NCBI GenBank assembly: GCA_017962275.1
Contig: JAGCVQ010000099.1
Span: 1-44,135 of the forward strand
Reading direction: 5' to 3'
DNA from: Bacteroidales bacterium
GTDB taxonomy: Bacteria > Bacteroidota > Bacteroidia > Bacteroidales > WCHB1-69
Length of the DNA: 44,135 bases
Positions 1 through 44,135 of this stretch are shown here, piece after piece. The notes under the pieces were generated by a model. That model was not told the origin of the DNA. It saw only the letters and a list, made by a program, of their open reading frames with translations, and did not search any database. Numbering within the stretch: position 1 is the first letter of the stretch; each line of letters begins with the position of its first letter. Both the position numbers and the translations under genes were made by a program.

Positions 1-29
1 ATAGTCATTGGCTTACGAGTATATTGTCA

Positions 30-230
30 GCGGGCGGAGGTTCCGCTCGACGCTTTCGCGTCTCACGGAATGACGGTGCCGCGCCAGAGAGGTGCAGGGG
101 AAAAAGAAGGGCGGCGGAGAAAAAGTGTCTGGCAACGGAGCTCCCCCATCCGCCGCCCTTCTTTTTCCCTTTTTGCTCCTGCGGCGGTCCGTCATTCCGC
201 CGCGAACGCAGTGAGCGGGCGGAATCTCCA
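30..230. repeat. Large imperfect inverted repeat
   Basis: Bases 98-118 and 149-169 are exact reverse complements (21 bp, reading GGGAAAAAGAAGGGCGGCGG plus A). A second pair, CGGAATGACGG at 66-76 and its complement at 189-199, lies outside it, and weaker complementarity continues outward to about 30 and 230. The whole segment could therefore fold into one long hairpin of about 200 nt with a 30-nt loop. Open frames run through it on both strands, but the symmetry itself explains them and none resembles a protein I know. It may be a non-autonomous palindromic mobile element; no terminal direct repeats or transposase are visible. Confidence 0.75.
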
Positions 231-628
231 AAGAAACAAGACAACATGTACAACTTCGCTGCCGAGCAGTAGCGTGCTTCCAGCACGACGAGTTTTCGCT
301 CGCATGCCTTGGCAGGGGAGATTTCGCTCATTGTTACGCATTCCACAGAATGCTGCACTTCATGCCCCCTACCTCTATGTCACTCGATTTGCTTCTTTCC
401 ATTTTTCAAGCAAATCATTGAGACCCAAAAACGTTAATCAATTCAAATCCGTTGACTCTAATTGTCGCCATAAACATATATAAATCAATTACTTATTTCG
501 TGTTGTTCTTATTTTTAATGGGACAGTAGTTGATTACACAATTACAATTGATATTTTTTAAAGTAATATTGCTATACAATGACCCTACGCTATTCTTCAT
601 TATGCATTCTACATTCTTCATTAAACCA
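231..628. other. Gene-free stretch
   Basis: No convincing coding sequence or RNA gene. The segment from about 480 to 600 is strongly AT-rich. Short quasi-repeats of ATTCTTCATT type begin near 590. Bases 264-300 contain strings similar to the GCTTCCAGCGT repeats at 25095-25156. Open frames here lack family resemblance, signal peptides or upstream promoter boxes. Confidence 0.5.
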
Positions 629-654
629 AGGGCGCAGCCCCACGGCCACGCCCT
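629..654 (-). terminator. Duplicated terminator-like hairpin, copy 1
   Basis: This 26-nt segment is identical to 1611-1636, the hairpin downstream of the FISUMP gene. Read on the minus strand it has AGGGCG and CGCCCT arms. It probably belonged to the lost FISUMP paralogue whose last codons survive at 722-745. Confidence 0.5.
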
Positions 655-721
655 TTTGTGATGATGAATGATGAATGAAGAATTGTGCGTCCCTCATTCT
701 TAATTTTGCATTCTTAATTGG

Positions 722-745
722 TTAATCGCGGAGGCAGCGGAGGGA
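722..745 (-). pseudogene. 3' relic of a FISUMP gene
   Basis: On the minus strand, directly after the TAG stop of the XRE gene and in the same frame, the bases read Ser-Leu-Arg-Cys-Leu-Arg-Asp-stop. The intact FISUMP gene at 1671 ends Ser-Val-Arg-Cys-Leu-Arg-Asp-stop. The downstream flank is also shared: ATTCTTAATT-type repeats and an identical 26-nt hairpin (629-654 and 1611-1636). The simplest reading is that a second FISUMP gene once ended here and that all but its last codons and terminator were replaced by the toxin/antitoxin-like pair. Confidence 0.7.
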
Positions 746-1033
746 CTATCGAGCAATCTCGATAATATGGACTCCCAAAGCCTGTTCGATGAGGGCAATT
801 GTTCGGCAGGTGAAATTATGGCCTCCCCCAAGCCATCTTGTAACATCGGATGGGCGTCTGTGGGTAAGGGATGCCAACTCCTTTTTGCTAATTCCCTTTT
901 CTTTCATAACCGCATCTATGCGTCCCGCAATGCCGTCCGTTATGGCATCGGTAGCCCAGTCGAGAGCAGGGATGCTGTCGTACGCCTCCTGAACGATGGG
1001 GCTGAAAATCTTGATGTTTTTATTTGGTTTCAT
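746..1033 (-). CDS. XRE-family HTH protein, likely antitoxin
   Basis: This 95-residue protein has a helix-turn-helix of the XRE/Cro type at about residues 33-92: a GRIDAVMKEKGISKKELA segment, a recognition helix around RPSDVTRWLGG, and a closing IALIEQALGV helix. It overlaps the upstream gene by four bases (ATGA at 1030-1033), so the two are translationally coupled. Toxin-first, HTH-second order is that of HigBA-type modules, where the HTH protein both neutralises the toxin and represses the operon. The antitoxin role is inferred from this order. The stop codon is followed in frame by the FISUMP relic, so the module sits in the scar of another gene. Confidence 0.8.
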   Translation of the reverse strand: MKPNKNIKIFSPIVQEAYDSIPALDWATDAITDGIAGRIDAVMKEKGISKKELASLTHRRPSDVTRWLGGGHNFTCRTIALIEQALGVHIIEIAR

Positions 1034-1506
1034 AACTCAAAAGTTGCACTTTCAATTCCGGTGATGACATTTTGTTCTATCTTGATTTTTCCACTTGCGA
1101 GTTCTTGAGCAAGAAGTTCGTCGAATTTTTGCAAATCCATCACATAACCACTCAATTCCACATCTTCCTCATAAGTTCTTGTAGTCTTAACGCCGCCGTT
1201 TCCTACAATCAAAATCTGGTCGGAAATGCGCAGGCAATACAAACGCAACACTTTCGAATCAATCGACAATGCAGCCAAATGATCTTTGAACTTACCTTCT
1301 GGACGGAAATAACGTTCCAATGCCCCATTAGCCACAATTCTGCTGATGGCTCTGAATACCTTTTGGAAATCCTTGTTAAGCGTAGCATCGTTCAAGAATT
1401 TTTGCACAAACTTTTCATACTCGGTCAAATCATTGCCGTCAAAGCAAATGGAATACAAGCCGACTTTCTCACTCTGTTCAATGGTTTTAATAGTTGCTGT
1501 TTTCAT
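1030..1506 (-). CDS. Putative RelE/HigB-like toxin
   Basis: A 158-residue protein without signal peptide or membrane segment. The centre (about residues 65-115) has a basic, aromatic stretch, YFRPEGKFKDHLAAL, then LRLYCLR and ILIVGNGG, followed by an acidic TYEED turn. This pattern resembles Gp49/HigB members of the RelE/ParE superfamily, which cut mRNA on ribosomes. The family call rests on pattern memory only, and the protein is longer than a typical 90-120-residue HigB because of an N-terminal extension. It is coupled by a four-base overlap to the downstream HTH gene. The pair has no other neighbours on its strand before the FISUMP gene. Confidence 0.55.
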   Translation of the reverse strand: MKTATIKTIEQSEKVGLYSICFDGNDLTEYEKFVQKFLNDATLNKDFQKVFRAISRIVANGALERYFRPEGKFKDHLAALSIDSKVLRLYCLRISDQILIVGNGGVKTTRTYEEDVELSGYVMDLQKFDELLAQELASGKIKIEQNVITGIESATFEL

Positions 1507-1526
1507 ATCTTTTCATTTTAACGCGG

Positions 1527-1534
1527 CAAAGATA
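1527..1534 (-). promoter_or_regulatory. -7 box of the toxin/antitoxin pair
   Basis: Minus-strand TATCTTTG fits the Bacteroidota TAnnTTTG consensus and lies about 20 bases before the toxin start at 1506. No good -33 TTTG is seen at 19-21 bases. Confidence 0.55.
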
Positions 1535-1610
1535 CTATTTATTTTCATTCATTTCGCATATATGCAAAATATTTTGTCGTCACGGCCACCCGCACCGAAT
1601 GGTTAGCAAA

Positions 1611-1636
1611 AGGGCGCAGCCCCACGGCCACGCCCT
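1611..1636 (-). terminator. Terminator-like hairpin after the FISUMP gene
   Basis: On the minus strand the hairpin has AGGGCG and CGCCCT arms and is followed by TTTT. It lies 35 bases beyond the FISUMP stop codon. An identical copy is at 629-654. Confidence 0.5.
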
Positions 1637-1670
1637 CATTCTTAATTCTTAATTCTGAATTCTGAATTGA

Positions 1671-4600
1671 TTAGTCGCGGAGGCAGCGGACGGAATAGCC
1701 GAAATATAGGTTATTAGGATAGCTTCTTCCAATAAAACTATCGTATTCATATTCCATTTCAAACATCATAGGTCCCTCCCATGAGGGAAGCGAAGTGGAA
1801 CTCGAAAATTTGGCACTGCTACCGACGGTTCTACAACCTGGATTAACAGCCCCATAACCTGAATTTGACGGATAGCAACCAGCAGCCACTGCACTGAACC
1901 CTGTAGCATTGTTGGTGGCACTTTGATTATGTCGCGGCGCACAACCGTCAGAATTTAGAGCGGCAGCCCAACCCCAAGTGGCGGCCAAAGCTTTTGCAAT
2001 TCCGGTATTACTACCACACACATACCGACTTTGACTGCTCACATAATTGGTCAATTTAGTCCACTCAGCATAACTTGGCACATGCCAACCCGTGGGACAT
2101 ACCCCTTGCACCCCGCTAGGAATCTCATTGGATGATTCTGAATCTCGCATAACAGCTTTCCAATTGTATAGCAGACCATACGTTTCCGCATTGTTAACTA
2201 CGTTATTATTCGAATAATAATAGTAAGCATCTGTACTTGATTGTGATAATCCATGCTCTAACGGCCACCCGTCTGCATAATGCGTGGTCCGCAAATTCTC
2301 TTTCATCCAACATTGTGTACCAATCAGCACGGTGTTATACACATTTCCGTCATAGTCGGTCACAGTCTTGGAGTCGCAACCTGCGTAAAAGTCGAATTGG
2401 TTGCCGTATGTGGTGCCTTTTGCATTAGTGGCGAAAGCCTTAACAAAGTAGAGTTTCCCGATGGGCAGACCGCTTAGCGTGGCTTCGAATTCACCTACGC
2501 CATCCCCAACGAAAACAACGTTGCTCTCGGTTGTCGGGTTCGGTAGTGTATCATAACAGAAACCGCGTTGAGTTACCGGTGCTCCGCCATCGGAGGTCAC
2601 GGTGGCAAAACATTCGTTGTACGAAGATACACTGTCTGTCGTCACTGTCGGGACAGTCGGAGTCAGTGTCGTTGCAGTCATATTGGAACTGTAGGAGACA
2701 CCCACTGCATTCACTGCGTATGCACGCACATAATAGGTGGTTTCAGGCTCCAAGCCGGTGAGTGTGGTAGAAAAGACACCCGTGCCGTTGCCTAAATGGA
2801 CATGCTCGCCAGTCATCACAGGGTCGGGCGTGGTAGCATAACAGAAACCGCGTGCCGTCACGCTGTATGTTCCGCTGTCGGTCACATCGCCGCTGCAGGT
2901 GAACGCGGTGAAGTCTATGTCTGTCGCAGCGGAGATTTCCAAAGAGGGTGCATATTCGGTCAGCGTGGTGAAGGTTTTCTCCTCGCCGTAGTTGGTACCC
3001 CACATATTGGTGGCGTATGCTCTTACGTAATAAGTGGTTGAGGAAGGAAGGTTCAACAAATTGGCTGAAAAAACACCGCCACCGGAACCGCAACTTACCA
3101 TGGAGCTTTCCACGGTGGGATGCAACACCGTATCGTAGCAGAAACCTCTGGCCGCTACAGGAGCACCGCCAATGTAAATAACACTACCATTGAGAGTTGC
3201 GGTATGATATGAGACATCGGAAACACCTGTCGTCATCACGGTTGGAGGTGTATGGTTGCCTTCCAACTCTTCGATACGATTGCGGAGACTGTCTATTGTG
3301 TTGTCCAGCGTGTCAAACGTGTTATTGATCACATTGACCGTCAATTGCAACTCGCTTTCGGTCACATACTGCGCATCGTTCTCAAAAGCACTTACAACAG
3401 TAGGAATGGCTTCCGAAGTGATGTATTGTGCATCGTTGGCGAAAGCGGATACATTCGTCGGTATGGAATCCATAATGATATAGCCGGCGTCGTTAGTAAA
3501 CGCACTCACATTCGTCGGCACCGTCGGAATCTCCGGAGTATTGGCGATTTCAGAGTAATCGTAAGCCGGTTTCGTAGCTTCCATCGCCCAAGCGGGGACG
3601 TTCGGATCGGTCTCGGTATAATCAGTAAGATAGCCAGCATCATTGGTAAATGCGCTTACATTGGTTGGAACTGTCGGAATGGTGGGCGTATTATCGATTT
3701 CAGAGTAATCGTAGGCTGGTTTCGTGGCTTCCTTTGCCCAGGCGGGAACATTCGGGTCGGTTTCGGTATAGGAGGTAAGGTAACCGGCATCGTTGGTAAA
3801 CGCACTCACATCACTTGGTACAGTCGGGATGATGGGTTTATTTGTTAAGTCATTGTAGTTCTTATCCCAAGCGTTAAATTGCGGGTCGGTCTCGGTATAG
3901 GAAGTGAGGTAACCTGCATCGTTGGTAAAAGAAGAAACAGAGGTTGGAACTGTTGGAATAACAGGCTTGTTAATCAAGTCGTTATAGTCTTTGTCCCAAG
4001 CGTTGAACTGCGGGTCGGTTTCGCTGTAGCCAGTGAGATAGCCTGCGTCATTAGTGAAAGCACTGACATTTGTAGGCACTGTGGGGATCGCTGGAATCGA
4101 ATCCATCGTGATGTAGCCTGCATCATTGGTAAAAGTAGAAACATTGGTAGGAACTGTTGGAATAACAGGCTTGTTAATCAAATCGTTGTAGTCTTTGTCC
4201 CATGCATTGAATTGCGGATCGGTTTCAGTGTAGCCCGTAATGTATCCCGCATCGTTTGTGAAGGCACTCACATTCGTCGGAACAGTAGGGATGGTCGGGG
4301 TGTTCGTCAGGTCGTTGTAATCCCCGCTGAAACCATTTCCTGCCTCTTGTGCATACATTGCATAAGGCACGCTCATCATCTGCTGCGAGCTGGTGATACT
4401 GTAGTTGCTTCCTCCGTTCGGGTCGATCTCAGTCTTCAGGAAGAACGGACCGTTCGCCCAGTCGATGTCGGCGAAGGTGCCCTGCTGTGCAGTGCCGCCG
4501 CCGATTTCCAAAGTCAACAGACCGTTGGCATTCGTGGTGACAGTTTGTGTTTCTACATAGACGGTGCTGCCAGAGGCGTTTCCCTGTAGGATGCTTACGC

Positions 4601-4739
4601 GCACGCCCACAGGCGCATTGCTCACCAGCGCGTTGCTCGCGTTGCGCACCACGGCCTGGTAGGTGAATTTCTCGGGTGCCTGCGCCATCGCCGCCGCGAC
4701 GGCCAGCACCATGATTGCCATTGTAATCAGTTTCTTCAT
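1671..4739 (-). CDS. FISUMP-domain adhesin-like surface protein
   Basis: 1022 residues with a clear signal peptide (MKKLITMAIMVLAVAAAMA, cut about 19/20). An N-terminal domain (about 20-135) is followed by nine VSxFxNDAxY units (about 145-460) alternating with TETDPQFNAWDK and IPTVPT segments; these resemble phage tail-fibre or trimeric-fibre shaft repeats. Next come a short coiled coil (about 470-500, DTLDNTIDSLRNRIEELEG), three fibronectin-III-like modules (about 505-785, each with a TTYYVRAYA-like strand) and a FISUMP domain (about 788-1022, with YNTVLIGTQCWMKENLRT). FISUMP is a domain of unknown function common in surface proteins of Bacteroidota and Fibrobacter. No T9SS tail is seen. An extended cell-surface binding protein is likely; the ligand is unknown. 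Confidence 0.85.
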   Translation of the reverse strand: MKKLITMAIMVLAVAAAMAQAPEKFTYQAVVRNASNALVSNAPVGVRVSILQGNASGSTVYVETQTVTTNANGLLTLEIGGGTAQQGTFADIDWANGPFFLKTEIDPNGGSNYSITSSQQMMSVPYAMYAQEAGNGFSGDYNDLTNTPTIPTVPTNVSAFTNDAGYITGYTETDPQFNAWDKDYNDLINKPVIPTVPTNVSTFTNDAGYITMDSIPAIPTVPTNVSAFTNDAGYLTGYSETDPQFNAWDKDYNDLINKPVIPTVPTSVSSFTNDAGYLTSYTETDPQFNAWDKNYNDLTNKPIIPTVPSDVSAFTNDAGYLTSYTETDPNVPAWAKEATKPAYDYSEIDNTPTIPTVPTNVSAFTNDAGYLTDYTETDPNVPAWAMEATKPAYDYSEIANTPEIPTVPTNVSAFTNDAGYIIMDSIPTNVSAFANDAQYITSEAIPTVVSAFENDAQYVTESELQLTVNVINNTFDTLDNTIDSLRNRIEELEGNHTPPTVMTTGVSDVSYHTATLNGSVIYIGGAPVAARGFCYDTVLHPTVESSMVSCGSGGGVFSANLLNLPSSTTYYVRAYATNMWGTNYGEEKTFTTLTEYAPSLEISAATDIDFTAFTCSGDVTDSGTYSVTARGFCYATTPDPVMTGEHVHLGNGTGVFSTTLTGLEPETTYYVRAYAVNAVGVSYSSNMTATTLTPTVPTVTTDSVSSYNECFATVTSDGGAPVTQRGFCYDTLPNPTTESNVVFVGDGVGEFEATLSGLPIGKLYFVKAFATNAKGTTYGNQFDFYAGCDSKTVTDYDGNVYNTVLIGTQCWMKENLRTTHYADGWPLEHGLSQSSTDAYYYYSNNNVVNNAETYGLLYNWKAVMRDSESSNEIPSGVQGVCPTGWHVPSYAEWTKLTNYVSSQSRYVCGSNTGIAKALAATWGWAAALNSDGCAPRHNQSATNNATGFSAVAAGCYPSNSGYGAVNPGCRTVGSSAKFSSSTSLPSWEGPMMFEMEYEYDSFIGRSYPNNLYFGYSVRCLRD
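3360..4320 (-). repeat. Coding tandem repeats in the FISUMP gene
   Basis: Nine degenerate copies of a unit encoding VSAFTNDAGYLT, with spacers of two kinds (TETDPQFNAWDKDYNDL and TETDPNVPAWAKEATKPAYDYSEI). Several copies are nearly identical at the DNA level, so unit loss or gain by recombination is plausible. Confidence 0.85.
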
Positions 4740-4882
4740 ACTCTTTATGTTTTGGTGAATACTGTTGTTCTGGTGTCCCAGGGCTCGCTGCGCTCACCCT
4801 AGGTTAACATACTTCAGGCCTTCGGCCCTTCTGGAATGGGGCAAGGGTCGGGACGGCCTCGTCAACTGCTAACTACTAACTG
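4740..4882. other. Spacer with small hairpins
   Basis: This spacer lies between the T9SS-sorted gene and the FISUMP gene. It holds a GGCTCGCTGCGCTCACC hairpin-like segment near 4785, a CAGGCCTTCGGCC hairpin near 4816-4830, and AACTGCTAACT quasi-repeats at 4864-4890. No promoter box was found, so the two genes may be co-transcribed. Confidence 0.4.
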
Positions 4883-5371
4883 CTAACTTCTCACTATCTT
4901 GAACGTCTTCAGCACCCGCTTGCCGTCTCTCACCTCCAAATAATAGGTGCCGGTGGCGTAATGGCCAATTTGGAAGGAGGTGAGGTCGTCGGTGACCACG
5001 AAGGTTTGCAGTTGTTTGCCATTGCCGTCGTAAAGAAAGGCACGAAGACCATTATTCGGCAGATCAAAACCGTTGAGTTGCAGTTGTGCGAGGTTCTCGG
5101 TCGGGTTGGGATAGACCACCGCATTGAGGGAAATCTGCGGGTAATTGTCCACACCTACGGTCTGGATTTCGTAAGGCTGTTGCACACCCTCGGTTACGGA
5201 TATGGAGCCGTTGCTGTTAACTGAAGTCTGCACTGCAATCTGTCCTACCGTGTAACTGACACTGCCATTGTTGCTTTGCGCATCGCCACCAAGAGGAATA
5301 ATGGCGGATTGCGCGAAGGCTGCTCCTACAAAACAGAGCAGAAACGCAATTAATGTTGTAATTTTCTTCAT
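4883..5371 (-). CDS. Small T9SS-sorted secreted protein
   Basis: 162 residues: signal peptide at 1-20 (MKKITTLIAFLLCFVGAAFA), a short central region with GSVSYTVGQIAVQT and EGVQQPYEI, then a type A T9SS C-terminal domain (about 78-162) with the VVYPNPTENLAQL start, a TYYLEV strand and a basic end (KRVLKTFKIVRS). T9SS domains take proteins across the outer membrane and are usually removed on anchoring. The mature passenger would be only about 60 residues, which is very small. It lies upstream of the FISUMP gene on the same strand. Its function is unknown. The upstream region (5429-5691) is unusually structured. Confidence 0.85.
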   Translation of the reverse strand: MKKITTLIAFLLCFVGAAFAQSAIIPLGGDAQSNNGSVSYTVGQIAVQTSVNSNGSISVTEGVQQPYEIQTVGVDNYPQISLNAVVYPNPTENLAQLQLNGFDLPNNGLRAFLYDGNGKQLQTFVVTDDLTSFQIGHYATGTYYLEVRDGKRVLKTFKIVRS

Positions 5372-5383
5372 GTTCCTATTTGT

Positions 5384-5479
5384 TTAATTGTCAATAATTT
5401 CATCTTTTTTGAACCAAACAAAAAGAAAGTGGAGCTTATATTCGACAGCATCCTCTTGGTAGGGCCTAGACTTCCCCAT
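5384..5479 (-). CDS. Possible 31-residue ORF in the T9SS gene leader
   Basis: An ATG at 5477-5479 opens a frame beginning MGKSRPYQEDAVEY and ending KKDEIIDN before TAA at 5384-5386. A TTG at 5516-5518 would extend it to 44 residues. It overlaps the candidate RNA stem at 5429-5507, so it may be a leader peptide or simply a chance frame. I do not recognise the product. Confidence 0.2.
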   Translation of the reverse strand: MGKSRPYQEDAVEYKLHFLFVWFKKDEIIDN

Positions 5480-5660
5480 TTGTAAGACACTGAAGAACAA
5501 GCCCCACCGTATTGGCAATTACACATGCTAATAGGTAAGCTTGATTCTCGTTATCCGTACAAATGTTTGTGAATTGTCTAGGTTCACCAAGACGGATAAG
5601 CGAAAATTCGCTTTCTTTTCAATAAAAAACCGTCGCCTGCATTTTAAGCAGACAACGGTG
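5429..5660 (-). ncRNA. Candidate structured leader or small RNA
   Basis: On the minus strand, downstream of a strong promoter, several stems can form. These are 5648-5658 with 5630-5640 followed by six T; the palindrome AAGCGAA/TTCGCTT (5598-5613); TTATCCGT at 5592-5599 with ACGGATAA at 5551-5558, enclosing GTGAA/TTCAC (5583-5587 with 5569-5573); and GTGGGGCTT at 5499-5507 with AAGCTCCAC at 5429-5437 (one G-U pair), followed by a T-rich run. The 3' end lies about 60 bases before the T9SS-sorted gene, so it is either a 5' leader or a separate RNA. I cannot assign it to a known family. Confidence 0.5.
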
Positions 5661-5691
5661 CAAAAATACAAAAAATAATATAACCCCCAAA
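5661..5691 (-). promoter_or_regulatory. Strong promoter for leader RNA / T9SS gene
   Basis: TTTG (5691-5688), 19 bases, then TATTTTTG (5668-5661) on the minus strand. Both boxes and the spacing fit the Bacteroidota housekeeping promoter, which makes this one of the two best promoters in the window. Confidence 0.7.
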
Positions 5692-5695
5692 AAAC

Positions 5696-5723
5696 GTAGA
5701 GACGGTGTGTACACCGTCTCTAC
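5696..5723. repeat. GTAGAGACG palindrome, copy 1
   Basis: GTAGAGACGGTG, a four-base centre, then CACCGTCTCTAC: a perfect 12-bp-arm palindrome just beyond the stop of the 5752 gene. It belongs to a family of six in this window. Confidence 0.9.
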
Positions 5724-5751
5724 TAAGGGAAAATAATTGTCAAACAGAATT

Positions 5752-6336
5752 TTACAACCCAAGAATCATCTTGGCGAGGTCTTCACAAACATCTTTCACG
5801 CCCTTCACAGCCAGCTTTTCGTAGTCCCTGCTGTCCATCGGGGAGATGCGACGGTGGCTGAAAGTGATTACGGCGTCATCGCCGTCGTAAATCACGCCGT
5901 CCGTGCCGAAACCGGCATTACCGGCACCGAAACCGACCCACGCGCGCAAAGCACGGTTGCCAAGGTCGAACTCCGTCCAGTTCAGCTGCAACACGATGGC
6001 CTCGGGATCGCGCACATCGGCATTCTCAGCCACGATGACCTTATAACCCTGCTTCTGCAGGTTCTTCTGCAACTCGTTCGCCAAAGATTGCGTGAGATTG
6101 GCTAACGACTTGGTAACCAGTTTGTAGTTGTCGTTGTCTTTGTCGGGCAGCTTCACCGCGGAGGTCTCCACCGGCAGCAGAATCACCGTCTTGCGACCCG
6201 TGAAATCATACGGGGATTTCACCTCCAAAAGGTCAATGGTCTTTTTCCAGTCTTTGTACTTTCCGACTTTGACTTGGGCCATCATCCCCACACAGGAGAA
6301 CATCAGGACGGCCAGGATAATCATTGTTTTTTTCAT
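5752..6336 (-). CDS. Secreted protein, possibly DUF4410-like
   Basis: 194 residues with a signal peptide (MKKTMIILAVLMFSCVGMMA, cut before QVKVG). The rest is a soluble alpha/beta domain: a KTVILLPVET strand, a long helix (LANLTQSLANELQKNLQKQ), a GYKVIVAENADVRDPEAIVLQL strand pair and a glycine-rich AWVGFGAGNAGFG segment. This layout resembles DUF4410-type periplasmic or lipid-associated proteins, but the match is by eye and weak. It follows parE on the same strand after a 132-base spacer full of repeats, so co-transcription is uncertain. Function unknown. Confidence 0.6.
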   Translation of the reverse strand: MKKTMIILAVLMFSCVGMMAQVKVGKYKDWKKTIDLLEVKSPYDFTGRKTVILLPVETSAVKLPDKDNDNYKLVTKSLANLTQSLANELQKNLQKQGYKVIVAENADVRDPEAIVLQLNWTEFDLGNRALRAWVGFGAGNAGFGTDGVIYDGDDAVITFSHRRISPMDSRDYEKLAVKGVKDVCEDLAKMILGL

Positions 6337-6346
6337 TGTATTAAAG

Positions 6347-6396
6347 TTTAGGGTTTAAGGTTTAGGGGTGAGGGGTTAAGGTTTAGGGTTTAGGGT
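6347..6396. repeat. TTTAGGGTTTAAGG spacer quasi-repeats
   Basis: About seven imperfect copies of a 7-base unit (TTTAGGG/TTAAGG) between parE and the next gene. Other spacers in this window hold similar short-unit arrays with other motifs. Confidence 0.7.
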
Positions 6397-6401
6397 CGAG
6401 C

Positions 6402-6458
6402 TGTAGGGCTGCCGCAATGCGACAGCCCTACAACTGCCGCAATGCGACAGCCCTACAA
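6402..6458. repeat. TGTAGGGCTG palindrome plus tandem copy
   Basis: TGTAGGGCTG at 6402-6411 pairs perfectly with CAGCCCTACA at 6423-6432. The 25-base unit at 6409-6433 is then repeated exactly at 6434-6458. The array ends 10 bases from the parE stop codon and, on the minus strand, could act as its terminator. Confidence 0.8.
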
Positions 6459-6468
6459 CTGGAATATT

Positions 6469-8313
6469 CTACGATTCTTCCGAGAAATTGTCAATCTCTT
6501 CGCGCAGATTTTCCATAATGAAACTCTGACGCTGCGGGGTGTTCTTGCCCATGTAGTACTCAATCACCGCGTCGATGTTGCTCTTTGCGTCCAAAACCAC
6601 CGGCTCCAGGCGGATGCTCTTCCCGATGAAGCCCTTGAACTCCTTCGGCGAAATCTCACCCAAACCTTTGAATCGGGTGATTTCGGGTTTCTTTCCTAAC
6701 GACTTGACAGCTTGCAACTTCTCTTCTTCCGAGTAGCAATAGAGAGTCTTCTGTTTGTTGCGGACGCGGAAGAGCGGTGTCTGCAGCACATACACGTGGC
6801 CCGTGCGCACCACCTCGGGGAAGTATTTCAGGAAGAAGGCCATCAGCAGCAGCCGGATGTGCATGCCATCGACATCGGCATCGGTGGCGATGATGATGTT
6901 GTTGTAACGAAGCCCATCGACTCCGTCCTCGATGTTGAGCGCGGCCTGCAGCAGGCTCAGCTCCTCGTTGGAATAGATGGCGCTTCTCGACTTGATAATG
7001 TTCGCCGGCTTGCCCTTCAGACTGAAGACCGCCTGCGTGTTGGCATCGCGGGATTGCGTGATGGAACCGGAAGCCGAGTCGCCCTCGGTGATGAAAATCA
7101 TCGATTCCAATCCGCGCGGGTCGTTGGTGTTGAGGTGGAAACGGCAGTCGCGCAGCTTCTTGTTGTGCAGACTGACTTTCTTCTGGATCTCCTTGGTCTG
7201 CTTTTTCAGGTTGGAGATGGCAATACGCTCTTTCTCAGCCTCTTGGATACGTTTCAACAGGGCGTCGGCCACCTCGGGATTGCGGTGCAGATGGTTGTCC
7301 AACAGCCGCCCGATCTTGTCGTTGACGTAGTTGCGGATGGTTTGTCCGCCCGGAGACATGTATTCGGAACCGAGTTTCGTTTTGGTCTGCGACTCGAAAA
7401 TGGGCTCCTTCACGCGGATGGACATGGTGGCGGCCACGGCGTTGCGGATGTCCGACGGGTCGTAATTCTTCTTGTAGAAGTCGCGCAGGGTTTTCACGAT
7501 GGCCTCGCGCAGCGCCTGCTGGTGCGTACCGCCGTGCGATGTGAACTGGCTGTTGACGAAGGTGTAGTACTCCTCGCCGTACTTGCGGGTGGTGTGCACC
7601 ATCGCGAATTCGAAATCGTCCTCCTTGAGGTAGATGGGTTGGTAGAGAACGCTGTCACCCGTGGCCTTGTTCAGCAGGTCGAGAAGTCCGTTTTTGGAGA
7701 CGTACTTCTTGCCGTTGAAGTTGATGGTGAGACCGCGGTTCAGATAGACATAGTTCCATAAGAGCTTGTCAATGTATTCGTTATACCAGTCGAAATTCTC
7801 GAAGATGGTGTTGTCGGGGAGGAACTCGATGAGGGTGCCGTTTTTCTCGTCGGTGGGGGTGATGGGATGGTCCTTGATGAGTTTGCCGCAGGAAAATTCG
7901 GCGCGTTTGAGCTGGCCGTCGCGCACGCTCTGCACCACAAAATCGGTGGAGAGGGCGTTCACCGCCTTCACACCCACGCCGTTCATGCCGATGGAGACCT
8001 CGAAGGCGGAGCCGTCCTTGAACTTGCCGCCGGTGTTCATCCTCGACACGCAATCGACCACCTTGTTGAGCGGGATGCCGCGGCCGTAATCGCGCACCGA
8101 CGCCCGTTTCTCCTTGATGGTGATGTCGAAGGCGCGCCCGTGGCCTTCCATAAATTCATCGATGGAGTTGTCAATGACCTCCTTGAGCAGCACGTAGATG
8201 CCGTCGTCGCTCGAGGAGCCGTCACCGAGTTTACCGATGTACATGCCCGGACGCATCCGGATATGCTCGTCCCAATTCAGGGTTACAATAGTATCGTCTT
8301 TATATTCTGCCAT
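6469..8313 (-). CDS. parE: DNA topoisomerase IV subunit B (ParE)
   Basis: 614 residues, normal for the compact ParE of Bacteroidota. It is the ATPase half of topoisomerase IV, which unlinks daughter chromosomes. The GHKL ATP site shows RPGMYIG (about 21-27), KEVIDNSIDEF with Glu45 and Asn49, a DYGRGIP loop and the MNGVGVKAVNALS lid. The TOPRIM domain has ITEGDSASGS (metal-binding Glu) and DADVDGMHIR; the C-terminus carries the RFKGLGE motif. GyrB remains an alternative, but the length lacks the GyrB insert and the order of motifs fits ParE. The expected partner parC is not adjacent; the next gene on the strand is an unrelated secreted protein. Confidence 0.9.
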   Translation of the reverse strand: MAEYKDDTIVTLNWDEHIRMRPGMYIGKLGDGSSSDDGIYVLLKEVIDNSIDEFMEGHGRAFDITIKEKRASVRDYGRGIPLNKVVDCVSRMNTGGKFKDGSAFEVSIGMNGVGVKAVNALSTDFVVQSVRDGQLKRAEFSCGKLIKDHPITPTDEKNGTLIEFLPDNTIFENFDWYNEYIDKLLWNYVYLNRGLTINFNGKKYVSKNGLLDLLNKATGDSVLYQPIYLKEDDFEFAMVHTTRKYGEEYYTFVNSQFTSHGGTHQQALREAIVKTLRDFYKKNYDPSDIRNAVAATMSIRVKEPIFESQTKTKLGSEYMSPGGQTIRNYVNDKIGRLLDNHLHRNPEVADALLKRIQEAEKERIAISNLKKQTKEIQKKVSLHNKKLRDCRFHLNTNDPRGLESMIFITEGDSASGSITQSRDANTQAVFSLKGKPANIIKSRSAIYSNEELSLLQAALNIEDGVDGLRYNNIIIATDADVDGMHIRLLLMAFFLKYFPEVVRTGHVYVLQTPLFRVRNKQKTLYCYSEEEKLQAVKSLGKKPEITRFKGLGEISPKEFKGFIGKSIRLEPVVLDAKSNIDAVIEYYMGKNTPQRQSFIMENLREEIDNFSEES

Positions 8314-8346
8314 ATCATTGTCTTACAAGTTGTTACACCAGTTGCG

Positions 8347-8368
8347 GAGACGTTGCGCGCAACGTCTC
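8347..8368. repeat. GTAGAGACG palindrome, copy 2
   Basis: GAGACGTTGCG followed directly by CGCAACGTCTC: a perfect 22-base palindrome in the parE leader. Confidence 0.9.
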
Positions 8369-8414
8369 TACATAGGTTTATGAATGGTTTTTCCCCTTCT
8401 TCTTGAAAGGTGCG

Positions 8415-8422
8415 CAAAAATA
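8415..8422 (-). promoter_or_regulatory. -7 box of parE
   Basis: Minus-strand TATTTTTG, about 100 bases before the parE start. The palindrome at 8347-8368 would lie in the transcript leader. No clear -33 box. Confidence 0.5.
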
Positions 8423-8572
8423 CAAAAATTTCGGTTGCCATTCGGAAGACGAATGATTTTGCCATTGAGGTGGTCTGCCGTCTTGGGGCATGTTCTGTGT
8501 TGTGCGAAACCTGCTCTTGGAAGTGGCCGGCAATAAAACTGGTTCAATCGAGAAAAGTATAGAAAGATTTTG

Positions 8573-8580
8573 TATATTTG
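8573..8580 (+). promoter_or_regulatory. -7 box of the aminotransferase gene
   Basis: TATATTTG followed by GCC, 55 bases before the chosen ATG at 8636. It lies where a longer reading frame would have its first codons, which supports the later start. Confidence 0.55.
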
Positions 8581-8635
8581 CCACTTAAAATGCAGAAACT
8601 ATCGAATTGATTATCAATTAAATAACATAAAAATT

Positions 8636-9835
8636 ATGCCGAAAATATCCCAAAAAGGTGCAAGCATGCAGTCTTCCCCCATCCGGAAGTTAGTGCCGTT
8701 TTCCGATGCCGCCAAGGCCCGTGGCATCCATGTCTATCATTTGAACATCGGTCAGCCCGATATCGAGACCCCGAAAGGCGCCCGTGACGCCGTGCGCAAC
8801 GCCGACATCCCGGTGATCGCTTACAGCCATTCCGCCGGCAACATCAGCTACCGCAAGAAATTGGTGGAATACTACCACAGCGTGGGCATCGAAATCACCA
8901 CCGACGAGATCATCGTCACCACCGGCGGCAGCGAAGGCCTCCTTTTCGCCTTCAACAGCTGCATGGATCCGGGCGACGAAATCATCATCCCCGAACCTTT
9001 CTATGCCAACTACAACGCTTTTGCCACGATGTGCGGCGTGATCGTGAAACCCATCGTCTCCTCCATTGAGAACGGCTTCGCGCTGCCTTCCATCGAGGAT
9101 TTCGAGAAGGTCATCACCCCGAAGACGAAAGCCATCATGATTTGTAACCCCAACAACCCCACCGGTTACCTCTACTCTAAGGAGGAAGTCCTGAAGTTGG
9201 GTGAGATTGCCAAGAAGCACGATCTCTTCCTCTTCGCCGACGAGGTCTATCGCGAATTCTGCTACGACGGTGCCCAGCATTTCTCCGTCATGGAGCTGAC
9301 CGACATCGCCGACCATGTGGTGCTTTTGGATTCTGTGTCAAAGCGTTACAGTGCCTGCGGTGTGCGTGTGGGTGCTTTCATCACGCATAACAAGGAGGTC
9401 TATGCTACCGCTATGAAGATGGCGCAAGCCCGTCTGAGCCCGCCTTCCTACGGCCAGATTCTTGGTGAGGCTGCCGTCGATACCCCGAAGGAGTACTTCG
9501 AGGCTGTCAACAAAGAGTATGTGGCTCGCAGAAACACCATCGTGAACGGTGTGAACGCCATCCCCGGCTGCTTCGTGCCGATGCCGAAGGGCGCTTTCTA
9601 CTGCGTCGCCCGTCTGCCCATCGACGATTCCGACCGTTTCTGCCGCTGGTTGCTGGAAGAGTTCAGCTACAACGGTGCCACGGTGATGTTCGCCCCCGCC
9701 ACGGGATTCTATTCCAAGAAGGGTCAGGGCGTGAACGAGGTTCGTATCAGCTACTGCCTCAACGTTTCCGACTTGGAGAAGGCTGTCGAGTGTCTCCGCG
9801 AAGCCTTGAAGGTTTATCCCGGCCGCACGAACTAA
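8636..9835 (+). CDS. PLP-dependent class I/II aminotransferase
   Basis: 399 residues from ATG 8636 (MPKISQKGASM). The frame is open to 8570, but that part overlaps the promoter box and does not resemble the family N-terminus. Fold-type I features: HLNIGQPDIETP near the N-terminus, TTGGSEGLLFAF (cofactor phosphate loop), NPNNPTGYLYS with the Asn that touches PLP, FADEVYREF (Asp binding the pyridine N) and DSVSKRYSACGVRVG with the Schiff-base lysine. A C-terminal arginine in NEVRISYC would bind the substrate carboxylate. Aspartate/aromatic aminotransferase-like specificity is probable but cannot be fixed from sequence alone. It starts the plus-strand run up to 15014. Confidence 0.9.
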   Translation: MPKISQKGASMQSSPIRKLVPFSDAAKARGIHVYHLNIGQPDIETPKGARDAVRNADIPVIAYSHSAGNISYRKKLVEYYHSVGIEITTDEIIVTTGGSEGLLFAFNSCMDPGDEIIIPEPFYANYNAFATMCGVIVKPIVSSIENGFALPSIEDFEKVITPKTKAIMICNPNNPTGYLYSKEEVLKLGEIAKKHDLFLFADEVYREFCYDGAQHFSVMELTDIADHVVLLDSVSKRYSACGVRVGAFITHNKEVYATAMKMAQARLSPPSYGQILGEAAVDTPKEYFEAVNKEYVARRNTIVNGVNAIPGCFVPMPKGAFYCVARLPIDDSDRFCRWLLEEFSYNGATVMFAPATGFYSKKGQGVNEVRISYCLNVSDLEKAVECLREALKVYPGRTN

Positions 9836-9836
9836 C

Positions 9837-9925
9837 ATTGACTGTTGACATTGACTGTTGACTGTTGACTTTGACCAACCACTGTTCACTGATCACTAAT
9901 CACTGTTCACTGATCACTATTGACT
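9837..9925. repeat. TTGACTG / ATCACTG spacer quasi-repeats
   Basis: Two blocks of short tandem units (TTGACTG, then TTCACTGATCACT) fill the spacer between the aminotransferase and outer-membrane genes. Confidence 0.75.
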
Positions 9926-9926
9926 T

Positions 9927-10781
9927 ATGAATAATGCATTACATACCGGAAAAGATGCCGCAGGTCACCGCCTGCTGCATCTTTTTCTGCTTTTTGCATT
10001 GATGCTGTCCGCTTTTTCGGTACAACAGGCGGCTGCCCAGCGCACAAAGCCCTCTTATCAGACGGACTTTTCCAGCAAGGATTATGTCGATACTGCCGCG
10101 CCGATGATCTGGTTGGACGCCCACCTCGCCTACCACTTCCCGATGGGCAACTTGAGGAACTATTTCAAGAGCAACTTCGCGGTGGGTCCCGGCTTCACCT
10201 TCAAATCGAGGAGCAACTGGACGGTGGGATTCCACTTCGACTATATGTTCGGTGCCAACCTGCGTGATTCAGCGTATTTCAACGGCACGCTGGCCAATGA
10301 CAACGGGATTGTCATCGACGGCAACGGATTAGTGTCGCGGGGCGGCATCACCGCGGAAGGTCGTTACTGGTCCATCATGGCTGATTTCGGCAAGATCATC
10401 CCCGTCGATCGCTGGAAAAACTCCGGCATCTGGCTGCGCTTGGGCGCCGGCTACTTCAGCCACAAGCTGCGCGTGGACGATGTCAGCAAGCAGTACCCGC
10501 AGCTGGACGAAAACTACGCCAAGGGTTACGACCGCCGTTCGGGAGGTTTCGCCCTCAACCAGTTCATCGGCTACCAGTTCATCCGCAAAAACCGCATGCT
10601 GAACTTCTTCATCGGCATCGAGTTCCATGAGATGTGGACCAAGCCGAACCGCAACTACATCTTCTTCGAAGGCCCCACCGAAAATATGCCCTACAAGTTC
10701 AGCGGCCTCGTCGGTATCAAAGCCGGCTGGAACATCCCGCTATACGAGGAAAAGACGACGACGACGTTCTATTATCGTTAG
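9927..10781 (+). CDS. Outer-membrane beta-barrel protein
   Basis: 284 residues. A signal peptide (hydrophobic LLHLFLLFALMLSAFSV, cut after AAAQ near residue 38) is followed by alternating amphipathic strands rich in aromatic residues and glycine: WLDAHLAYHFPMG, FAVGPGFTFKSRSNWTVGFHFDY, GIWLRLGAGYFSHKL, FIGYQFIRKNRMLNFFIGIEF, FSGLVGIKAGWNIPLY. It ends in an aromatic residue plus Arg (FYYR). This is the look of a small eight- to ten-strand outer-membrane barrel of Bacteroidota. It lies 64 bases before waaA on the same strand, so an envelope role is likely; the exact function is unknown. Confidence 0.75.
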   Translation: MNNALHTGKDAAGHRLLHLFLLFALMLSAFSVQQAAAQRTKPSYQTDFSSKDYVDTAAPMIWLDAHLAYHFPMGNLRNYFKSNFAVGPGFTFKSRSNWTVGFHFDYMFGANLRDSAYFNGTLANDNGIVIDGNGLVSRGGITAEGRYWSIMADFGKIIPVDRWKNSGIWLRLGAGYFSHKLRVDDVSKQYPQLDENYAKGYDRRSGGFALNQFIGYQFIRKNRMLNFFIGIEFHEMWTKPNRNYIFFEGPTENMPYKFSGLVGIKAGWNIPLYEEKTTTTFYYR

Positions 10782-10845
10782 ACGTAAGACGTGGGGACGT
10801 ATGGCAATAATCACAGGTCTCAAATCATAAGTCACAAATCAAAAA

Positions 10846-12108
10846 ATGCAAGTGCTATACACCATAGGAATCTGGTTTTACGGGCTCGGCATCCGGATTG
10901 CGGCGCTGTTCAACGAGAAGGCGCGGCAGTGGGTGCGGGGACGGAAGGGCATTTTCGCCGAATTGGAGAAGGCTTTCGCCGGAAAACCGAATCCTGTGTG
11001 GGTGCATTGCGCGTCGTTGGGCGAGTATGAGCAGGCGAAACCCGTCATCGAAAAAATCAAGGCGGAGAATCCTGAAATACAGATACTGGTCACTTTTTTC
11101 TCCCCTTCCGGATACACGCAGGCTATTAAAAAGCCCGTGGCTGATTACAATTTCTACCTGCCGCTGGATCTGCCATGCCATGTGCGCCGCTTCCTGAACA
11201 TCGTGCAACCCCGTACAGCCATCTTCGTGAAATACGAGTTTTGGTTCAACTACATGCGTCAACTGCACCAAAACAACATCCCTTTCTACTATATCAGCGC
11301 GATTTTCCGCGAGAACCAACACTTTTTCAAACCTTTCGGATGCTGGTTTGCCAAACAGCTGCGTCAGGCCACGCACTATTTCGTGCAGACGGAAAAATCC
11401 AAAGACCTATTGGAAAGCATTGGCATCAAGCAGGTTACCGTTTGTGGCGACACCCGTTTCGACCGCGTGAGCGCCATTGCCGCGAAAGTGCAGCCTTTCC
11501 CGTTTATGGAAACTTTCCGGCAAGACAAGAAAATCATCGTGGCAGGCAGCACCTGGGGTCCGGACGAAGAACTGCTGGCACAATTGTTGCAAGATTTTCC
11601 GGAGTACAAACTGGTTGTCGCACCCCACGAAATCACCCGAAAAGAGGAAGTGAAAAATACCTTTTCTGCATATAAAACCACTCTTTACTCTTCTATGAAC
11701 GAAGAGCAACTTTCTGATTCGCAAGTTCTTATCATCGACACCATCGGCATCTTGAGCCGACTGTACCAATACAGCCACGTCTCCTACATCGGCGGTGCGT
11801 TCAAAACGGGTTTGCACAACATCTTGGAAGCAGCGGTATATGGAAAACCGCTTTTCTTCGGTCCGCACTACGACCATTTCAACGAGGCGGTGCGCTTAGT
11901 GGATCTGAAGGGTGCATTCTCTGTCAGTTCCGTCGATGAGATGAAGGAAACGATGACGAATTTCGAACAGAATCCCGATTATTACACCCAAACCTGCTCC
12001 ATTTGCCAAGATTATGTGGCCCAAAACGCAGGCGCGGCGGACATGATATACAATCAAATCGAAAAATCCATCCGTAAAGACGGTGCATGCACCGTCTCTA
12101 CAAAATGA
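10846..12108 (+). CDS. waaA: 3-deoxy-D-manno-octulosonic acid transferase
   Basis: 420 residues, the normal GT30 length. WaaA/KdtA adds Kdo from CMP-Kdo to the lipid A precursor at the inner membrane. An N-terminal amphipathic or membrane-associated helix (FYGLGIRIAALF) is followed by VHCASLGEYEQ with the presumed catalytic base Glu60, then FFSPSGY, VKYEFWFNY, GDTRFDRV, VAGSTWGPDEE, the VSYIGGAF sugar-nucleotide loop and LHNILEAAVYGKPLFFGPHY. The last residues (DGACTVSTK) are encoded by a dispersed palindrome at 12074-12101, so the C-terminus has been rewritten by a repeat insertion without breaking the enzyme. Confidence 0.93.
   Translation: MQVLYTIGIWFYGLGIRIAALFNEKARQWVRGRKGIFAELEKAFAGKPNPVWVHCASLGEYEQAKPVIEKIKAENPEIQILVTFFSPSGYTQAIKKPVADYNFYLPLDLPCHVRRFLNIVQPRTAIFVKYEFWFNYMRQLHQNNIPFYYISAIFRENQHFFKPFGCWFAKQLRQATHYFVQTEKSKDLLESIGIKQVTVCGDTRFDRVSAIAAKVQPFPFMETFRQDKKIIVAGSTWGPDEELLAQLLQDFPEYKLVVAPHEITRKEEVKNTFSAYKTTLYSSMNEEQLSDSQVLIIDTIGILSRLYQYSHVSYIGGAFKTGLHNILEAAVYGKPLFFGPHYDHFNEAVRLVDLKGAFSVSSVDEMKETMTNFEQNPDYYTQTCSICQDYVAQNAGAADMIYNQIEKSIRKDGACTVSTK
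12074..12101. repeat. GTAGAGACG palindrome, copy 3 (inside waaA end)
   Basis: AAGACGGTGCATGCACCGTCTCT core with a perfect 20-base palindrome at 12078-12097. It overlaps the last ten codons of waaA. Confidence 0.9.
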
Positions 12109-12139
12109 ACGAGAAATTACAAATTAAAAATTCAATAAT

Positions 12140-12739
12140 ATGAGCAAAACATTAAAAACCATCTTGATTATTGTAGGCATCGTCCTCGTGTTGGCGGCCA
12201 TGTTTGTAAAACCGTACAACAATATGGTGCAGAAAGACGAAGGTTGTTCCAAGGCTTGGGCCGATGTGGAGAACGCCTACCAGCGTCGTATGGACCTGAT
12301 TCCCAACTTGGTGAAGACCGTGCAGGGTGCCGCCGATTACGAAAAAGGCACTTTGGAGGCCGTGATCGAGGCTCGTGCGAAAGCCACTTCCGTGCAGGTG
12401 GATCCCAGCAACCTGACCGAAGAATCCATCGCCAAGTTCCAAGCCGCTCAGGATCAACTGAGCTCCGCTTTGAGCCGTTTGATGGTGGTCGTGGAGCGCT
12501 ATCCCGAGCTGAAAGCCAACCAGAACTTCCTCGAACTGCAGGCGCAGTTAGAGGGCACTGAGAACCGCATCGCGGTGGAACGCGGGAAGTTCAACGAGAC
12601 GGTGAATGACTATAACAGCTACATCCGCAAATTCCCGAACAACATCATCGCCGGCATGTTCAACTTCGACAAGAAGGGCTACTTCAAGGCGACTGAAGGT
12701 GCGGACAAGGCTCCGGATGTGGAGTTCAACTTCAACTAA
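12140..12739 (+). CDS. lemA: LemA family protein
   Basis: 199 residues: one N-terminal membrane segment (about 6-24, TILIIVGIVLVLAAMFV) and a helical LemA domain facing the periplasm or outside. Family motifs are NAYQRRMDLIPNLVKTVQG, LEAVIEARAKAT, FQAAQDQLSSALSRLMVVVERYPELKANQNF and a final YNSYIRKFPNNIIAGMFNF. LemA proteins often pair with TPM-domain proteins, as here (the next gene starts 18 bases downstream), but their molecular role is poorly known. It is 31 bases after waaA, so part of the same run. Confidence 0.9.
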   Translation: MSKTLKTILIIVGIVLVLAAMFVKPYNNMVQKDEGCSKAWADVENAYQRRMDLIPNLVKTVQGAADYEKGTLEAVIEARAKATSVQVDPSNLTEESIAKFQAAQDQLSSALSRLMVVVERYPELKANQNFLELQAQLEGTENRIAVERGKFNETVNDYNSYIRKFPNNIIAGMFNFDKKGYFKATEGADKAPDVEFNFN

Positions 12740-12757
12740 CCATAGTCTGATACGGAA

Positions 12758-13585
12758 TTGAAACGTCTGATAACCATATTGATTGTCATCGCAGCCGTTT
12801 GGTCCGGCGCGGCGCAGAACACGGATGTCATTCCGCCCGTTCCCGATCCGCCGCGCCTGGTCAACGACTTTGCCGGCATCCTCACCCCCGACCAAATCGA
12901 GGAGAAGGAGAACCGGTTGGTGGCGTTCAATGATTCGACCACCAACGTCATTTGCGTGGTAACCGTCAATGATTTAGGAAATTACACGGCCGCCGAGTTC
13001 GCCTACGAGATTGGCGAACGATGGGGAGTGCGTTCCACGGACGACAAACGCAACGGGGTAGTTCTGCTGTTGAAACCCCGCAACGAGACCTCAGGCGAAG
13101 TCTATATTGCGGTGGGTTACGACCTTGAGGGCGCCATTCCCGATGCCATCGCGAAACGCATCATCGAGACGAAGATGATGCCCGCCTTGCGCGAAGGGGA
13201 TTACAACGCGGCCATCGATTCGGCATTGGCCTACATTCTGCCCCTCGCCGCAGGAGAAATCAGTGTGGAACGGCTGTACGATGACAACGGTTCCGTGGTG
13301 GAGGTCATTATGGGGCTCCTTTTCGTTATTGTCATTGTGGTTGTCCTCATCTATTTCTCCAAAAAGCATCCCAATGGCACCGGTGGCAGTCACTATGGCG
13401 GCACAACCTATTTCCCGACCACCCGCTACGGCGGCAACTGGTCCGACTATAGCGGCGGCTACAAAGGCGGTTACGGTGGCGGCGGCTTCGGCGGTTTTGG
13501 CGGAGGCGGCTTCGGCGGCGGAGGTTTTGGTGGCTTCGGTGGCGGAGGCGGCTTCGGCGGAGGCGGCGCCGGCGGACGTTTTTAA
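12758..13585 (+). CDS. TPM-domain membrane protein (YgcG/Psb32-like)
   Basis: 275 residues. The start is TTG at 12758: a TAG stop is in frame only 12 bases upstream, no ATG is available, and this start gives a proper signal peptide (MKRLITILIVIAAVWSGAAQ). The TPM domain (about 33-175) shows LVNDFAGILTPDQI, NVICVVTVNDL, GVRSTDDKRNGVVLLL, VYIAVGYDLEGAIPDAIAKRII and MMPALREGDYNAAI. A membrane helix follows (about 185-205), then a Gly/Phe-rich tail (GGGGFGG repeats) typical of the family. TPM domains are linked to membrane-protein maintenance and phosphatase activity. The lemA pairing suggests a shared envelope function. Confidence 0.88.
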   Translation: MKRLITILIVIAAVWSGAAQNTDVIPPVPDPPRLVNDFAGILTPDQIEEKENRLVAFNDSTTNVICVVTVNDLGNYTAAEFAYEIGERWGVRSTDDKRNGVVLLLKPRNETSGEVYIAVGYDLEGAIPDAIAKRIIETKMMPALREGDYNAAIDSALAYILPLAAGEISVERLYDDNGSVVEVIMGLLFVIVIVVVLIYFSKKHPNGTGGSHYGGTTYFPTTRYGGNWSDYSGGYKGGYGGGGFGGFGGGGFGGGGFGGFGGGGGFGGGGAGGRF

Positions 13586-13610
13586 TGAAGAATGAAGAAT
13601 AGAGGACGTT

Positions 13611-13638
13611 GTAGAGACGCAACATTTAGCGTCTCTAC
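13611..13638. repeat. GTAGAGACG palindrome, copy 4
   Basis: GTAGAGACGC, eight bases, GCGTCTCTAC between the TPM gene and dihydroorotase. Preceded by AATGAAGAAT quasi-repeats (13586-13600). Confidence 0.9.
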
Positions 13639-13661
13639 AAATCACCAATAACAAATCACCT

Positions 13662-15014
13662 ATGAACTATTTCATCATAAACGCGTCGGTCGTGAATGAG
13701 GGCGAAATCTTTACGGCTGACGTTTTCATTTCGAATGGGGTAATATCCAAAATTGTAGGCAAAAATGAAACCTTCAGACCGGAAAACGCACAAATCATCG
13801 ACGCGAAAGGGAAATACCTGATTCCCGGGGTAATCGACGAGCATGTGCATTTTCGGGAGCCGGGGATGACCGTCAAGGCCGATATTTACAGTGAAAGCCG
13901 GGCGGCGGTGGCAGGCGGCGTGACCTCCTACATGGAGATGCCGAACACCGTACCACAAACCACTACGCAAGCCCTGCTGCAGGAAAAATTCGACCTCGCC
14001 GCCGAGAAATCGTTAGCCAACTATTCATTCTATATCGGCGCGACAAACGACAACCTTTCCGAAATCGTGAAAACCGACCCCACTATGGTCTGCGGTGTGA
14101 AACTGTTCATGGGATCCAGTACCGGCAACATGCTGGTGGACAACGCTTCCGTGCTCGAAACCCTCTTCCGCGAATCGCCGTGCCTGATCGCCGCGCATTG
14201 CGAAGACGAGGAGATTATAAAACGTAACACTCTGTATTACAAAGAATTGGTTGAGAAGCACGAGATAGTGGCCGATGCGAACCTGCATCCGCTCGTGCGT
14301 ACGGAAGAGGCCTGCTACCGTTCCACGGAAAAGGCGGTGGCTTTAGCGCAGAAAACGGGGGCTCGCCTGCACGTCATGCACATCTCCACCCGTGCGGAAC
14401 TGCTGCTTTTCAACCCCGATACTCCGCTGGTTGACAAGAAGATAACAGCGGAAACCTGTCCGCACTACCTGCTGTTTGACGACCGCGACTATGCCCACTT
14501 GGGGTTCGCCATCAAGTGCAACCCGGCCATCAAGTCGGCGCACGACAAACGCGCGATTTGGCGGGGGGTCAAAGACGGCTACATCGACACGATTGGCTCT
14601 GACCACGCCCCGCACCTGCGGGAGGAGAAGTTCACCGACAGCTATTTCACGGCCAAATCCGGATTCCCGTCCATCCAGCACAACTTCGCGCTCATGGCCG
14701 ACAACTTCAAACGTAACAATCTCTCTATTGCGGATTTAGTAACCCTGATGTGCCATAATCCCGCCCAGCTTTACCGCACCGACCGCCGAGGCTTCATCCG
14801 GGAAGGCTATCACGCCGACTTGGCTATTGTGGACATGGAAGCCAATGACCTCATTACCCACGAGAAAGTCTATTACAAATGCGGATGGACCCCTTACGAC
14901 GGGATGACGACGCGTACGAAAGTGACCCATACGTTCGTCAATGGGAATCTGGTGTACGAAAACGGCCGGTTTAACGAGGAATGTCGGGGGGAAAGGCTGT
15001 TGTTTAGGCAATAG
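13662..15014 (+). CDS. pyrC: Dihydroorotase (class I)
   Basis: 450 residues. It catalyses reversible ring closure of N-carbamoyl-aspartate to dihydroorotate in pyrimidine synthesis. It has the amidohydrolase barrel motifs: DEHVHFREPG with His61 and His63, GVTSYMEMPNT, GVKLFMGSSTGNM (likely carbamylated lysine), IAAHCEDE, HVMHISTRAEL, TAETCPHYL and the catalytic IGSDHAPH aspartate. The HFREPG form and length point to dihydroorotase rather than allantoinase or hydantoinase. It ends the plus-strand run; no other pyrimidine genes are in the window. The 76-base gap before it holds a palindrome, so it may have its own transcript. Confidence 0.92.
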   Translation: MNYFIINASVVNEGEIFTADVFISNGVISKIVGKNETFRPENAQIIDAKGKYLIPGVIDEHVHFREPGMTVKADIYSESRAAVAGGVTSYMEMPNTVPQTTTQALLQEKFDLAAEKSLANYSFYIGATNDNLSEIVKTDPTMVCGVKLFMGSSTGNMLVDNASVLETLFRESPCLIAAHCEDEEIIKRNTLYYKELVEKHEIVADANLHPLVRTEEACYRSTEKAVALAQKTGARLHVMHISTRAELLLFNPDTPLVDKKITAETCPHYLLFDDRDYAHLGFAIKCNPAIKSAHDKRAIWRGVKDGYIDTIGSDHAPHLREEKFTDSYFTAKSGFPSIQHNFALMADNFKRNNLSIADLVTLMCHNPAQLYRTDRRGFIREGYHADLAIVDMEANDLITHEKVYYKCGWTPYDGMTTRTKVTHTFVNGNLVYENGRFNEECRGERLLFRQ

Positions 15015-15066
15015 TTAAAAGGCAAGAGGCAAGAGGCAATAGTTAAAAGGCAAGAGGCAAAAGTAG
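15014..15066. repeat. GGCAAGA spacer quasi-repeats
   Basis: AGTTAAAAGGCAAGAGGCAA is repeated twice between the convergent dihydroorotase and flippase genes. Confidence 0.75.
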
Positions 15067-15078
15067 CGACCTGAGATG

Positions 15079-16602
15079 CTATTGCTTGATGTGTAATGTC
15101 TTGCGTATCAAGTTATTTACATCTTCTGAAATGTGCCAATAATAGCATGCCACGAGGGTAACGGCTAAGAGAAGGCAACTCTTCAGGCCTGCATCGATGA
15201 GCGCATTGGCCGTGGTGGAGAACGGAAGGCTCAGGAACAGCGGATAAATCCACTTTACCCAACCGTAATTCAGCAGGAACAATCCTGCAACCAAGGCTAT
15301 TACCTTCAGTTGGGCCTTGGAGAAAATGTTGATTTTCAGTTTCAGCATCACCACGACTAATAAGCAAACAAAGTACGTGAAATAGGAGAGTAGGTGGGAT
15401 AAAGAGGCGCCGTCCATGCCGAATCGGGGGATCAATAGCACGTTCAGCACCACTGCCATGACCGTAAGCATGACGGTGAACACAAACGACCAATAGTAGT
15501 ATTTGGAGTAGTTAAGCGCGCTGGAACTGACAAACAGCGTGGAATTGATGCATTTGGCGATACCCAAAATCAGCACCACACTCTTGCCCGCCTCGTATTT
15601 GTCGCCGTTGGGGAGCAGCATAAACAGTGCGTCAATGTTGATCCAGATAAAGAAAAAGATGAGGAGACTGGAGAGCATCAAATGTAAAGAGACTGATTTA
15701 CAGAGTTTTTCGGCGTGGGCGTGATCCTGATCCTTGAACGACTGCGCGATTTCCGGTTGCACGATGGCATTCAGCGAACGGTTTGGCACTTCCACCACCG
15801 TGGCGATGTAATTGGCGATGGCGTAGATACCTGTAAAGGAGAGTCCCATGCCCGCACTCAAAAAGAATGTGTTGAGCAACGGCATCACATTCACGGTGAT
15901 GGCGTTCAAGAGCATGAAGAGCGTGTAAAACCCGATATCTTTCAGTAGAGGTTTTGTAAATACTTTGAAATCAGGCTTGAACGAAATCTTGCCCAAGGTG
16001 AGCAGATAGAAAAAGTCAACAAGGGCGGCAAGGAAATAGACGATACAGATTCCGACGACCAGTCCGTCCAGGTTGATGACATACCAGTAGCCATACAGCA
16101 GGTAGAGAACCAGCAGTCCGACGCGCACGCCCACTTCGCGCACGAATTTCGGCACCACGATGCGCATCAGCACGTTGGCATTGGCCTCGAACACCGACTG
16201 ATAGAGCATGAAGAGCGACAGTGGGAAGACGAATCGGTAGTAGTTGACAAACAGGTCGGAATTTTTCGAAAAGGTCTGGATGATAGTACCTTCCAGGCAT
16301 TTGGCCACAATCAGAAAAAGGAGAAATCCAAAAACCGGAACCACCAGCGTCCAAAAGAAGAACCCGTGGTGTTTTCCGTCTTCGTCTTTGAAATACGGGA
16401 AAAAGCGAATGATGGAGGAGCTGGTACCGAGTTGGGCGAAGCTGGCGAAAAGGATGGCGGCGTCGATAAGAACGCGGGTGAGGCCGACCTCCTCCTGCGT
16501 CAAATACTTCGTGATAATGAAGAATGTAGTGACAAACCCGACAATGATGCCGAGGTAGTTGACTATCGTGCCTCTGATGCTTTGTTTGATGACAACGCCC
16601 AT
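15079..16602 (-). CDS. Lipid-linked polysaccharide flippase-like protein
   Basis: 507 residues with about 14 hydrophobic segments spread along the whole length, the layout of the MVF/Wzx polysaccharide exporter superfamily. The start GTIVNYLGIIVGFVTTFFI followed by TQEEVGLTRVLIDAAILFASFAQLG and SSIIRFFPYF is characteristic of Wzx-like proteins in Bacteroidota. Such proteins flip undecaprenyl-linked oligosaccharides across the inner membrane. It is 30 bases downstream of the lytic transglycosylase gene and on the same strand, so probably co-transcribed. No glycosyltransferase cluster is nearby, so the substrate is unknown; MATE transport or a lipid II flippase role are alternatives. Confidence 0.82.
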   Translation of the reverse strand: MGVVIKQSIRGTIVNYLGIIVGFVTTFFIITKYLTQEEVGLTRVLIDAAILFASFAQLGTSSSIIRFFPYFKDEDGKHHGFFFWTLVVPVFGFLLFLIVAKCLEGTIIQTFSKNSDLFVNYYRFVFPLSLFMLYQSVFEANANVLMRIVVPKFVREVGVRVGLLVLYLLYGYWYVINLDGLVVGICIVYFLAALVDFFYLLTLGKISFKPDFKVFTKPLLKDIGFYTLFMLLNAITVNVMPLLNTFFLSAGMGLSFTGIYAIANYIATVVEVPNRSLNAIVQPEIAQSFKDQDHAHAEKLCKSVSLHLMLSSLLIFFFIWINIDALFMLLPNGDKYEAGKSVVLILGIAKCINSTLFVSSSALNYSKYYYWSFVFTVMLTVMAVVLNVLLIPRFGMDGASLSHLLSYFTYFVCLLVVVMLKLKINIFSKAQLKVIALVAGLFLLNYGWVKWIYPLFLSLPFSTTANALIDAGLKSCLLLAVTLVACYYWHISEDVNNLIRKTLHIKQ

Positions 16603-16632
16603 GATTATTTGCGAAATAATCCTTCCAAGGGA

Positions 16633-18264
16633 CTATTTATTCGGAATCTTAAGCTTTTGTCCGACCCGAAGTGCGTCCTTGTTGGCAAGATGGTTGTAGT
16701 CGGCGAGATAGTTGGCGGTGGTGCCGTAACGTCTCGCAATGGATGAGAGCGTGTCGCCTTGCCGGATGGTATAGGAGGTGTAGCTCTGCTGCGGTTGCAC
16801 TGGCTTGATTTCCGGTTGCGGTTTGGCCGGGACGGGAGCGCCAATGGTATCGCTATTCACTGTGACAGAGTCCTTTGAACAATTTCCAGCAATCATCTTG
16901 GTGGAATCCTGAGCAGCAGGTTTCGCATTCGGATTCGGCACCTTGACCGTTGTGCCCTTCTTGACAATCAGCTTTTGCCCGACGCGCAGATTGGTGCTGT
17001 GCAGATGGTTCATGGCCTTCAAGTTGTTAACCGTGGTGTGGTATTTGGAGGCGATCTTGCCCAATGTCTCACCTTTTCTCACCGTGTGGTACTTGTTCGG
17101 CGTCTGCTGGATAATCATCATGCCGTCGTCGGTCACCGTGCCATTGGCAGCGGCAATCTCATTCAAATTCTTGGTCGGGTTGAAGTAAGTGTCGTAGTTG
17201 TATTTCGGGACAGAATCGGCCATCGCGATATAACGCAGCAGATCGTTGGAACGGAGCCGCACCGGCATCGGCTGGGTAAAGGCCGGAATGATGTCCTTTT
17301 TGTACTGCGGGTTGAGGGATTTAATCTCGTCATAGCTGACATCCAGCACGTTGGCAATCTGCTGGAAGTGGGTCTCCTTGTTGATCATGATGGTATCCAC
17401 GTCCAAAGGGATGGAGATCTTTGCCGGCTGGATGCCGTAGAGGTTGTGGTAGGTCATCATGTACATGGCCCCGATGAAGGCGGGGAAATAGTTCTGGGTT
17501 TCGCGGGGAAGATAGGGGTAGACCCCCCAGAAGTCGGTTTTGCCGCCGGAACGTTGGATAGCCTTGCGCACGTTGCCCGCACCGCAATTGTAAGCGGAAA
17601 TCGCCAGCCCCCAGTCTCCGAAGATGTTGTAAAGGTCGCGGAAGTGGCGGGCGGCGGCATCCGTGGCCTTGTAGGGATCACGGCGGTCATCGACGTAGGA
17701 AGTGACCTCCAACCCATAAAGTTTGCCCGTTCCGTACATGAACTGCCAAATGCCCGTCGCGCCCGCAGGCGAAACCGCCGTGGGATTCAGCGCGGACTCG
17801 ATAATCGTGATATAGACCAGCTCTTCGGGCAAATCGTACTTGTCGAAAATGGCCTTCATCCACGGATAATAGTACTGCGCCAATCCCAAAATCACCGACG
17901 AACTGCGTTGACGCTGTACGGAATAAAGTTCAATGAAACGTTTAACCTTGTCATTATAAGCCACTTGGATAGGCGTGTGGATTTGACAGAGCCGTTTGTA
18001 AATCAAGGAATCGTTGTTGTCGTATTTGGTAGTGTCATCGGTGAGTTTGGAAAGGACGGAGTTCTGGGAAGCGAGGTCGCGTTTCACGTACCAGACGTTC
18101 AGCAGCGAGTCCATCAAACGGATTTCGTTGCGGGTGAAAATCTCCAGACTTTCCTGCGCGGCTTTGGTGGCGGAAGAATCGGGCGCAACCGGGTCAGCGG
18201 TCTGCGCGTTCAAATTCCACATCAATCCACAAATCAGGGTTATTATCAATATTCTACATTTCAT
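16633..18264 (-). CDS. mltD: MltD-like lytic transglycosylase with two LysM
   Basis: 543 residues: signal peptide (about 1-20), a helical region, an SLT domain (about 130-290) with catalytic Glu156 in TIIESALNP and the AVSPAGATGIWQFM, LAISAYNCGAGNV and YLPRETQNYFPAF motifs, a middle domain, and two LysM repeats (about 395-440, HTVRKGETLGKIASKY; about 495-543, YTIRQGDTLSSIARRYGTT). It cleaves the glycan strand of peptidoglycan, giving 1,6-anhydro-muramyl ends, and the LysM repeats bind glycan. It has no lipobox cysteine, unlike E. coli MltD, so it is probably periplasmic. Confidence 0.92.
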   Translation of the reverse strand: MKCRILIITLICGLMWNLNAQTADPVAPDSSATKAAQESLEIFTRNEIRLMDSLLNVWYVKRDLASQNSVLSKLTDDTTKYDNNDSLIYKRLCQIHTPIQVAYNDKVKRFIELYSVQRQRSSSVILGLAQYYYPWMKAIFDKYDLPEELVYITIIESALNPTAVSPAGATGIWQFMYGTGKLYGLEVTSYVDDRRDPYKATDAAARHFRDLYNIFGDWGLAISAYNCGAGNVRKAIQRSGGKTDFWGVYPYLPRETQNYFPAFIGAMYMMTYHNLYGIQPAKISIPLDVDTIMINKETHFQQIANVLDVSYDEIKSLNPQYKKDIIPAFTQPMPVRLRSNDLLRYIAMADSVPKYNYDTYFNPTKNLNEIAAANGTVTDDGMMIIQQTPNKYHTVRKGETLGKIASKYHTTVNNLKAMNHLHSTNLRVGQKLIVKKGTTVKVPNPNAKPAAQDSTKMIAGNCSKDSVTVNSDTIGAPVPAKPQPEIKPVQPQQSYTSYTIRQGDTLSSIARRYGTTANYLADYNHLANKDALRVGQKLKIPNK

Positions 18265-18403
18265 ATCTCAAGTTTATAACATACTAAAAAACAGCACCTT
18301 AATAAGTGTTAACATCAAAAAAACACAATCTGCTTACCTTAATTTAGTCAAACAGATTGAAATTTGAGGCCACAAAGATACGATTTTTTTAACGCGACCC
18401 CTT
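18265..18403. promoter_or_regulatory. Promoter region of mltD
   Basis: Minus-strand TATCTTTG at 18373-18380 fits the -7 consensus and would give a leader of about 100 bases. The leader contains the inverted pair CAATCTG (18326-18332) and CAGATTG (18353-18359). Confidence 0.5.
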
Positions 18404-19906
18404 CTATTTTATTGTGTAGTTATTCCATTTTAATTCCTTCCCCTCCTTGAAAAGGGTGGTGATGGACAATATCCCCTCCTCGTCATAGAGTTGCCAAACG
18501 CCCTCCTGCAGGCCGTTTTCGTATTTTCCCGAAAGACGGATATTGCCATTTTCCCAATACAGGACATATTTTCCGTCAAGCACATCGCTGGAATATTGGA
18601 TTTCGGAGGCGGGCTTCCCGGATTCAAACCAGGATTTCCATGTCCCCTCACGCAATCCTCCGCTGTAATGACCTGTTTCGTAGGAAGTTCCGTTTTTATA
18701 CATCCAAACGCCCTCCTCGTAGCCGGCCTCGTACTGACCCTTGGTCACGGCAACCCCCTCCTCGTCATACTCCACGTAGCGGCCTTCCAAATCACCGTCT
18801 TCGTAGTTGGCCACCGTCATCGTGTCGCCGGTCGGATAGAACCAGAGCCACTCCCCGATTTTCTGTCCTTTATTGTTGTAACTACCTGTTATCTCGATAG
18901 TTTTGTCCGTAAAGTAGAAGTTCCATTCCCCTACCGGTTTGGAATTTTTGTACTTGCCCATAGAACGCAATTCGCCGGTCGGGTAGTACTCTTTCCATAA
19001 GCCTTGCCGCAGCCCGTTGAGGTCGGTGATGCCCTCATATCGGAGCCATCCGTCCTCGTAGAGGTATCCGTTGGTGATTTTCCCGGTGGAGTCGAAATCG
19101 CGGCGCACCCCGTCGGGACGGCCGTTGTAATAGGTAGCGGCAATGGCCACCTGCCCATTGGGATGATACGTCTGCCGACGCTCCATCTGCTTGGTCTCCT
19201 TCGCATCCTTCACCAGCTGGTCGTTCTCGTACTTTTCCACGTACAGAAAATCGCCGTTTTCATCGTAATATTTGAAGAATCCGTGCTTTTTGTCGTTGAG
19301 GTATTGCGCCTCTAACCGCAGGTTGCCGTTGTCCCAGAAATACTTCCAACTGCCCTGCTTGAGCCCGAATTTGTCGGTGCGGTTGATGACCTCCCGACGG
19401 CTGCGCACCCCGCGGTAGTATTTGGTCACGGCCACCACGAGCCCGGTGTCGTTGAATTCTTTGGCCAAGCCGTGCGGGAGGCCGTTCATGTACGGCACCG
19501 TCTTCTTCCATACATTATTTAGATTGTAAGTGTTCACGCAGCCGACAATGGTGTCTTGCCGCCATTGTGTCACGGTATATTCATCTTTCTGATAGACAAT
19601 CTGTTCCCCGTCTTTTTTGTCTTCCTTGTAATGAACTTTCATGCGCACGGAAGCGTCGTCGTTGTAGAACGTCCACAAGCTGTCGAGGAGGAAGTTCTTG
19701 CGGTTTCCCTCAGAGACCAGAACGCCGCTTTCGTTGTAGGATTTCCACCAGCCGTCGGGCTTGCCATCGACAATGCGGCCTTCGCTCGACTTGACGCCGT
19801 TGGGGTAGTAAAATACTTTGTAATCATGAAAAAAAGTGGAGTCCTGGGCCTGGCAGAACACCCATCCTAAAAGGAGAACCAGCCCAAGAATCCTCTTTCT
19901 CATCAT
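18404..19906 (-). CDS. Secreted MORN-like (YwqK-type) repeat protein
   Basis: 500 residues from ATG 19904-19906; the frame is open to a TTG at 19918, but the ATG gives a better signal peptide (MMRKRILGLVLLLGWVFCQAQ). The mature part is almost entirely 20-24-residue repeats of the type YxxNGxxxxxGxYxxGxxxGxW (for example YYPNGVKSSEGR, YHPNGQVAIAATY, YYPTGELRSMGKY, FYPTGDTMTVANY), about 15-18 units forming an elongated beta structure. Databases often label this YwqK-like antitoxin, but no toxin is nearby and the protein is exported, so I would not use that name functionally. It follows a lipoprotein gene by 12 bases. Confidence 0.8.
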   Translation of the reverse strand: MMRKRILGLVLLLGWVFCQAQDSTFFHDYKVFYYPNGVKSSEGRIVDGKPDGWWKSYNESGVLVSEGNRKNFLLDSLWTFYNDDASVRMKVHYKEDKKDGEQIVYQKDEYTVTQWRQDTIVGCVNTYNLNNVWKKTVPYMNGLPHGLAKEFNDTGLVVAVTKYYRGVRSRREVINRTDKFGLKQGSWKYFWDNGNLRLEAQYLNDKKHGFFKYYDENGDFLYVEKYENDQLVKDAKETKQMERRQTYHPNGQVAIAATYYNGRPDGVRRDFDSTGKITNGYLYEDGWLRYEGITDLNGLRQGLWKEYYPTGELRSMGKYKNSKPVGEWNFYFTDKTIEITGSYNNKGQKIGEWLWFYPTGDTMTVANYEDGDLEGRYVEYDEEGVAVTKGQYEAGYEEGVWMYKNGTSYETGHYSGGLREGTWKSWFESGKPASEIQYSSDVLDGKYVLYWENGNIRLSGKYENGLQEGVWQLYDEEGILSITTLFKEGKELKWNNYTIK

Positions 19907-19918
19907 AGACGTCGTCAA

Positions 19919-20359
19919 TTATTTCGTGCCGGTAAATTTCACAATACTGATTCGGGTGCTAAGTAAATCCGATAAGAGCGCAATTTCATAATACATGTCC
20001 ACACTCACAGTGTTTCCATTGAACACTGCCTCCACTTTCACATTCTTAATCTGCTCAGTGGCAGTGTTGTATATGTTATTCTGGAACTGGATTTGTTGAA
20101 GGAGGCTGGTGACAAGAGCACTGTTGTCGGCATTTGACACATACGTGGTAGTACCGTTGACAGGGTCAATCGGAATCACACCATAAACCAGCAAGCCCGT
20201 GGTCAACGGATTGGAAACCATTCGCAAATTGCCGTCTTTGGTAACGTTGTTGGTCACAAACGTGTAGGTGCCGGAATACTTCCCTGCATAAGGGTTCGTG
20301 TTCTGACAGCCCGTCAAAGCGAGTACGGCCACTAACAGAATCGGAATAATCTTTTTCAT
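19919..20359 (-). CDS. Lipoprotein of unknown function
   Basis: 146 residues from ATG 20357-20359. The frame is open upstream to 20506, but the promoter box at 20397-20404 lies inside that extension and MKKIIPILLVAVLALTGC is a textbook lipoprotein signal (lipobox LTGC). The mature part is a beta-rich domain beginning NPYAGKYSGTYTFVTNN, with paired strands typical of a calycin-like or lipocalin-like sandwich. The GKYSGTY start is common in small Bacteroidota lipoproteins. It lies 12 bases before the MORN-like gene, so the pair likely forms an operon. Function unknown. Confidence 0.75.
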   Translation of the reverse strand: MKKIIPILLVAVLALTGCQNTNPYAGKYSGTYTFVTNNVTKDGNLRMVSNPLTTGLLVYGVIPIDPVNGTTTYVSNADNSALVTSLLQQIQFQNNIYNTATEQIKNVKVEAVFNGNTVSVDMYYEIALLSDLLSTRISIVKFTGTK

Positions 20360-20396
20360 TGTTTCTATTATTTTTTGGTGATTAATTTTCAAACGG

Positions 20397-20404
20397 CAAA
20401 GATA
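20397..20404 (-). promoter_or_regulatory. -7 box of the lipoprotein/MORN operon
   Basis: Minus-strand TATCTTTG, 37 bases before the ATG of the lipoprotein gene. It fixes the shorter start for that gene. Confidence 0.6.
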
Positions 20405-20470
20405 CAAAAAATCTAACGTTGGACTGTTGACAAATAAAAAGATTAAAACGGTTTGTCTTGAAAAAAAACA

Positions 20471-20478
20471 TAATTTTG
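20471..20478 (+). promoter_or_regulatory. -7 box of the small lipoprotein gene
   Basis: TAATTTTG followed by CAGCC, with TTTG at 20452-20455 (15-base spacer, shorter than usual). 45 bases before ATG 20524. Confidence 0.6.
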
Positions 20479-20523
20479 CAGCCGGAATATTAATCGAATT
20501 ATTCACCTTAAAAATTGAGAAAA

Positions 20524-20742
20524 ATGAAAAAAGTATTATGCATCTGCGCAGTCGGTTTGCTGCTTGGTTTTTTCACCACCTCCTGTGACAAAAAATGTCA
20601 ATGCAAGACTTACGTCAATGGCGCTCTTTCCTCCACTGGCGACGCCTTTGAAGTTGAATCCGGCAAAAAATGCTCTGATTACAACAGTTCTGTCACTCTT
20701 TTGGGTGTCACCACGGAAGTGAAGTGCAAAAGCACAATGTAA
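20524..20742 (+). CDS. Small cysteine-rich lipoprotein
   Basis: 72 residues from ATG 20524 (a TTG 9 bases upstream is less likely). Lipoprotein signal MKKVLCICAVGLLLGFFTTSC with the lipid cysteine at about residue 21, then a mature part of only about 50 residues with four further cysteines (DKKCQCKTY, GKKCSDYN, EVKCKSTM). These could form two disulfides. It stands alone between its own promoter and a clear terminator, so it is a real monocistronic gene. I do not recognise the family. Confidence 0.8.
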   Translation: MKKVLCICAVGLLLGFFTTSCDKKCQCKTYVNGALSSTGDAFEVESGKKCSDYNSSVTLLGVTTEVKCKSTM

Positions 20743-20756
20743 TATTTGTCCGTTAT

Positions 20757-20790
20757 AAAAAAAGCCCCTCCTTGTAGGGGCTTTTTTTTA
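20757..20790 (+). terminator. Rho-independent terminator
   Basis: AGCCCCT (20763-20769) pairs with AGGGGCT (20776-20782), extended by an A-run on the left and eight T on the right. It ends the small lipoprotein transcript; the rimO promoter box starts at the next base. Confidence 0.9.
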
Positions 20791-20798
20791 TATCTTTG
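20791..20798 (+). promoter_or_regulatory. -7 box of rimO
   Basis: TATCTTTG followed by CCGG, 22 bases before the rimO ATG. The expected -33 position falls in the preceding terminator and has no TTTG. Confidence 0.6.
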
Positions 20799-20819
20799 CC
20801 GGTTGAAATCATTTTGTCT

Positions 20820-22103
20820 ATGACAATCAATATCATCACCTTAGGCTGTTCCAAGAACATTGTGGATTCGGAAGTTATGGCCGCGCAGTTCCATCGCAAC
20901 GGCCACGAACTCTACTATGAAAGCGCGCAGAAAAGCGACATCGTGATTATCAACACCTGCAGCTTCATCCACGATGCGCGGGAGGAGTCCGTGAACGAGA
21001 TTCTGAACCAGATCGAGCGCAAGAAACGCCGCCAAATCAAGAAGTTGTACGTGGTGGGATGCCTCGTGCAGCGCAATATGGCGGAACTACAGGAAGCCCT
21101 GCCCGAAGTCGATGGCTTTTTCACTTTCGCAGAACTTCCGAAACTGTTGGAATCCCCAGAATTTCAGCTGCTTAACACGCCAGAGAGAATCCTCTCCACC
21201 CCGCGTCACTACGCCTACCTCAAGATTTCCGAGGGCTGCGACCACCAGTGCTCCTACTGCTCCATCCCGCTTATCCGCGACCGACAGGTTTCCAAACCGA
21301 TTCCGCTTTTGGTGGACGAGGCGCAGCGTTTGGCCGACCAAGGGGTGAAAGAGCTGATGCTCATTGCGCAGGACCTCACCTACTACGGCATCGACCGTAG
21401 CGGTAAACGGGAACTTGCCGACCTGATGGACAAACTCGCGCAAGTGAATGGTATTCAGTGGATTCGGTTGCATTATGCCTACCCGCTGAATTTCCCCTAC
21501 GAGATTCTGGAGGTGATGAAGCAGTACCCGCAATATTGCCGCTATTTGGACATCCCGTTCCAGCATGTGAGCGACGACATCCTGCAGAGTATGCGGCGCG
21601 GCGGTAGTTCAGCCTACATTTACGACCTCATCGCACGCATCCGCGAGACCATCCCTGGCATTGCGCTGCGCACCACCCTGATTTCCGGCTACCCGACCGA
21701 AACTCGCGAGCAGCACAAGGAGTTGGTGGAGTTCGTGCGCCGTAACCGTTTCGAACGGCTTGGGGTTTTCGCTTATTCCCGTGAGGAAGACACCCCTGCC
21801 TACGACCTCGGCGACCCGATCAAGGCTTCCGAAAAGAACAAACGGGTGAACGAGATTATGAAGCTGCAGGAGGGTATCTCCTTGGAAATCAACGAAACTC
21901 GTGTCGGCACCACCATGAAGGTGCTTATTGACAGCGAAGAACCCGACTGCTACATCGGCCGCACCGAATTTGACTCCCCCGATGTCGATAACACCGTCTT
22001 CATCGACAAGGAAAAACCGCTTACCGTCGGGGAATTCTACAACGTGGAAATCACCGACGCTGCGGAATACGATTTGTTCGGAACGGTTTGCCCGCAGGCC
22101 TAA
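20820..22103 (+). CDS. rimO: Ribosomal protein S12 methylthiotransferase
   Basis: 427 residues from ATG 20820; an earlier in-frame start at 20796 would overlap the promoter box. RimO adds a methylthio group to an aspartate of ribosomal protein S12 using two [4Fe-4S] clusters and SAM. N-terminal cluster cysteines: Cys10 (TLGCSKN), Cys47 (INTCSF) and Cys81 (VVGCLVQR). The radical-SAM CxxxCxxC is Cys140/144/147 in ISEGCDHQCSYCSIP. A C-terminal TRAM domain begins near residue 360. NVDSEVM-like NIVDSEVM and the GCDHQCSYCSIP form distinguish RimO from MiaB. Single gene with its own promoter. Confidence 0.95.
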   Translation: MTINIITLGCSKNIVDSEVMAAQFHRNGHELYYESAQKSDIVIINTCSFIHDAREESVNEILNQIERKKRRQIKKLYVVGCLVQRNMAELQEALPEVDGFFTFAELPKLLESPEFQLLNTPERILSTPRHYAYLKISEGCDHQCSYCSIPLIRDRQVSKPIPLLVDEAQRLADQGVKELMLIAQDLTYYGIDRSGKRELADLMDKLAQVNGIQWIRLHYAYPLNFPYEILEVMKQYPQYCRYLDIPFQHVSDDILQSMRRGGSSAYIYDLIARIRETIPGIALRTTLISGYPTETREQHKELVEFVRRNRFERLGVFAYSREEDTPAYDLGDPIKASEKNKRVNEIMKLQEGISLEINETRVGTTMKVLIDSEEPDCYIGRTEFDSPDVDNTVFIDKEKPLTVGEFYNVEITDAAEYDLFGTVCPQA

Positions 22104-22119
22104 CGGCCAAAATGGGATC

Positions 22120-22146
22120 CGCACGCCGTTAGGTGTGCGGGGAAAT
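22120..22146. repeat. Dispersed hairpin element, copy 1
   Basis: CGCACGCCGTTAGGTGTGCG plus GGGAAAT. The same sequence, one base shorter, is at 25162-25187. Both copies sit within 0-2 bases of the stop codon of a minus-strand gene. Confidence 0.8.
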
Positions 22147-22147
22147 T

Positions 22148-22645
22148 TTATTCCCGAAATTCAACCATGTGATGATATACGTAACCGGTAACCGTATCGA
22201 ACACGAAAAAGTGCTGATGCGGCGTCCTGCAGCAGTGATAGTATAGCAGATGATTCTCTGGAAGAGTTTCCCATTCGTCAAAAAAGTCGATTTTCTGGTG
22301 AGGGGACTGCTCTTCCAAAATATAATTCCGATCACAGCTGATAAATGCGGAATCAGGTTTGATTTCTGTGTAGGAGCACTCTTTGGCGATAATGGCAGAC
22401 TCCACTTGCGCCGGCGTGCCTTGATACCGAAACCACATATTGTAGAGAGGCCATTCTTCGCAAACCCCGCAATCATCGTCTTGACCCAAAGAAGGATAAA
22501 GTTGCCTGACATGGTATTCTTCGAAATTGGAACTCATGCTCAACCAATCCACTACTTTATTCCGAACTCTTGTGCAGGATGCCGTAAGACAAAGTGTAAA
22601 GAGTATCAGTAATATTTTAGGTCTGCACATTTTAAAAGTATTCAT
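22148..22645 (-). CDS. Cysteine-rich lipoprotein coupled to hicBA
   Basis: 165 residues with a lipoprotein signal (LLILFTLCLTASC, lipid Cys at about residue 24). The mature part has six further cysteines (for example DDDCGVCEEW and YYHCCRTP) and a His-rich end (TPHQHFFVFD). I do not recognise the family. Its ATG overlaps the hicA stop codon (ATGA at 22642-22645), so it is translated with the toxin/antitoxin genes, as a third member of the operon. Base composition is AT-richer than rimO next door, as for hicBA, suggesting the three genes arrived together. Confidence 0.7.
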   Translation of the reverse strand: MNTFKMCRPKILLILFTLCLTASCTRVRNKVVDWLSMSSNFEEYHVRQLYPSLGQDDDCGVCEEWPLYNMWFRYQGTPAQVESAIIAKECSYTEIKPDSAFISCDRNYILEEQSPHQKIDFFDEWETLPENHLLYYHCCRTPHQHFFVFDTVTGYVYHHMVEFRE

Positions 22646-22830
22646 TTAATTTTTGGAATACCCAGCTGCTTACAGATTTCCACTGCTAAGCGGTCTCCTA
22701 ATTCAGAATGGCGCGGAACGGCAGATAACCCTTTTCCATTTTTATTAATATATACAGAATGATTACTTCCTTCTTTGAAAAGGATGCAATTGTTTTCCAA
22801 TAAGTAATTGATTAAGGCTGTTCGTTTCAT
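22642..22830 (-). CDS. hicA: HicA-family toxin (mRNA interferase)
   Basis: 62 residues with the HicA double-stranded RNA-binding-like fold: an N-terminal helix (KRTALINYLLENNC), then FKEGSNHSVYINKNGKG with the active-site histidine, and the final ELGDRLAVEICKQLGIPK helix. HicA toxins cleave mRNA independently of the ribosome. The start overlaps the hicB stop (TAATG at 22828-22832), and the stop overlaps the next gene's ATG. The Bacteroidota order here is hicB then hicA. Confidence 0.85.
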   Translation of the reverse strand: MKRTALINYLLENNCILFKEGSNHSVYINKNGKGLSAVPRHSELGDRLAVEICKQLGIPKIK

Positions 22831-23045
22831 TAAAGAATGGCTATTTTACGTCTTAGTATGCGACGTCCGATAAATTGTTTTCTGGTAAGTTCCTTTTTAG
22901 CTGCCAAAACCATCTCTATGGCATCTTTGATGTTTTCTTTTGCCTCTTCAATGGTGGCTCCTTGGGTTACGGCCTCTGGTACCTGCTCACATTGACAGAA
23001 CCATTGACCATTGTCCATTTTTTCCAATATAACAGTATATTCCAT
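22830..23045 (-). CDS. hicB: HicB-family antitoxin
   Basis: 71 residues: a partial RNase-H-like fold beginning MEYTVILEKMDNGQWFCQCEQVPEAVTQGATIEEAKENI, followed by a helix (DAIEMVLAAKKEL) and a basic tail (RRILRRKIAIL). HicB binds and blocks HicA. It lacks the C-terminal HTH or RHH domain of longer HicB proteins, so repression of its own operon may be weak or rely on the tail. Confidence 0.85.
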   Translation of the reverse strand: MEYTVILEKMDNGQWFCQCEQVPEAVTQGATIEEAKENIKDAIEMVLAAKKELTRKQFIGRRILRRKIAIL

Positions 23046-23066
23046 ATATGTTTATTAATGACGGGG

Positions 23067-23074
23067 CAAAAATA
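23067..23074 (-). promoter_or_regulatory. -7 box of hicBA
   Basis: Minus-strand TATTTTTG, 22 bases before the hicB start. The opposing -7 boxes for the ABC exporter lie 40-50 bases away. Confidence 0.55.
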
Positions 23075-23111
23075 CTTTTTTTTCAAGAACATCTATTCGA
23101 TTTTGGATAAA

Positions 23112-23127
23112 TAATTTTGTACTTTTG
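23112..23127 (+). promoter_or_regulatory. Two adjacent -7 boxes of the ABC exporter
   Basis: TAATTTTG (23112-23119) and TACTTTTG (23120-23127) both fit the consensus. TTTG at 23102-23105 could be a -33 box for the second with a short 14-base spacer. Confidence 0.5.
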
Positions 23128-23176
23128 CGGCTTTGAAACTCAAAAAAATAATAAATCTCTTTGTGCAATCACCCGC

Positions 23177-23210
23177 CTCAATAACCCATAACCTATAACC
23201 CATAACCATT
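23177..23210. repeat. ATAACCC spacer quasi-repeats
   Basis: Four copies of a CATAACC/TATAACC unit directly before the ABC exporter start codon. Confidence 0.7.
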
Positions 23211-23213
23211 CCA

Positions 23214-24998
23214 ATGAACCTCTTTCAACTCTTCAAAAACCTCCGCCCTTTCGTCAAGCCATACAAATGGCTGGTATTCATCACGTTAATTCTCACTTTG
23301 GTCGGATCGTTGATGGCGCAGGTCAATGCCATCGTGTTGGACAAGACAGTCGATGCCATCAACGCGCTCATCGGCACGGACTTCCAGTGGAGCAAGGCGG
23401 CGCGGATCATGACCATCATCAGCATTGTACTGTTAGGCAAGGAGTTGCTCTCCGCATTGGTCACCTTTGCGCAGAACTACTACGGCGAGCGGATGCGGAT
23501 TTACGTCAGTCGTGATTTGGCGCAGAGCGTCATCGTAAAGGTACTCACGTTCAAGATGGCGTTCTTCAACTCCGGCGACAATGCCACCGGCAAGTTACAA
23601 GCGCGTATCGATCAGGGTGTCAGCTCGTTGTCGCGCACGGTGCAGAACTTTTTCATTGACCTTTTGCCGTTGTTCACCAGCGCCTTGTTAGCCCTTATCC
23701 TGATGTTTGCCGCCAACGTCTATGTAGGGTTGGTCGCGCTCGGCATCGTGCCCATCTATTTCTGGATCACCTACCGTCAGGCACGGCGACTCAAAGGCTG
23801 GCGCCGCGAGATGCGGTCTCATCTGGAAAGTAAGAGTCAGGGTATCAAGAACATCATCGACTCCATCAACGTCATCAAGAGTTTCAACCGCGAGGAGATC
23901 GAGGCGCAGAAACAGCTGGATATACAGAACCAAGTCACGGAGAACCAGATGAGAACCCGTAAGGTGGCCTTCTACTACAACGGGTTGAAGAGCTTCGTGA
24001 AGCAGATCGGCACGGTGCTGGTCATCATCCTCACGGCCTACTTGGTGCTCATCGAATATCCCGGCATGACCATCGGTAAAATCATGTACCACGTGATGCT
24101 GTTCAGCAACGTCATCGCGCCCATCACGCAGCTGCAGCGCATCTTCGACGACGTGAACGACGCGCTGATATACGCGGAGGGCTTCTTCGGCATCCTCAAC
24201 TCCGAAAAGGAGATCGAGCCGTCGGGCGAGTACAAACCCGAGCATATTCACGGCAACTTCGAGCTGAGGAGTGTCGATTTCACCTACCCGAACGGCACGC
24301 AAGCATTGTTCGGTGTCAACATGAAGATTGAACCGGGCAAGATTACCGCTTTGGTGGGACTTTCGGGGGCAGGTAAGAGTACGATTGTCAATCTGTTGGA
24401 CAAGTTCTACGAGCCGCAAGTGGGCACCATCACGTTGGACGGAGTCGATTTGAAGGACTACGACACGAAGTACTTGCGCGAGAACATCGGGTTGGTGTTG
24501 CAGAAGAACCACATCTTCGACGGCACGATTGAGGAGAACATCCTCTACGGCAATCCGGAGGCCACGCACGACGAGGTGGTGGAGGCCGCGAAGAAGGCGC
24601 ATTTGTACGACCAGATCATGGAGTTGCCGAAGCAGTTCGCGCACAGCGCCACCGACCTTTCCGGCGGTCAGCAGCAGCGCGTGGCCATCGCCCGCATGTT
24701 CCTCAAGAACCCGCCCATCATCTTCCTCGACGAGCCCACGGCCAGCTTGGACGCCATCGCCACCGAGCAGATCAAGAACAGCATCGACGCCATCAAGCAG
24801 GACCGCACCGTCATCATCATCTCGCACAGCATCTCGCAGATCATCGACGCCGACTACATCTACGCCCTCAAAGACGGCCGCGTGGAGGAGAGCGGCGACC
24901 CCGACGAAATCTACAAGAAAGGCGGTATCTACAAGGACATCATCGACGCTTCGGCGCGGAGTCTGAACATTGAGAAGATTGCGAAAACGATTAGTTAA
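23214..24998 (+). CDS. ABC exporter (TM-ATPase fusion)
   Basis: 594 residues: six membrane segments in the first about 320 residues, then a full ATPase domain. Walker A GLSGAGKST, Q-loop GLVLQKNH, signature LSGGQQQR, Walker B IIFLDEPTASLD and H-loop ISHS are intact, so it should be active as a homodimer or as a half of a heterodimer. It belongs to the MsbA/MDR-type exporters; the substrate (lipid, peptide or drug) cannot be told. A second exporter of this class lies at 35791 with gtrA. No partner gene is adjacent here. Confidence 0.9.
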   Translation: MNLFQLFKNLRPFVKPYKWLVFITLILTLVGSLMAQVNAIVLDKTVDAINALIGTDFQWSKAARIMTIISIVLLGKELLSALVTFAQNYYGERMRIYVSRDLAQSVIVKVLTFKMAFFNSGDNATGKLQARIDQGVSSLSRTVQNFFIDLLPLFTSALLALILMFAANVYVGLVALGIVPIYFWITYRQARRLKGWRREMRSHLESKSQGIKNIIDSINVIKSFNREEIEAQKQLDIQNQVTENQMRTRKVAFYYNGLKSFVKQIGTVLVIILTAYLVLIEYPGMTIGKIMYHVMLFSNVIAPITQLQRIFDDVNDALIYAEGFFGILNSEKEIEPSGEYKPEHIHGNFELRSVDFTYPNGTQALFGVNMKIEPGKITALVGLSGAGKSTIVNLLDKFYEPQVGTITLDGVDLKDYDTKYLRENIGLVLQKNHIFDGTIEENILYGNPEATHDEVVEAAKKAHLYDQIMELPKQFAHSATDLSGGQQQRVAIARMFLKNPPIIFLDEPTASLDAIATEQIKNSIDAIKQDRTVIIISHSISQIIDADYIYALKDGRVEESGDPDEIYKKGGIYKDIIDASARSLNIEKIAKTIS

Positions 24999-25065
24999 CG
25001 GTTAAGGGTTAATGGTTAAGGGGCTGGATGGTTACATGGTTGTTGAAGGTTTAAGGTTGACAAGG
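24999..25065. repeat. GGTTAAGGG spacer quasi-repeats
   Basis: Several imperfect copies of GGTTAAGGG/GGTTACATGG directly after the ABC exporter stop codon. Confidence 0.7.
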
Positions 25066-25094
25066 GGAACTGTAACGTATGCGAAGCATAGTAG

Positions 25095-25156
25095 CTGACG
25101 CTTCCAGCGTCAGAGAAAAGCGCTTCCAGCGTCAGAGAAAAGCGATTCCAGCGTCG
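25095..25156. repeat. Tandem CGCTTCCAGCGTCAGAGAAA units
   Basis: A 22-base unit at 25099-25120 is repeated exactly at 25121-25142 and in part at 25143-25156. CTGACGC (25095-25101) and GCGTCAG (25107-25113) form a hairpin within the first unit. Confidence 0.85.
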
Positions 25157-25161
25157 CAAAT

Positions 25162-25187
25162 CGCACGCCGTAGGTGTGCGGGGAAAT
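25162..25187. repeat. Dispersed hairpin element, copy 2
   Basis: Matches 22120-22146 except for one base (GCCGTAGG instead of GCCGTTAGG). It overlaps by one base the stop codon of the membrane-protein remnant. Confidence 0.8.
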
Positions 25188-25420
25188 CAATAGGCTACGA
25201 ACAACATTACAATTCCAATGACAACCGGCAGTCCCATTAAAATGCCAAGTCCCACACCAGATCGGACACGAACCGATTTTTCCGCATTATTGAAAAACTC
25301 AATTACCATATTGTATCTACCATTCGAAATATAGTATAAATAGAGTATAACAAATGGTATCAGCATGTAGATGATAACAAGGAGGAGACCCGTTGTATGC
25401 TTCTGAAACGCTCCACTTCG
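25187..25420 (-). pseudogene. 3' remnant of a membrane-protein gene
   Basis: In a frame shifted against the truncated dinD, the minus strand encodes about 75 codons ending in TGA at 25187-25189. They include two strong membrane segments: [20 protein letters not shown] and, after a short loop (FFNNAEKSVRVRSG), LGILMGLPVVIGIVMLFVAY. There is no plausible start codon before the first membrane segment. It overlaps the last 20 codons of the truncated dinD, so it looks like the tail of a foreign or deleted gene fused to dinD by a deletion. Confidence 0.55.
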
Positions 25421-25803
25421 AGCAACCGTTGTTCAATAAGCTCGGCACGTCGCGTTTGAACAGCAAAATAAGTCTGTGCAAAAGCTATTTGAGGTTTGCG
25501 AGGGTCCCCGTTTTGCGCAATCAAGTAGCATGCGTAGCGTGTCAACAGCATGTCATCTACTTGACGTTCAGCACCTGAACCCACCAAGACCATTTTGCTG
25601 ACGTCAGCAAAATGGTCTGTCAACGGTTGTCCTGCATTGATACAGGCCTCTTTCGCTTTGTCAATTACGTTCATAAAATTACGCCATTGTGTGTAACCAA
25701 GAAGCATAGAAAGTTCTCGGGCACTCCAACATTCGACACCATTCACGATGCAGGCAACATGTTCAAAATTTTCAAACAACACTTGGATTTCTTCTTTTTT
25801 CAT
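25360..25803 (-). pseudogene. dinD: Truncated DinD-like protein
   Basis: 147 residues that match the N-terminal half of DNA damage-inducible protein [70 protein letters not shown] and [20 protein letters not shown]. Full-length DinD is about 270-280 residues. Here family-like sequence stops at LLEVER (about residue 131) and a short unrelated tail follows, encoded out of frame over the membrane-protein remnant. The start is intact. It may still make a BRO-N-like domain protein, but the C-terminal half is absent. Confidence 0.8.
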
Positions 25804-25837
25804 GATAATCTTTTGTCTTTTAGATTGTTATAAATAA

Positions 25838-26008
25838 TAATTGTTCTCAAAAAAATTCCAGAAAACTTTTATGGAAACGGGAGCGAACCCCGTTAAAGAA
25901 TTGACCTTTGTGCCTTCCACCTAAGCGCTACGCTTGCACCCCATAAGGTTTCCTGTTTGTCTTTCGGTGCTGCATGCCGACCAAAGAGCATAACACCAAA
26001 CACCGCTG
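25838..26008 (-). ncRNA. Candidate structured small RNA upstream of dinD
   Basis: Transcribed from the promoter at 26009-26040. Possible stems on the minus strand: GGTGTTATGC with GCATGCAGCACC (about 25999-25966), AAGCG/CGCTT (about 25934-25922), an outer ACCTT/AAGGT pair around it, AACGGG/CCCGTT (25894-25876), then CCATAAAAGTTTTCTGG followed by AATTTTTTT (about 25874-25849), which resembles a terminator. That gives an RNA of about 155 nt ending before dinD. A frame of 87 codons overlaps it but has no signal or family match and would run from inside the hydF gene. I cannot name the family. Confidence 0.5.
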
Positions 26009-26040
26009 CAAAAATATAAAAAAATGAAACACCATACAAA
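26009..26040 (-). promoter_or_regulatory. Strong promoter of the candidate small RNA
   Basis: Minus-strand TTTG (26040-26037), 20 bases, TATTTTTG (26016-26009): both boxes and spacing match the Bacteroidota consensus. The next protein start on this strand is over 200 bases away. Confidence 0.7.
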
Positions 26041-26114
26041 AAAATATTTATGAAAATGATTCCGCAACAAAAAGAGGAAAACAATGAAGAACGGTAACCT
26101 TTCACGATTTTTTG

Positions 26115-26122
26115 TACTTTTG
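26115..26122 (+). promoter_or_regulatory. -7 box of hydF
   Basis: TACTTTTG only 7 bases before the hydF ATG. If this box is used, transcription starts at or within a few bases of the start codon, giving a near-leaderless mRNA. Confidence 0.6.
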
Positions 26123-26129
26123 CCGCCAA

Positions 26130-27308
26130 ATGAAAGGTAAAGACAGCAAGCCGCATATCGGCATTTTCGGACGGAGGAACAACGGCAAGAGTTCCCTCAT
26201 CAACGCCATCACGGGACAGGAGGTCGCCATCGTGGACAGTACCGCCGGCACCACCACCGATCCCGTGCGCAAGTCCATCGAGATTTTCGGCATCGGACCG
26301 TGCATTGTTATCGACACCGCCGGCATCGATGACGTGGGCGACATCGGGGCAAAGCGGGTGCAGAAATCACTGGAAGTCCTGAAAATCATTGATTTAGCCA
26401 TTCTTGTCATCACCGATTACGAAGTGGGTATTCCCGAACGGCAACTGATGGAGCAGTTCCGGAAATTCGAACTCCCCTACCTCATCGTCAACAACAAAAG
26501 CGACCTTGGCAACGTGCGTGAGATGGAGGTTGACGGTTGCAAAGTGTTGAATGTCAGTTCGAAGACGCATTCTGGCATTGACGATATGTTGCAGGAAGTC
26601 GTGCGGATTATGCCGGAATCCGCATACCGCACCCGCTCGCTGCTCGGCGACCTCATCAGCGAGGGCGACGAGGTGCTGTTGGTCACCCCCATCGATTCGG
26701 AAGCCCCCGAAGGTCGGATGATTCTCCCGCAAGTGCAGATGATTCGCGATGTACTTGACAACGAGGCGATGGCCATTGTACTGAAGGAGGACAAGGTGGC
26801 CGCTTATCTGCAAAACCACCGCGCCCCGAAATTGGTCATCACGGATAGTCAAGCGTTCCACAAGGTAGAGAAAGATGTGCCGACGGAGATCCCGCTGACG
26901 GGCTTCAGTGTAGTTTTGGCGCACCACAAAGGCGAGTTCGATGCCTATCTCGAAGGTACCCCGAAATTGCGCAACCTCCGAGACGGCGACCGCATCCTGA
27001 TGTTGGAATCCTGCACGCACCTCACCTCCTGCGAGGACATCGGTCGGGTGAAACTACCGCGACTCATCCAGAAGTTCACGGGCAAAACCCTGCAATTCGA
27101 CTTCGTCTCAGGGCTCAACCAAATCCCTGACATACAGCAATATGCAATGGTCATCCAATGCGGCGGCTGTATGGTCACACGCAAGCAGCTGCACGAACGC
27201 CTGCGTCCCGCCATCGAAGCGGGAATCCCGGTCAGCAATTACGGAATGGTTCTGGCCTACGTCAACGGAATATTTGATAGAGCAGTGAAACCGTTTATCA
27301 CTATATAG
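26130..27308 (+). CDS. hydF: [FeFe]-hydrogenase maturation GTPase HydF
   Basis: 392 residues from ATG 26130 (an in-frame ATG at 26112 lies before the promoter box). HydF is the scaffold on which HydE and HydG build the diiron cluster that is passed to HydA. The G domain shows GRRNNGKSS (P-loop), TAGTTTDPV, DTAGIDD and NNKSD. The C-terminal cluster domain keeps the expected Cys/His residues: ESCTHLTSCED and VIQCGGCMVTR. hydE, hydG and hydA are not in the window, so the maturation genes are scattered. It shows that the organism makes or uses H2 by an [FeFe]-hydrogenase, consistent with anaerobic life. Confidence 0.93.
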   Translation: MKGKDSKPHIGIFGRRNNGKSSLINAITGQEVAIVDSTAGTTTDPVRKSIEIFGIGPCIVIDTAGIDDVGDIGAKRVQKSLEVLKIIDLAILVITDYEVGIPERQLMEQFRKFELPYLIVNNKSDLGNVREMEVDGCKVLNVSSKTHSGIDDMLQEVVRIMPESAYRTRSLLGDLISEGDEVLLVTPIDSEAPEGRMILPQVQMIRDVLDNEAMAIVLKEDKVAAYLQNHRAPKLVITDSQAFHKVEKDVPTEIPLTGFSVVLAHHKGEFDAYLEGTPKLRNLRDGDRILMLESCTHLTSCEDIGRVKLPRLIQKFTGKTLQFDFVSGLNQIPDIQQYAMVIQCGGCMVTRKQLHERLRPAIEAGIPVSNYGMVLAYVNGIFDRAVKPFITI

Positions 27309-27344
27309 TCATCGGCTCATGACTATATAGTCACAGGCTCATGA
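27301..27344. repeat. 22-base direct repeat at the hydF stop
   Basis: CTATATAGTCATCGGCTCAT plus GA at 27301-27322 is repeated with two changes at 27323-27344. The first copy includes the hydF stop codon. A third, degenerate copy is at 1-24 of the window. Confidence 0.8.
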
Positions 27345-27355
27345 GTATATACTTG

Positions 27356-27387
27356 CGGGCGTATGATAACGTTATCAAATTCGCCCG
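27356..27387. promoter_or_regulatory. Nested inverted repeat, possible operator
   Basis: CGGGCG (27356-27361) and CGCCCG (27382-27387) flank the perfect 12-base palindrome GATAACGTTATC (27365-27376). It lies 33 bases upstream of the -7 box of the aminopeptidase gene. It may be a regulator site or the hydF terminator; no T-run follows. Confidence 0.45.
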
Positions 27388-27419
27388 TCGGCAAAAAAAT
27401 ATAGTATGCCTAAAAAATG

Positions 27420-27427
27420 TATCTTTG
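27420..27427 (+). promoter_or_regulatory. -7 box of the M24 aminopeptidase gene
   Basis: TATCTTTG followed by CCG, 30 bases before the ATG. Confidence 0.6.
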
Positions 27428-27456
27428 CCGTCACGAATTTATAAATCCAAAACGAT

Positions 27457-28854
27457 ATGAACCCCTTATTTGAACCCCAGGTTTACCAAAACAGAAGAGA
27501 GAAATTGATGAACGCCGTGCAAGGCGGCATCGCTGTGTTCCTCGGCAACCACGAGGCCCCGATGAACTATCCCGACAACACCTACAACTTCCGTCAGGAC
27601 AGCGATTTCCTCTATTTCTTCGGACTTTCCATCGCCGACATCGCCGCCGTCATCGATTTTGACGCGCACCAGTCGCTGATTTTCGGCAACGACTTCACCA
27701 TCGACGACATCATCTGGATGGGTGACCAACCGACGATTGCCTCTCTGGCAGAGAAGGTAGGTGTAAAGGAGACCCGTCCCTTCGGGCAGCTGGCCGAATT
27801 TATCCAGCAGGCACAAGCGCAAGGCCGCAAGGTGCATTTCGTGCCCCCCTACCGTGGCGACAACCAAATCCTGCTCGCCAACCTTACCGGTATCGATGTC
27901 AACCACATTCGCGAACACGCTTCTGTGGAGCTCATCAAGGGCATCGTGAACCTGCGTTCCGCGAAGGAGCAATGCGAAATCGACGAGATGGACAAGGCTT
28001 GCGAAATCGGCGTGAAGATGCACACCGCCGTGATGCGTCGCGCAGTGCCGGGTGAATCCGAACACGAACTGGCCGGTCTGGCTGAGGGCATCGCCCTGTC
28101 GTTCGGCAACGGCATCTCCTTCCCCGTGATTTTGTCGCAGCACGGCGAGACGCTGCACAACCACCTGCACAACGGTATCCTCCAAGCGGGCAACATGCTG
28201 CTCATGGACGCCGGCGCGGAAGGGCTGATGAACTACTGCTCCGACTACACACGCACGCTGCCCATCGGCGGCAAGTTCACCACCAAGCAGCAGGAAATCT
28301 ACGAAATCGTGCTGAAAGCCAACATGGATGCTATTGATGCCGCACATCCGGGCATGTACAACAAGGAGCTGCACCGTCTCTCCTGCGAGGTTATCGCACA
28401 GGGTCTCAAAGACTTAGGCCTGATGAAGGGCGACGTGAAGGAAGCGGTGGAGTTAGGTGCGCACGCCCTGTTCATGGTGCACGGATTGGGCCACCAAATC
28501 GGTCTCGACGTACACGACATGGAAGGTTTGGGACAGATTTACGTCGGCTACGACGACACCGTGCGTCCGAGCAACATCTTCGGATGGGCTTCGCTGCGCA
28601 TGGCCCGCGAGCTGAAACCGGGCTTCGTGGTCTCCATCGAGCCGGGCATCTACTTCATCCCGCACCTCATCGACATCTGGAAGAAGGAGAACAAGTTCGC
28701 CGACTTCATCAACTACGATGTGGTGGAGAAGTACCGCGACTTCGGCGGCATCCGCATCGAGGACGACCTGCTCATCACCGAGACCGGTCACCGAGTCTTA
28801 GGCCCGCATTTGCCGAAGGGCGTCGATGAGTTAGCCGCGATTATCGGGAAATAG
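27457..28854 (+). CDS. pepP: Xaa-Pro aminopeptidase (M24 family)
   Basis: 465 residues: an N-terminal creatinase-like domain (about 1-170, with NYPDNTYNFRQDSDFLYF) and a pita-bread M24 domain. The two-metal ligands are visible in order: LLMDAGAE (Asp), YCSDYTRTLPI (Asp), MVHGLGHQIGLDVHD (His), VSIEPGIYF (Glu) and GGIRIEDDLLI (Glu). It removes the first residue from peptides with proline in second place, in the cytoplasm. APPRO-type N-terminal residues distinguish it from methionine aminopeptidase. It has its own promoter. No signal peptide. Confidence 0.92.
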   Translation: MNPLFEPQVYQNRREKLMNAVQGGIAVFLGNHEAPMNYPDNTYNFRQDSDFLYFFGLSIADIAAVIDFDAHQSLIFGNDFTIDDIIWMGDQPTIASLAEKVGVKETRPFGQLAEFIQQAQAQGRKVHFVPPYRGDNQILLANLTGIDVNHIREHASVELIKGIVNLRSAKEQCEIDEMDKACEIGVKMHTAVMRRAVPGESEHELAGLAEGIALSFGNGISFPVILSQHGETLHNHLHNGILQAGNMLLMDAGAEGLMNYCSDYTRTLPIGGKFTTKQQEIYEIVLKANMDAIDAAHPGMYNKELHRLSCEVIAQGLKDLGLMKGDVKEAVELGAHALFMVHGLGHQIGLDVHDMEGLGQIYVGYDDTVRPSNIFGWASLRMARELKPGFVVSIEPGIYFIPHLIDIWKKENKFADFINYDVVEKYRDFGGIRIEDDLLITETGHRVLGPHLPKGVDELAAIIGK

Positions 28855-28891
28855 TATTTCCACGGATCGCGCGAATCTGCACGGATATTTT

Positions 28892-28919
28892 GTAGAGACG
28901 GGGCGCCCCCCGTCTCTAT
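28892..28919. repeat. GTAGAGACG palindrome, copy 5
   Basis: TAGAGACGGGGCGCCCCCCG followed by TCTCTA, a near-perfect palindrome between the aminopeptidase and chromate transporter genes. Its GC-rich arms differ from all other copies. Confidence 0.85.
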
Positions 28920-28932
28920 AAATATAGAAATT

Positions 28933-29484
28933 ATGGCATCTCTCTTACAACTTTTCTGGTCGTTTTTCAAAATCGGCACCTTCACGTTAGGTGGCGGCTA
29001 TGCCATGATTCCGCTGATGGAGAAGGAGCTGGTCGATAAGCACCAATGGATCACGCACGAGGAGTTTCTGGATGTCATCGCGTTGGCGCAGACGATGCCC
29101 GGCATCTTCGCCACGAACATGGCCGTGCATATCGGGTGGCGGATGCGGGGTGTTCCCGGGGCCGTCATCGCCCTGTTGGGCAACATCCTGATGCCGATTC
29201 TGATTATCCTCGCCCTCGCGATGAGTCTGCACTATTTGCAGGGAAACGCCGTGGTGGAGGCGGTTTTCAAAGGGGTACGGCCTGTGGTGGTTGCGCTCAT
29301 TGCCGCGCCGGTGTTCCGTATGGCCAAAACCGCGAAGATCTCCCGCTACAACTTCTGGATTCCCTTGCTGGCCGCATTGCTGATCTGGCTGTTGGGTGTC
29401 TCTCCGATCTGGGTGATCCTGATCGCCGGCTTTGGTGGTTTCGTATATGGTAAGTATCTGGAAAAGAAGGAGGTGCCGTCATGA
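28933..29484 (+). CDS. Chromate transporter, first half
   Basis: 183 residues, the short-chain form of the CHR family, with about six membrane segments. The family signature FFKIGTFTLGGGYAMIPLMEKEL at the N-terminus and DVIALAQTMPGIFATNMA shortly after are clear. Short CHR proteins work as pairs of oppositely oriented halves that export chromate or import anions by proton symport. The stop overlaps the next start (ATGA at 29481-29484), so both halves are co-translated. In an anaerobe the physiological substrate may not be chromate. Confidence 0.88.
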   Translation: MASLLQLFWSFFKIGTFTLGGGYAMIPLMEKELVDKHQWITHEEFLDVIALAQTMPGIFATNMAVHIGWRMRGVPGAVIALLGNILMPILIILALAMSLHYLQGNAVVEAVFKGVRPVVVALIAAPVFRMAKTAKISRYNFWIPLLAALLIWLLGVSPIWVILIAGFGGFVYGKYLEKKEVPS

Positions 29485-30062
29485 TTTTCTGGAAACTGTT
29501 CTACACGTTCTGCAAGATCGGCATCTTCAACTTCGGGGGCGGCTATGCCATGATTGCCCTGATTCAGAACGAAGTGGTGGTGAAGCAGGGATGGATGACG
29601 TTGGCCGAATTTACCGACATCGTGGCCACGAGCCAAGTCACGCCGGGACCCATCGGCATCAACGTGGCCACCTACGCGGGCTACACCTCCGTGGTGAATG
29701 CCGGCTACGATCCGTTTTGGGGAGTGGCGGGTGCGTTTCTGGCCTCCTTCTCCGTGATTCTGCTGCCGTTCCTGTTGATGCTGATTGTCAGCCGTTTCCT
29801 GCTGAAATACAAAGACCATCCGATTGTGAAAACGGTAATGTCGGTGCTGAAACTGACGGTCATCGGGCTGATTGCCGCCGCTGCCGTGCTGTTAGTAAGT
29901 TCCGAAACTTTCGGCACCTATTCCGAAAGTCCGTTGCAGTTCTTCCTGAGCATCGGTCTTTTCGCCGCCGCCTTCTTCCTCTCCCTGAAACGGAAACTCG
30001 GCCCCATCGCGCTGATTGTGCTGGCGGGAGTGGTAGGGTTTGTGGTGTATTATGGGTTATAG
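29481..30062 (+). CDS. Chromate transporter, second half
   Basis: 193 residues, paralogous to the first half: FCKIGIFNFGGGYAMIALIQNEV, DIVATSQVTPGPIGINVATYAGY, then four or five more membrane segments. The proline-rich TPGPIGIN motif belongs to the second-half type. Start codon overlaps the previous stop. Together the two proteins make one transporter in the inner membrane. Confidence 0.88.
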   Translation: MIFWKLFYTFCKIGIFNFGGGYAMIALIQNEVVVKQGWMTLAEFTDIVATSQVTPGPIGINVATYAGYTSVVNAGYDPFWGVAGAFLASFSVILLPFLLMLIVSRFLLKYKDHPIVKTVMSVLKLTVIGLIAAAAVLLVSSETFGTYSESPLQFFLSIGLFAAAFFLSLKRKLGPIALIVLAGVVGFVVYYGL

Positions 30063-30142
30063 GGTTACATGGTTACATGGTTATAGGGTTACATGGTTAA
30101 AGGGTTAAAGGGTTATGGGGTTACATGGTTATAGGGTTAGGG
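30056..30142. repeat. GGTTACATGGTTATAG spacer quasi-repeats
   Basis: About ten imperfect copies of GGTTACAT / GGTTATAG / GGTTAAAG, starting at the end of the chromate transporter gene. Confidence 0.8.
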
Positions 30143-30201
30143 GAGTGTTGTATTCATTCGAAATCTGGAGCCAAAACAGACCGAGCCAAAAGAATAATTA
30201 T

Positions 30202-30223
30202 GTAATTTTGCAGCGTTATATTT
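30202..30223 (+). promoter_or_regulatory. Tandem -7 boxes of the large T9SS substrate gene
   Basis: TAATTTTG (30202-30209) and TATATTTG (30216-30223) lie about 100 and 85 bases before the chosen ATG at 30308. No -33 box at the ideal spacing. Confidence 0.5.
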
Positions 30224-30307
30224 GCAGATTATGTTCAACAGACCGTGCATCTTCTGGAGGTGTGGCGTGAAATGGAAAAGCAGAAATACCCAGAAATCCC
30301 CTTGATT

Positions 30308-33300
30308 ATGAAGAAAATCATCTTCTTTTTCGCGATGGCAATGATTCTGACGGCAGGGCTGAACGCGCAAACCCTTACAGTGGCGGAGGGTACGTACGTT
30401 AGCCATAACGTTCCGATGAGCGGATACAAAACCGTTTCGCAAAAATGCCATACGCTCTATCCCGACTCGATGTTGTCCGACATGGTAGGAAAACACATCA
30501 CCAGTCTGACCTACTACATCCAGTCTTCCCCCTCGGTGGGATGCATTGAAAGGGTCCGCATGGGTGTTACCCCCTCTTCCAATCTGCAAAACGGATTGGA
30601 CAGTGCATCTGTCGTAACCGTATGGACGGGCACGCTTTCGAGCGTCATTTCCGGCGACACCATGTCCATCACGTTGGACAATCCATTTCCATATACTGGA
30701 GGGAACTTGTTGATCGAAATGGAACAATTGACGTTATGGCCGGAATCCAGCTACTCCTCCTACCATTCTGTTTACGGAATAAATCCAAACGCCCAGCTAT
30801 CCTACTACTCCTGCCACTATATCAATCAAGAAACAAGTTATTATGGGGAATCTTTTCTGCCTAAAATCACTTTTGCGTACGAAGAGGGTTGCTTTGCGCC
30901 ACTTAACGCCCAAGCGAGTTGCACAGGCCCGGGAACCGTATCCCTTTCATGGAGAGCCGATCCCATTCAGCCGGCCCAATTTTATACGGTTGGCTATAAA
31001 AAGGTGAGTGACACTGTCTTCACAGAAATCACAACCACCGACACCTTCCAGGTAGTGGCAGGATTGCAAGATGCGACCCGTTATGAATGGCGAGTGCGAG
31101 CCCATTGCGGTACTGTGGGCGTGAGTGACTGGAACTATGCCGGCCAGTTTACCACAGCACAACCCGCCACGCTGCCGTATTTGTGCGATTTTGAGAATGC
31201 TGACGAGCGAAACTCCTGGCAGTTCGTAAACTACAATTATTACGACAAATGGTATATCGACAGTGCTGTCAATAACGGAGGGAATTATTCCTTGTACATA
31301 TCCAATAACGGCGGCGCCACCAACACCTACTATAGTTCCTACGCCTCTTTCGTTTGGGCCTATAGGGATATCTATTTTGATCCCGCCGATTCCGGATATT
31401 CTCTGTCATTCGACATCCGCTCGTATGCCACAGATTATGGTTTTTCCGCCATTACCGATGTTTATTTGGGTCCTCCTGCAGTCCCTGATGGTTTATATCT
31501 GCCTGAAGGAGCCACCGCTCTGGCCACAGGACTTTATGGGATCTCGAATTGGACGACGAAAACCTACCCGATAGACCACTCCTATGCCGGTTTGCAACGG
31601 CTCTATTTCTTATGGTCCCACTATTTTTACCCTGCCGGATATAACCCACCCGCCGCCATTGACAACATCGCGATCGAGGGTGGCCTTTGTCATATTCCCG
31701 TAAGTCTCTCAGAATATGATATTATAGACACCATGGCTTATCTCTCTTGGACTATGCCAAACGGAAGTGCCGATTACTACACTGTTGCATATAAATCGAT
31801 GACAGACACTGCATTTTCGTATATCACTTCCCAAAACGAACAATTTCCCTTAGGCAATCTCACCCCGTCAACCTCATATATTTGGAAAGTCCGGGCCCAC
31901 TGCAATGCTACTGAATTCGGCGTTTGGTCGGAGGAAAGCACCTTTCAGACAATGGAGAACGTTGCACGGATACCTTACTTCTGCGGTTTCGAAGATGCCA
32001 CTGAAAATAGCGGGTGGTATTTTGATAGCGGAATTGATCCCTATAACAAATGGGTGATCGGCAATGCGGTGAACAACGGAGGTGATTCATCGTTGTATGT
32101 TTCGAAAGACAACGGTGCGACGAATACATATTTGACTGTACAACATGGTAGTATATGGGCTTATCGGGACATCTATCTGGATCCCAGTTATTCAGACTAC
32201 ATGATTTCGTTTGACTGTAGAGCGCAGGGCAAATATCTCGTTAATTATCTATCCTATGCAAAAGTATATTTAGGATCGCCCGATAATCTCATTCAAATAG
32301 GAGATGCCATTTGTATGGATTCCACTTGGCATAACGTTTCCGTTCCACTCGACAGTTCTTTTTCCGGTCTGCAACGTTTGAGTATTCAATGGTTTAACGA
32401 CTATTCACCGGCGTATGACCCGCCTGGTGCCATTGACAACATCTCCATAATCGGTTCCCATTGTCACGGAATCCCTACCAATCTTGTCGCCTCTGTGTCA
32501 AACAATTCGGCTAATCTTTCATGGTCTATGCCCGACAGCGGCGCTTATCATTATACGATTGCGTATAAATCACAGAATGGTGACGCTTATACGTACATTA
32601 CCGTCCAAAACGAACAGTTCACCTTGGACAATCTTTCTCCAGCGACCCTATACATTTGGAAAGTGAGGGCAAATTGTTCCGCCACAGAGAGTGGCTTTTG
32701 GTCGGAACAGGGCAGTTTCCTGACATCGGGGCACCTTGCCAATTTGCTCTATGCCTGTGATTTTGAAGACGCCAGCGACAATGCCAACTGGACGTTTGTG
32801 AACGGCAACTACGCGAACAAATGGTGTATCGGGAGTGCTGTCAACAATGGCGGTGCCAAAGCGCTCTACATTTCTGATAACAATGGCGTCTCAAACACAT
32901 ACAACACCAATTCCACCGCACATGTTTGGGCTTACCGCGACTTCTTCTTCCCCCCGGGCCCTGCGCACTACCAAATCATGTTCGACGTTCGCTGTTTGGG
33001 CGATTGGGCGAATAATCATGCATACGATTTTGTCAAAGTGTATTTGGCAACGCCGAACGGGACCCAAGTGATTCCTACCAATGCCACGCAACTGGGTGGC
33101 GCTTACTTGAATAACTCCCAATGGCAGACGGAAGAATTTATTCTGGATTCCACGTTTGCCGGTCCACAACGGCTCTTTGTCTATTGGGAAAATGACCATA
33201 TATTTGGCGATAATCCTCCTGGAGCTGTGGACAACATCATGATTTACTGCGACGACACCAGCACTTCGTGTATCACGCCCGACAGTCTGATGGTGGATTC

Positions 33301-33796
33301 CGCGTCAACCAACAGTATCAGCATCCAATTCACCCCAGCCTCGGGGGATGACGAGAAGTGGCAAGTAGTCATTATGGAAGCGGATCAACCTTTGGATACC
33401 ACTCAGGTTATTACATTGTCAGGCACCACCTATACGTTCAATGGCTTGCAGGATAACACCGCCTATACGATTTATGTCCGCACTGATTGCGGGGAAAGCC
33501 AGAGCGAGTGGTGCTCCCTCACTTGTGTCACGCTGCCTGATGGAATCATTTCTCATGATTTAGACCGCCTTGTGCTGCTCTATCCTAACCCTACGAACGG
33601 AAAATGTATCGTCAGCAATGAGCAAGGCCTCATCGAAACGGTGGAGTTATATGATATTTTCGGCAAGCGGTTAGAATTCTTGCACGTCAATGATTGTCAA
33701 GTTGAGCTGAACCTGTCGGCTTATGCCGCCGGTCTCTATTTCGTGCGTGTCACGACAGAACAGGGCAAGATCACCAAACGGGTGGTGAAGCGATAA
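30308..33796 (+). CDS. Modular T9SS substrate (FN3 / choice-of-anchor J)
   Basis: 1162 residues from ATG 30308, which gives a good signal peptide (MKKIIFFFAMAMILTAGLNA); earlier in-frame starts add a charged, non-signal N-terminus. After an N-terminal beta domain (about 22-195) come three FN3 plus choice-of-anchor-J (cleaved-adhesin-like) pairs. The J domains start at about residues 289 (YLCDFENADE), 554 (YFCGFEDATE) and 813 (YACDFEDASD) and end in AIDNI or AVDNI strands. A fourth FN3 (about 985-1075) and a T9SS type A domain (about 1085-1162, LLYPNPTNGK to KITKRVVKR) follow. Similar modules occur in gingipain adhesin regions. No catalytic domain is seen; an adhesin or binding protein is likely. 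Confidence 0.85.
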   Translation: MKKIIFFFAMAMILTAGLNAQTLTVAEGTYVSHNVPMSGYKTVSQKCHTLYPDSMLSDMVGKHITSLTYYIQSSPSVGCIERVRMGVTPSSNLQNGLDSASVVTVWTGTLSSVISGDTMSITLDNPFPYTGGNLLIEMEQLTLWPESSYSSYHSVYGINPNAQLSYYSCHYINQETSYYGESFLPKITFAYEEGCFAPLNAQASCTGPGTVSLSWRADPIQPAQFYTVGYKKVSDTVFTEITTTDTFQVVAGLQDATRYEWRVRAHCGTVGVSDWNYAGQFTTAQPATLPYLCDFENADERNSWQFVNYNYYDKWYIDSAVNNGGNYSLYISNNGGATNTYYSSYASFVWAYRDIYFDPADSGYSLSFDIRSYATDYGFSAITDVYLGPPAVPDGLYLPEGATALATGLYGISNWTTKTYPIDHSYAGLQRLYFLWSHYFYPAGYNPPAAIDNIAIEGGLCHIPVSLSEYDIIDTMAYLSWTMPNGSADYYTVAYKSMTDTAFSYITSQNEQFPLGNLTPSTSYIWKVRAHCNATEFGVWSEESTFQTMENVARIPYFCGFEDATENSGWYFDSGIDPYNKWVIGNAVNNGGDSSLYVSKDNGATNTYLTVQHGSIWAYRDIYLDPSYSDYMISFDCRAQGKYLVNYLSYAKVYLGSPDNLIQIGDAICMDSTWHNVSVPLDSSFSGLQRLSIQWFNDYSPAYDPPGAIDNISIIGSHCHGIPTNLVASVSNNSANLSWSMPDSGAYHYTIAYKSQNGDAYTYITVQNEQFTLDNLSPATLYIWKVRANCSATESGFWSEQGSFLTSGHLANLLYACDFEDASDNANWTFVNGNYANKWCIGSAVNNGGAKALYISDNNGVSNTYNTNSTAHVWAYRDFFFPPGPAHYQIMFDVRCLGDWANNHAYDFVKVYLATPNGTQVIPTNATQLGGAYLNNSQWQTEEFILDSTFAGPQRLFVYWENDHIFGDNPPGAVDNIMIYCDDTSTSCITPDSLMVDSASTNSISIQFTPASGDDEKWQVVIMEADQPLDTTQVITLSGTTYTFNGLQDNTAYTIYVRTDCGESQSEWCSLTCVTLPDGIISHDLDRLVLLYPNPTNGKCIVSNEQGLIETVELYDIFGKRLEFLHVNDCQVELNLSAYAAGLYFVRVTTEQGKITKRVVKR
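31170..33250 (+). repeat. Three internal 260-residue repeats
   Basis: The FN3 plus J-domain pair recurs at a spacing of 265 and then 259 codons. Phrases such as NNGGxxSLYxSxxNGxxNTY and WKVRAxCxAT recur in the units, showing duplication within the gene. Confidence 0.8.
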
Positions 33797-33822
33797 CGAT
33801 AGGATTTTCTGAACTGGGGAAG

Positions 33823-34401
33823 TTACTTTTCGAGCTTCAGCAGGAATTCCTGCAGCTGCTGGATGGCGCGGCCGCGGTGGCTGATGCTGTTTTTGGCGGC
33901 GGGACTCATCTCCGCGAAGGTCTGGTCGTAGCCGTCGGGGAGGAACACCGGGTCGTAGCCGAAACCGTCGGTGCCGCGTTGCTCGGGAAGGATGATGCCA
34001 TCGACGCGGCCTTCGAAGAAGTACTCCTTGCCATCCAGAATGAGGGCGACCACGGTCTTGAAGCAGGCCCTGCGGTTCTCCATGCCCTGCATCTCCGCCA
34101 GCAGCTTGCGGACATTGTCCTGATAGGTGCAGCCTTCTCCGGCGTAGCGGGCGGAATAGACCCCCGGCTGTCCGTTCAGTGCTTCGACCTCCAGTCCCGT
34201 GTCGTCAGCGAAACAGTTGATGTGGTAGTGGTCCACCACGTATTGTGCTTTCTGTAACGCATTGCCTTTCAGCGTGTCGGCAGTCTCGGGAATGTCGGGA
34301 CAGCGCAATTCGGGAAGGTTGCGGATGATGTAGTTCGGGCCGAGGATGGCGCGGACCTCCTCCGTCTTGTGTAGATTATGGGTGGCGAAAACGATTTCCA
34401 T
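33823..34401 (-). CDS. rdgB: XTP/dITP diphosphatase
   Basis: 192 residues of the HAM1/RdgB family. It hydrolyses non-canonical purine triphosphates (XTP, dITP, ITP) to monophosphates and diphosphate, keeping them out of DNA and RNA. Motifs: [15 protein letters not shown] at the N-terminus, [14 protein letters not shown] with catalytic Asp residues, [22 protein letters not shown] and the C-terminal SHRGRAI. Complete. It follows rpmF on the same strand after a 75-base spacer. Confidence 0.95.
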
Positions 34402-34476
34402 AGTACTATATACTCAAAAAGATGACACGATCGCTCATGTCATCCGTTGTTTTTGTCAGTGGAACATTGCCGGGGA

Positions 34477-34665
34477 TTACTCGGCGGCGTTGCCGATTTC
34501 GATAGCCTGTTTGCCTCTGTAGTAGCCGCACTCGGGGCACACACGGTGGGTGAGGATGGCGGCACCGCAATGGCTGCACGTGGTGAGGTGCGGAGCGGTG
34601 ATGAAATCGTTAGCTCTTCTCTTATCTCTTCTGATAGCAGAGTGTCTTCTTTTCGGATGTGGCAT
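34477..34665 (-). CDS. rpmF: 50S ribosomal protein L32
   Basis: 62 residues. Typical start MPHPKRRHSAIRRDKRRAN, followed by the zinc-ribbon CSHCG and CPECGYYRGK. L32 sits in the large ribosomal subunit. Its four zinc cysteines are all present, so this is the zinc-binding (C+) form. It is 21 bases after yceD, the usual neighbour. Confidence 0.96.
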   Translation of the reverse strand: MPHPKRRHSAIRRDKRRANDFITAPHLTTCSHCGAAILTHRVCPECGYYRGKQAIEIGNAAE

Positions 34666-34686
34666 ATTTCTTAATTTTTATTGTTA

Positions 34687-35241
34687 TTAATCCAGTTTTA
34701 TATTTTTCAAGGCATCCCATCGGGGATCCGTATCTTGTTCATTATCAACGTTTTCGGCGTTCATCTCGTTCAGCCGGCGCATCACCTCGGGGTCGCAGGT
34801 CGGGTTCCCGTCGGCGTCGTCCTCGTGCACGATGCGGATGGGCAGCGCGAGCACGATGCACTCATAGACGAAGTGGAAGAGGTCGATCTCGTAGGTGTTC
34901 TCGTCCATCATCCAGATGTCGTCTTCCTGCTCCTCTTCGGAACGGTAGTTTTCGGACACCAGCTTCACGATCAGCCTTTCGTCGAAGTTCATCGGCAGGG
35001 TCACCGGGGTGAGGCAACGGTCGCATTCGGCCACCACTTCGCCTTCGAAGTGACACTGGAAGTCGACCATTTTTTCAGATTTTTCCATTTCAACCCGCAA
35101 AACCAAACGGCCGTCCAGCAGTTGTTCTATCCCTGCCAGTTCAAAGAACTCTTTATCACAATCTATTGAAAAACAATGCTTTCCGAGTTCAATACCTGAG
35201 ATTCTGATCTTAAATTGACGACGCAATTGCCTTTCTTCCAT
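34687..35241 (-). CDS. yceD: YceD/DUF177 family protein
   Basis: 184 residues from ATG 35239-35241 (the frame is open to 35271, but that part overlaps a promoter-like TATATTCG). DUF177 features: an N-terminal beta domain, then FEGEVVAECDRCLTPVTLP with a CxxC-containing zinc-like knuckle, an acidic central stretch and the C-terminal DPRWDALKNI motif. DUF177 proteins are tied to 23S rRNA or L32 metabolism, and the gene is almost always next to rpmF, as here. plsX and fabH, often next in this cluster, are absent. Confidence 0.9.
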   Translation of the reverse strand: MEERQLRRQFKIRISGIELGKHCFSIDCDKEFFELAGIEQLLDGRLVLRVEMEKSEKMVDFQCHFEGEVVAECDRCLTPVTLPMNFDERLIVKLVSENYRSEEEQEDDIWMMDENTYEIDLFHFVYECIVLALPIRIVHEDDADGNPTCDPEVMRRLNEMNAENVDNEQDTDPRWDALKNIKLD

Positions 35242-35260
35242 CGCAATAAATTTTGGGGTG

Positions 35261-35268
35261 CGAATATA
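35261..35268 (-). promoter_or_regulatory. -7-like box of yceD-rpmF
   Basis: Minus-strand TATATTCG, one base off the TAnnTTTG consensus, 20 bases before the yceD start. Confidence 0.4.
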
Positions 35269-35304
35269 CATTTTTTTCCATATCAGCCGTATGTCATTTT
35301 TTTT

Positions 35305-35312
35305 TATTTTTG
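35305..35312 (+). promoter_or_regulatory. -7 box of gtrA
   Basis: TATTTTTG followed by CCG, 18 bases before the GTG start of gtrA. Confidence 0.6.
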
Positions 35313-35330
35313 CCGCCTTAATGTTGAACA

Positions 35331-35789
35331 GTGATCAAGGAATTTTTACACCGCTATTTCGAGCCTCAGTTCATCCGTTTCGTGCTGGTCGCCATTCTGA
35401 ACACGGCGTTCGGCTGGTGCGTGTATGCCGGGCTCCTGTGGGTCATCAACCTGTTCCACATCCCCAACCCCTACGTCCTCGCCTCGCTGCTCGGCTATAT
35501 CATCGGCATCCTGTTCAATTTCACCACCTATAGCAAAATCGTTTTCAAGAACGACAAGAAGAGGTTGCTGTTCCGATTCATCATGGTGTATGTGGTGTGC
35601 TGGCTCTGCAACAGCTTCGGTATCTGGTTGTTGGAGAAGTGGCACATCAACAACTACCTCGCCGGCGCCATCACCGCCATCCCGGTCGGCTTCCTGGGTT
35701 ATGTGCTCAACAGCATTTTTGTGTTCAAGAAGAAACCCAAGTTCCTGAACCTCGACAGGAAAAAGAAGACCGAGGAGCCCGAACAATAA
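35331..35789 (+). CDS. GtrA-family membrane protein
   Basis: 152 residues from a GTG start at 35331; the ATG 10 bases upstream is in another frame. Four membrane segments with family residues FIRFVLVAILNTAFGWCVYAGL, ASLLGYIIGILFNFTTYSKIVF and the final GYVLNSIFVFKKK. GtrA proteins are thought to flip polyprenyl-phosphate-linked sugars (for example glucose) across the inner membrane for surface-glycan modification. The stop lies one base before the ABC exporter gene, so the two are an operon. Confidence 0.88.
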   Translation: MIKEFLHRYFEPQFIRFVLVAILNTAFGWCVYAGLLWVINLFHIPNPYVLASLLGYIIGILFNFTTYSKIVFKNDKKRLLFRFIMVYVVCWLCNSFGIWLLEKWHINNYLAGAITAIPVGFLGYVLNSIFVFKKKPKFLNLDRKKKTEEPEQ

Positions 35790-35790
35790 C

Positions 35791-37632
35791 ATGGAATATC
35801 TCGGCAGATTACTGAAGTACCTGAAAAACTACAAGTTGCAGATTGCACTGATTCTCTTCGTGCAGCTGCTGTACGCGTTTTTCTCCATTTTCACCCTCAC
35901 GCTGATCGTGCCGTTCCTGCAGGTGCTGTTCCATCAGGTCGATCCCGTGACGGTCCGCCCCGAGTTCTCCCTTTCGCCGCAGTACATCATCGACACGTTC
36001 TACTATCTGATGAATTCCGTGATCGAGCGGCATGGACCCTCTTCCGCGCTGCTGTTCATCGCCGGCACTATGATCCTGCTCTCTTTCCTGTCGAACCTCT
36101 GCCGTTACGCGGGCATGTACTGGCTTTCGCACATCCGCTCCGGCATCCTCTCCAACCTCCGCAACGACTTCTACTGCAAGCTTATCCGTCTTCCGCTTTC
36201 CTTCTACGATGAGCAGCGTTCCGGCGACATCGTGAGCCGCATGGGCGCGGACGTGCTGGAGGTGGAATGGTCGATAATTTCCTCTTTGTTAGCCCTTTGT
36301 CGCGACCCGTTCCTCATCATCGCCTATCTCATCACCCTCTTCACCATCAGCGTGAAACTCACCCTCGTCACGCTCGTCATCCTGCCGCTGATGGCGCTCA
36401 TCCTCTCCATCATCGGGAAGAATATCCGCAACTACTCGCTGAAGTCGCAGGGGTTGCTCGGGCGTATGACGGCCTATTTCGAGGAGGCGGTGGACGGTCT
36501 GCGCGTCATCAAGGGGTACAATGCGCAACAGTATGTCTCCGAGCAGTTCCAAAAGGAGAACTTCCAGTTTTACCGTCTTAACAAGAAGATATTCCGGATC
36601 AAGGAGTTAGGATCCCCGTTGATTGAATTTCTCTGCATCTTCGCCGCGTTGGCCATCTCTTTGATCGGGTTGGTGGTCTTCCCGGAAAGTTTTGCGGCGC
36701 GGGGTTCCGCCTTCATGCTCTACTTTGTGGTCTTCGCCCGCATGATTCCGCCCGCAAAATCCCTGGCCACCACCTATTACCAGATGCGCAAGGGGCTGAG
36801 CGCCGCCGCCCGGATTTACGAGGTCATCGATGCCGACGAGCAGATTTACGACCTTCCCGGTGCCAAGCATATTACTGATTTTCAGGATAGTATCGAGTTC
36901 AAGGATGTCAGTTTCTCTTATAATCAGAAGGTTGATGACCCGGAAAAGTGCGAAGTGCTGAAGCATGTCAACTTCACGCTGCGCAAAGGCGAGACGATGG
37001 CGGTTGTGGGTCCTTCGGGCAGCGGGAAATCGACGTTGGTGGACTTGCTGTCGCGGTTTTACGACATCCGTTTCGGGGAAATCCGCATCGACGGCATCCC
37101 GCATAACCAGTACGCCCTTCACGACTTGCGAGGGCTGTTCGGCATTGTCAGTCAGGACGTTATCTTGTTCGACGACACCGTCTATCACAACTTGACCTTC
37201 GGGGTGGAGACGGCCACGGAGGAAGAGGTGGTGGCTGCCGCGAAGATTGCGCAGGCGCACGGCTTCATCATGGAGCTGGAAAACGGCTACCAGACGGAGA
37301 TCGGCAACCGGGGGATGCGGCTTTCCGGCGGTCAGCGGCAGCGTTTGAGCATCGCCCGCGCCATCCTTCCCAACCCGCAGATCTTCATCCTCGACGAGGC
37401 CACCTCCGCCCTCGACAACGAGTCCGAACTCCTCTTCCAAGAGGCGCTGCTGCCGTACATCAAGCAGCACACTGGCATCATTATCGCACACAGGCTCAGC
37501 ACGATACGTTTCGCTGACAAGATTCTCTTCCTCAAGGAGGGTCGGGTGGTCGAGACGGGTTCCCACGACGAACTCATGGCGCAAAAGGGCGAATATTACC
37601 GCTTCTACAGCGCCCAGCAGATGTCCGAATAA
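35791..37632 (+). CDS. MsbA-like ABC exporter
   Basis: 613 residues: six membrane segments (about 20-320), ATPase domain with Walker A GPSGSGKST, Q-loop GIVSQDVILFDD, signature LSGGQRQR, Walker B ILDEATSALD and H-loop IIAHRLST. The long ICL helices and GRMTAYFEEAVDGLRVIKGYNAQ segment fit the MsbA class. MsbA flips lipid A-core. The gtrA coupling suggests an envelope-lipid role. The exporter at 23214 shows weaker MsbA-like features, so this is the better MsbA candidate of the two. Confidence 0.9.
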   Translation: MEYLGRLLKYLKNYKLQIALILFVQLLYAFFSIFTLTLIVPFLQVLFHQVDPVTVRPEFSLSPQYIIDTFYYLMNSVIERHGPSSALLFIAGTMILLSFLSNLCRYAGMYWLSHIRSGILSNLRNDFYCKLIRLPLSFYDEQRSGDIVSRMGADVLEVEWSIISSLLALCRDPFLIIAYLITLFTISVKLTLVTLVILPLMALILSIIGKNIRNYSLKSQGLLGRMTAYFEEAVDGLRVIKGYNAQQYVSEQFQKENFQFYRLNKKIFRIKELGSPLIEFLCIFAALAISLIGLVVFPESFAARGSAFMLYFVVFARMIPPAKSLATTYYQMRKGLSAAARIYEVIDADEQIYDLPGAKHITDFQDSIEFKDVSFSYNQKVDDPEKCEVLKHVNFTLRKGETMAVVGPSGSGKSTLVDLLSRFYDIRFGEIRIDGIPHNQYALHDLRGLFGIVSQDVILFDDTVYHNLTFGVETATEEEVVAAAKIAQAHGFIMELENGYQTEIGNRGMRLSGGQRQRLSIARAILPNPQIFILDEATSALDNESELLFQEALLPYIKQHTGIIIAHRLSTIRFADKILFLKEGRVVETGSHDELMAQKGEYYRFYSAQQMSE

Positions 37633-37691
37633 CACACAATCTGTTGTTAAAAAACAATTCTTTTTGGGAAAAATTCCGCCCGAAATAACCT

Positions 37692-37699
37692 TATATTTG
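37692..37699 (+). promoter_or_regulatory. -7 box of ddl
   Basis: TATATTTG followed by CAT, 26 bases before ddl. TTTTTG at 37661-37666 is present at a longer than usual spacing of 25 bases. Confidence 0.55.
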
Positions 37700-37725
37700 C
37701 ATTTTGTATATAATAAGGTATAACT

Positions 37726-38706
37726 ATGTATAAAATAGCAGTGATAGCAGGTGGAGACTCGGGTGAATATGAGGTCTCTCTGAGGTCTGGAGACAACATT
37801 TTCCAGCAGTTGGACAAGTCGCTTTTCGAACCGTATCTGATCCATTTCAAGGGACGCGACTGGCATTACAAGGCTCCGGACGGACGGGTTTTCCAGATCG
37901 ACAAGAACGATTTCTCGCTGACGATTGACGGGCAGAAGATCACCTTCGACCTCGCCTTCATCGCCATCCACGGCACGCCGGGCGAGAACGGCAAGCTTCA
38001 GAGCTATTTTGAGATGGTCGGACAACGCTACGTCGGTTGCGGATTCTTCCCTTCCGCACTGACTTTCAATAAGTTCTACTGCAATTTGGCGGTTGCGCAG
38101 TTGGGTGTGCCCATCGCGCCGTCATTGCATTTCTACGCCGGCGACCCAATTGACGTGGAACGCATCGAGGAGGTTTGCGGCTATCCTTGCTTCGTGAAAT
38201 CCTGCAACTCGGGCTCCAGTGTGGGCGTGACGAAGGTGCACGGGCGCGAGGAGTTGGAGAAGGCGTTCACGGAGGCGCTGAAATACGACAACCAGCTGAT
38301 TGTGGAGAAGATGATTCATGGGCGCGAGCTGGCTTGCGGCGTCACCACCGCATACGGCGGCGTGAAGATGGTCGCCATCACCGAAATCGTGGCGCATAAC
38401 GAGTTCTATGACTATGACGCCAAATATACGGACATCGGCCACAGTCTCATCACACCCGCCGACATCGCCCCCGACATGCAGGCGCTTGTGAAGCAATATG
38501 CCGAAACCGTCTTCCGCCAGCTCGACTGCAAGGGCATCGTGCGTGTCGATTTCATCTTGGACGAAGCGGCTAAAAAGCCTTACTTCCTGGAGGTCAACAC
38601 AATACCGGGACAAACGGCCTTGAGCATCATCCCGGCACAATTGAAGAGCCAAGGGCTGGATGTTAAACAATTCTACACCAAGTTGGTCGAAGAAGAGCTG
38701 AAATAG
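37726..38706 (+). CDS. ddl: D-alanine-D-alanine ligase
   Basis: 326 residues of the ATP-grasp family. It joins two D-Ala for the peptidoglycan stem peptide, in the cytoplasm. Motifs: AVIAGGDSGEYEVSLRSG (N-terminal substrate-binding Glu), AIHGTPGENGKLQ, CFVKSCNSGSSVGVTKV (ATP loop), HGRELACGV, AKYTD and the metal site VDFILDEAAKKPYFLEVNTIPG. GEYEVS in place of the proteobacterial xEHEVS is common in Bacteroidota. It lies 122 bases before the peptidoglycan hydrolase operon, the two being separated by a GC-rich hairpin. Confidence 0.94.
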   Translation: MYKIAVIAGGDSGEYEVSLRSGDNIFQQLDKSLFEPYLIHFKGRDWHYKAPDGRVFQIDKNDFSLTIDGQKITFDLAFIAIHGTPGENGKLQSYFEMVGQRYVGCGFFPSALTFNKFYCNLAVAQLGVPIAPSLHFYAGDPIDVERIEEVCGYPCFVKSCNSGSSVGVTKVHGREELEKAFTEALKYDNQLIVEKMIHGRELACGVTTAYGGVKMVAITEIVAHNEFYDYDAKYTDIGHSLITPADIAPDMQALVKQYAETVFRQLDCKGIVRVDFILDEAAKKPYFLEVNTIPGQTALSIIPAQLKSQGLDVKQFYTKLVEEELK

Positions 38707-38763
38707 TTAGCGGTTAGTAGTTACGAGCAACCCCAATATGTTAAAGATTATTCCTTGAGCAGT

Positions 38764-38803
38764 CCATCCCCTCCTTTGGAGGGGTGCCCGAAGGGCGGGG
38801 TGG
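38764..38803. repeat. GC-rich double hairpin after ddl
   Basis: CCCCTCC/GGAGGGG (38768-38774 with 38778-38784) followed by GCCC/GGGC (38786-38789 with 38793-38796). It could be the ddl terminator, although no T-run follows, or a dispersed repeat. Confidence 0.6.
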
Positions 38804-38827
38804 TATAGGGACAAGACGAAAAATACA

Positions 38828-39847
38828 ATGATATACAGCAAGATAAAAACAATAATGTGCATCGTGCTCGTCATGGCCGTTGCGATAACAGGGCATGCGC
38901 AGTACAACGAGCAGGATATCCGTGATTACATTGAGCGGTATGCGGATGTGGCGGTGCAGAAGATGCAGGAGTACAAGATCCCGGCCAGCATCACGGTGGC
39001 GCAGGGCATCTTCGAGAGTGCCTGCGGGAAAAGCCGTTTGGCGACCGAGGGCAACAACCATTTCGGCATTAAGTGCCACAACGAATGGACCGGCGACACT
39101 ATTCTCATCGACGATGATGAACTTCAGGAGTGTTTCCGCAAATATGCTTCTGTGTCAGAATCTTACACCGACCATTCGCTGTTCCTGACCACTCGGAAAC
39201 GCTACTCCAACCTCTTCGAGCTAAACATCATGGACTATCAGGGGTGGGCGCGGACGCTGAAGCAGGACGGTTACGCCACCAACCCGCAGTACGCCGACCG
39301 GCTCATCAGTCTCATCGAGCGTTTCAACATCGCGAAACTCGACACGCTTTGGCAGAACACCTACGGCACGAATCCGGTCACACAACCGGAGTCCAAGCCG
39401 GTGGCGGAGAATCCGAAACCTGCCAAAAAGCCCTCCGAAACCGACAAACATGGCAAGAAGGTGTTCACGGCTCTGGGCAGCGAATATCCTTCCGACCAAA
39501 GCCCGTTCACCTACAGAAAGGTGTTCAAAAACAACAATACCTACTTCGTGATTGCCGAGAAGGGTGACACATACGAGAAAATCGCGCAGGATATTTTGGT
39601 GATGTCCGACAATTTGCGGAAGTTCAACGACGCGAGTGCCACCGACGAGCCGATGGAGAACGAGATTGTGTATGTGGAGGCCAAGGCGCACGGCAACCCC
39701 ATGCGCGTGCACACCGTGCAGGAGGGCGAAACGCTTCGATACATCTCGCAACGCTATGGAGTTCAGCTTCGTTATATATTGAAATACAATATGTTGGAGG
39801 AGAATTCCGTTATCCATCCCGGGGATCAGATTTTGTTAAGACGATAA
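38828..39847 (+). CDS. GH73 glucosaminidase with LysM (intact active site)
   Basis: 339 residues: signal peptide (about 1-24, cut after GHA), GH73 domain (about 28-180) with catalytic Glu in ASITVAQGIFESACGKSRLA, then NNHFGIKCHNEW, YTDHSLFLTTRKRYSNLF and DYQGWARTLKQDGYATNPQYA. A short linker precedes two LysM-like repeats (about 232-282, degenerate; about 290-339, HTVQEGETLRYISQRYG). GH73 enzymes hydrolyse GlcNAc-MurNAc bonds in peptidoglycan; the LysM part binds glycan. First gene of a tight operon of four (spacings 10, 5 and 1 bases). Confidence 0.92.
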   Translation: MIYSKIKTIMCIVLVMAVAITGHAQYNEQDIRDYIERYADVAVQKMQEYKIPASITVAQGIFESACGKSRLATEGNNHFGIKCHNEWTGDTILIDDDELQECFRKYASVSESYTDHSLFLTTRKRYSNLFELNIMDYQGWARTLKQDGYATNPQYADRLISLIERFNIAKLDTLWQNTYGTNPVTQPESKPVAENPKPAKKPSETDKHGKKVFTALGSEYPSDQSPFTYRKVFKNNNTYFVIAEKGDTYEKIAQDILVMSDNLRKFNDASATDEPMENEIVYVEAKAHGNPMRVHTVQEGETLRYISQRYGVQLRYILKYNMLEENSVIHPGDQILLRR

Positions 39848-39857
39848 TTTTGGAACG

Positions 39858-41189
39858 ATGAAAAAGATATTCACTTTAGCAGCGGCCTTGTGCCTGGTGT
39901 CCATCGGTTTTGCACAGTACACGATGGAGGACCGTATTTATGACTATATCGATGATTACAAGGATCTTGCGATGCAGGAAATGGAACTTTACGGCATTCC
40001 GGCGAGCATCACGCTGGCGCAGGCCATCTACGCGTCGCAAGCCGGCACCAACGACTTGGTGCGCGAGTGCCATAACCACTTCGCCATCATGTGCCACACG
40101 CAGGAGTGGAAAGGCGAAACCTACTACCGGCCGGCCGACAAGAATCACGAGAACTGCTACCGGAAGTATGATACCGATGCGGATTCCTACCGCGACCACT
40201 CCCTCTTCCTCTCGACCCGTAGCCGGTATGTGAAACTGTTCTATTTCCCCATCACGGATTACAAGTCGTGGGCCAACGGGCTTTTGGAGGCGGGCTTTTC
40301 CGGCAACCCGAAATATGCCGACACGCTGGTCTCCATCATCGAGAAGTACTATCTGATGCACTACGACCGCAAGGTGGCGCAGAAATTGGGTGACACTACG
40401 GCCCTGCGTGCGATGGACAAGCCGCATCCCGAACGTACCGGCACTACGCCGACTACCCCTGTGGCGGCGAAACCCGCTGTGCAGCAACCCGAACCGGCTC
40501 CTGCTCCGAAAACAGAGGTGACCAAGCCGGTAGAGCAACCCAAGGCGGAACCCGTCGCGCAAAAGCCGGTGGAACCTGCTAAGACAGAGGCTCCCAAAGC
40601 GGCCGTGAAAAGAGACACGATGGAGGTGAACGGCATCGAAGTGATTGTGGAGAAGCCGGAGAAGAAGAAGGCCGAGCCGCAGCCGCAACAACCGAAACAA
40701 GAGCCACAACAACCGAAACAAGAACCGAAACAAACCCAGCCGCAACAACAGGAGACGGCTCAAACGCAGCTCCCCGAAAAGGTGAACGGACTGAACGTGT
40801 TTGTCTTGGATCCCTATACAGTTCCTTATAAATCAGCGTATTATCCTTATACCAGCCGTCCCGTTTACGAGAACAACAAGACCAAGTTCATCTTGGCGCG
40901 TGCCGGCGACACCTATCAGAAGTTAGCCAACGCATTGCAGCTGACAGAGAAAAACCTGCGCCTCTACAACGATGTTTACGACGGCTCGGAACCCATTGAG
41001 GATGAGGTGATTTACTTAGAGCAGAAGAGCACGAAATCCACAATTCCGTATCATACGTTGCAGGAGGGCGACACCTATCGCTACATCGCCCAGCGGTACG
41101 GAATCCAGCTGAAAATCCTCATCAAACGCAACAGCGGCAACATCAACAGCTACGGCGTGGGGGATCAGATTTGTATCGGTTGTAATTAA
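39858..41189 (+). CDS. GH73-like pseudoenzyme with LysM
   Basis: 443 residues, paralogous to the upstream gene: signal peptide (about 1-19), GH73-like domain (about 22-175), a long Pro/Gln/Lys/Glu-rich linker (about 195-310) and two LysM-like repeats at the C-terminus. In the active-site segment the neighbour reads TVAQGIFESACGKS; this protein reads TLAQAIYASQAGTN, so the catalytic Glu is Ala and the GxS is lost. NHFGIK has also become NHFAIM. The remaining core (YRDHSLFLSTRSRYVKLF, DYKSWANGLLEAGFSGNPKYA) is intact and the frame is open. I infer a non-catalytic peptidoglycan-binding or regulatory protein, not a decaying gene. Confidence 0.88.
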   Translation: MKKIFTLAAALCLVSIGFAQYTMEDRIYDYIDDYKDLAMQEMELYGIPASITLAQAIYASQAGTNDLVRECHNHFAIMCHTQEWKGETYYRPADKNHENCYRKYDTDADSYRDHSLFLSTRSRYVKLFYFPITDYKSWANGLLEAGFSGNPKYADTLVSIIEKYYLMHYDRKVAQKLGDTTALRAMDKPHPERTGTTPTTPVAAKPAVQQPEPAPAPKTEVTKPVEQPKAEPVAQKPVEPAKTEAPKAAVKRDTMEVNGIEVIVEKPEKKKAEPQPQQPKQEPQQPKQEPKQTQPQQQETAQTQLPEKVNGLNVFVLDPYTVPYKSAYYPYTSRPVYENNKTKFILARAGDTYQKLANALQLTEKNLRLYNDVYDGSEPIEDEVIYLEQKSTKSTIPYHTLQEGDTYRYIAQRYGIQLKILIKRNSGNINSYGVGDQICIGCN

Positions 41190-41194
41190 CGAGA

Positions 41195-42157
41195 ATGCCA
41201 AAGTCCTTCTATCATTTCAACCCGAAAACGCTTACCTACGAGAAGGTTAAGCTCAGCTTCAAGCACCTGTTCAAGCGCATTGCATGGGTGTTTGCCAGCG
41301 GCGTGGCCTTCGCGCTCGTCTTTGTGTGGATTGCATTCTATTTCATTGATTCCCCGAAGGTTAAGATTCTGGAGAAAGAGAACAACGAGTTGAAGGACGA
41401 GGTGGATTACCTCAGCGCCCGCATCGATGTGATGTCGGCGGCGCTGGCGGACATTGAGGACCGCGACGACAATGTCTATCGCAACGTCTTCGAGGCGGAT
41501 CCCGTACCCGCGAGCGAGCGTTACCCGCTGCTGATCGAGGACACCCGCTACGATAGTTTGTCGCGCTCCGAAGCCTACACCTTGCTGAAGGCCGCCAACA
41601 AGAAGGCCGATCAGCTTACCGTGCGGTTGGCGGTGCAGACCCGCTCGTTGGACACACTGGAGAAAATCGCCAATTCCAAAGCGGAGATGCTCGCTGCCAT
41701 CCCGGCCATCCGTCCGTTGAAGAACATGTTCACCATCACCTCCGGTTTCGGACGGCGTTACCACCCGGTGCTCAAGACGTTACGTAACCATACCGGCATT
41801 GACATTGCCGCCCCGAAGGGTACACCTATTTACGCCACCGCCGATGGTACAGTCTCCCGTGAAAAACCTGGCTCCGGCTACGGTATCTGCGTGGTGCTCA
41901 ACCACGGATATTCCTATCAAACGTTGTATGCCCACATGTCGAAGGCTGCCGTGAAGTCCGGACAGAAGGTGAAACGCGGTCAACTGATTGGTTATGTGGG
42001 TTCTACGGGTATGTCGTCAGGCTCGCACCTGCACTATGAGGTCATCAAGAACGGGCAGCCGGTCAACCCGATTTACTACTTCTACATCGACATCACCCCC
42101 GAAGAGTACAACTCGTTGTTGGAGTCTTCCAAGAAGATCAATCAGGCACTTTCATAG
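41195..42157 (+). CDS. M23 (LytM) peptidoglycan endopeptidase
   Basis: 320 residues: a single membrane segment (about 26-48, HIFKRIAWVFASGVAF-like region and FVWIAFYF), a coiled coil (about 55-85, KILEKENNELKDEVDYLSARID), and a LytM/M23 domain (about 180-300). Zinc ligands are intact: GRRYHPV and HTGIDIAAP (His and Asp), YAHMS and HLHYEV (His-x-His). It should cut peptide cross-links or stem peptides in the periplasm, or bind them as EnvC does, but unlike EnvC its site is complete. The stop lies one base before the next start. Confidence 0.92.
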   Translation: MPKSFYHFNPKTLTYEKVKLSFKHLFKRIAWVFASGVAFALVFVWIAFYFIDSPKVKILEKENNELKDEVDYLSARIDVMSAALADIEDRDDNVYRNVFEADPVPASERYPLLIEDTRYDSLSRSEAYTLLKAANKKADQLTVRLAVQTRSLDTLEKIANSKAEMLAAIPAIRPLKNMFTITSGFGRRYHPVLKTLRNHTGIDIAAPKGTPIYATADGTVSREKPGSGYGICVVLNHGYSYQTLYAHMSKAAVKSGQKVKRGQLIGYVGSTGMSSGSHLHYEVIKNGQPVNPIYYFYIDITPEEYNSLLESSKKINQALS

Positions 42158-42158
42158 T

Positions 42159-43796
42159 ATGAAACGCATGGCCCGAAAATTGTCTTTTGTGTTAATAATC
42201 ACCGTTTTGCTGGTCTCTTGCAAAACGAAGTTCGACCATCCCGACAAGCAAATCTTTCACTATAACGAGTCCTCCGGCATCCTGAGTCTGGATCCGGCGT
42301 TCGCTTCCGGGCAGGCGACGATATGGCCATGCAACCAGCTCTACAACGGGCTGGTGGATATGGACGAGAATCTGCAGGTGGTGCCGGCCATCGCCAAAAG
42401 CTGGACCATTTCCGAGGACGGCAAAACTTACACGTTCATCCTGCGTAACGACGTGCAATTCCACAACACGGACTTTTTCCCATTCGCGAAACCGCGATAT
42501 GTCACAGCTTCGGATTTCGTCTATAGTTTGGGGCGCATACTCAGTCCGGAGGTGGCCTCGCCTGGCGCGTGGATTTTCCAAAAGGTGAAACGCGACAAAG
42601 AGGGCAACCCAGCATTCAAAGCCTTGAACGACACGGTTTTCCAGATAGAACTGACGGAGCCCTTCCCGCCATTCCTCGGCATCCTGACGATGAAATACTG
42701 CTCCGTGGTTCCGCATGAGGTCGTGGAGCGTTATGGCAAAGACTTCCGCAAATACCCCGTTGGCACAGGTCCTTTCCAGATGAAGCTGTGGGAGGAGGGT
42801 GTGAAGCTGGTGATGCGCAAGAACCCCAACTATTTCGAAAGGGACTCCGCCGGCAATCGGCTGCCCTACATTGATGCGGTGGCGGTATCGTTTATCGTTG
42901 ACAAACAGTCTGTGTTCATGGAGTTTATGAAGGGATCGCTCGACTTCATGTCGGGGGTTGATCCAAGCTACAAGGACGCGCTGCTCACCAAAGACGGACG
43001 GCTCAATCCCGAGTATGCCGACAAAATCAAGCTAATCACTGGACCATACCTCAACACCGAGTATCTGGGTTTCAATTTAAAGCCGACGGACAAGCACAAC
43101 CCGCTGATGGACAAGCGGATCCGGCAGGCTATCAACTATGGTTTCGACAGGGAGAAGATGATGAAATATCTGCGTAACAATATGGGTTATGCGGGGGACG
43201 GTGGATTTGTGCCGCGCGGAATGCCTTCGTACAATCCCGAGCGCACGGGCGGGTACAGTTACAATCCGCAGAAGGCGCTGCAACTGCTGAAGGCGGCGGG
43301 TTATCCGAACGGGAAAGGGCTTCCGCCCATCACGCTCACCGTTTCGGCGCAATATGCGGACTTGTGCCAATACATCCAGCACGAGTTGGCGCAGATCGGC
43401 ATCACGCTGAACCTCGACATCGCGCAACCTGCCCAGCAACGGGAGATGATGCGCAGTTACCAGCTGCCGTTTTTCCGCGGCTCGTGGATCTGCGACTACC
43501 CTGACGCAGAGAACCAGATGTCGCTGTTCTATTCCAAGAACCTGCAGCCCAACGGTTCCAACTACACGCATTACGTGAACCCAAAGTTCGACCAACTATA
43601 CGAAAAATCGCAACGTTGCACGGATGAATCCCTGCGCAACGAATATTATATCCAAATGGATGCCCTGTTGGTGGAAGACGCTCCCTTCGTCATCCTATAT
43701 TACGACAAAGTAGCCCGTTTCGTGCAGAAAAACGTGGAAGGTTTGGGCGTGAACCCCGTGAATATGCTCGATTTGCGGCGGGTGAGGGTGCGGTGA
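42159..43796 (+). CDS. Family 5 peptide-binding lipoprotein
   Basis: 545 residues from ATG 42159 (the frame is open further upstream, inside the M23 gene). Lipoprotein signal MARKLSFVLIITVLLVSC, then the SBP_bac_5 fold: LSLDPAFASGQATIWPCNQLYNGLVD, AKSWTISEDGKTYTFILRNDVQFHN, VTASDFVYSLGRIL, KYPVGTGPFQM, AINYGFDREKMM and GGYSYNPQKALQLLKAAGYPNG. These proteins bind oligopeptides for ABC uptake, and some (MppA type) bind murein peptides. No permease or ATPase genes follow, so it works with a transporter encoded elsewhere. Its place in the peptidoglycan hydrolase operon suggests murein-peptide capture. Confidence 0.9.
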   Translation: MKRMARKLSFVLIITVLLVSCKTKFDHPDKQIFHYNESSGILSLDPAFASGQATIWPCNQLYNGLVDMDENLQVVPAIAKSWTISEDGKTYTFILRNDVQFHNTDFFPFAKPRYVTASDFVYSLGRILSPEVASPGAWIFQKVKRDKEGNPAFKALNDTVFQIELTEPFPPFLGILTMKYCSVVPHEVVERYGKDFRKYPVGTGPFQMKLWEEGVKLVMRKNPNYFERDSAGNRLPYIDAVAVSFIVDKQSVFMEFMKGSLDFMSGVDPSYKDALLTKDGRLNPEYADKIKLITGPYLNTEYLGFNLKPTDKHNPLMDKRIRQAINYGFDREKMMKYLRNNMGYAGDGGFVPRGMPSYNPERTGGYSYNPQKALQLLKAAGYPNGKGLPPITLTVSAQYADLCQYIQHELAQIGITLNLDIAQPAQQREMMRSYQLPFFRGSWICDYPDAENQMSLFYSKNLQPNGSNYTHYVNPKFDQLYEKSQRCTDESLRNEYYIQMDALLVEDAPFVILYYDKVARFVQKNVEGLGVNPVNMLDLRRVRVR

Positions 43797-43811
43797 AAGA
43801 GGTTCGGCACC

Positions 43812-43839
43812 GTAGAGACGCAAAATCTTGCGTCTCTAC
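43812..43839. repeat. GTAGAGACG palindrome, copy 6
   Basis: GTAGAGACGCAA, four bases, TTGCGTCTCTAC between two convergent genes. It may act as a two-way terminator. Confidence 0.9.
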
Positions 43840-43856
43840 AGCCCGCAAAACTGTTA

Positions 43857-44135
43857 CTATTTCTTCAGGAATTTCCTCGTAACTGGACTTTTTCCACCCG
43901 TATAGGTCAAAAAATACATCCCCGTTGGAAGCCCCGCCACCGAAAGCCGAATGCTGGCTCCCTCCGCTTTCTGTTGGAGACACCGTTTTCCCTGCATGTC
44001 CGTTATGGTAACCCAACCGTCCAGCTCCTCTCCGGTGCCCATGTCCAACACCACATACTGGGTGGCGGGGTTGGGATACAGGTTTATGGCCAGCTGGGGT
44101 TGTTCCGTCAAGCCTAAGCTCGTCTGGTCGCAACC
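43857..44135 (-). CDS. C-terminal part of a T9SS substrate (window edge)
   Basis: The last 92 codons of a gene that runs off the window; the first visible residues are GCDQTSLGLTEQPQLAINLY, with no start codon of its own. It is a type A T9SS C-terminal domain: LYPNPATQYVVLD, a central WVTITDMQGKRCLQQ strand pair, LSVAGLPTGMYFLTY and the basic end PVTRKFLKK. The passenger lies outside the window. It is the third T9SS-sorted product here. Confidence 0.88.
   Translation of the reverse strand, partial: GCDQTSLGLTEQPQLAINLYPNPATQYVVLDMGTGEELDGWVTITDMQGKRCLQQKAEGASIRLSVAGLPTGMYFLTYTGGKSPVTRKFLKK

Follow-up and report, generated by a model that had tools for sequence, protein, structure and literature searches.

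The locus and its genes

The window is the whole stretch of 44,135 nucleotides analyzed here, derived from a Bacteroidales contig; kin of the bacterium with this cluster inhabit animal guts. The genes and features considered in this study are the following.

37726..38706, + strand: Ddl, D-alanine--D-alanine ligase, first gene of the cluster (NCBIfam NF002527, 325 bits, cut-off 310)
38828..39847, + strand: GH73a (P0001), secreted GH73 plus LysM protein with the catalytic Glu present (PF01832 129 bits, LysM 44 bits)
39014-39016, + strand: codon GAG of the catalytic Glu63 of GH73a
39858..41189, + strand: GH73b (P0002), secreted pseudo-GH73 with a proline/glutamine-rich linker and a LysM region (PF01832 98 bits, LysM 36 bits)
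40032..40034, + strand: codon GCG of Ala59 of GH73b, at the position of the catalytic Glu (aligned with Glu63 of P0001)
41172..41183, + strand: C-terminal CxxC of GH73b, Cys439-Cys442
41195..42157, + strand: M23 peptidase (P0003; PF01551, Peptidase_M23, 128 bits), with an N-terminal membrane helix recognized by eye
about 41786-42070, + strand: M23 domain of P0003, five site residues present
42159..43796, + strand: SBP_bac_5 lipoprotein (P0004), OppA/DppA/MppA-like (PF00496 289 bits)

The four genes from GH73a to the lipoprotein (38828-43796) are separated by 10, 5, and 1 bases, and the coordinates, frames, and gaps given for this tightly packed group in the preliminary description are all correct. 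Ddl and the CxxC tail of P0002 were absent from that description. Promoter-like and terminator-like sites occur in numbers roughly equal to those in shuffled sequences. For the inverted repeat at 38770-38800, between Ddl and GH73a, a role as a special RNA is not supported (z-score -0.52, single copy in the window).

GH73a has both the GH73 domain and the catalytic residue of an active GH73 enzyme. In the alignment of sampled domains, the glutamate is conserved in 81/81 GH73a domains and Lys82 in all 61 GH73a of the family. The structure model of P0001 has a mean pLDDT of 68.5. P0001 and P0002 are 40% identical over 217 residues, which agrees with the original view of a paralogous pair where only the first member keeps the catalytic glutamate. 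No further GH73 match was found in the source genome (94% complete). Each protein had also been assigned two LysM domains. One LysM in each passes Pfam; the preceding region, though conserved between P0001 and P0002, matches no LysM model, and thus the two-LysM layout is unconfirmed.

The M23 site had been described as complete, and all five residues (H199, D203, H247, H278, and H280) were found in P0003. We take them to be the His/Asp/His zinc ligands and two catalytic histidines. The same residues are present in 37 of 38 relatives, that is, in all 38 M23 copies that reach the site, the window included, the copy of L015 ending at a contig end. Pfam found no domain other than Peptidase_M23 in P0003. 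The best NCBIfam matches are MepM/ShyA-type DD-endopeptidases, whose site residues P0003 shares, but the scores (ShyA 116 bits, MepM 112 bits) are far under the cut-offs of 700 and 341, respectively.

Lost catalytic glutamate and retained fold of GH73b

The catalytic glutamate is absent from all 47 GH73b domains of the alignment, and the equivalent of Lys82 of GH73a is likewise lost in all 47. Since these copies come from separate assemblies, a sequencing or assembly error is ruled out. The rest of the domain is well preserved, 41 of 60 near-invariant positions being retained at 90% or more, and the structure model of P0002 keeps the GH73 fold. Its PDB matches include the FlgJ structures 3vwo, 5dn4, 2zyc, and 3k3t (TMt 0.74-0.78 to these four; Foldseek E 8.7e-08 to 3vwo). 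The FlgJ-type enzymes resemble the cluster proteins in fold and motif context, and the Glu of GH73a lies in the same place. 3k3t, an "E185A mutant" according to its title, has Ala at the position occupied by Ala in P0002; the substitution is natural in GH73b, whereas it is engineered in 3k3t. Unlike the FlgJ-type enzymes, GH73b adds the LysM region and the CxxC.

The retained fold could suggest that GH73b is still an enzyme using another acidic residue, as could Asp115 of GH73a, which is conserved in 90% or more of the GH73b domains. This is very improbable, given the loss of both Glu and Lys82; further, although Glu70 of P0002 does not vary within the genus, it is not retained in sister genera (for instance, in L049, L052, and L059). 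Judged from its sequence, GH73b is most likely a pseudoenzyme.

All GH73b form one clade with support 100/96, recovered in 100% of bootstrap trees, where the branches are long outside the window's genus and, by a warning of the tool, some meet (L059_b with L052_b). Class b was assigned in this tree by the CxxC tail, and the split by best profile is identical. The tail is found in 51/51 proteins with GH73b as the best profile, a model trained on GH73b of the genus including the tails, and in 0/82 GH73a. GH73a-type rows below 150 bits were excluded from the tree and from the CxxC counts.

The dead domain is under purifying selection within the genus. The median dN/dS, calculated over pairs of related MAGs whose median dS is near 1, the pair sets differing between genes, is 0.043 for the GH73b domain (59 pairs), 0.072 for the GH73a domain (130 pairs), and 0.140 for the GH73b linker (14 pairs). 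With this low dN/dS and no internal stop among the matches listed, decay in progress is ruled out in the genus.

Gene order in related genomes

The order Ddl-GH73a-GH73b-M23 on one strand is conserved in 38 of 39 related loci, the remaining one (L041) having a single GH73 gene, and so the arrangement is not due to chance. The 38 genus loci were retrieved with P0002 as query, so that this sample favors loci keeping GH73b; the genome samples, including 119 genomes of the order and 40 of the genus, were drawn by kinship, and because the same species occur in the locus and genome collections, the counts are not independent. Trees and counts exclude window pieces (L001, L002) and loci with the same DNA as L019 and L034 (L042 and L045, respectively). 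In all 38 loci with GH73b, Ddl lies 5' of GH73a (gap 2-180, median 42.5), GH73b starts 10-13 bases 3' of GH73a, and the dead GH73 domain is present. Both GH73 genes were found in 39/40 genomes of the genus and neither in G225 (98% complete).

The preliminary description would have been contradicted by relatives with the pseudoenzyme but not its neighbors. No intact GH73b of this kind was seen: all 47 copies read that have the GH73 domain adjoin both M23 and GH73a (a GH73a fragment in L103). In five family loci (L046, L047, L060, L110, and L111) GH73b is dispensable, as it is absent where GH73a adjoins M23.

LysM-only versions of the protein were identified in four genomes of the family. In genus g2 (L099, L101), the LysM-only protein is encoded directly 5' of M23-m2, where m2 is a second M23 gene, and GH73a is found on a different contig (L054, L102). 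This LysM-only protein and the LysM region of GH73b group in a single clade (100/99, in a tree on few columns). In genus g14 (L097, L098), the LysM-only relative adjoins other genes and not M23. Outside the family, the matches listed from the 119 order genomes contain one open frame shorter than 200 aa (G099:C617, 168 aa), which adjoins a GH73 match with an internal TGA. The LysM-only versions are compatible with GH73b being a plain peptidoglycan-binding structural protein, in which the LysM region works and the GH73 domain is a relic. We consider this unlikely, since the dead domain is constrained in the genus and accompanies GH73b at every locus there.

Since the g2 remnant without a GH73 domain adjoins M23 and not GH73a, M23 is the likelier partner of GH73b; the g14 arrangement counts against this pairing. 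The g2 remnant also argues against GH73b as an antagonist or decoy that competes with GH73a for glycan and dampens cutting with no M23 contact, as a pure competitor would need the domain. The domain layout equal to that of GH73a, the many structural positions retained, and the constant short distance from GH73a all fit such a competitor, which nevertheless seems doubtful to us.

In all seven sister-genus clusters with a full GH73b that reach that far, m2 lies 3' of M23. The m2 gene of the source genome is on contig C78, outside the window, and its product has Arg in place of one His. At least one of the five site residues is lost in 16 of 19 complete m2 copies (the partial L103 copy excluded); the other three are intact, which softens the case for m2 as a clean second pseudoenzyme.

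The dead twin is old in the gene cluster, and the peptide-binding gene joined later; the latter is a late, loose member. The SBP gene, whose product has a lipobox (LVSC) read off the sequence, is directly 3' of M23 in 33/38 genus loci (32 at the locus itself, and in the genome of L015 via L126). No SBP match was found 3' of M23 in the other five, including L003, the nearest relative of the window (93% identity in P0002). Four of these five genomes have a full SBP on another contig with other neighbors, and therefore, judged by gene order, the gene would be transcribed separately there, an outcome that the preliminary description had named as contradicting it. The SBP gene lies outside the cluster in 11/11 sister-genus loci read. 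It is single-copy in 19/20 family genomes searched and in 13/14 sister-genus genomes; none was found in G017, a sister-genus genome. Thus the gene order in relatives does not support SBP as an ancient member.

The cluster contains no permease gene, as originally noted. Matches to the permease family and to the oligopeptide ATPase were found elsewhere in the source genome and in all 20 family genomes, and these scattered opp-like genes explain the missing permease. According to PMC6022919, the E. coli MppA gene is also located outside a transport operon, its product using Opp or Dpp permeases, and Asp439 and Val437 are residues named for MppA. P0004, which like MppA belongs to SBP_bac_5, has an Asp aligned with Asp439, the binder of the peptide amino group. 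These similarities, and the position after M23 in most genus loci, favor the earlier proposal of one device that cleaves glycan, cleaves peptides, and captures the latter, here with the lipoprotein as an MppA-like murein-peptide receptor. However, P0004, a lipoprotein, is no nearer to MppA (24.5% identity) than to OppA (25.1%) or DppA (26.7%), the Asp is common to all three, and SBP is missing from the cluster in the relatives named above. We regard the single device as quite unlikely: what stands of it is a conserved pseudoenzyme in an envelope-remodeling cluster, and a place for the lipoprotein in one unit is not supported.

Proposed role of the pseudoenzyme

We propose, with intermediate confidence, that ddl-GH73a-GH73b-M23 is an inherited cell-wall remodeling unit of one Bacteroidales family, where GH73b is a non-catalytic wall binder and a partner of M23, and SBP is a late addition. 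By their families, GH73a would cleave glycan strands and M23 would cleave peptide cross-links. GH73b would have arisen once from a GH73a-like gene, with loss of the catalytic Glu at about the same time, and would have been retained as a wall-binding protein. It most likely grips glycan via the dead groove and the LysM region, and most likely holds or tunes the membrane-anchored M23 on the wall, the live sister GH73a being a less likely target. The C-terminal CxxC may serve as a docking or disulphide element. We infer wall binding, partnership, and regulation by GH73b, and a role as a scaffold or regulator. The lipoprotein is predicted to be an OppA-type peptide receptor, probably working with the scattered Opp-like permease genes, that joined where the old order M23-m2 broke; capture of murein peptides by it is possible.

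Control by pseudoenzymes is known for LytM-fold proteins: EnvC, NlpD, and ActS are degenerate LytM/M23 regulators that act as partners of live enzymes. GH73b resembles them in keeping a wall-hydrolase fold without catalysis, but it has the glucosaminidase fold and a LysM region, and the cluster has no amidase gene. A more specific and only tentative model is an operon of live-enzyme/dead-twin pairs, in which GH73b docks on M23 and switches it via the LysM region and the CxxC, as a GH73-fold counterpart of EnvC and NlpD. In that model GH73 is paired with pseudo-GH73, and the M23 of sister genera has a mostly dead M23 as its twin.

In the open-access papers searched, we found no described case of control by a GH73-fold pseudoenzyme and no activator of the EnvC/NlpD kind with this fold, which GH73b would be if the model holds. 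Wall hydrolases require restraint, and here a dead glucosaminidase maintained by selection stands beside a live one and an M23 peptidase. GH73a, GH73b, and M23 thus offer a small and direct test system for hydrolase restraint in Bacteroidales.

Gene cluster in the window and in its genus

The four genes lie where the preliminary description placed them, separated by 10, 5 and 1 bases. According to Pfam, the first two products (P0001 and P0002, hereafter GH73a and GH73b) each contain a Glucosaminidase domain and one LysM domain, the third (P0003) is a Peptidase_M23, and the fourth (P0004) is an SBP_bac_5 lipoprotein. One more gene precedes them:

37726-38706, D-Ala-D-Ala ligase (Ddl), upstream of GH73a, above its NCBIfam cut-off

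The spacer between Ddl and GH73a contains GC-rich inverted repeats (38770-38800), found in a single copy in the window; the spacer does not fold better than shuffles do.

P0001 and P0002 share 40% identity across 217 residues. As had been described, the catalytic glutamate is found in the first GH73 alone, with Glu63 of P0001 (GAG, 39014-39016) opposite Ala59 of P0002 (GCG, 40032-40034). This genome, which is 94% complete, yielded no further GH73 match.

Scanning genome contigs with P0002 yielded 39 loci, all titled Bacteroidales or Bacteroidetes. The order Ddl, GH73a, GH73b, M23 on the same strand is conserved in 38 of them, with gaps of 10-13 bases between the two GH73 genes and 2-74 bases between GH73b and M23; the 39th (L041) is a solitary GH73. 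Both GH73 genes are present in 39 of 40 genus genomes, and neither was found in G225 (98% complete).

The GH73 domain that lacks the catalytic Glu

In an alignment of 128 GH73 domains from the family, an order sample and L041, the catalytic column holds Glu in all 81 GH73a domains, and Ala (29), Ser (16) or Tyr (2) in the 47 GH73b domains. Lys82, carried by all 61 family GH73a domains (L041 included), is likewise lost in 47/47 GH73b, where 41 of 60 near-invariant GH73 positions are retained at 90% or more. GH73b forms one side of a single branch (support 100/96, 100% of bootstrap trees), within which the sister-genus copies lie on long branches. Within the genus, pairwise dN/dS (Nei-Gojobori, dS 0.1-1.2) comes to 0.043 in the dead domain, against 0.072 in the live domain of GH73a and 0.140 in the linker of GH73b. 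For P0002, AlphaFold2 gave a model (mean pLDDT 70.4, with 70-96 as ten-residue means across residues 21-170) that resembles FlgJ structures, including 3k3t, entitled an E185A mutant, which has Ala at the position of Glu in the parent entries. Judged from sequence, GH73b would be a real pseudoenzyme; it is conserved and under selection.

A CxxC motif at most three residues from the C-terminus occurs in 51/51 proteins with GH73b as the best profile and in none of 82 GH73a. This tail was absent from the preliminary description.

The peptide-binding lipoprotein

The lipoprotein end of the cluster is less constant in relatives than the Ddl-GH73a-GH73b-M23 order. In 32 of 38 genus loci the next gene after M23 is SBP; L015 ends inside M23, and since M23 and SBP stand together on another contig of its genome (L126), the count becomes 33/38. 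No SBP match was found downstream of M23 in L003, L007, L011, L012 and L013. The genomes of the first four encode a full SBP on a different contig, of another length and with other neighbors, and that of L013 has an SBP fragment at a contig end, its upstream side lying outside the contig view. In all 11 sister-genus loci examined, SBP is apart from the cluster.

Of the 20 family genomes searched, 19 have one copy of SBP_bac_5 and the remaining one (G017) yielded none. All 20 contain BPD_transp_1 permeases, of the OppB/OppC kind judging by length, and oligopeptide-type ATPase matches, the match in the genome of the window being below cut-off (22.8 vs 27.1 bits). PMC6022919 places the E. coli MppA gene outside any transport operon and has MppA using Opp or Dpp. 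Asp439 of MppA aligns with a retained Asp of P0004; OppA and DppA retain the same Asp, and P0004 is no nearer to MppA than to either of them. P0004 is likely involved in peptide uptake, and murein peptides may be among its ligands.

In genus g8, an ORF of 635-648 aa with a signal-like start (L089 4778-6724, L092 5000-6907) lies immediately before the SBP gene; the ORF of L092 weakly matches the GH73a profile (40 bits), probably through its LysM part. Two permease-family ORFs in the genome of the window (L082 6792-8024, L083 5989-7098) differ once in their first 60 residues, and each adjoins a similar second ORF; either a duplication, or an assembly that mixes strains, would account for them.

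Cluster history and the probable partner of GH73b

Of 20 regions, taken from 20 family genomes, nine contain a full GH73b; in each of the nine it is flanked by GH73a and M23, and Ddl lies upstream. Two of these belong to the window's genus and carry SBP; the other seven have m2 there instead, a second and weaker M23:

L043, L044, L048, L049, L052, L055, L059: m2 after the active M23 in sister genera

The genes after m2 resemble those of PhoH, LpxK and purine nucleoside phosphorylase in five of six sister-genus loci (L055 aside), the exception being L044 with a different downstream gene. The same three genes follow m2 elsewhere in the genome of the window and in two genus members (L112, L113, L117):

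L112 8589-9506, contig C78: m2 of the window's genome, M23-like membrane protein

Of 19 complete m2 copies, 16 lack at least one of the five site residues, whereas three are intact. The other 11 regions have GH73a without adjoining GH73b, and in L046, L047 and L060 M23 directly follows GH73a. The simplest reading is that the ancestral order was Ddl-GH73a-GH73b-M23-m2-PhoH-LpxK and that, in the window's genus, it was interrupted behind M23 and SBP moved in. The four genes, proposed earlier to act together in cleaving the wall and capturing the released peptides, are not the inherited unit.

Outside the family, GH73 is found in 124 of 148 order genomes (three of the 148 from the window's genus). 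In 19 of 20 fetched extra-family loci (L066 left out), no second GH73, Ddl or M23 was found within three genes on either side.

Secreted-looking, LysM-only proteins ending in CxxC were found in genera g2 and g14:

L097 3851-4366 (-), LysM-only CxxC protein
L098 8873-9373, LysM-only CxxC protein
L099 8103-8603, LysM-only CxxC protein
L101 7772-8320, LysM-only CxxC protein

Their LysM regions form one clade with that of GH73b (100/99, from few columns). In g14 the protein adjoins an ORF of 515-524 aa that weakly matches LysM. In g2 it immediately precedes M23-m2 and GH73a is on a separate contig (L054, L102), which, on two of the four genomes, points to M23 over GH73a as the partner of GH73b. 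Our best inference, with perhaps an even chance of being right, is that GH73b would be a wall-bound, non-catalytic adaptor or regulator, more probably of M23. As such it would be a variation on an established theme, that of dead wall hydrolases.
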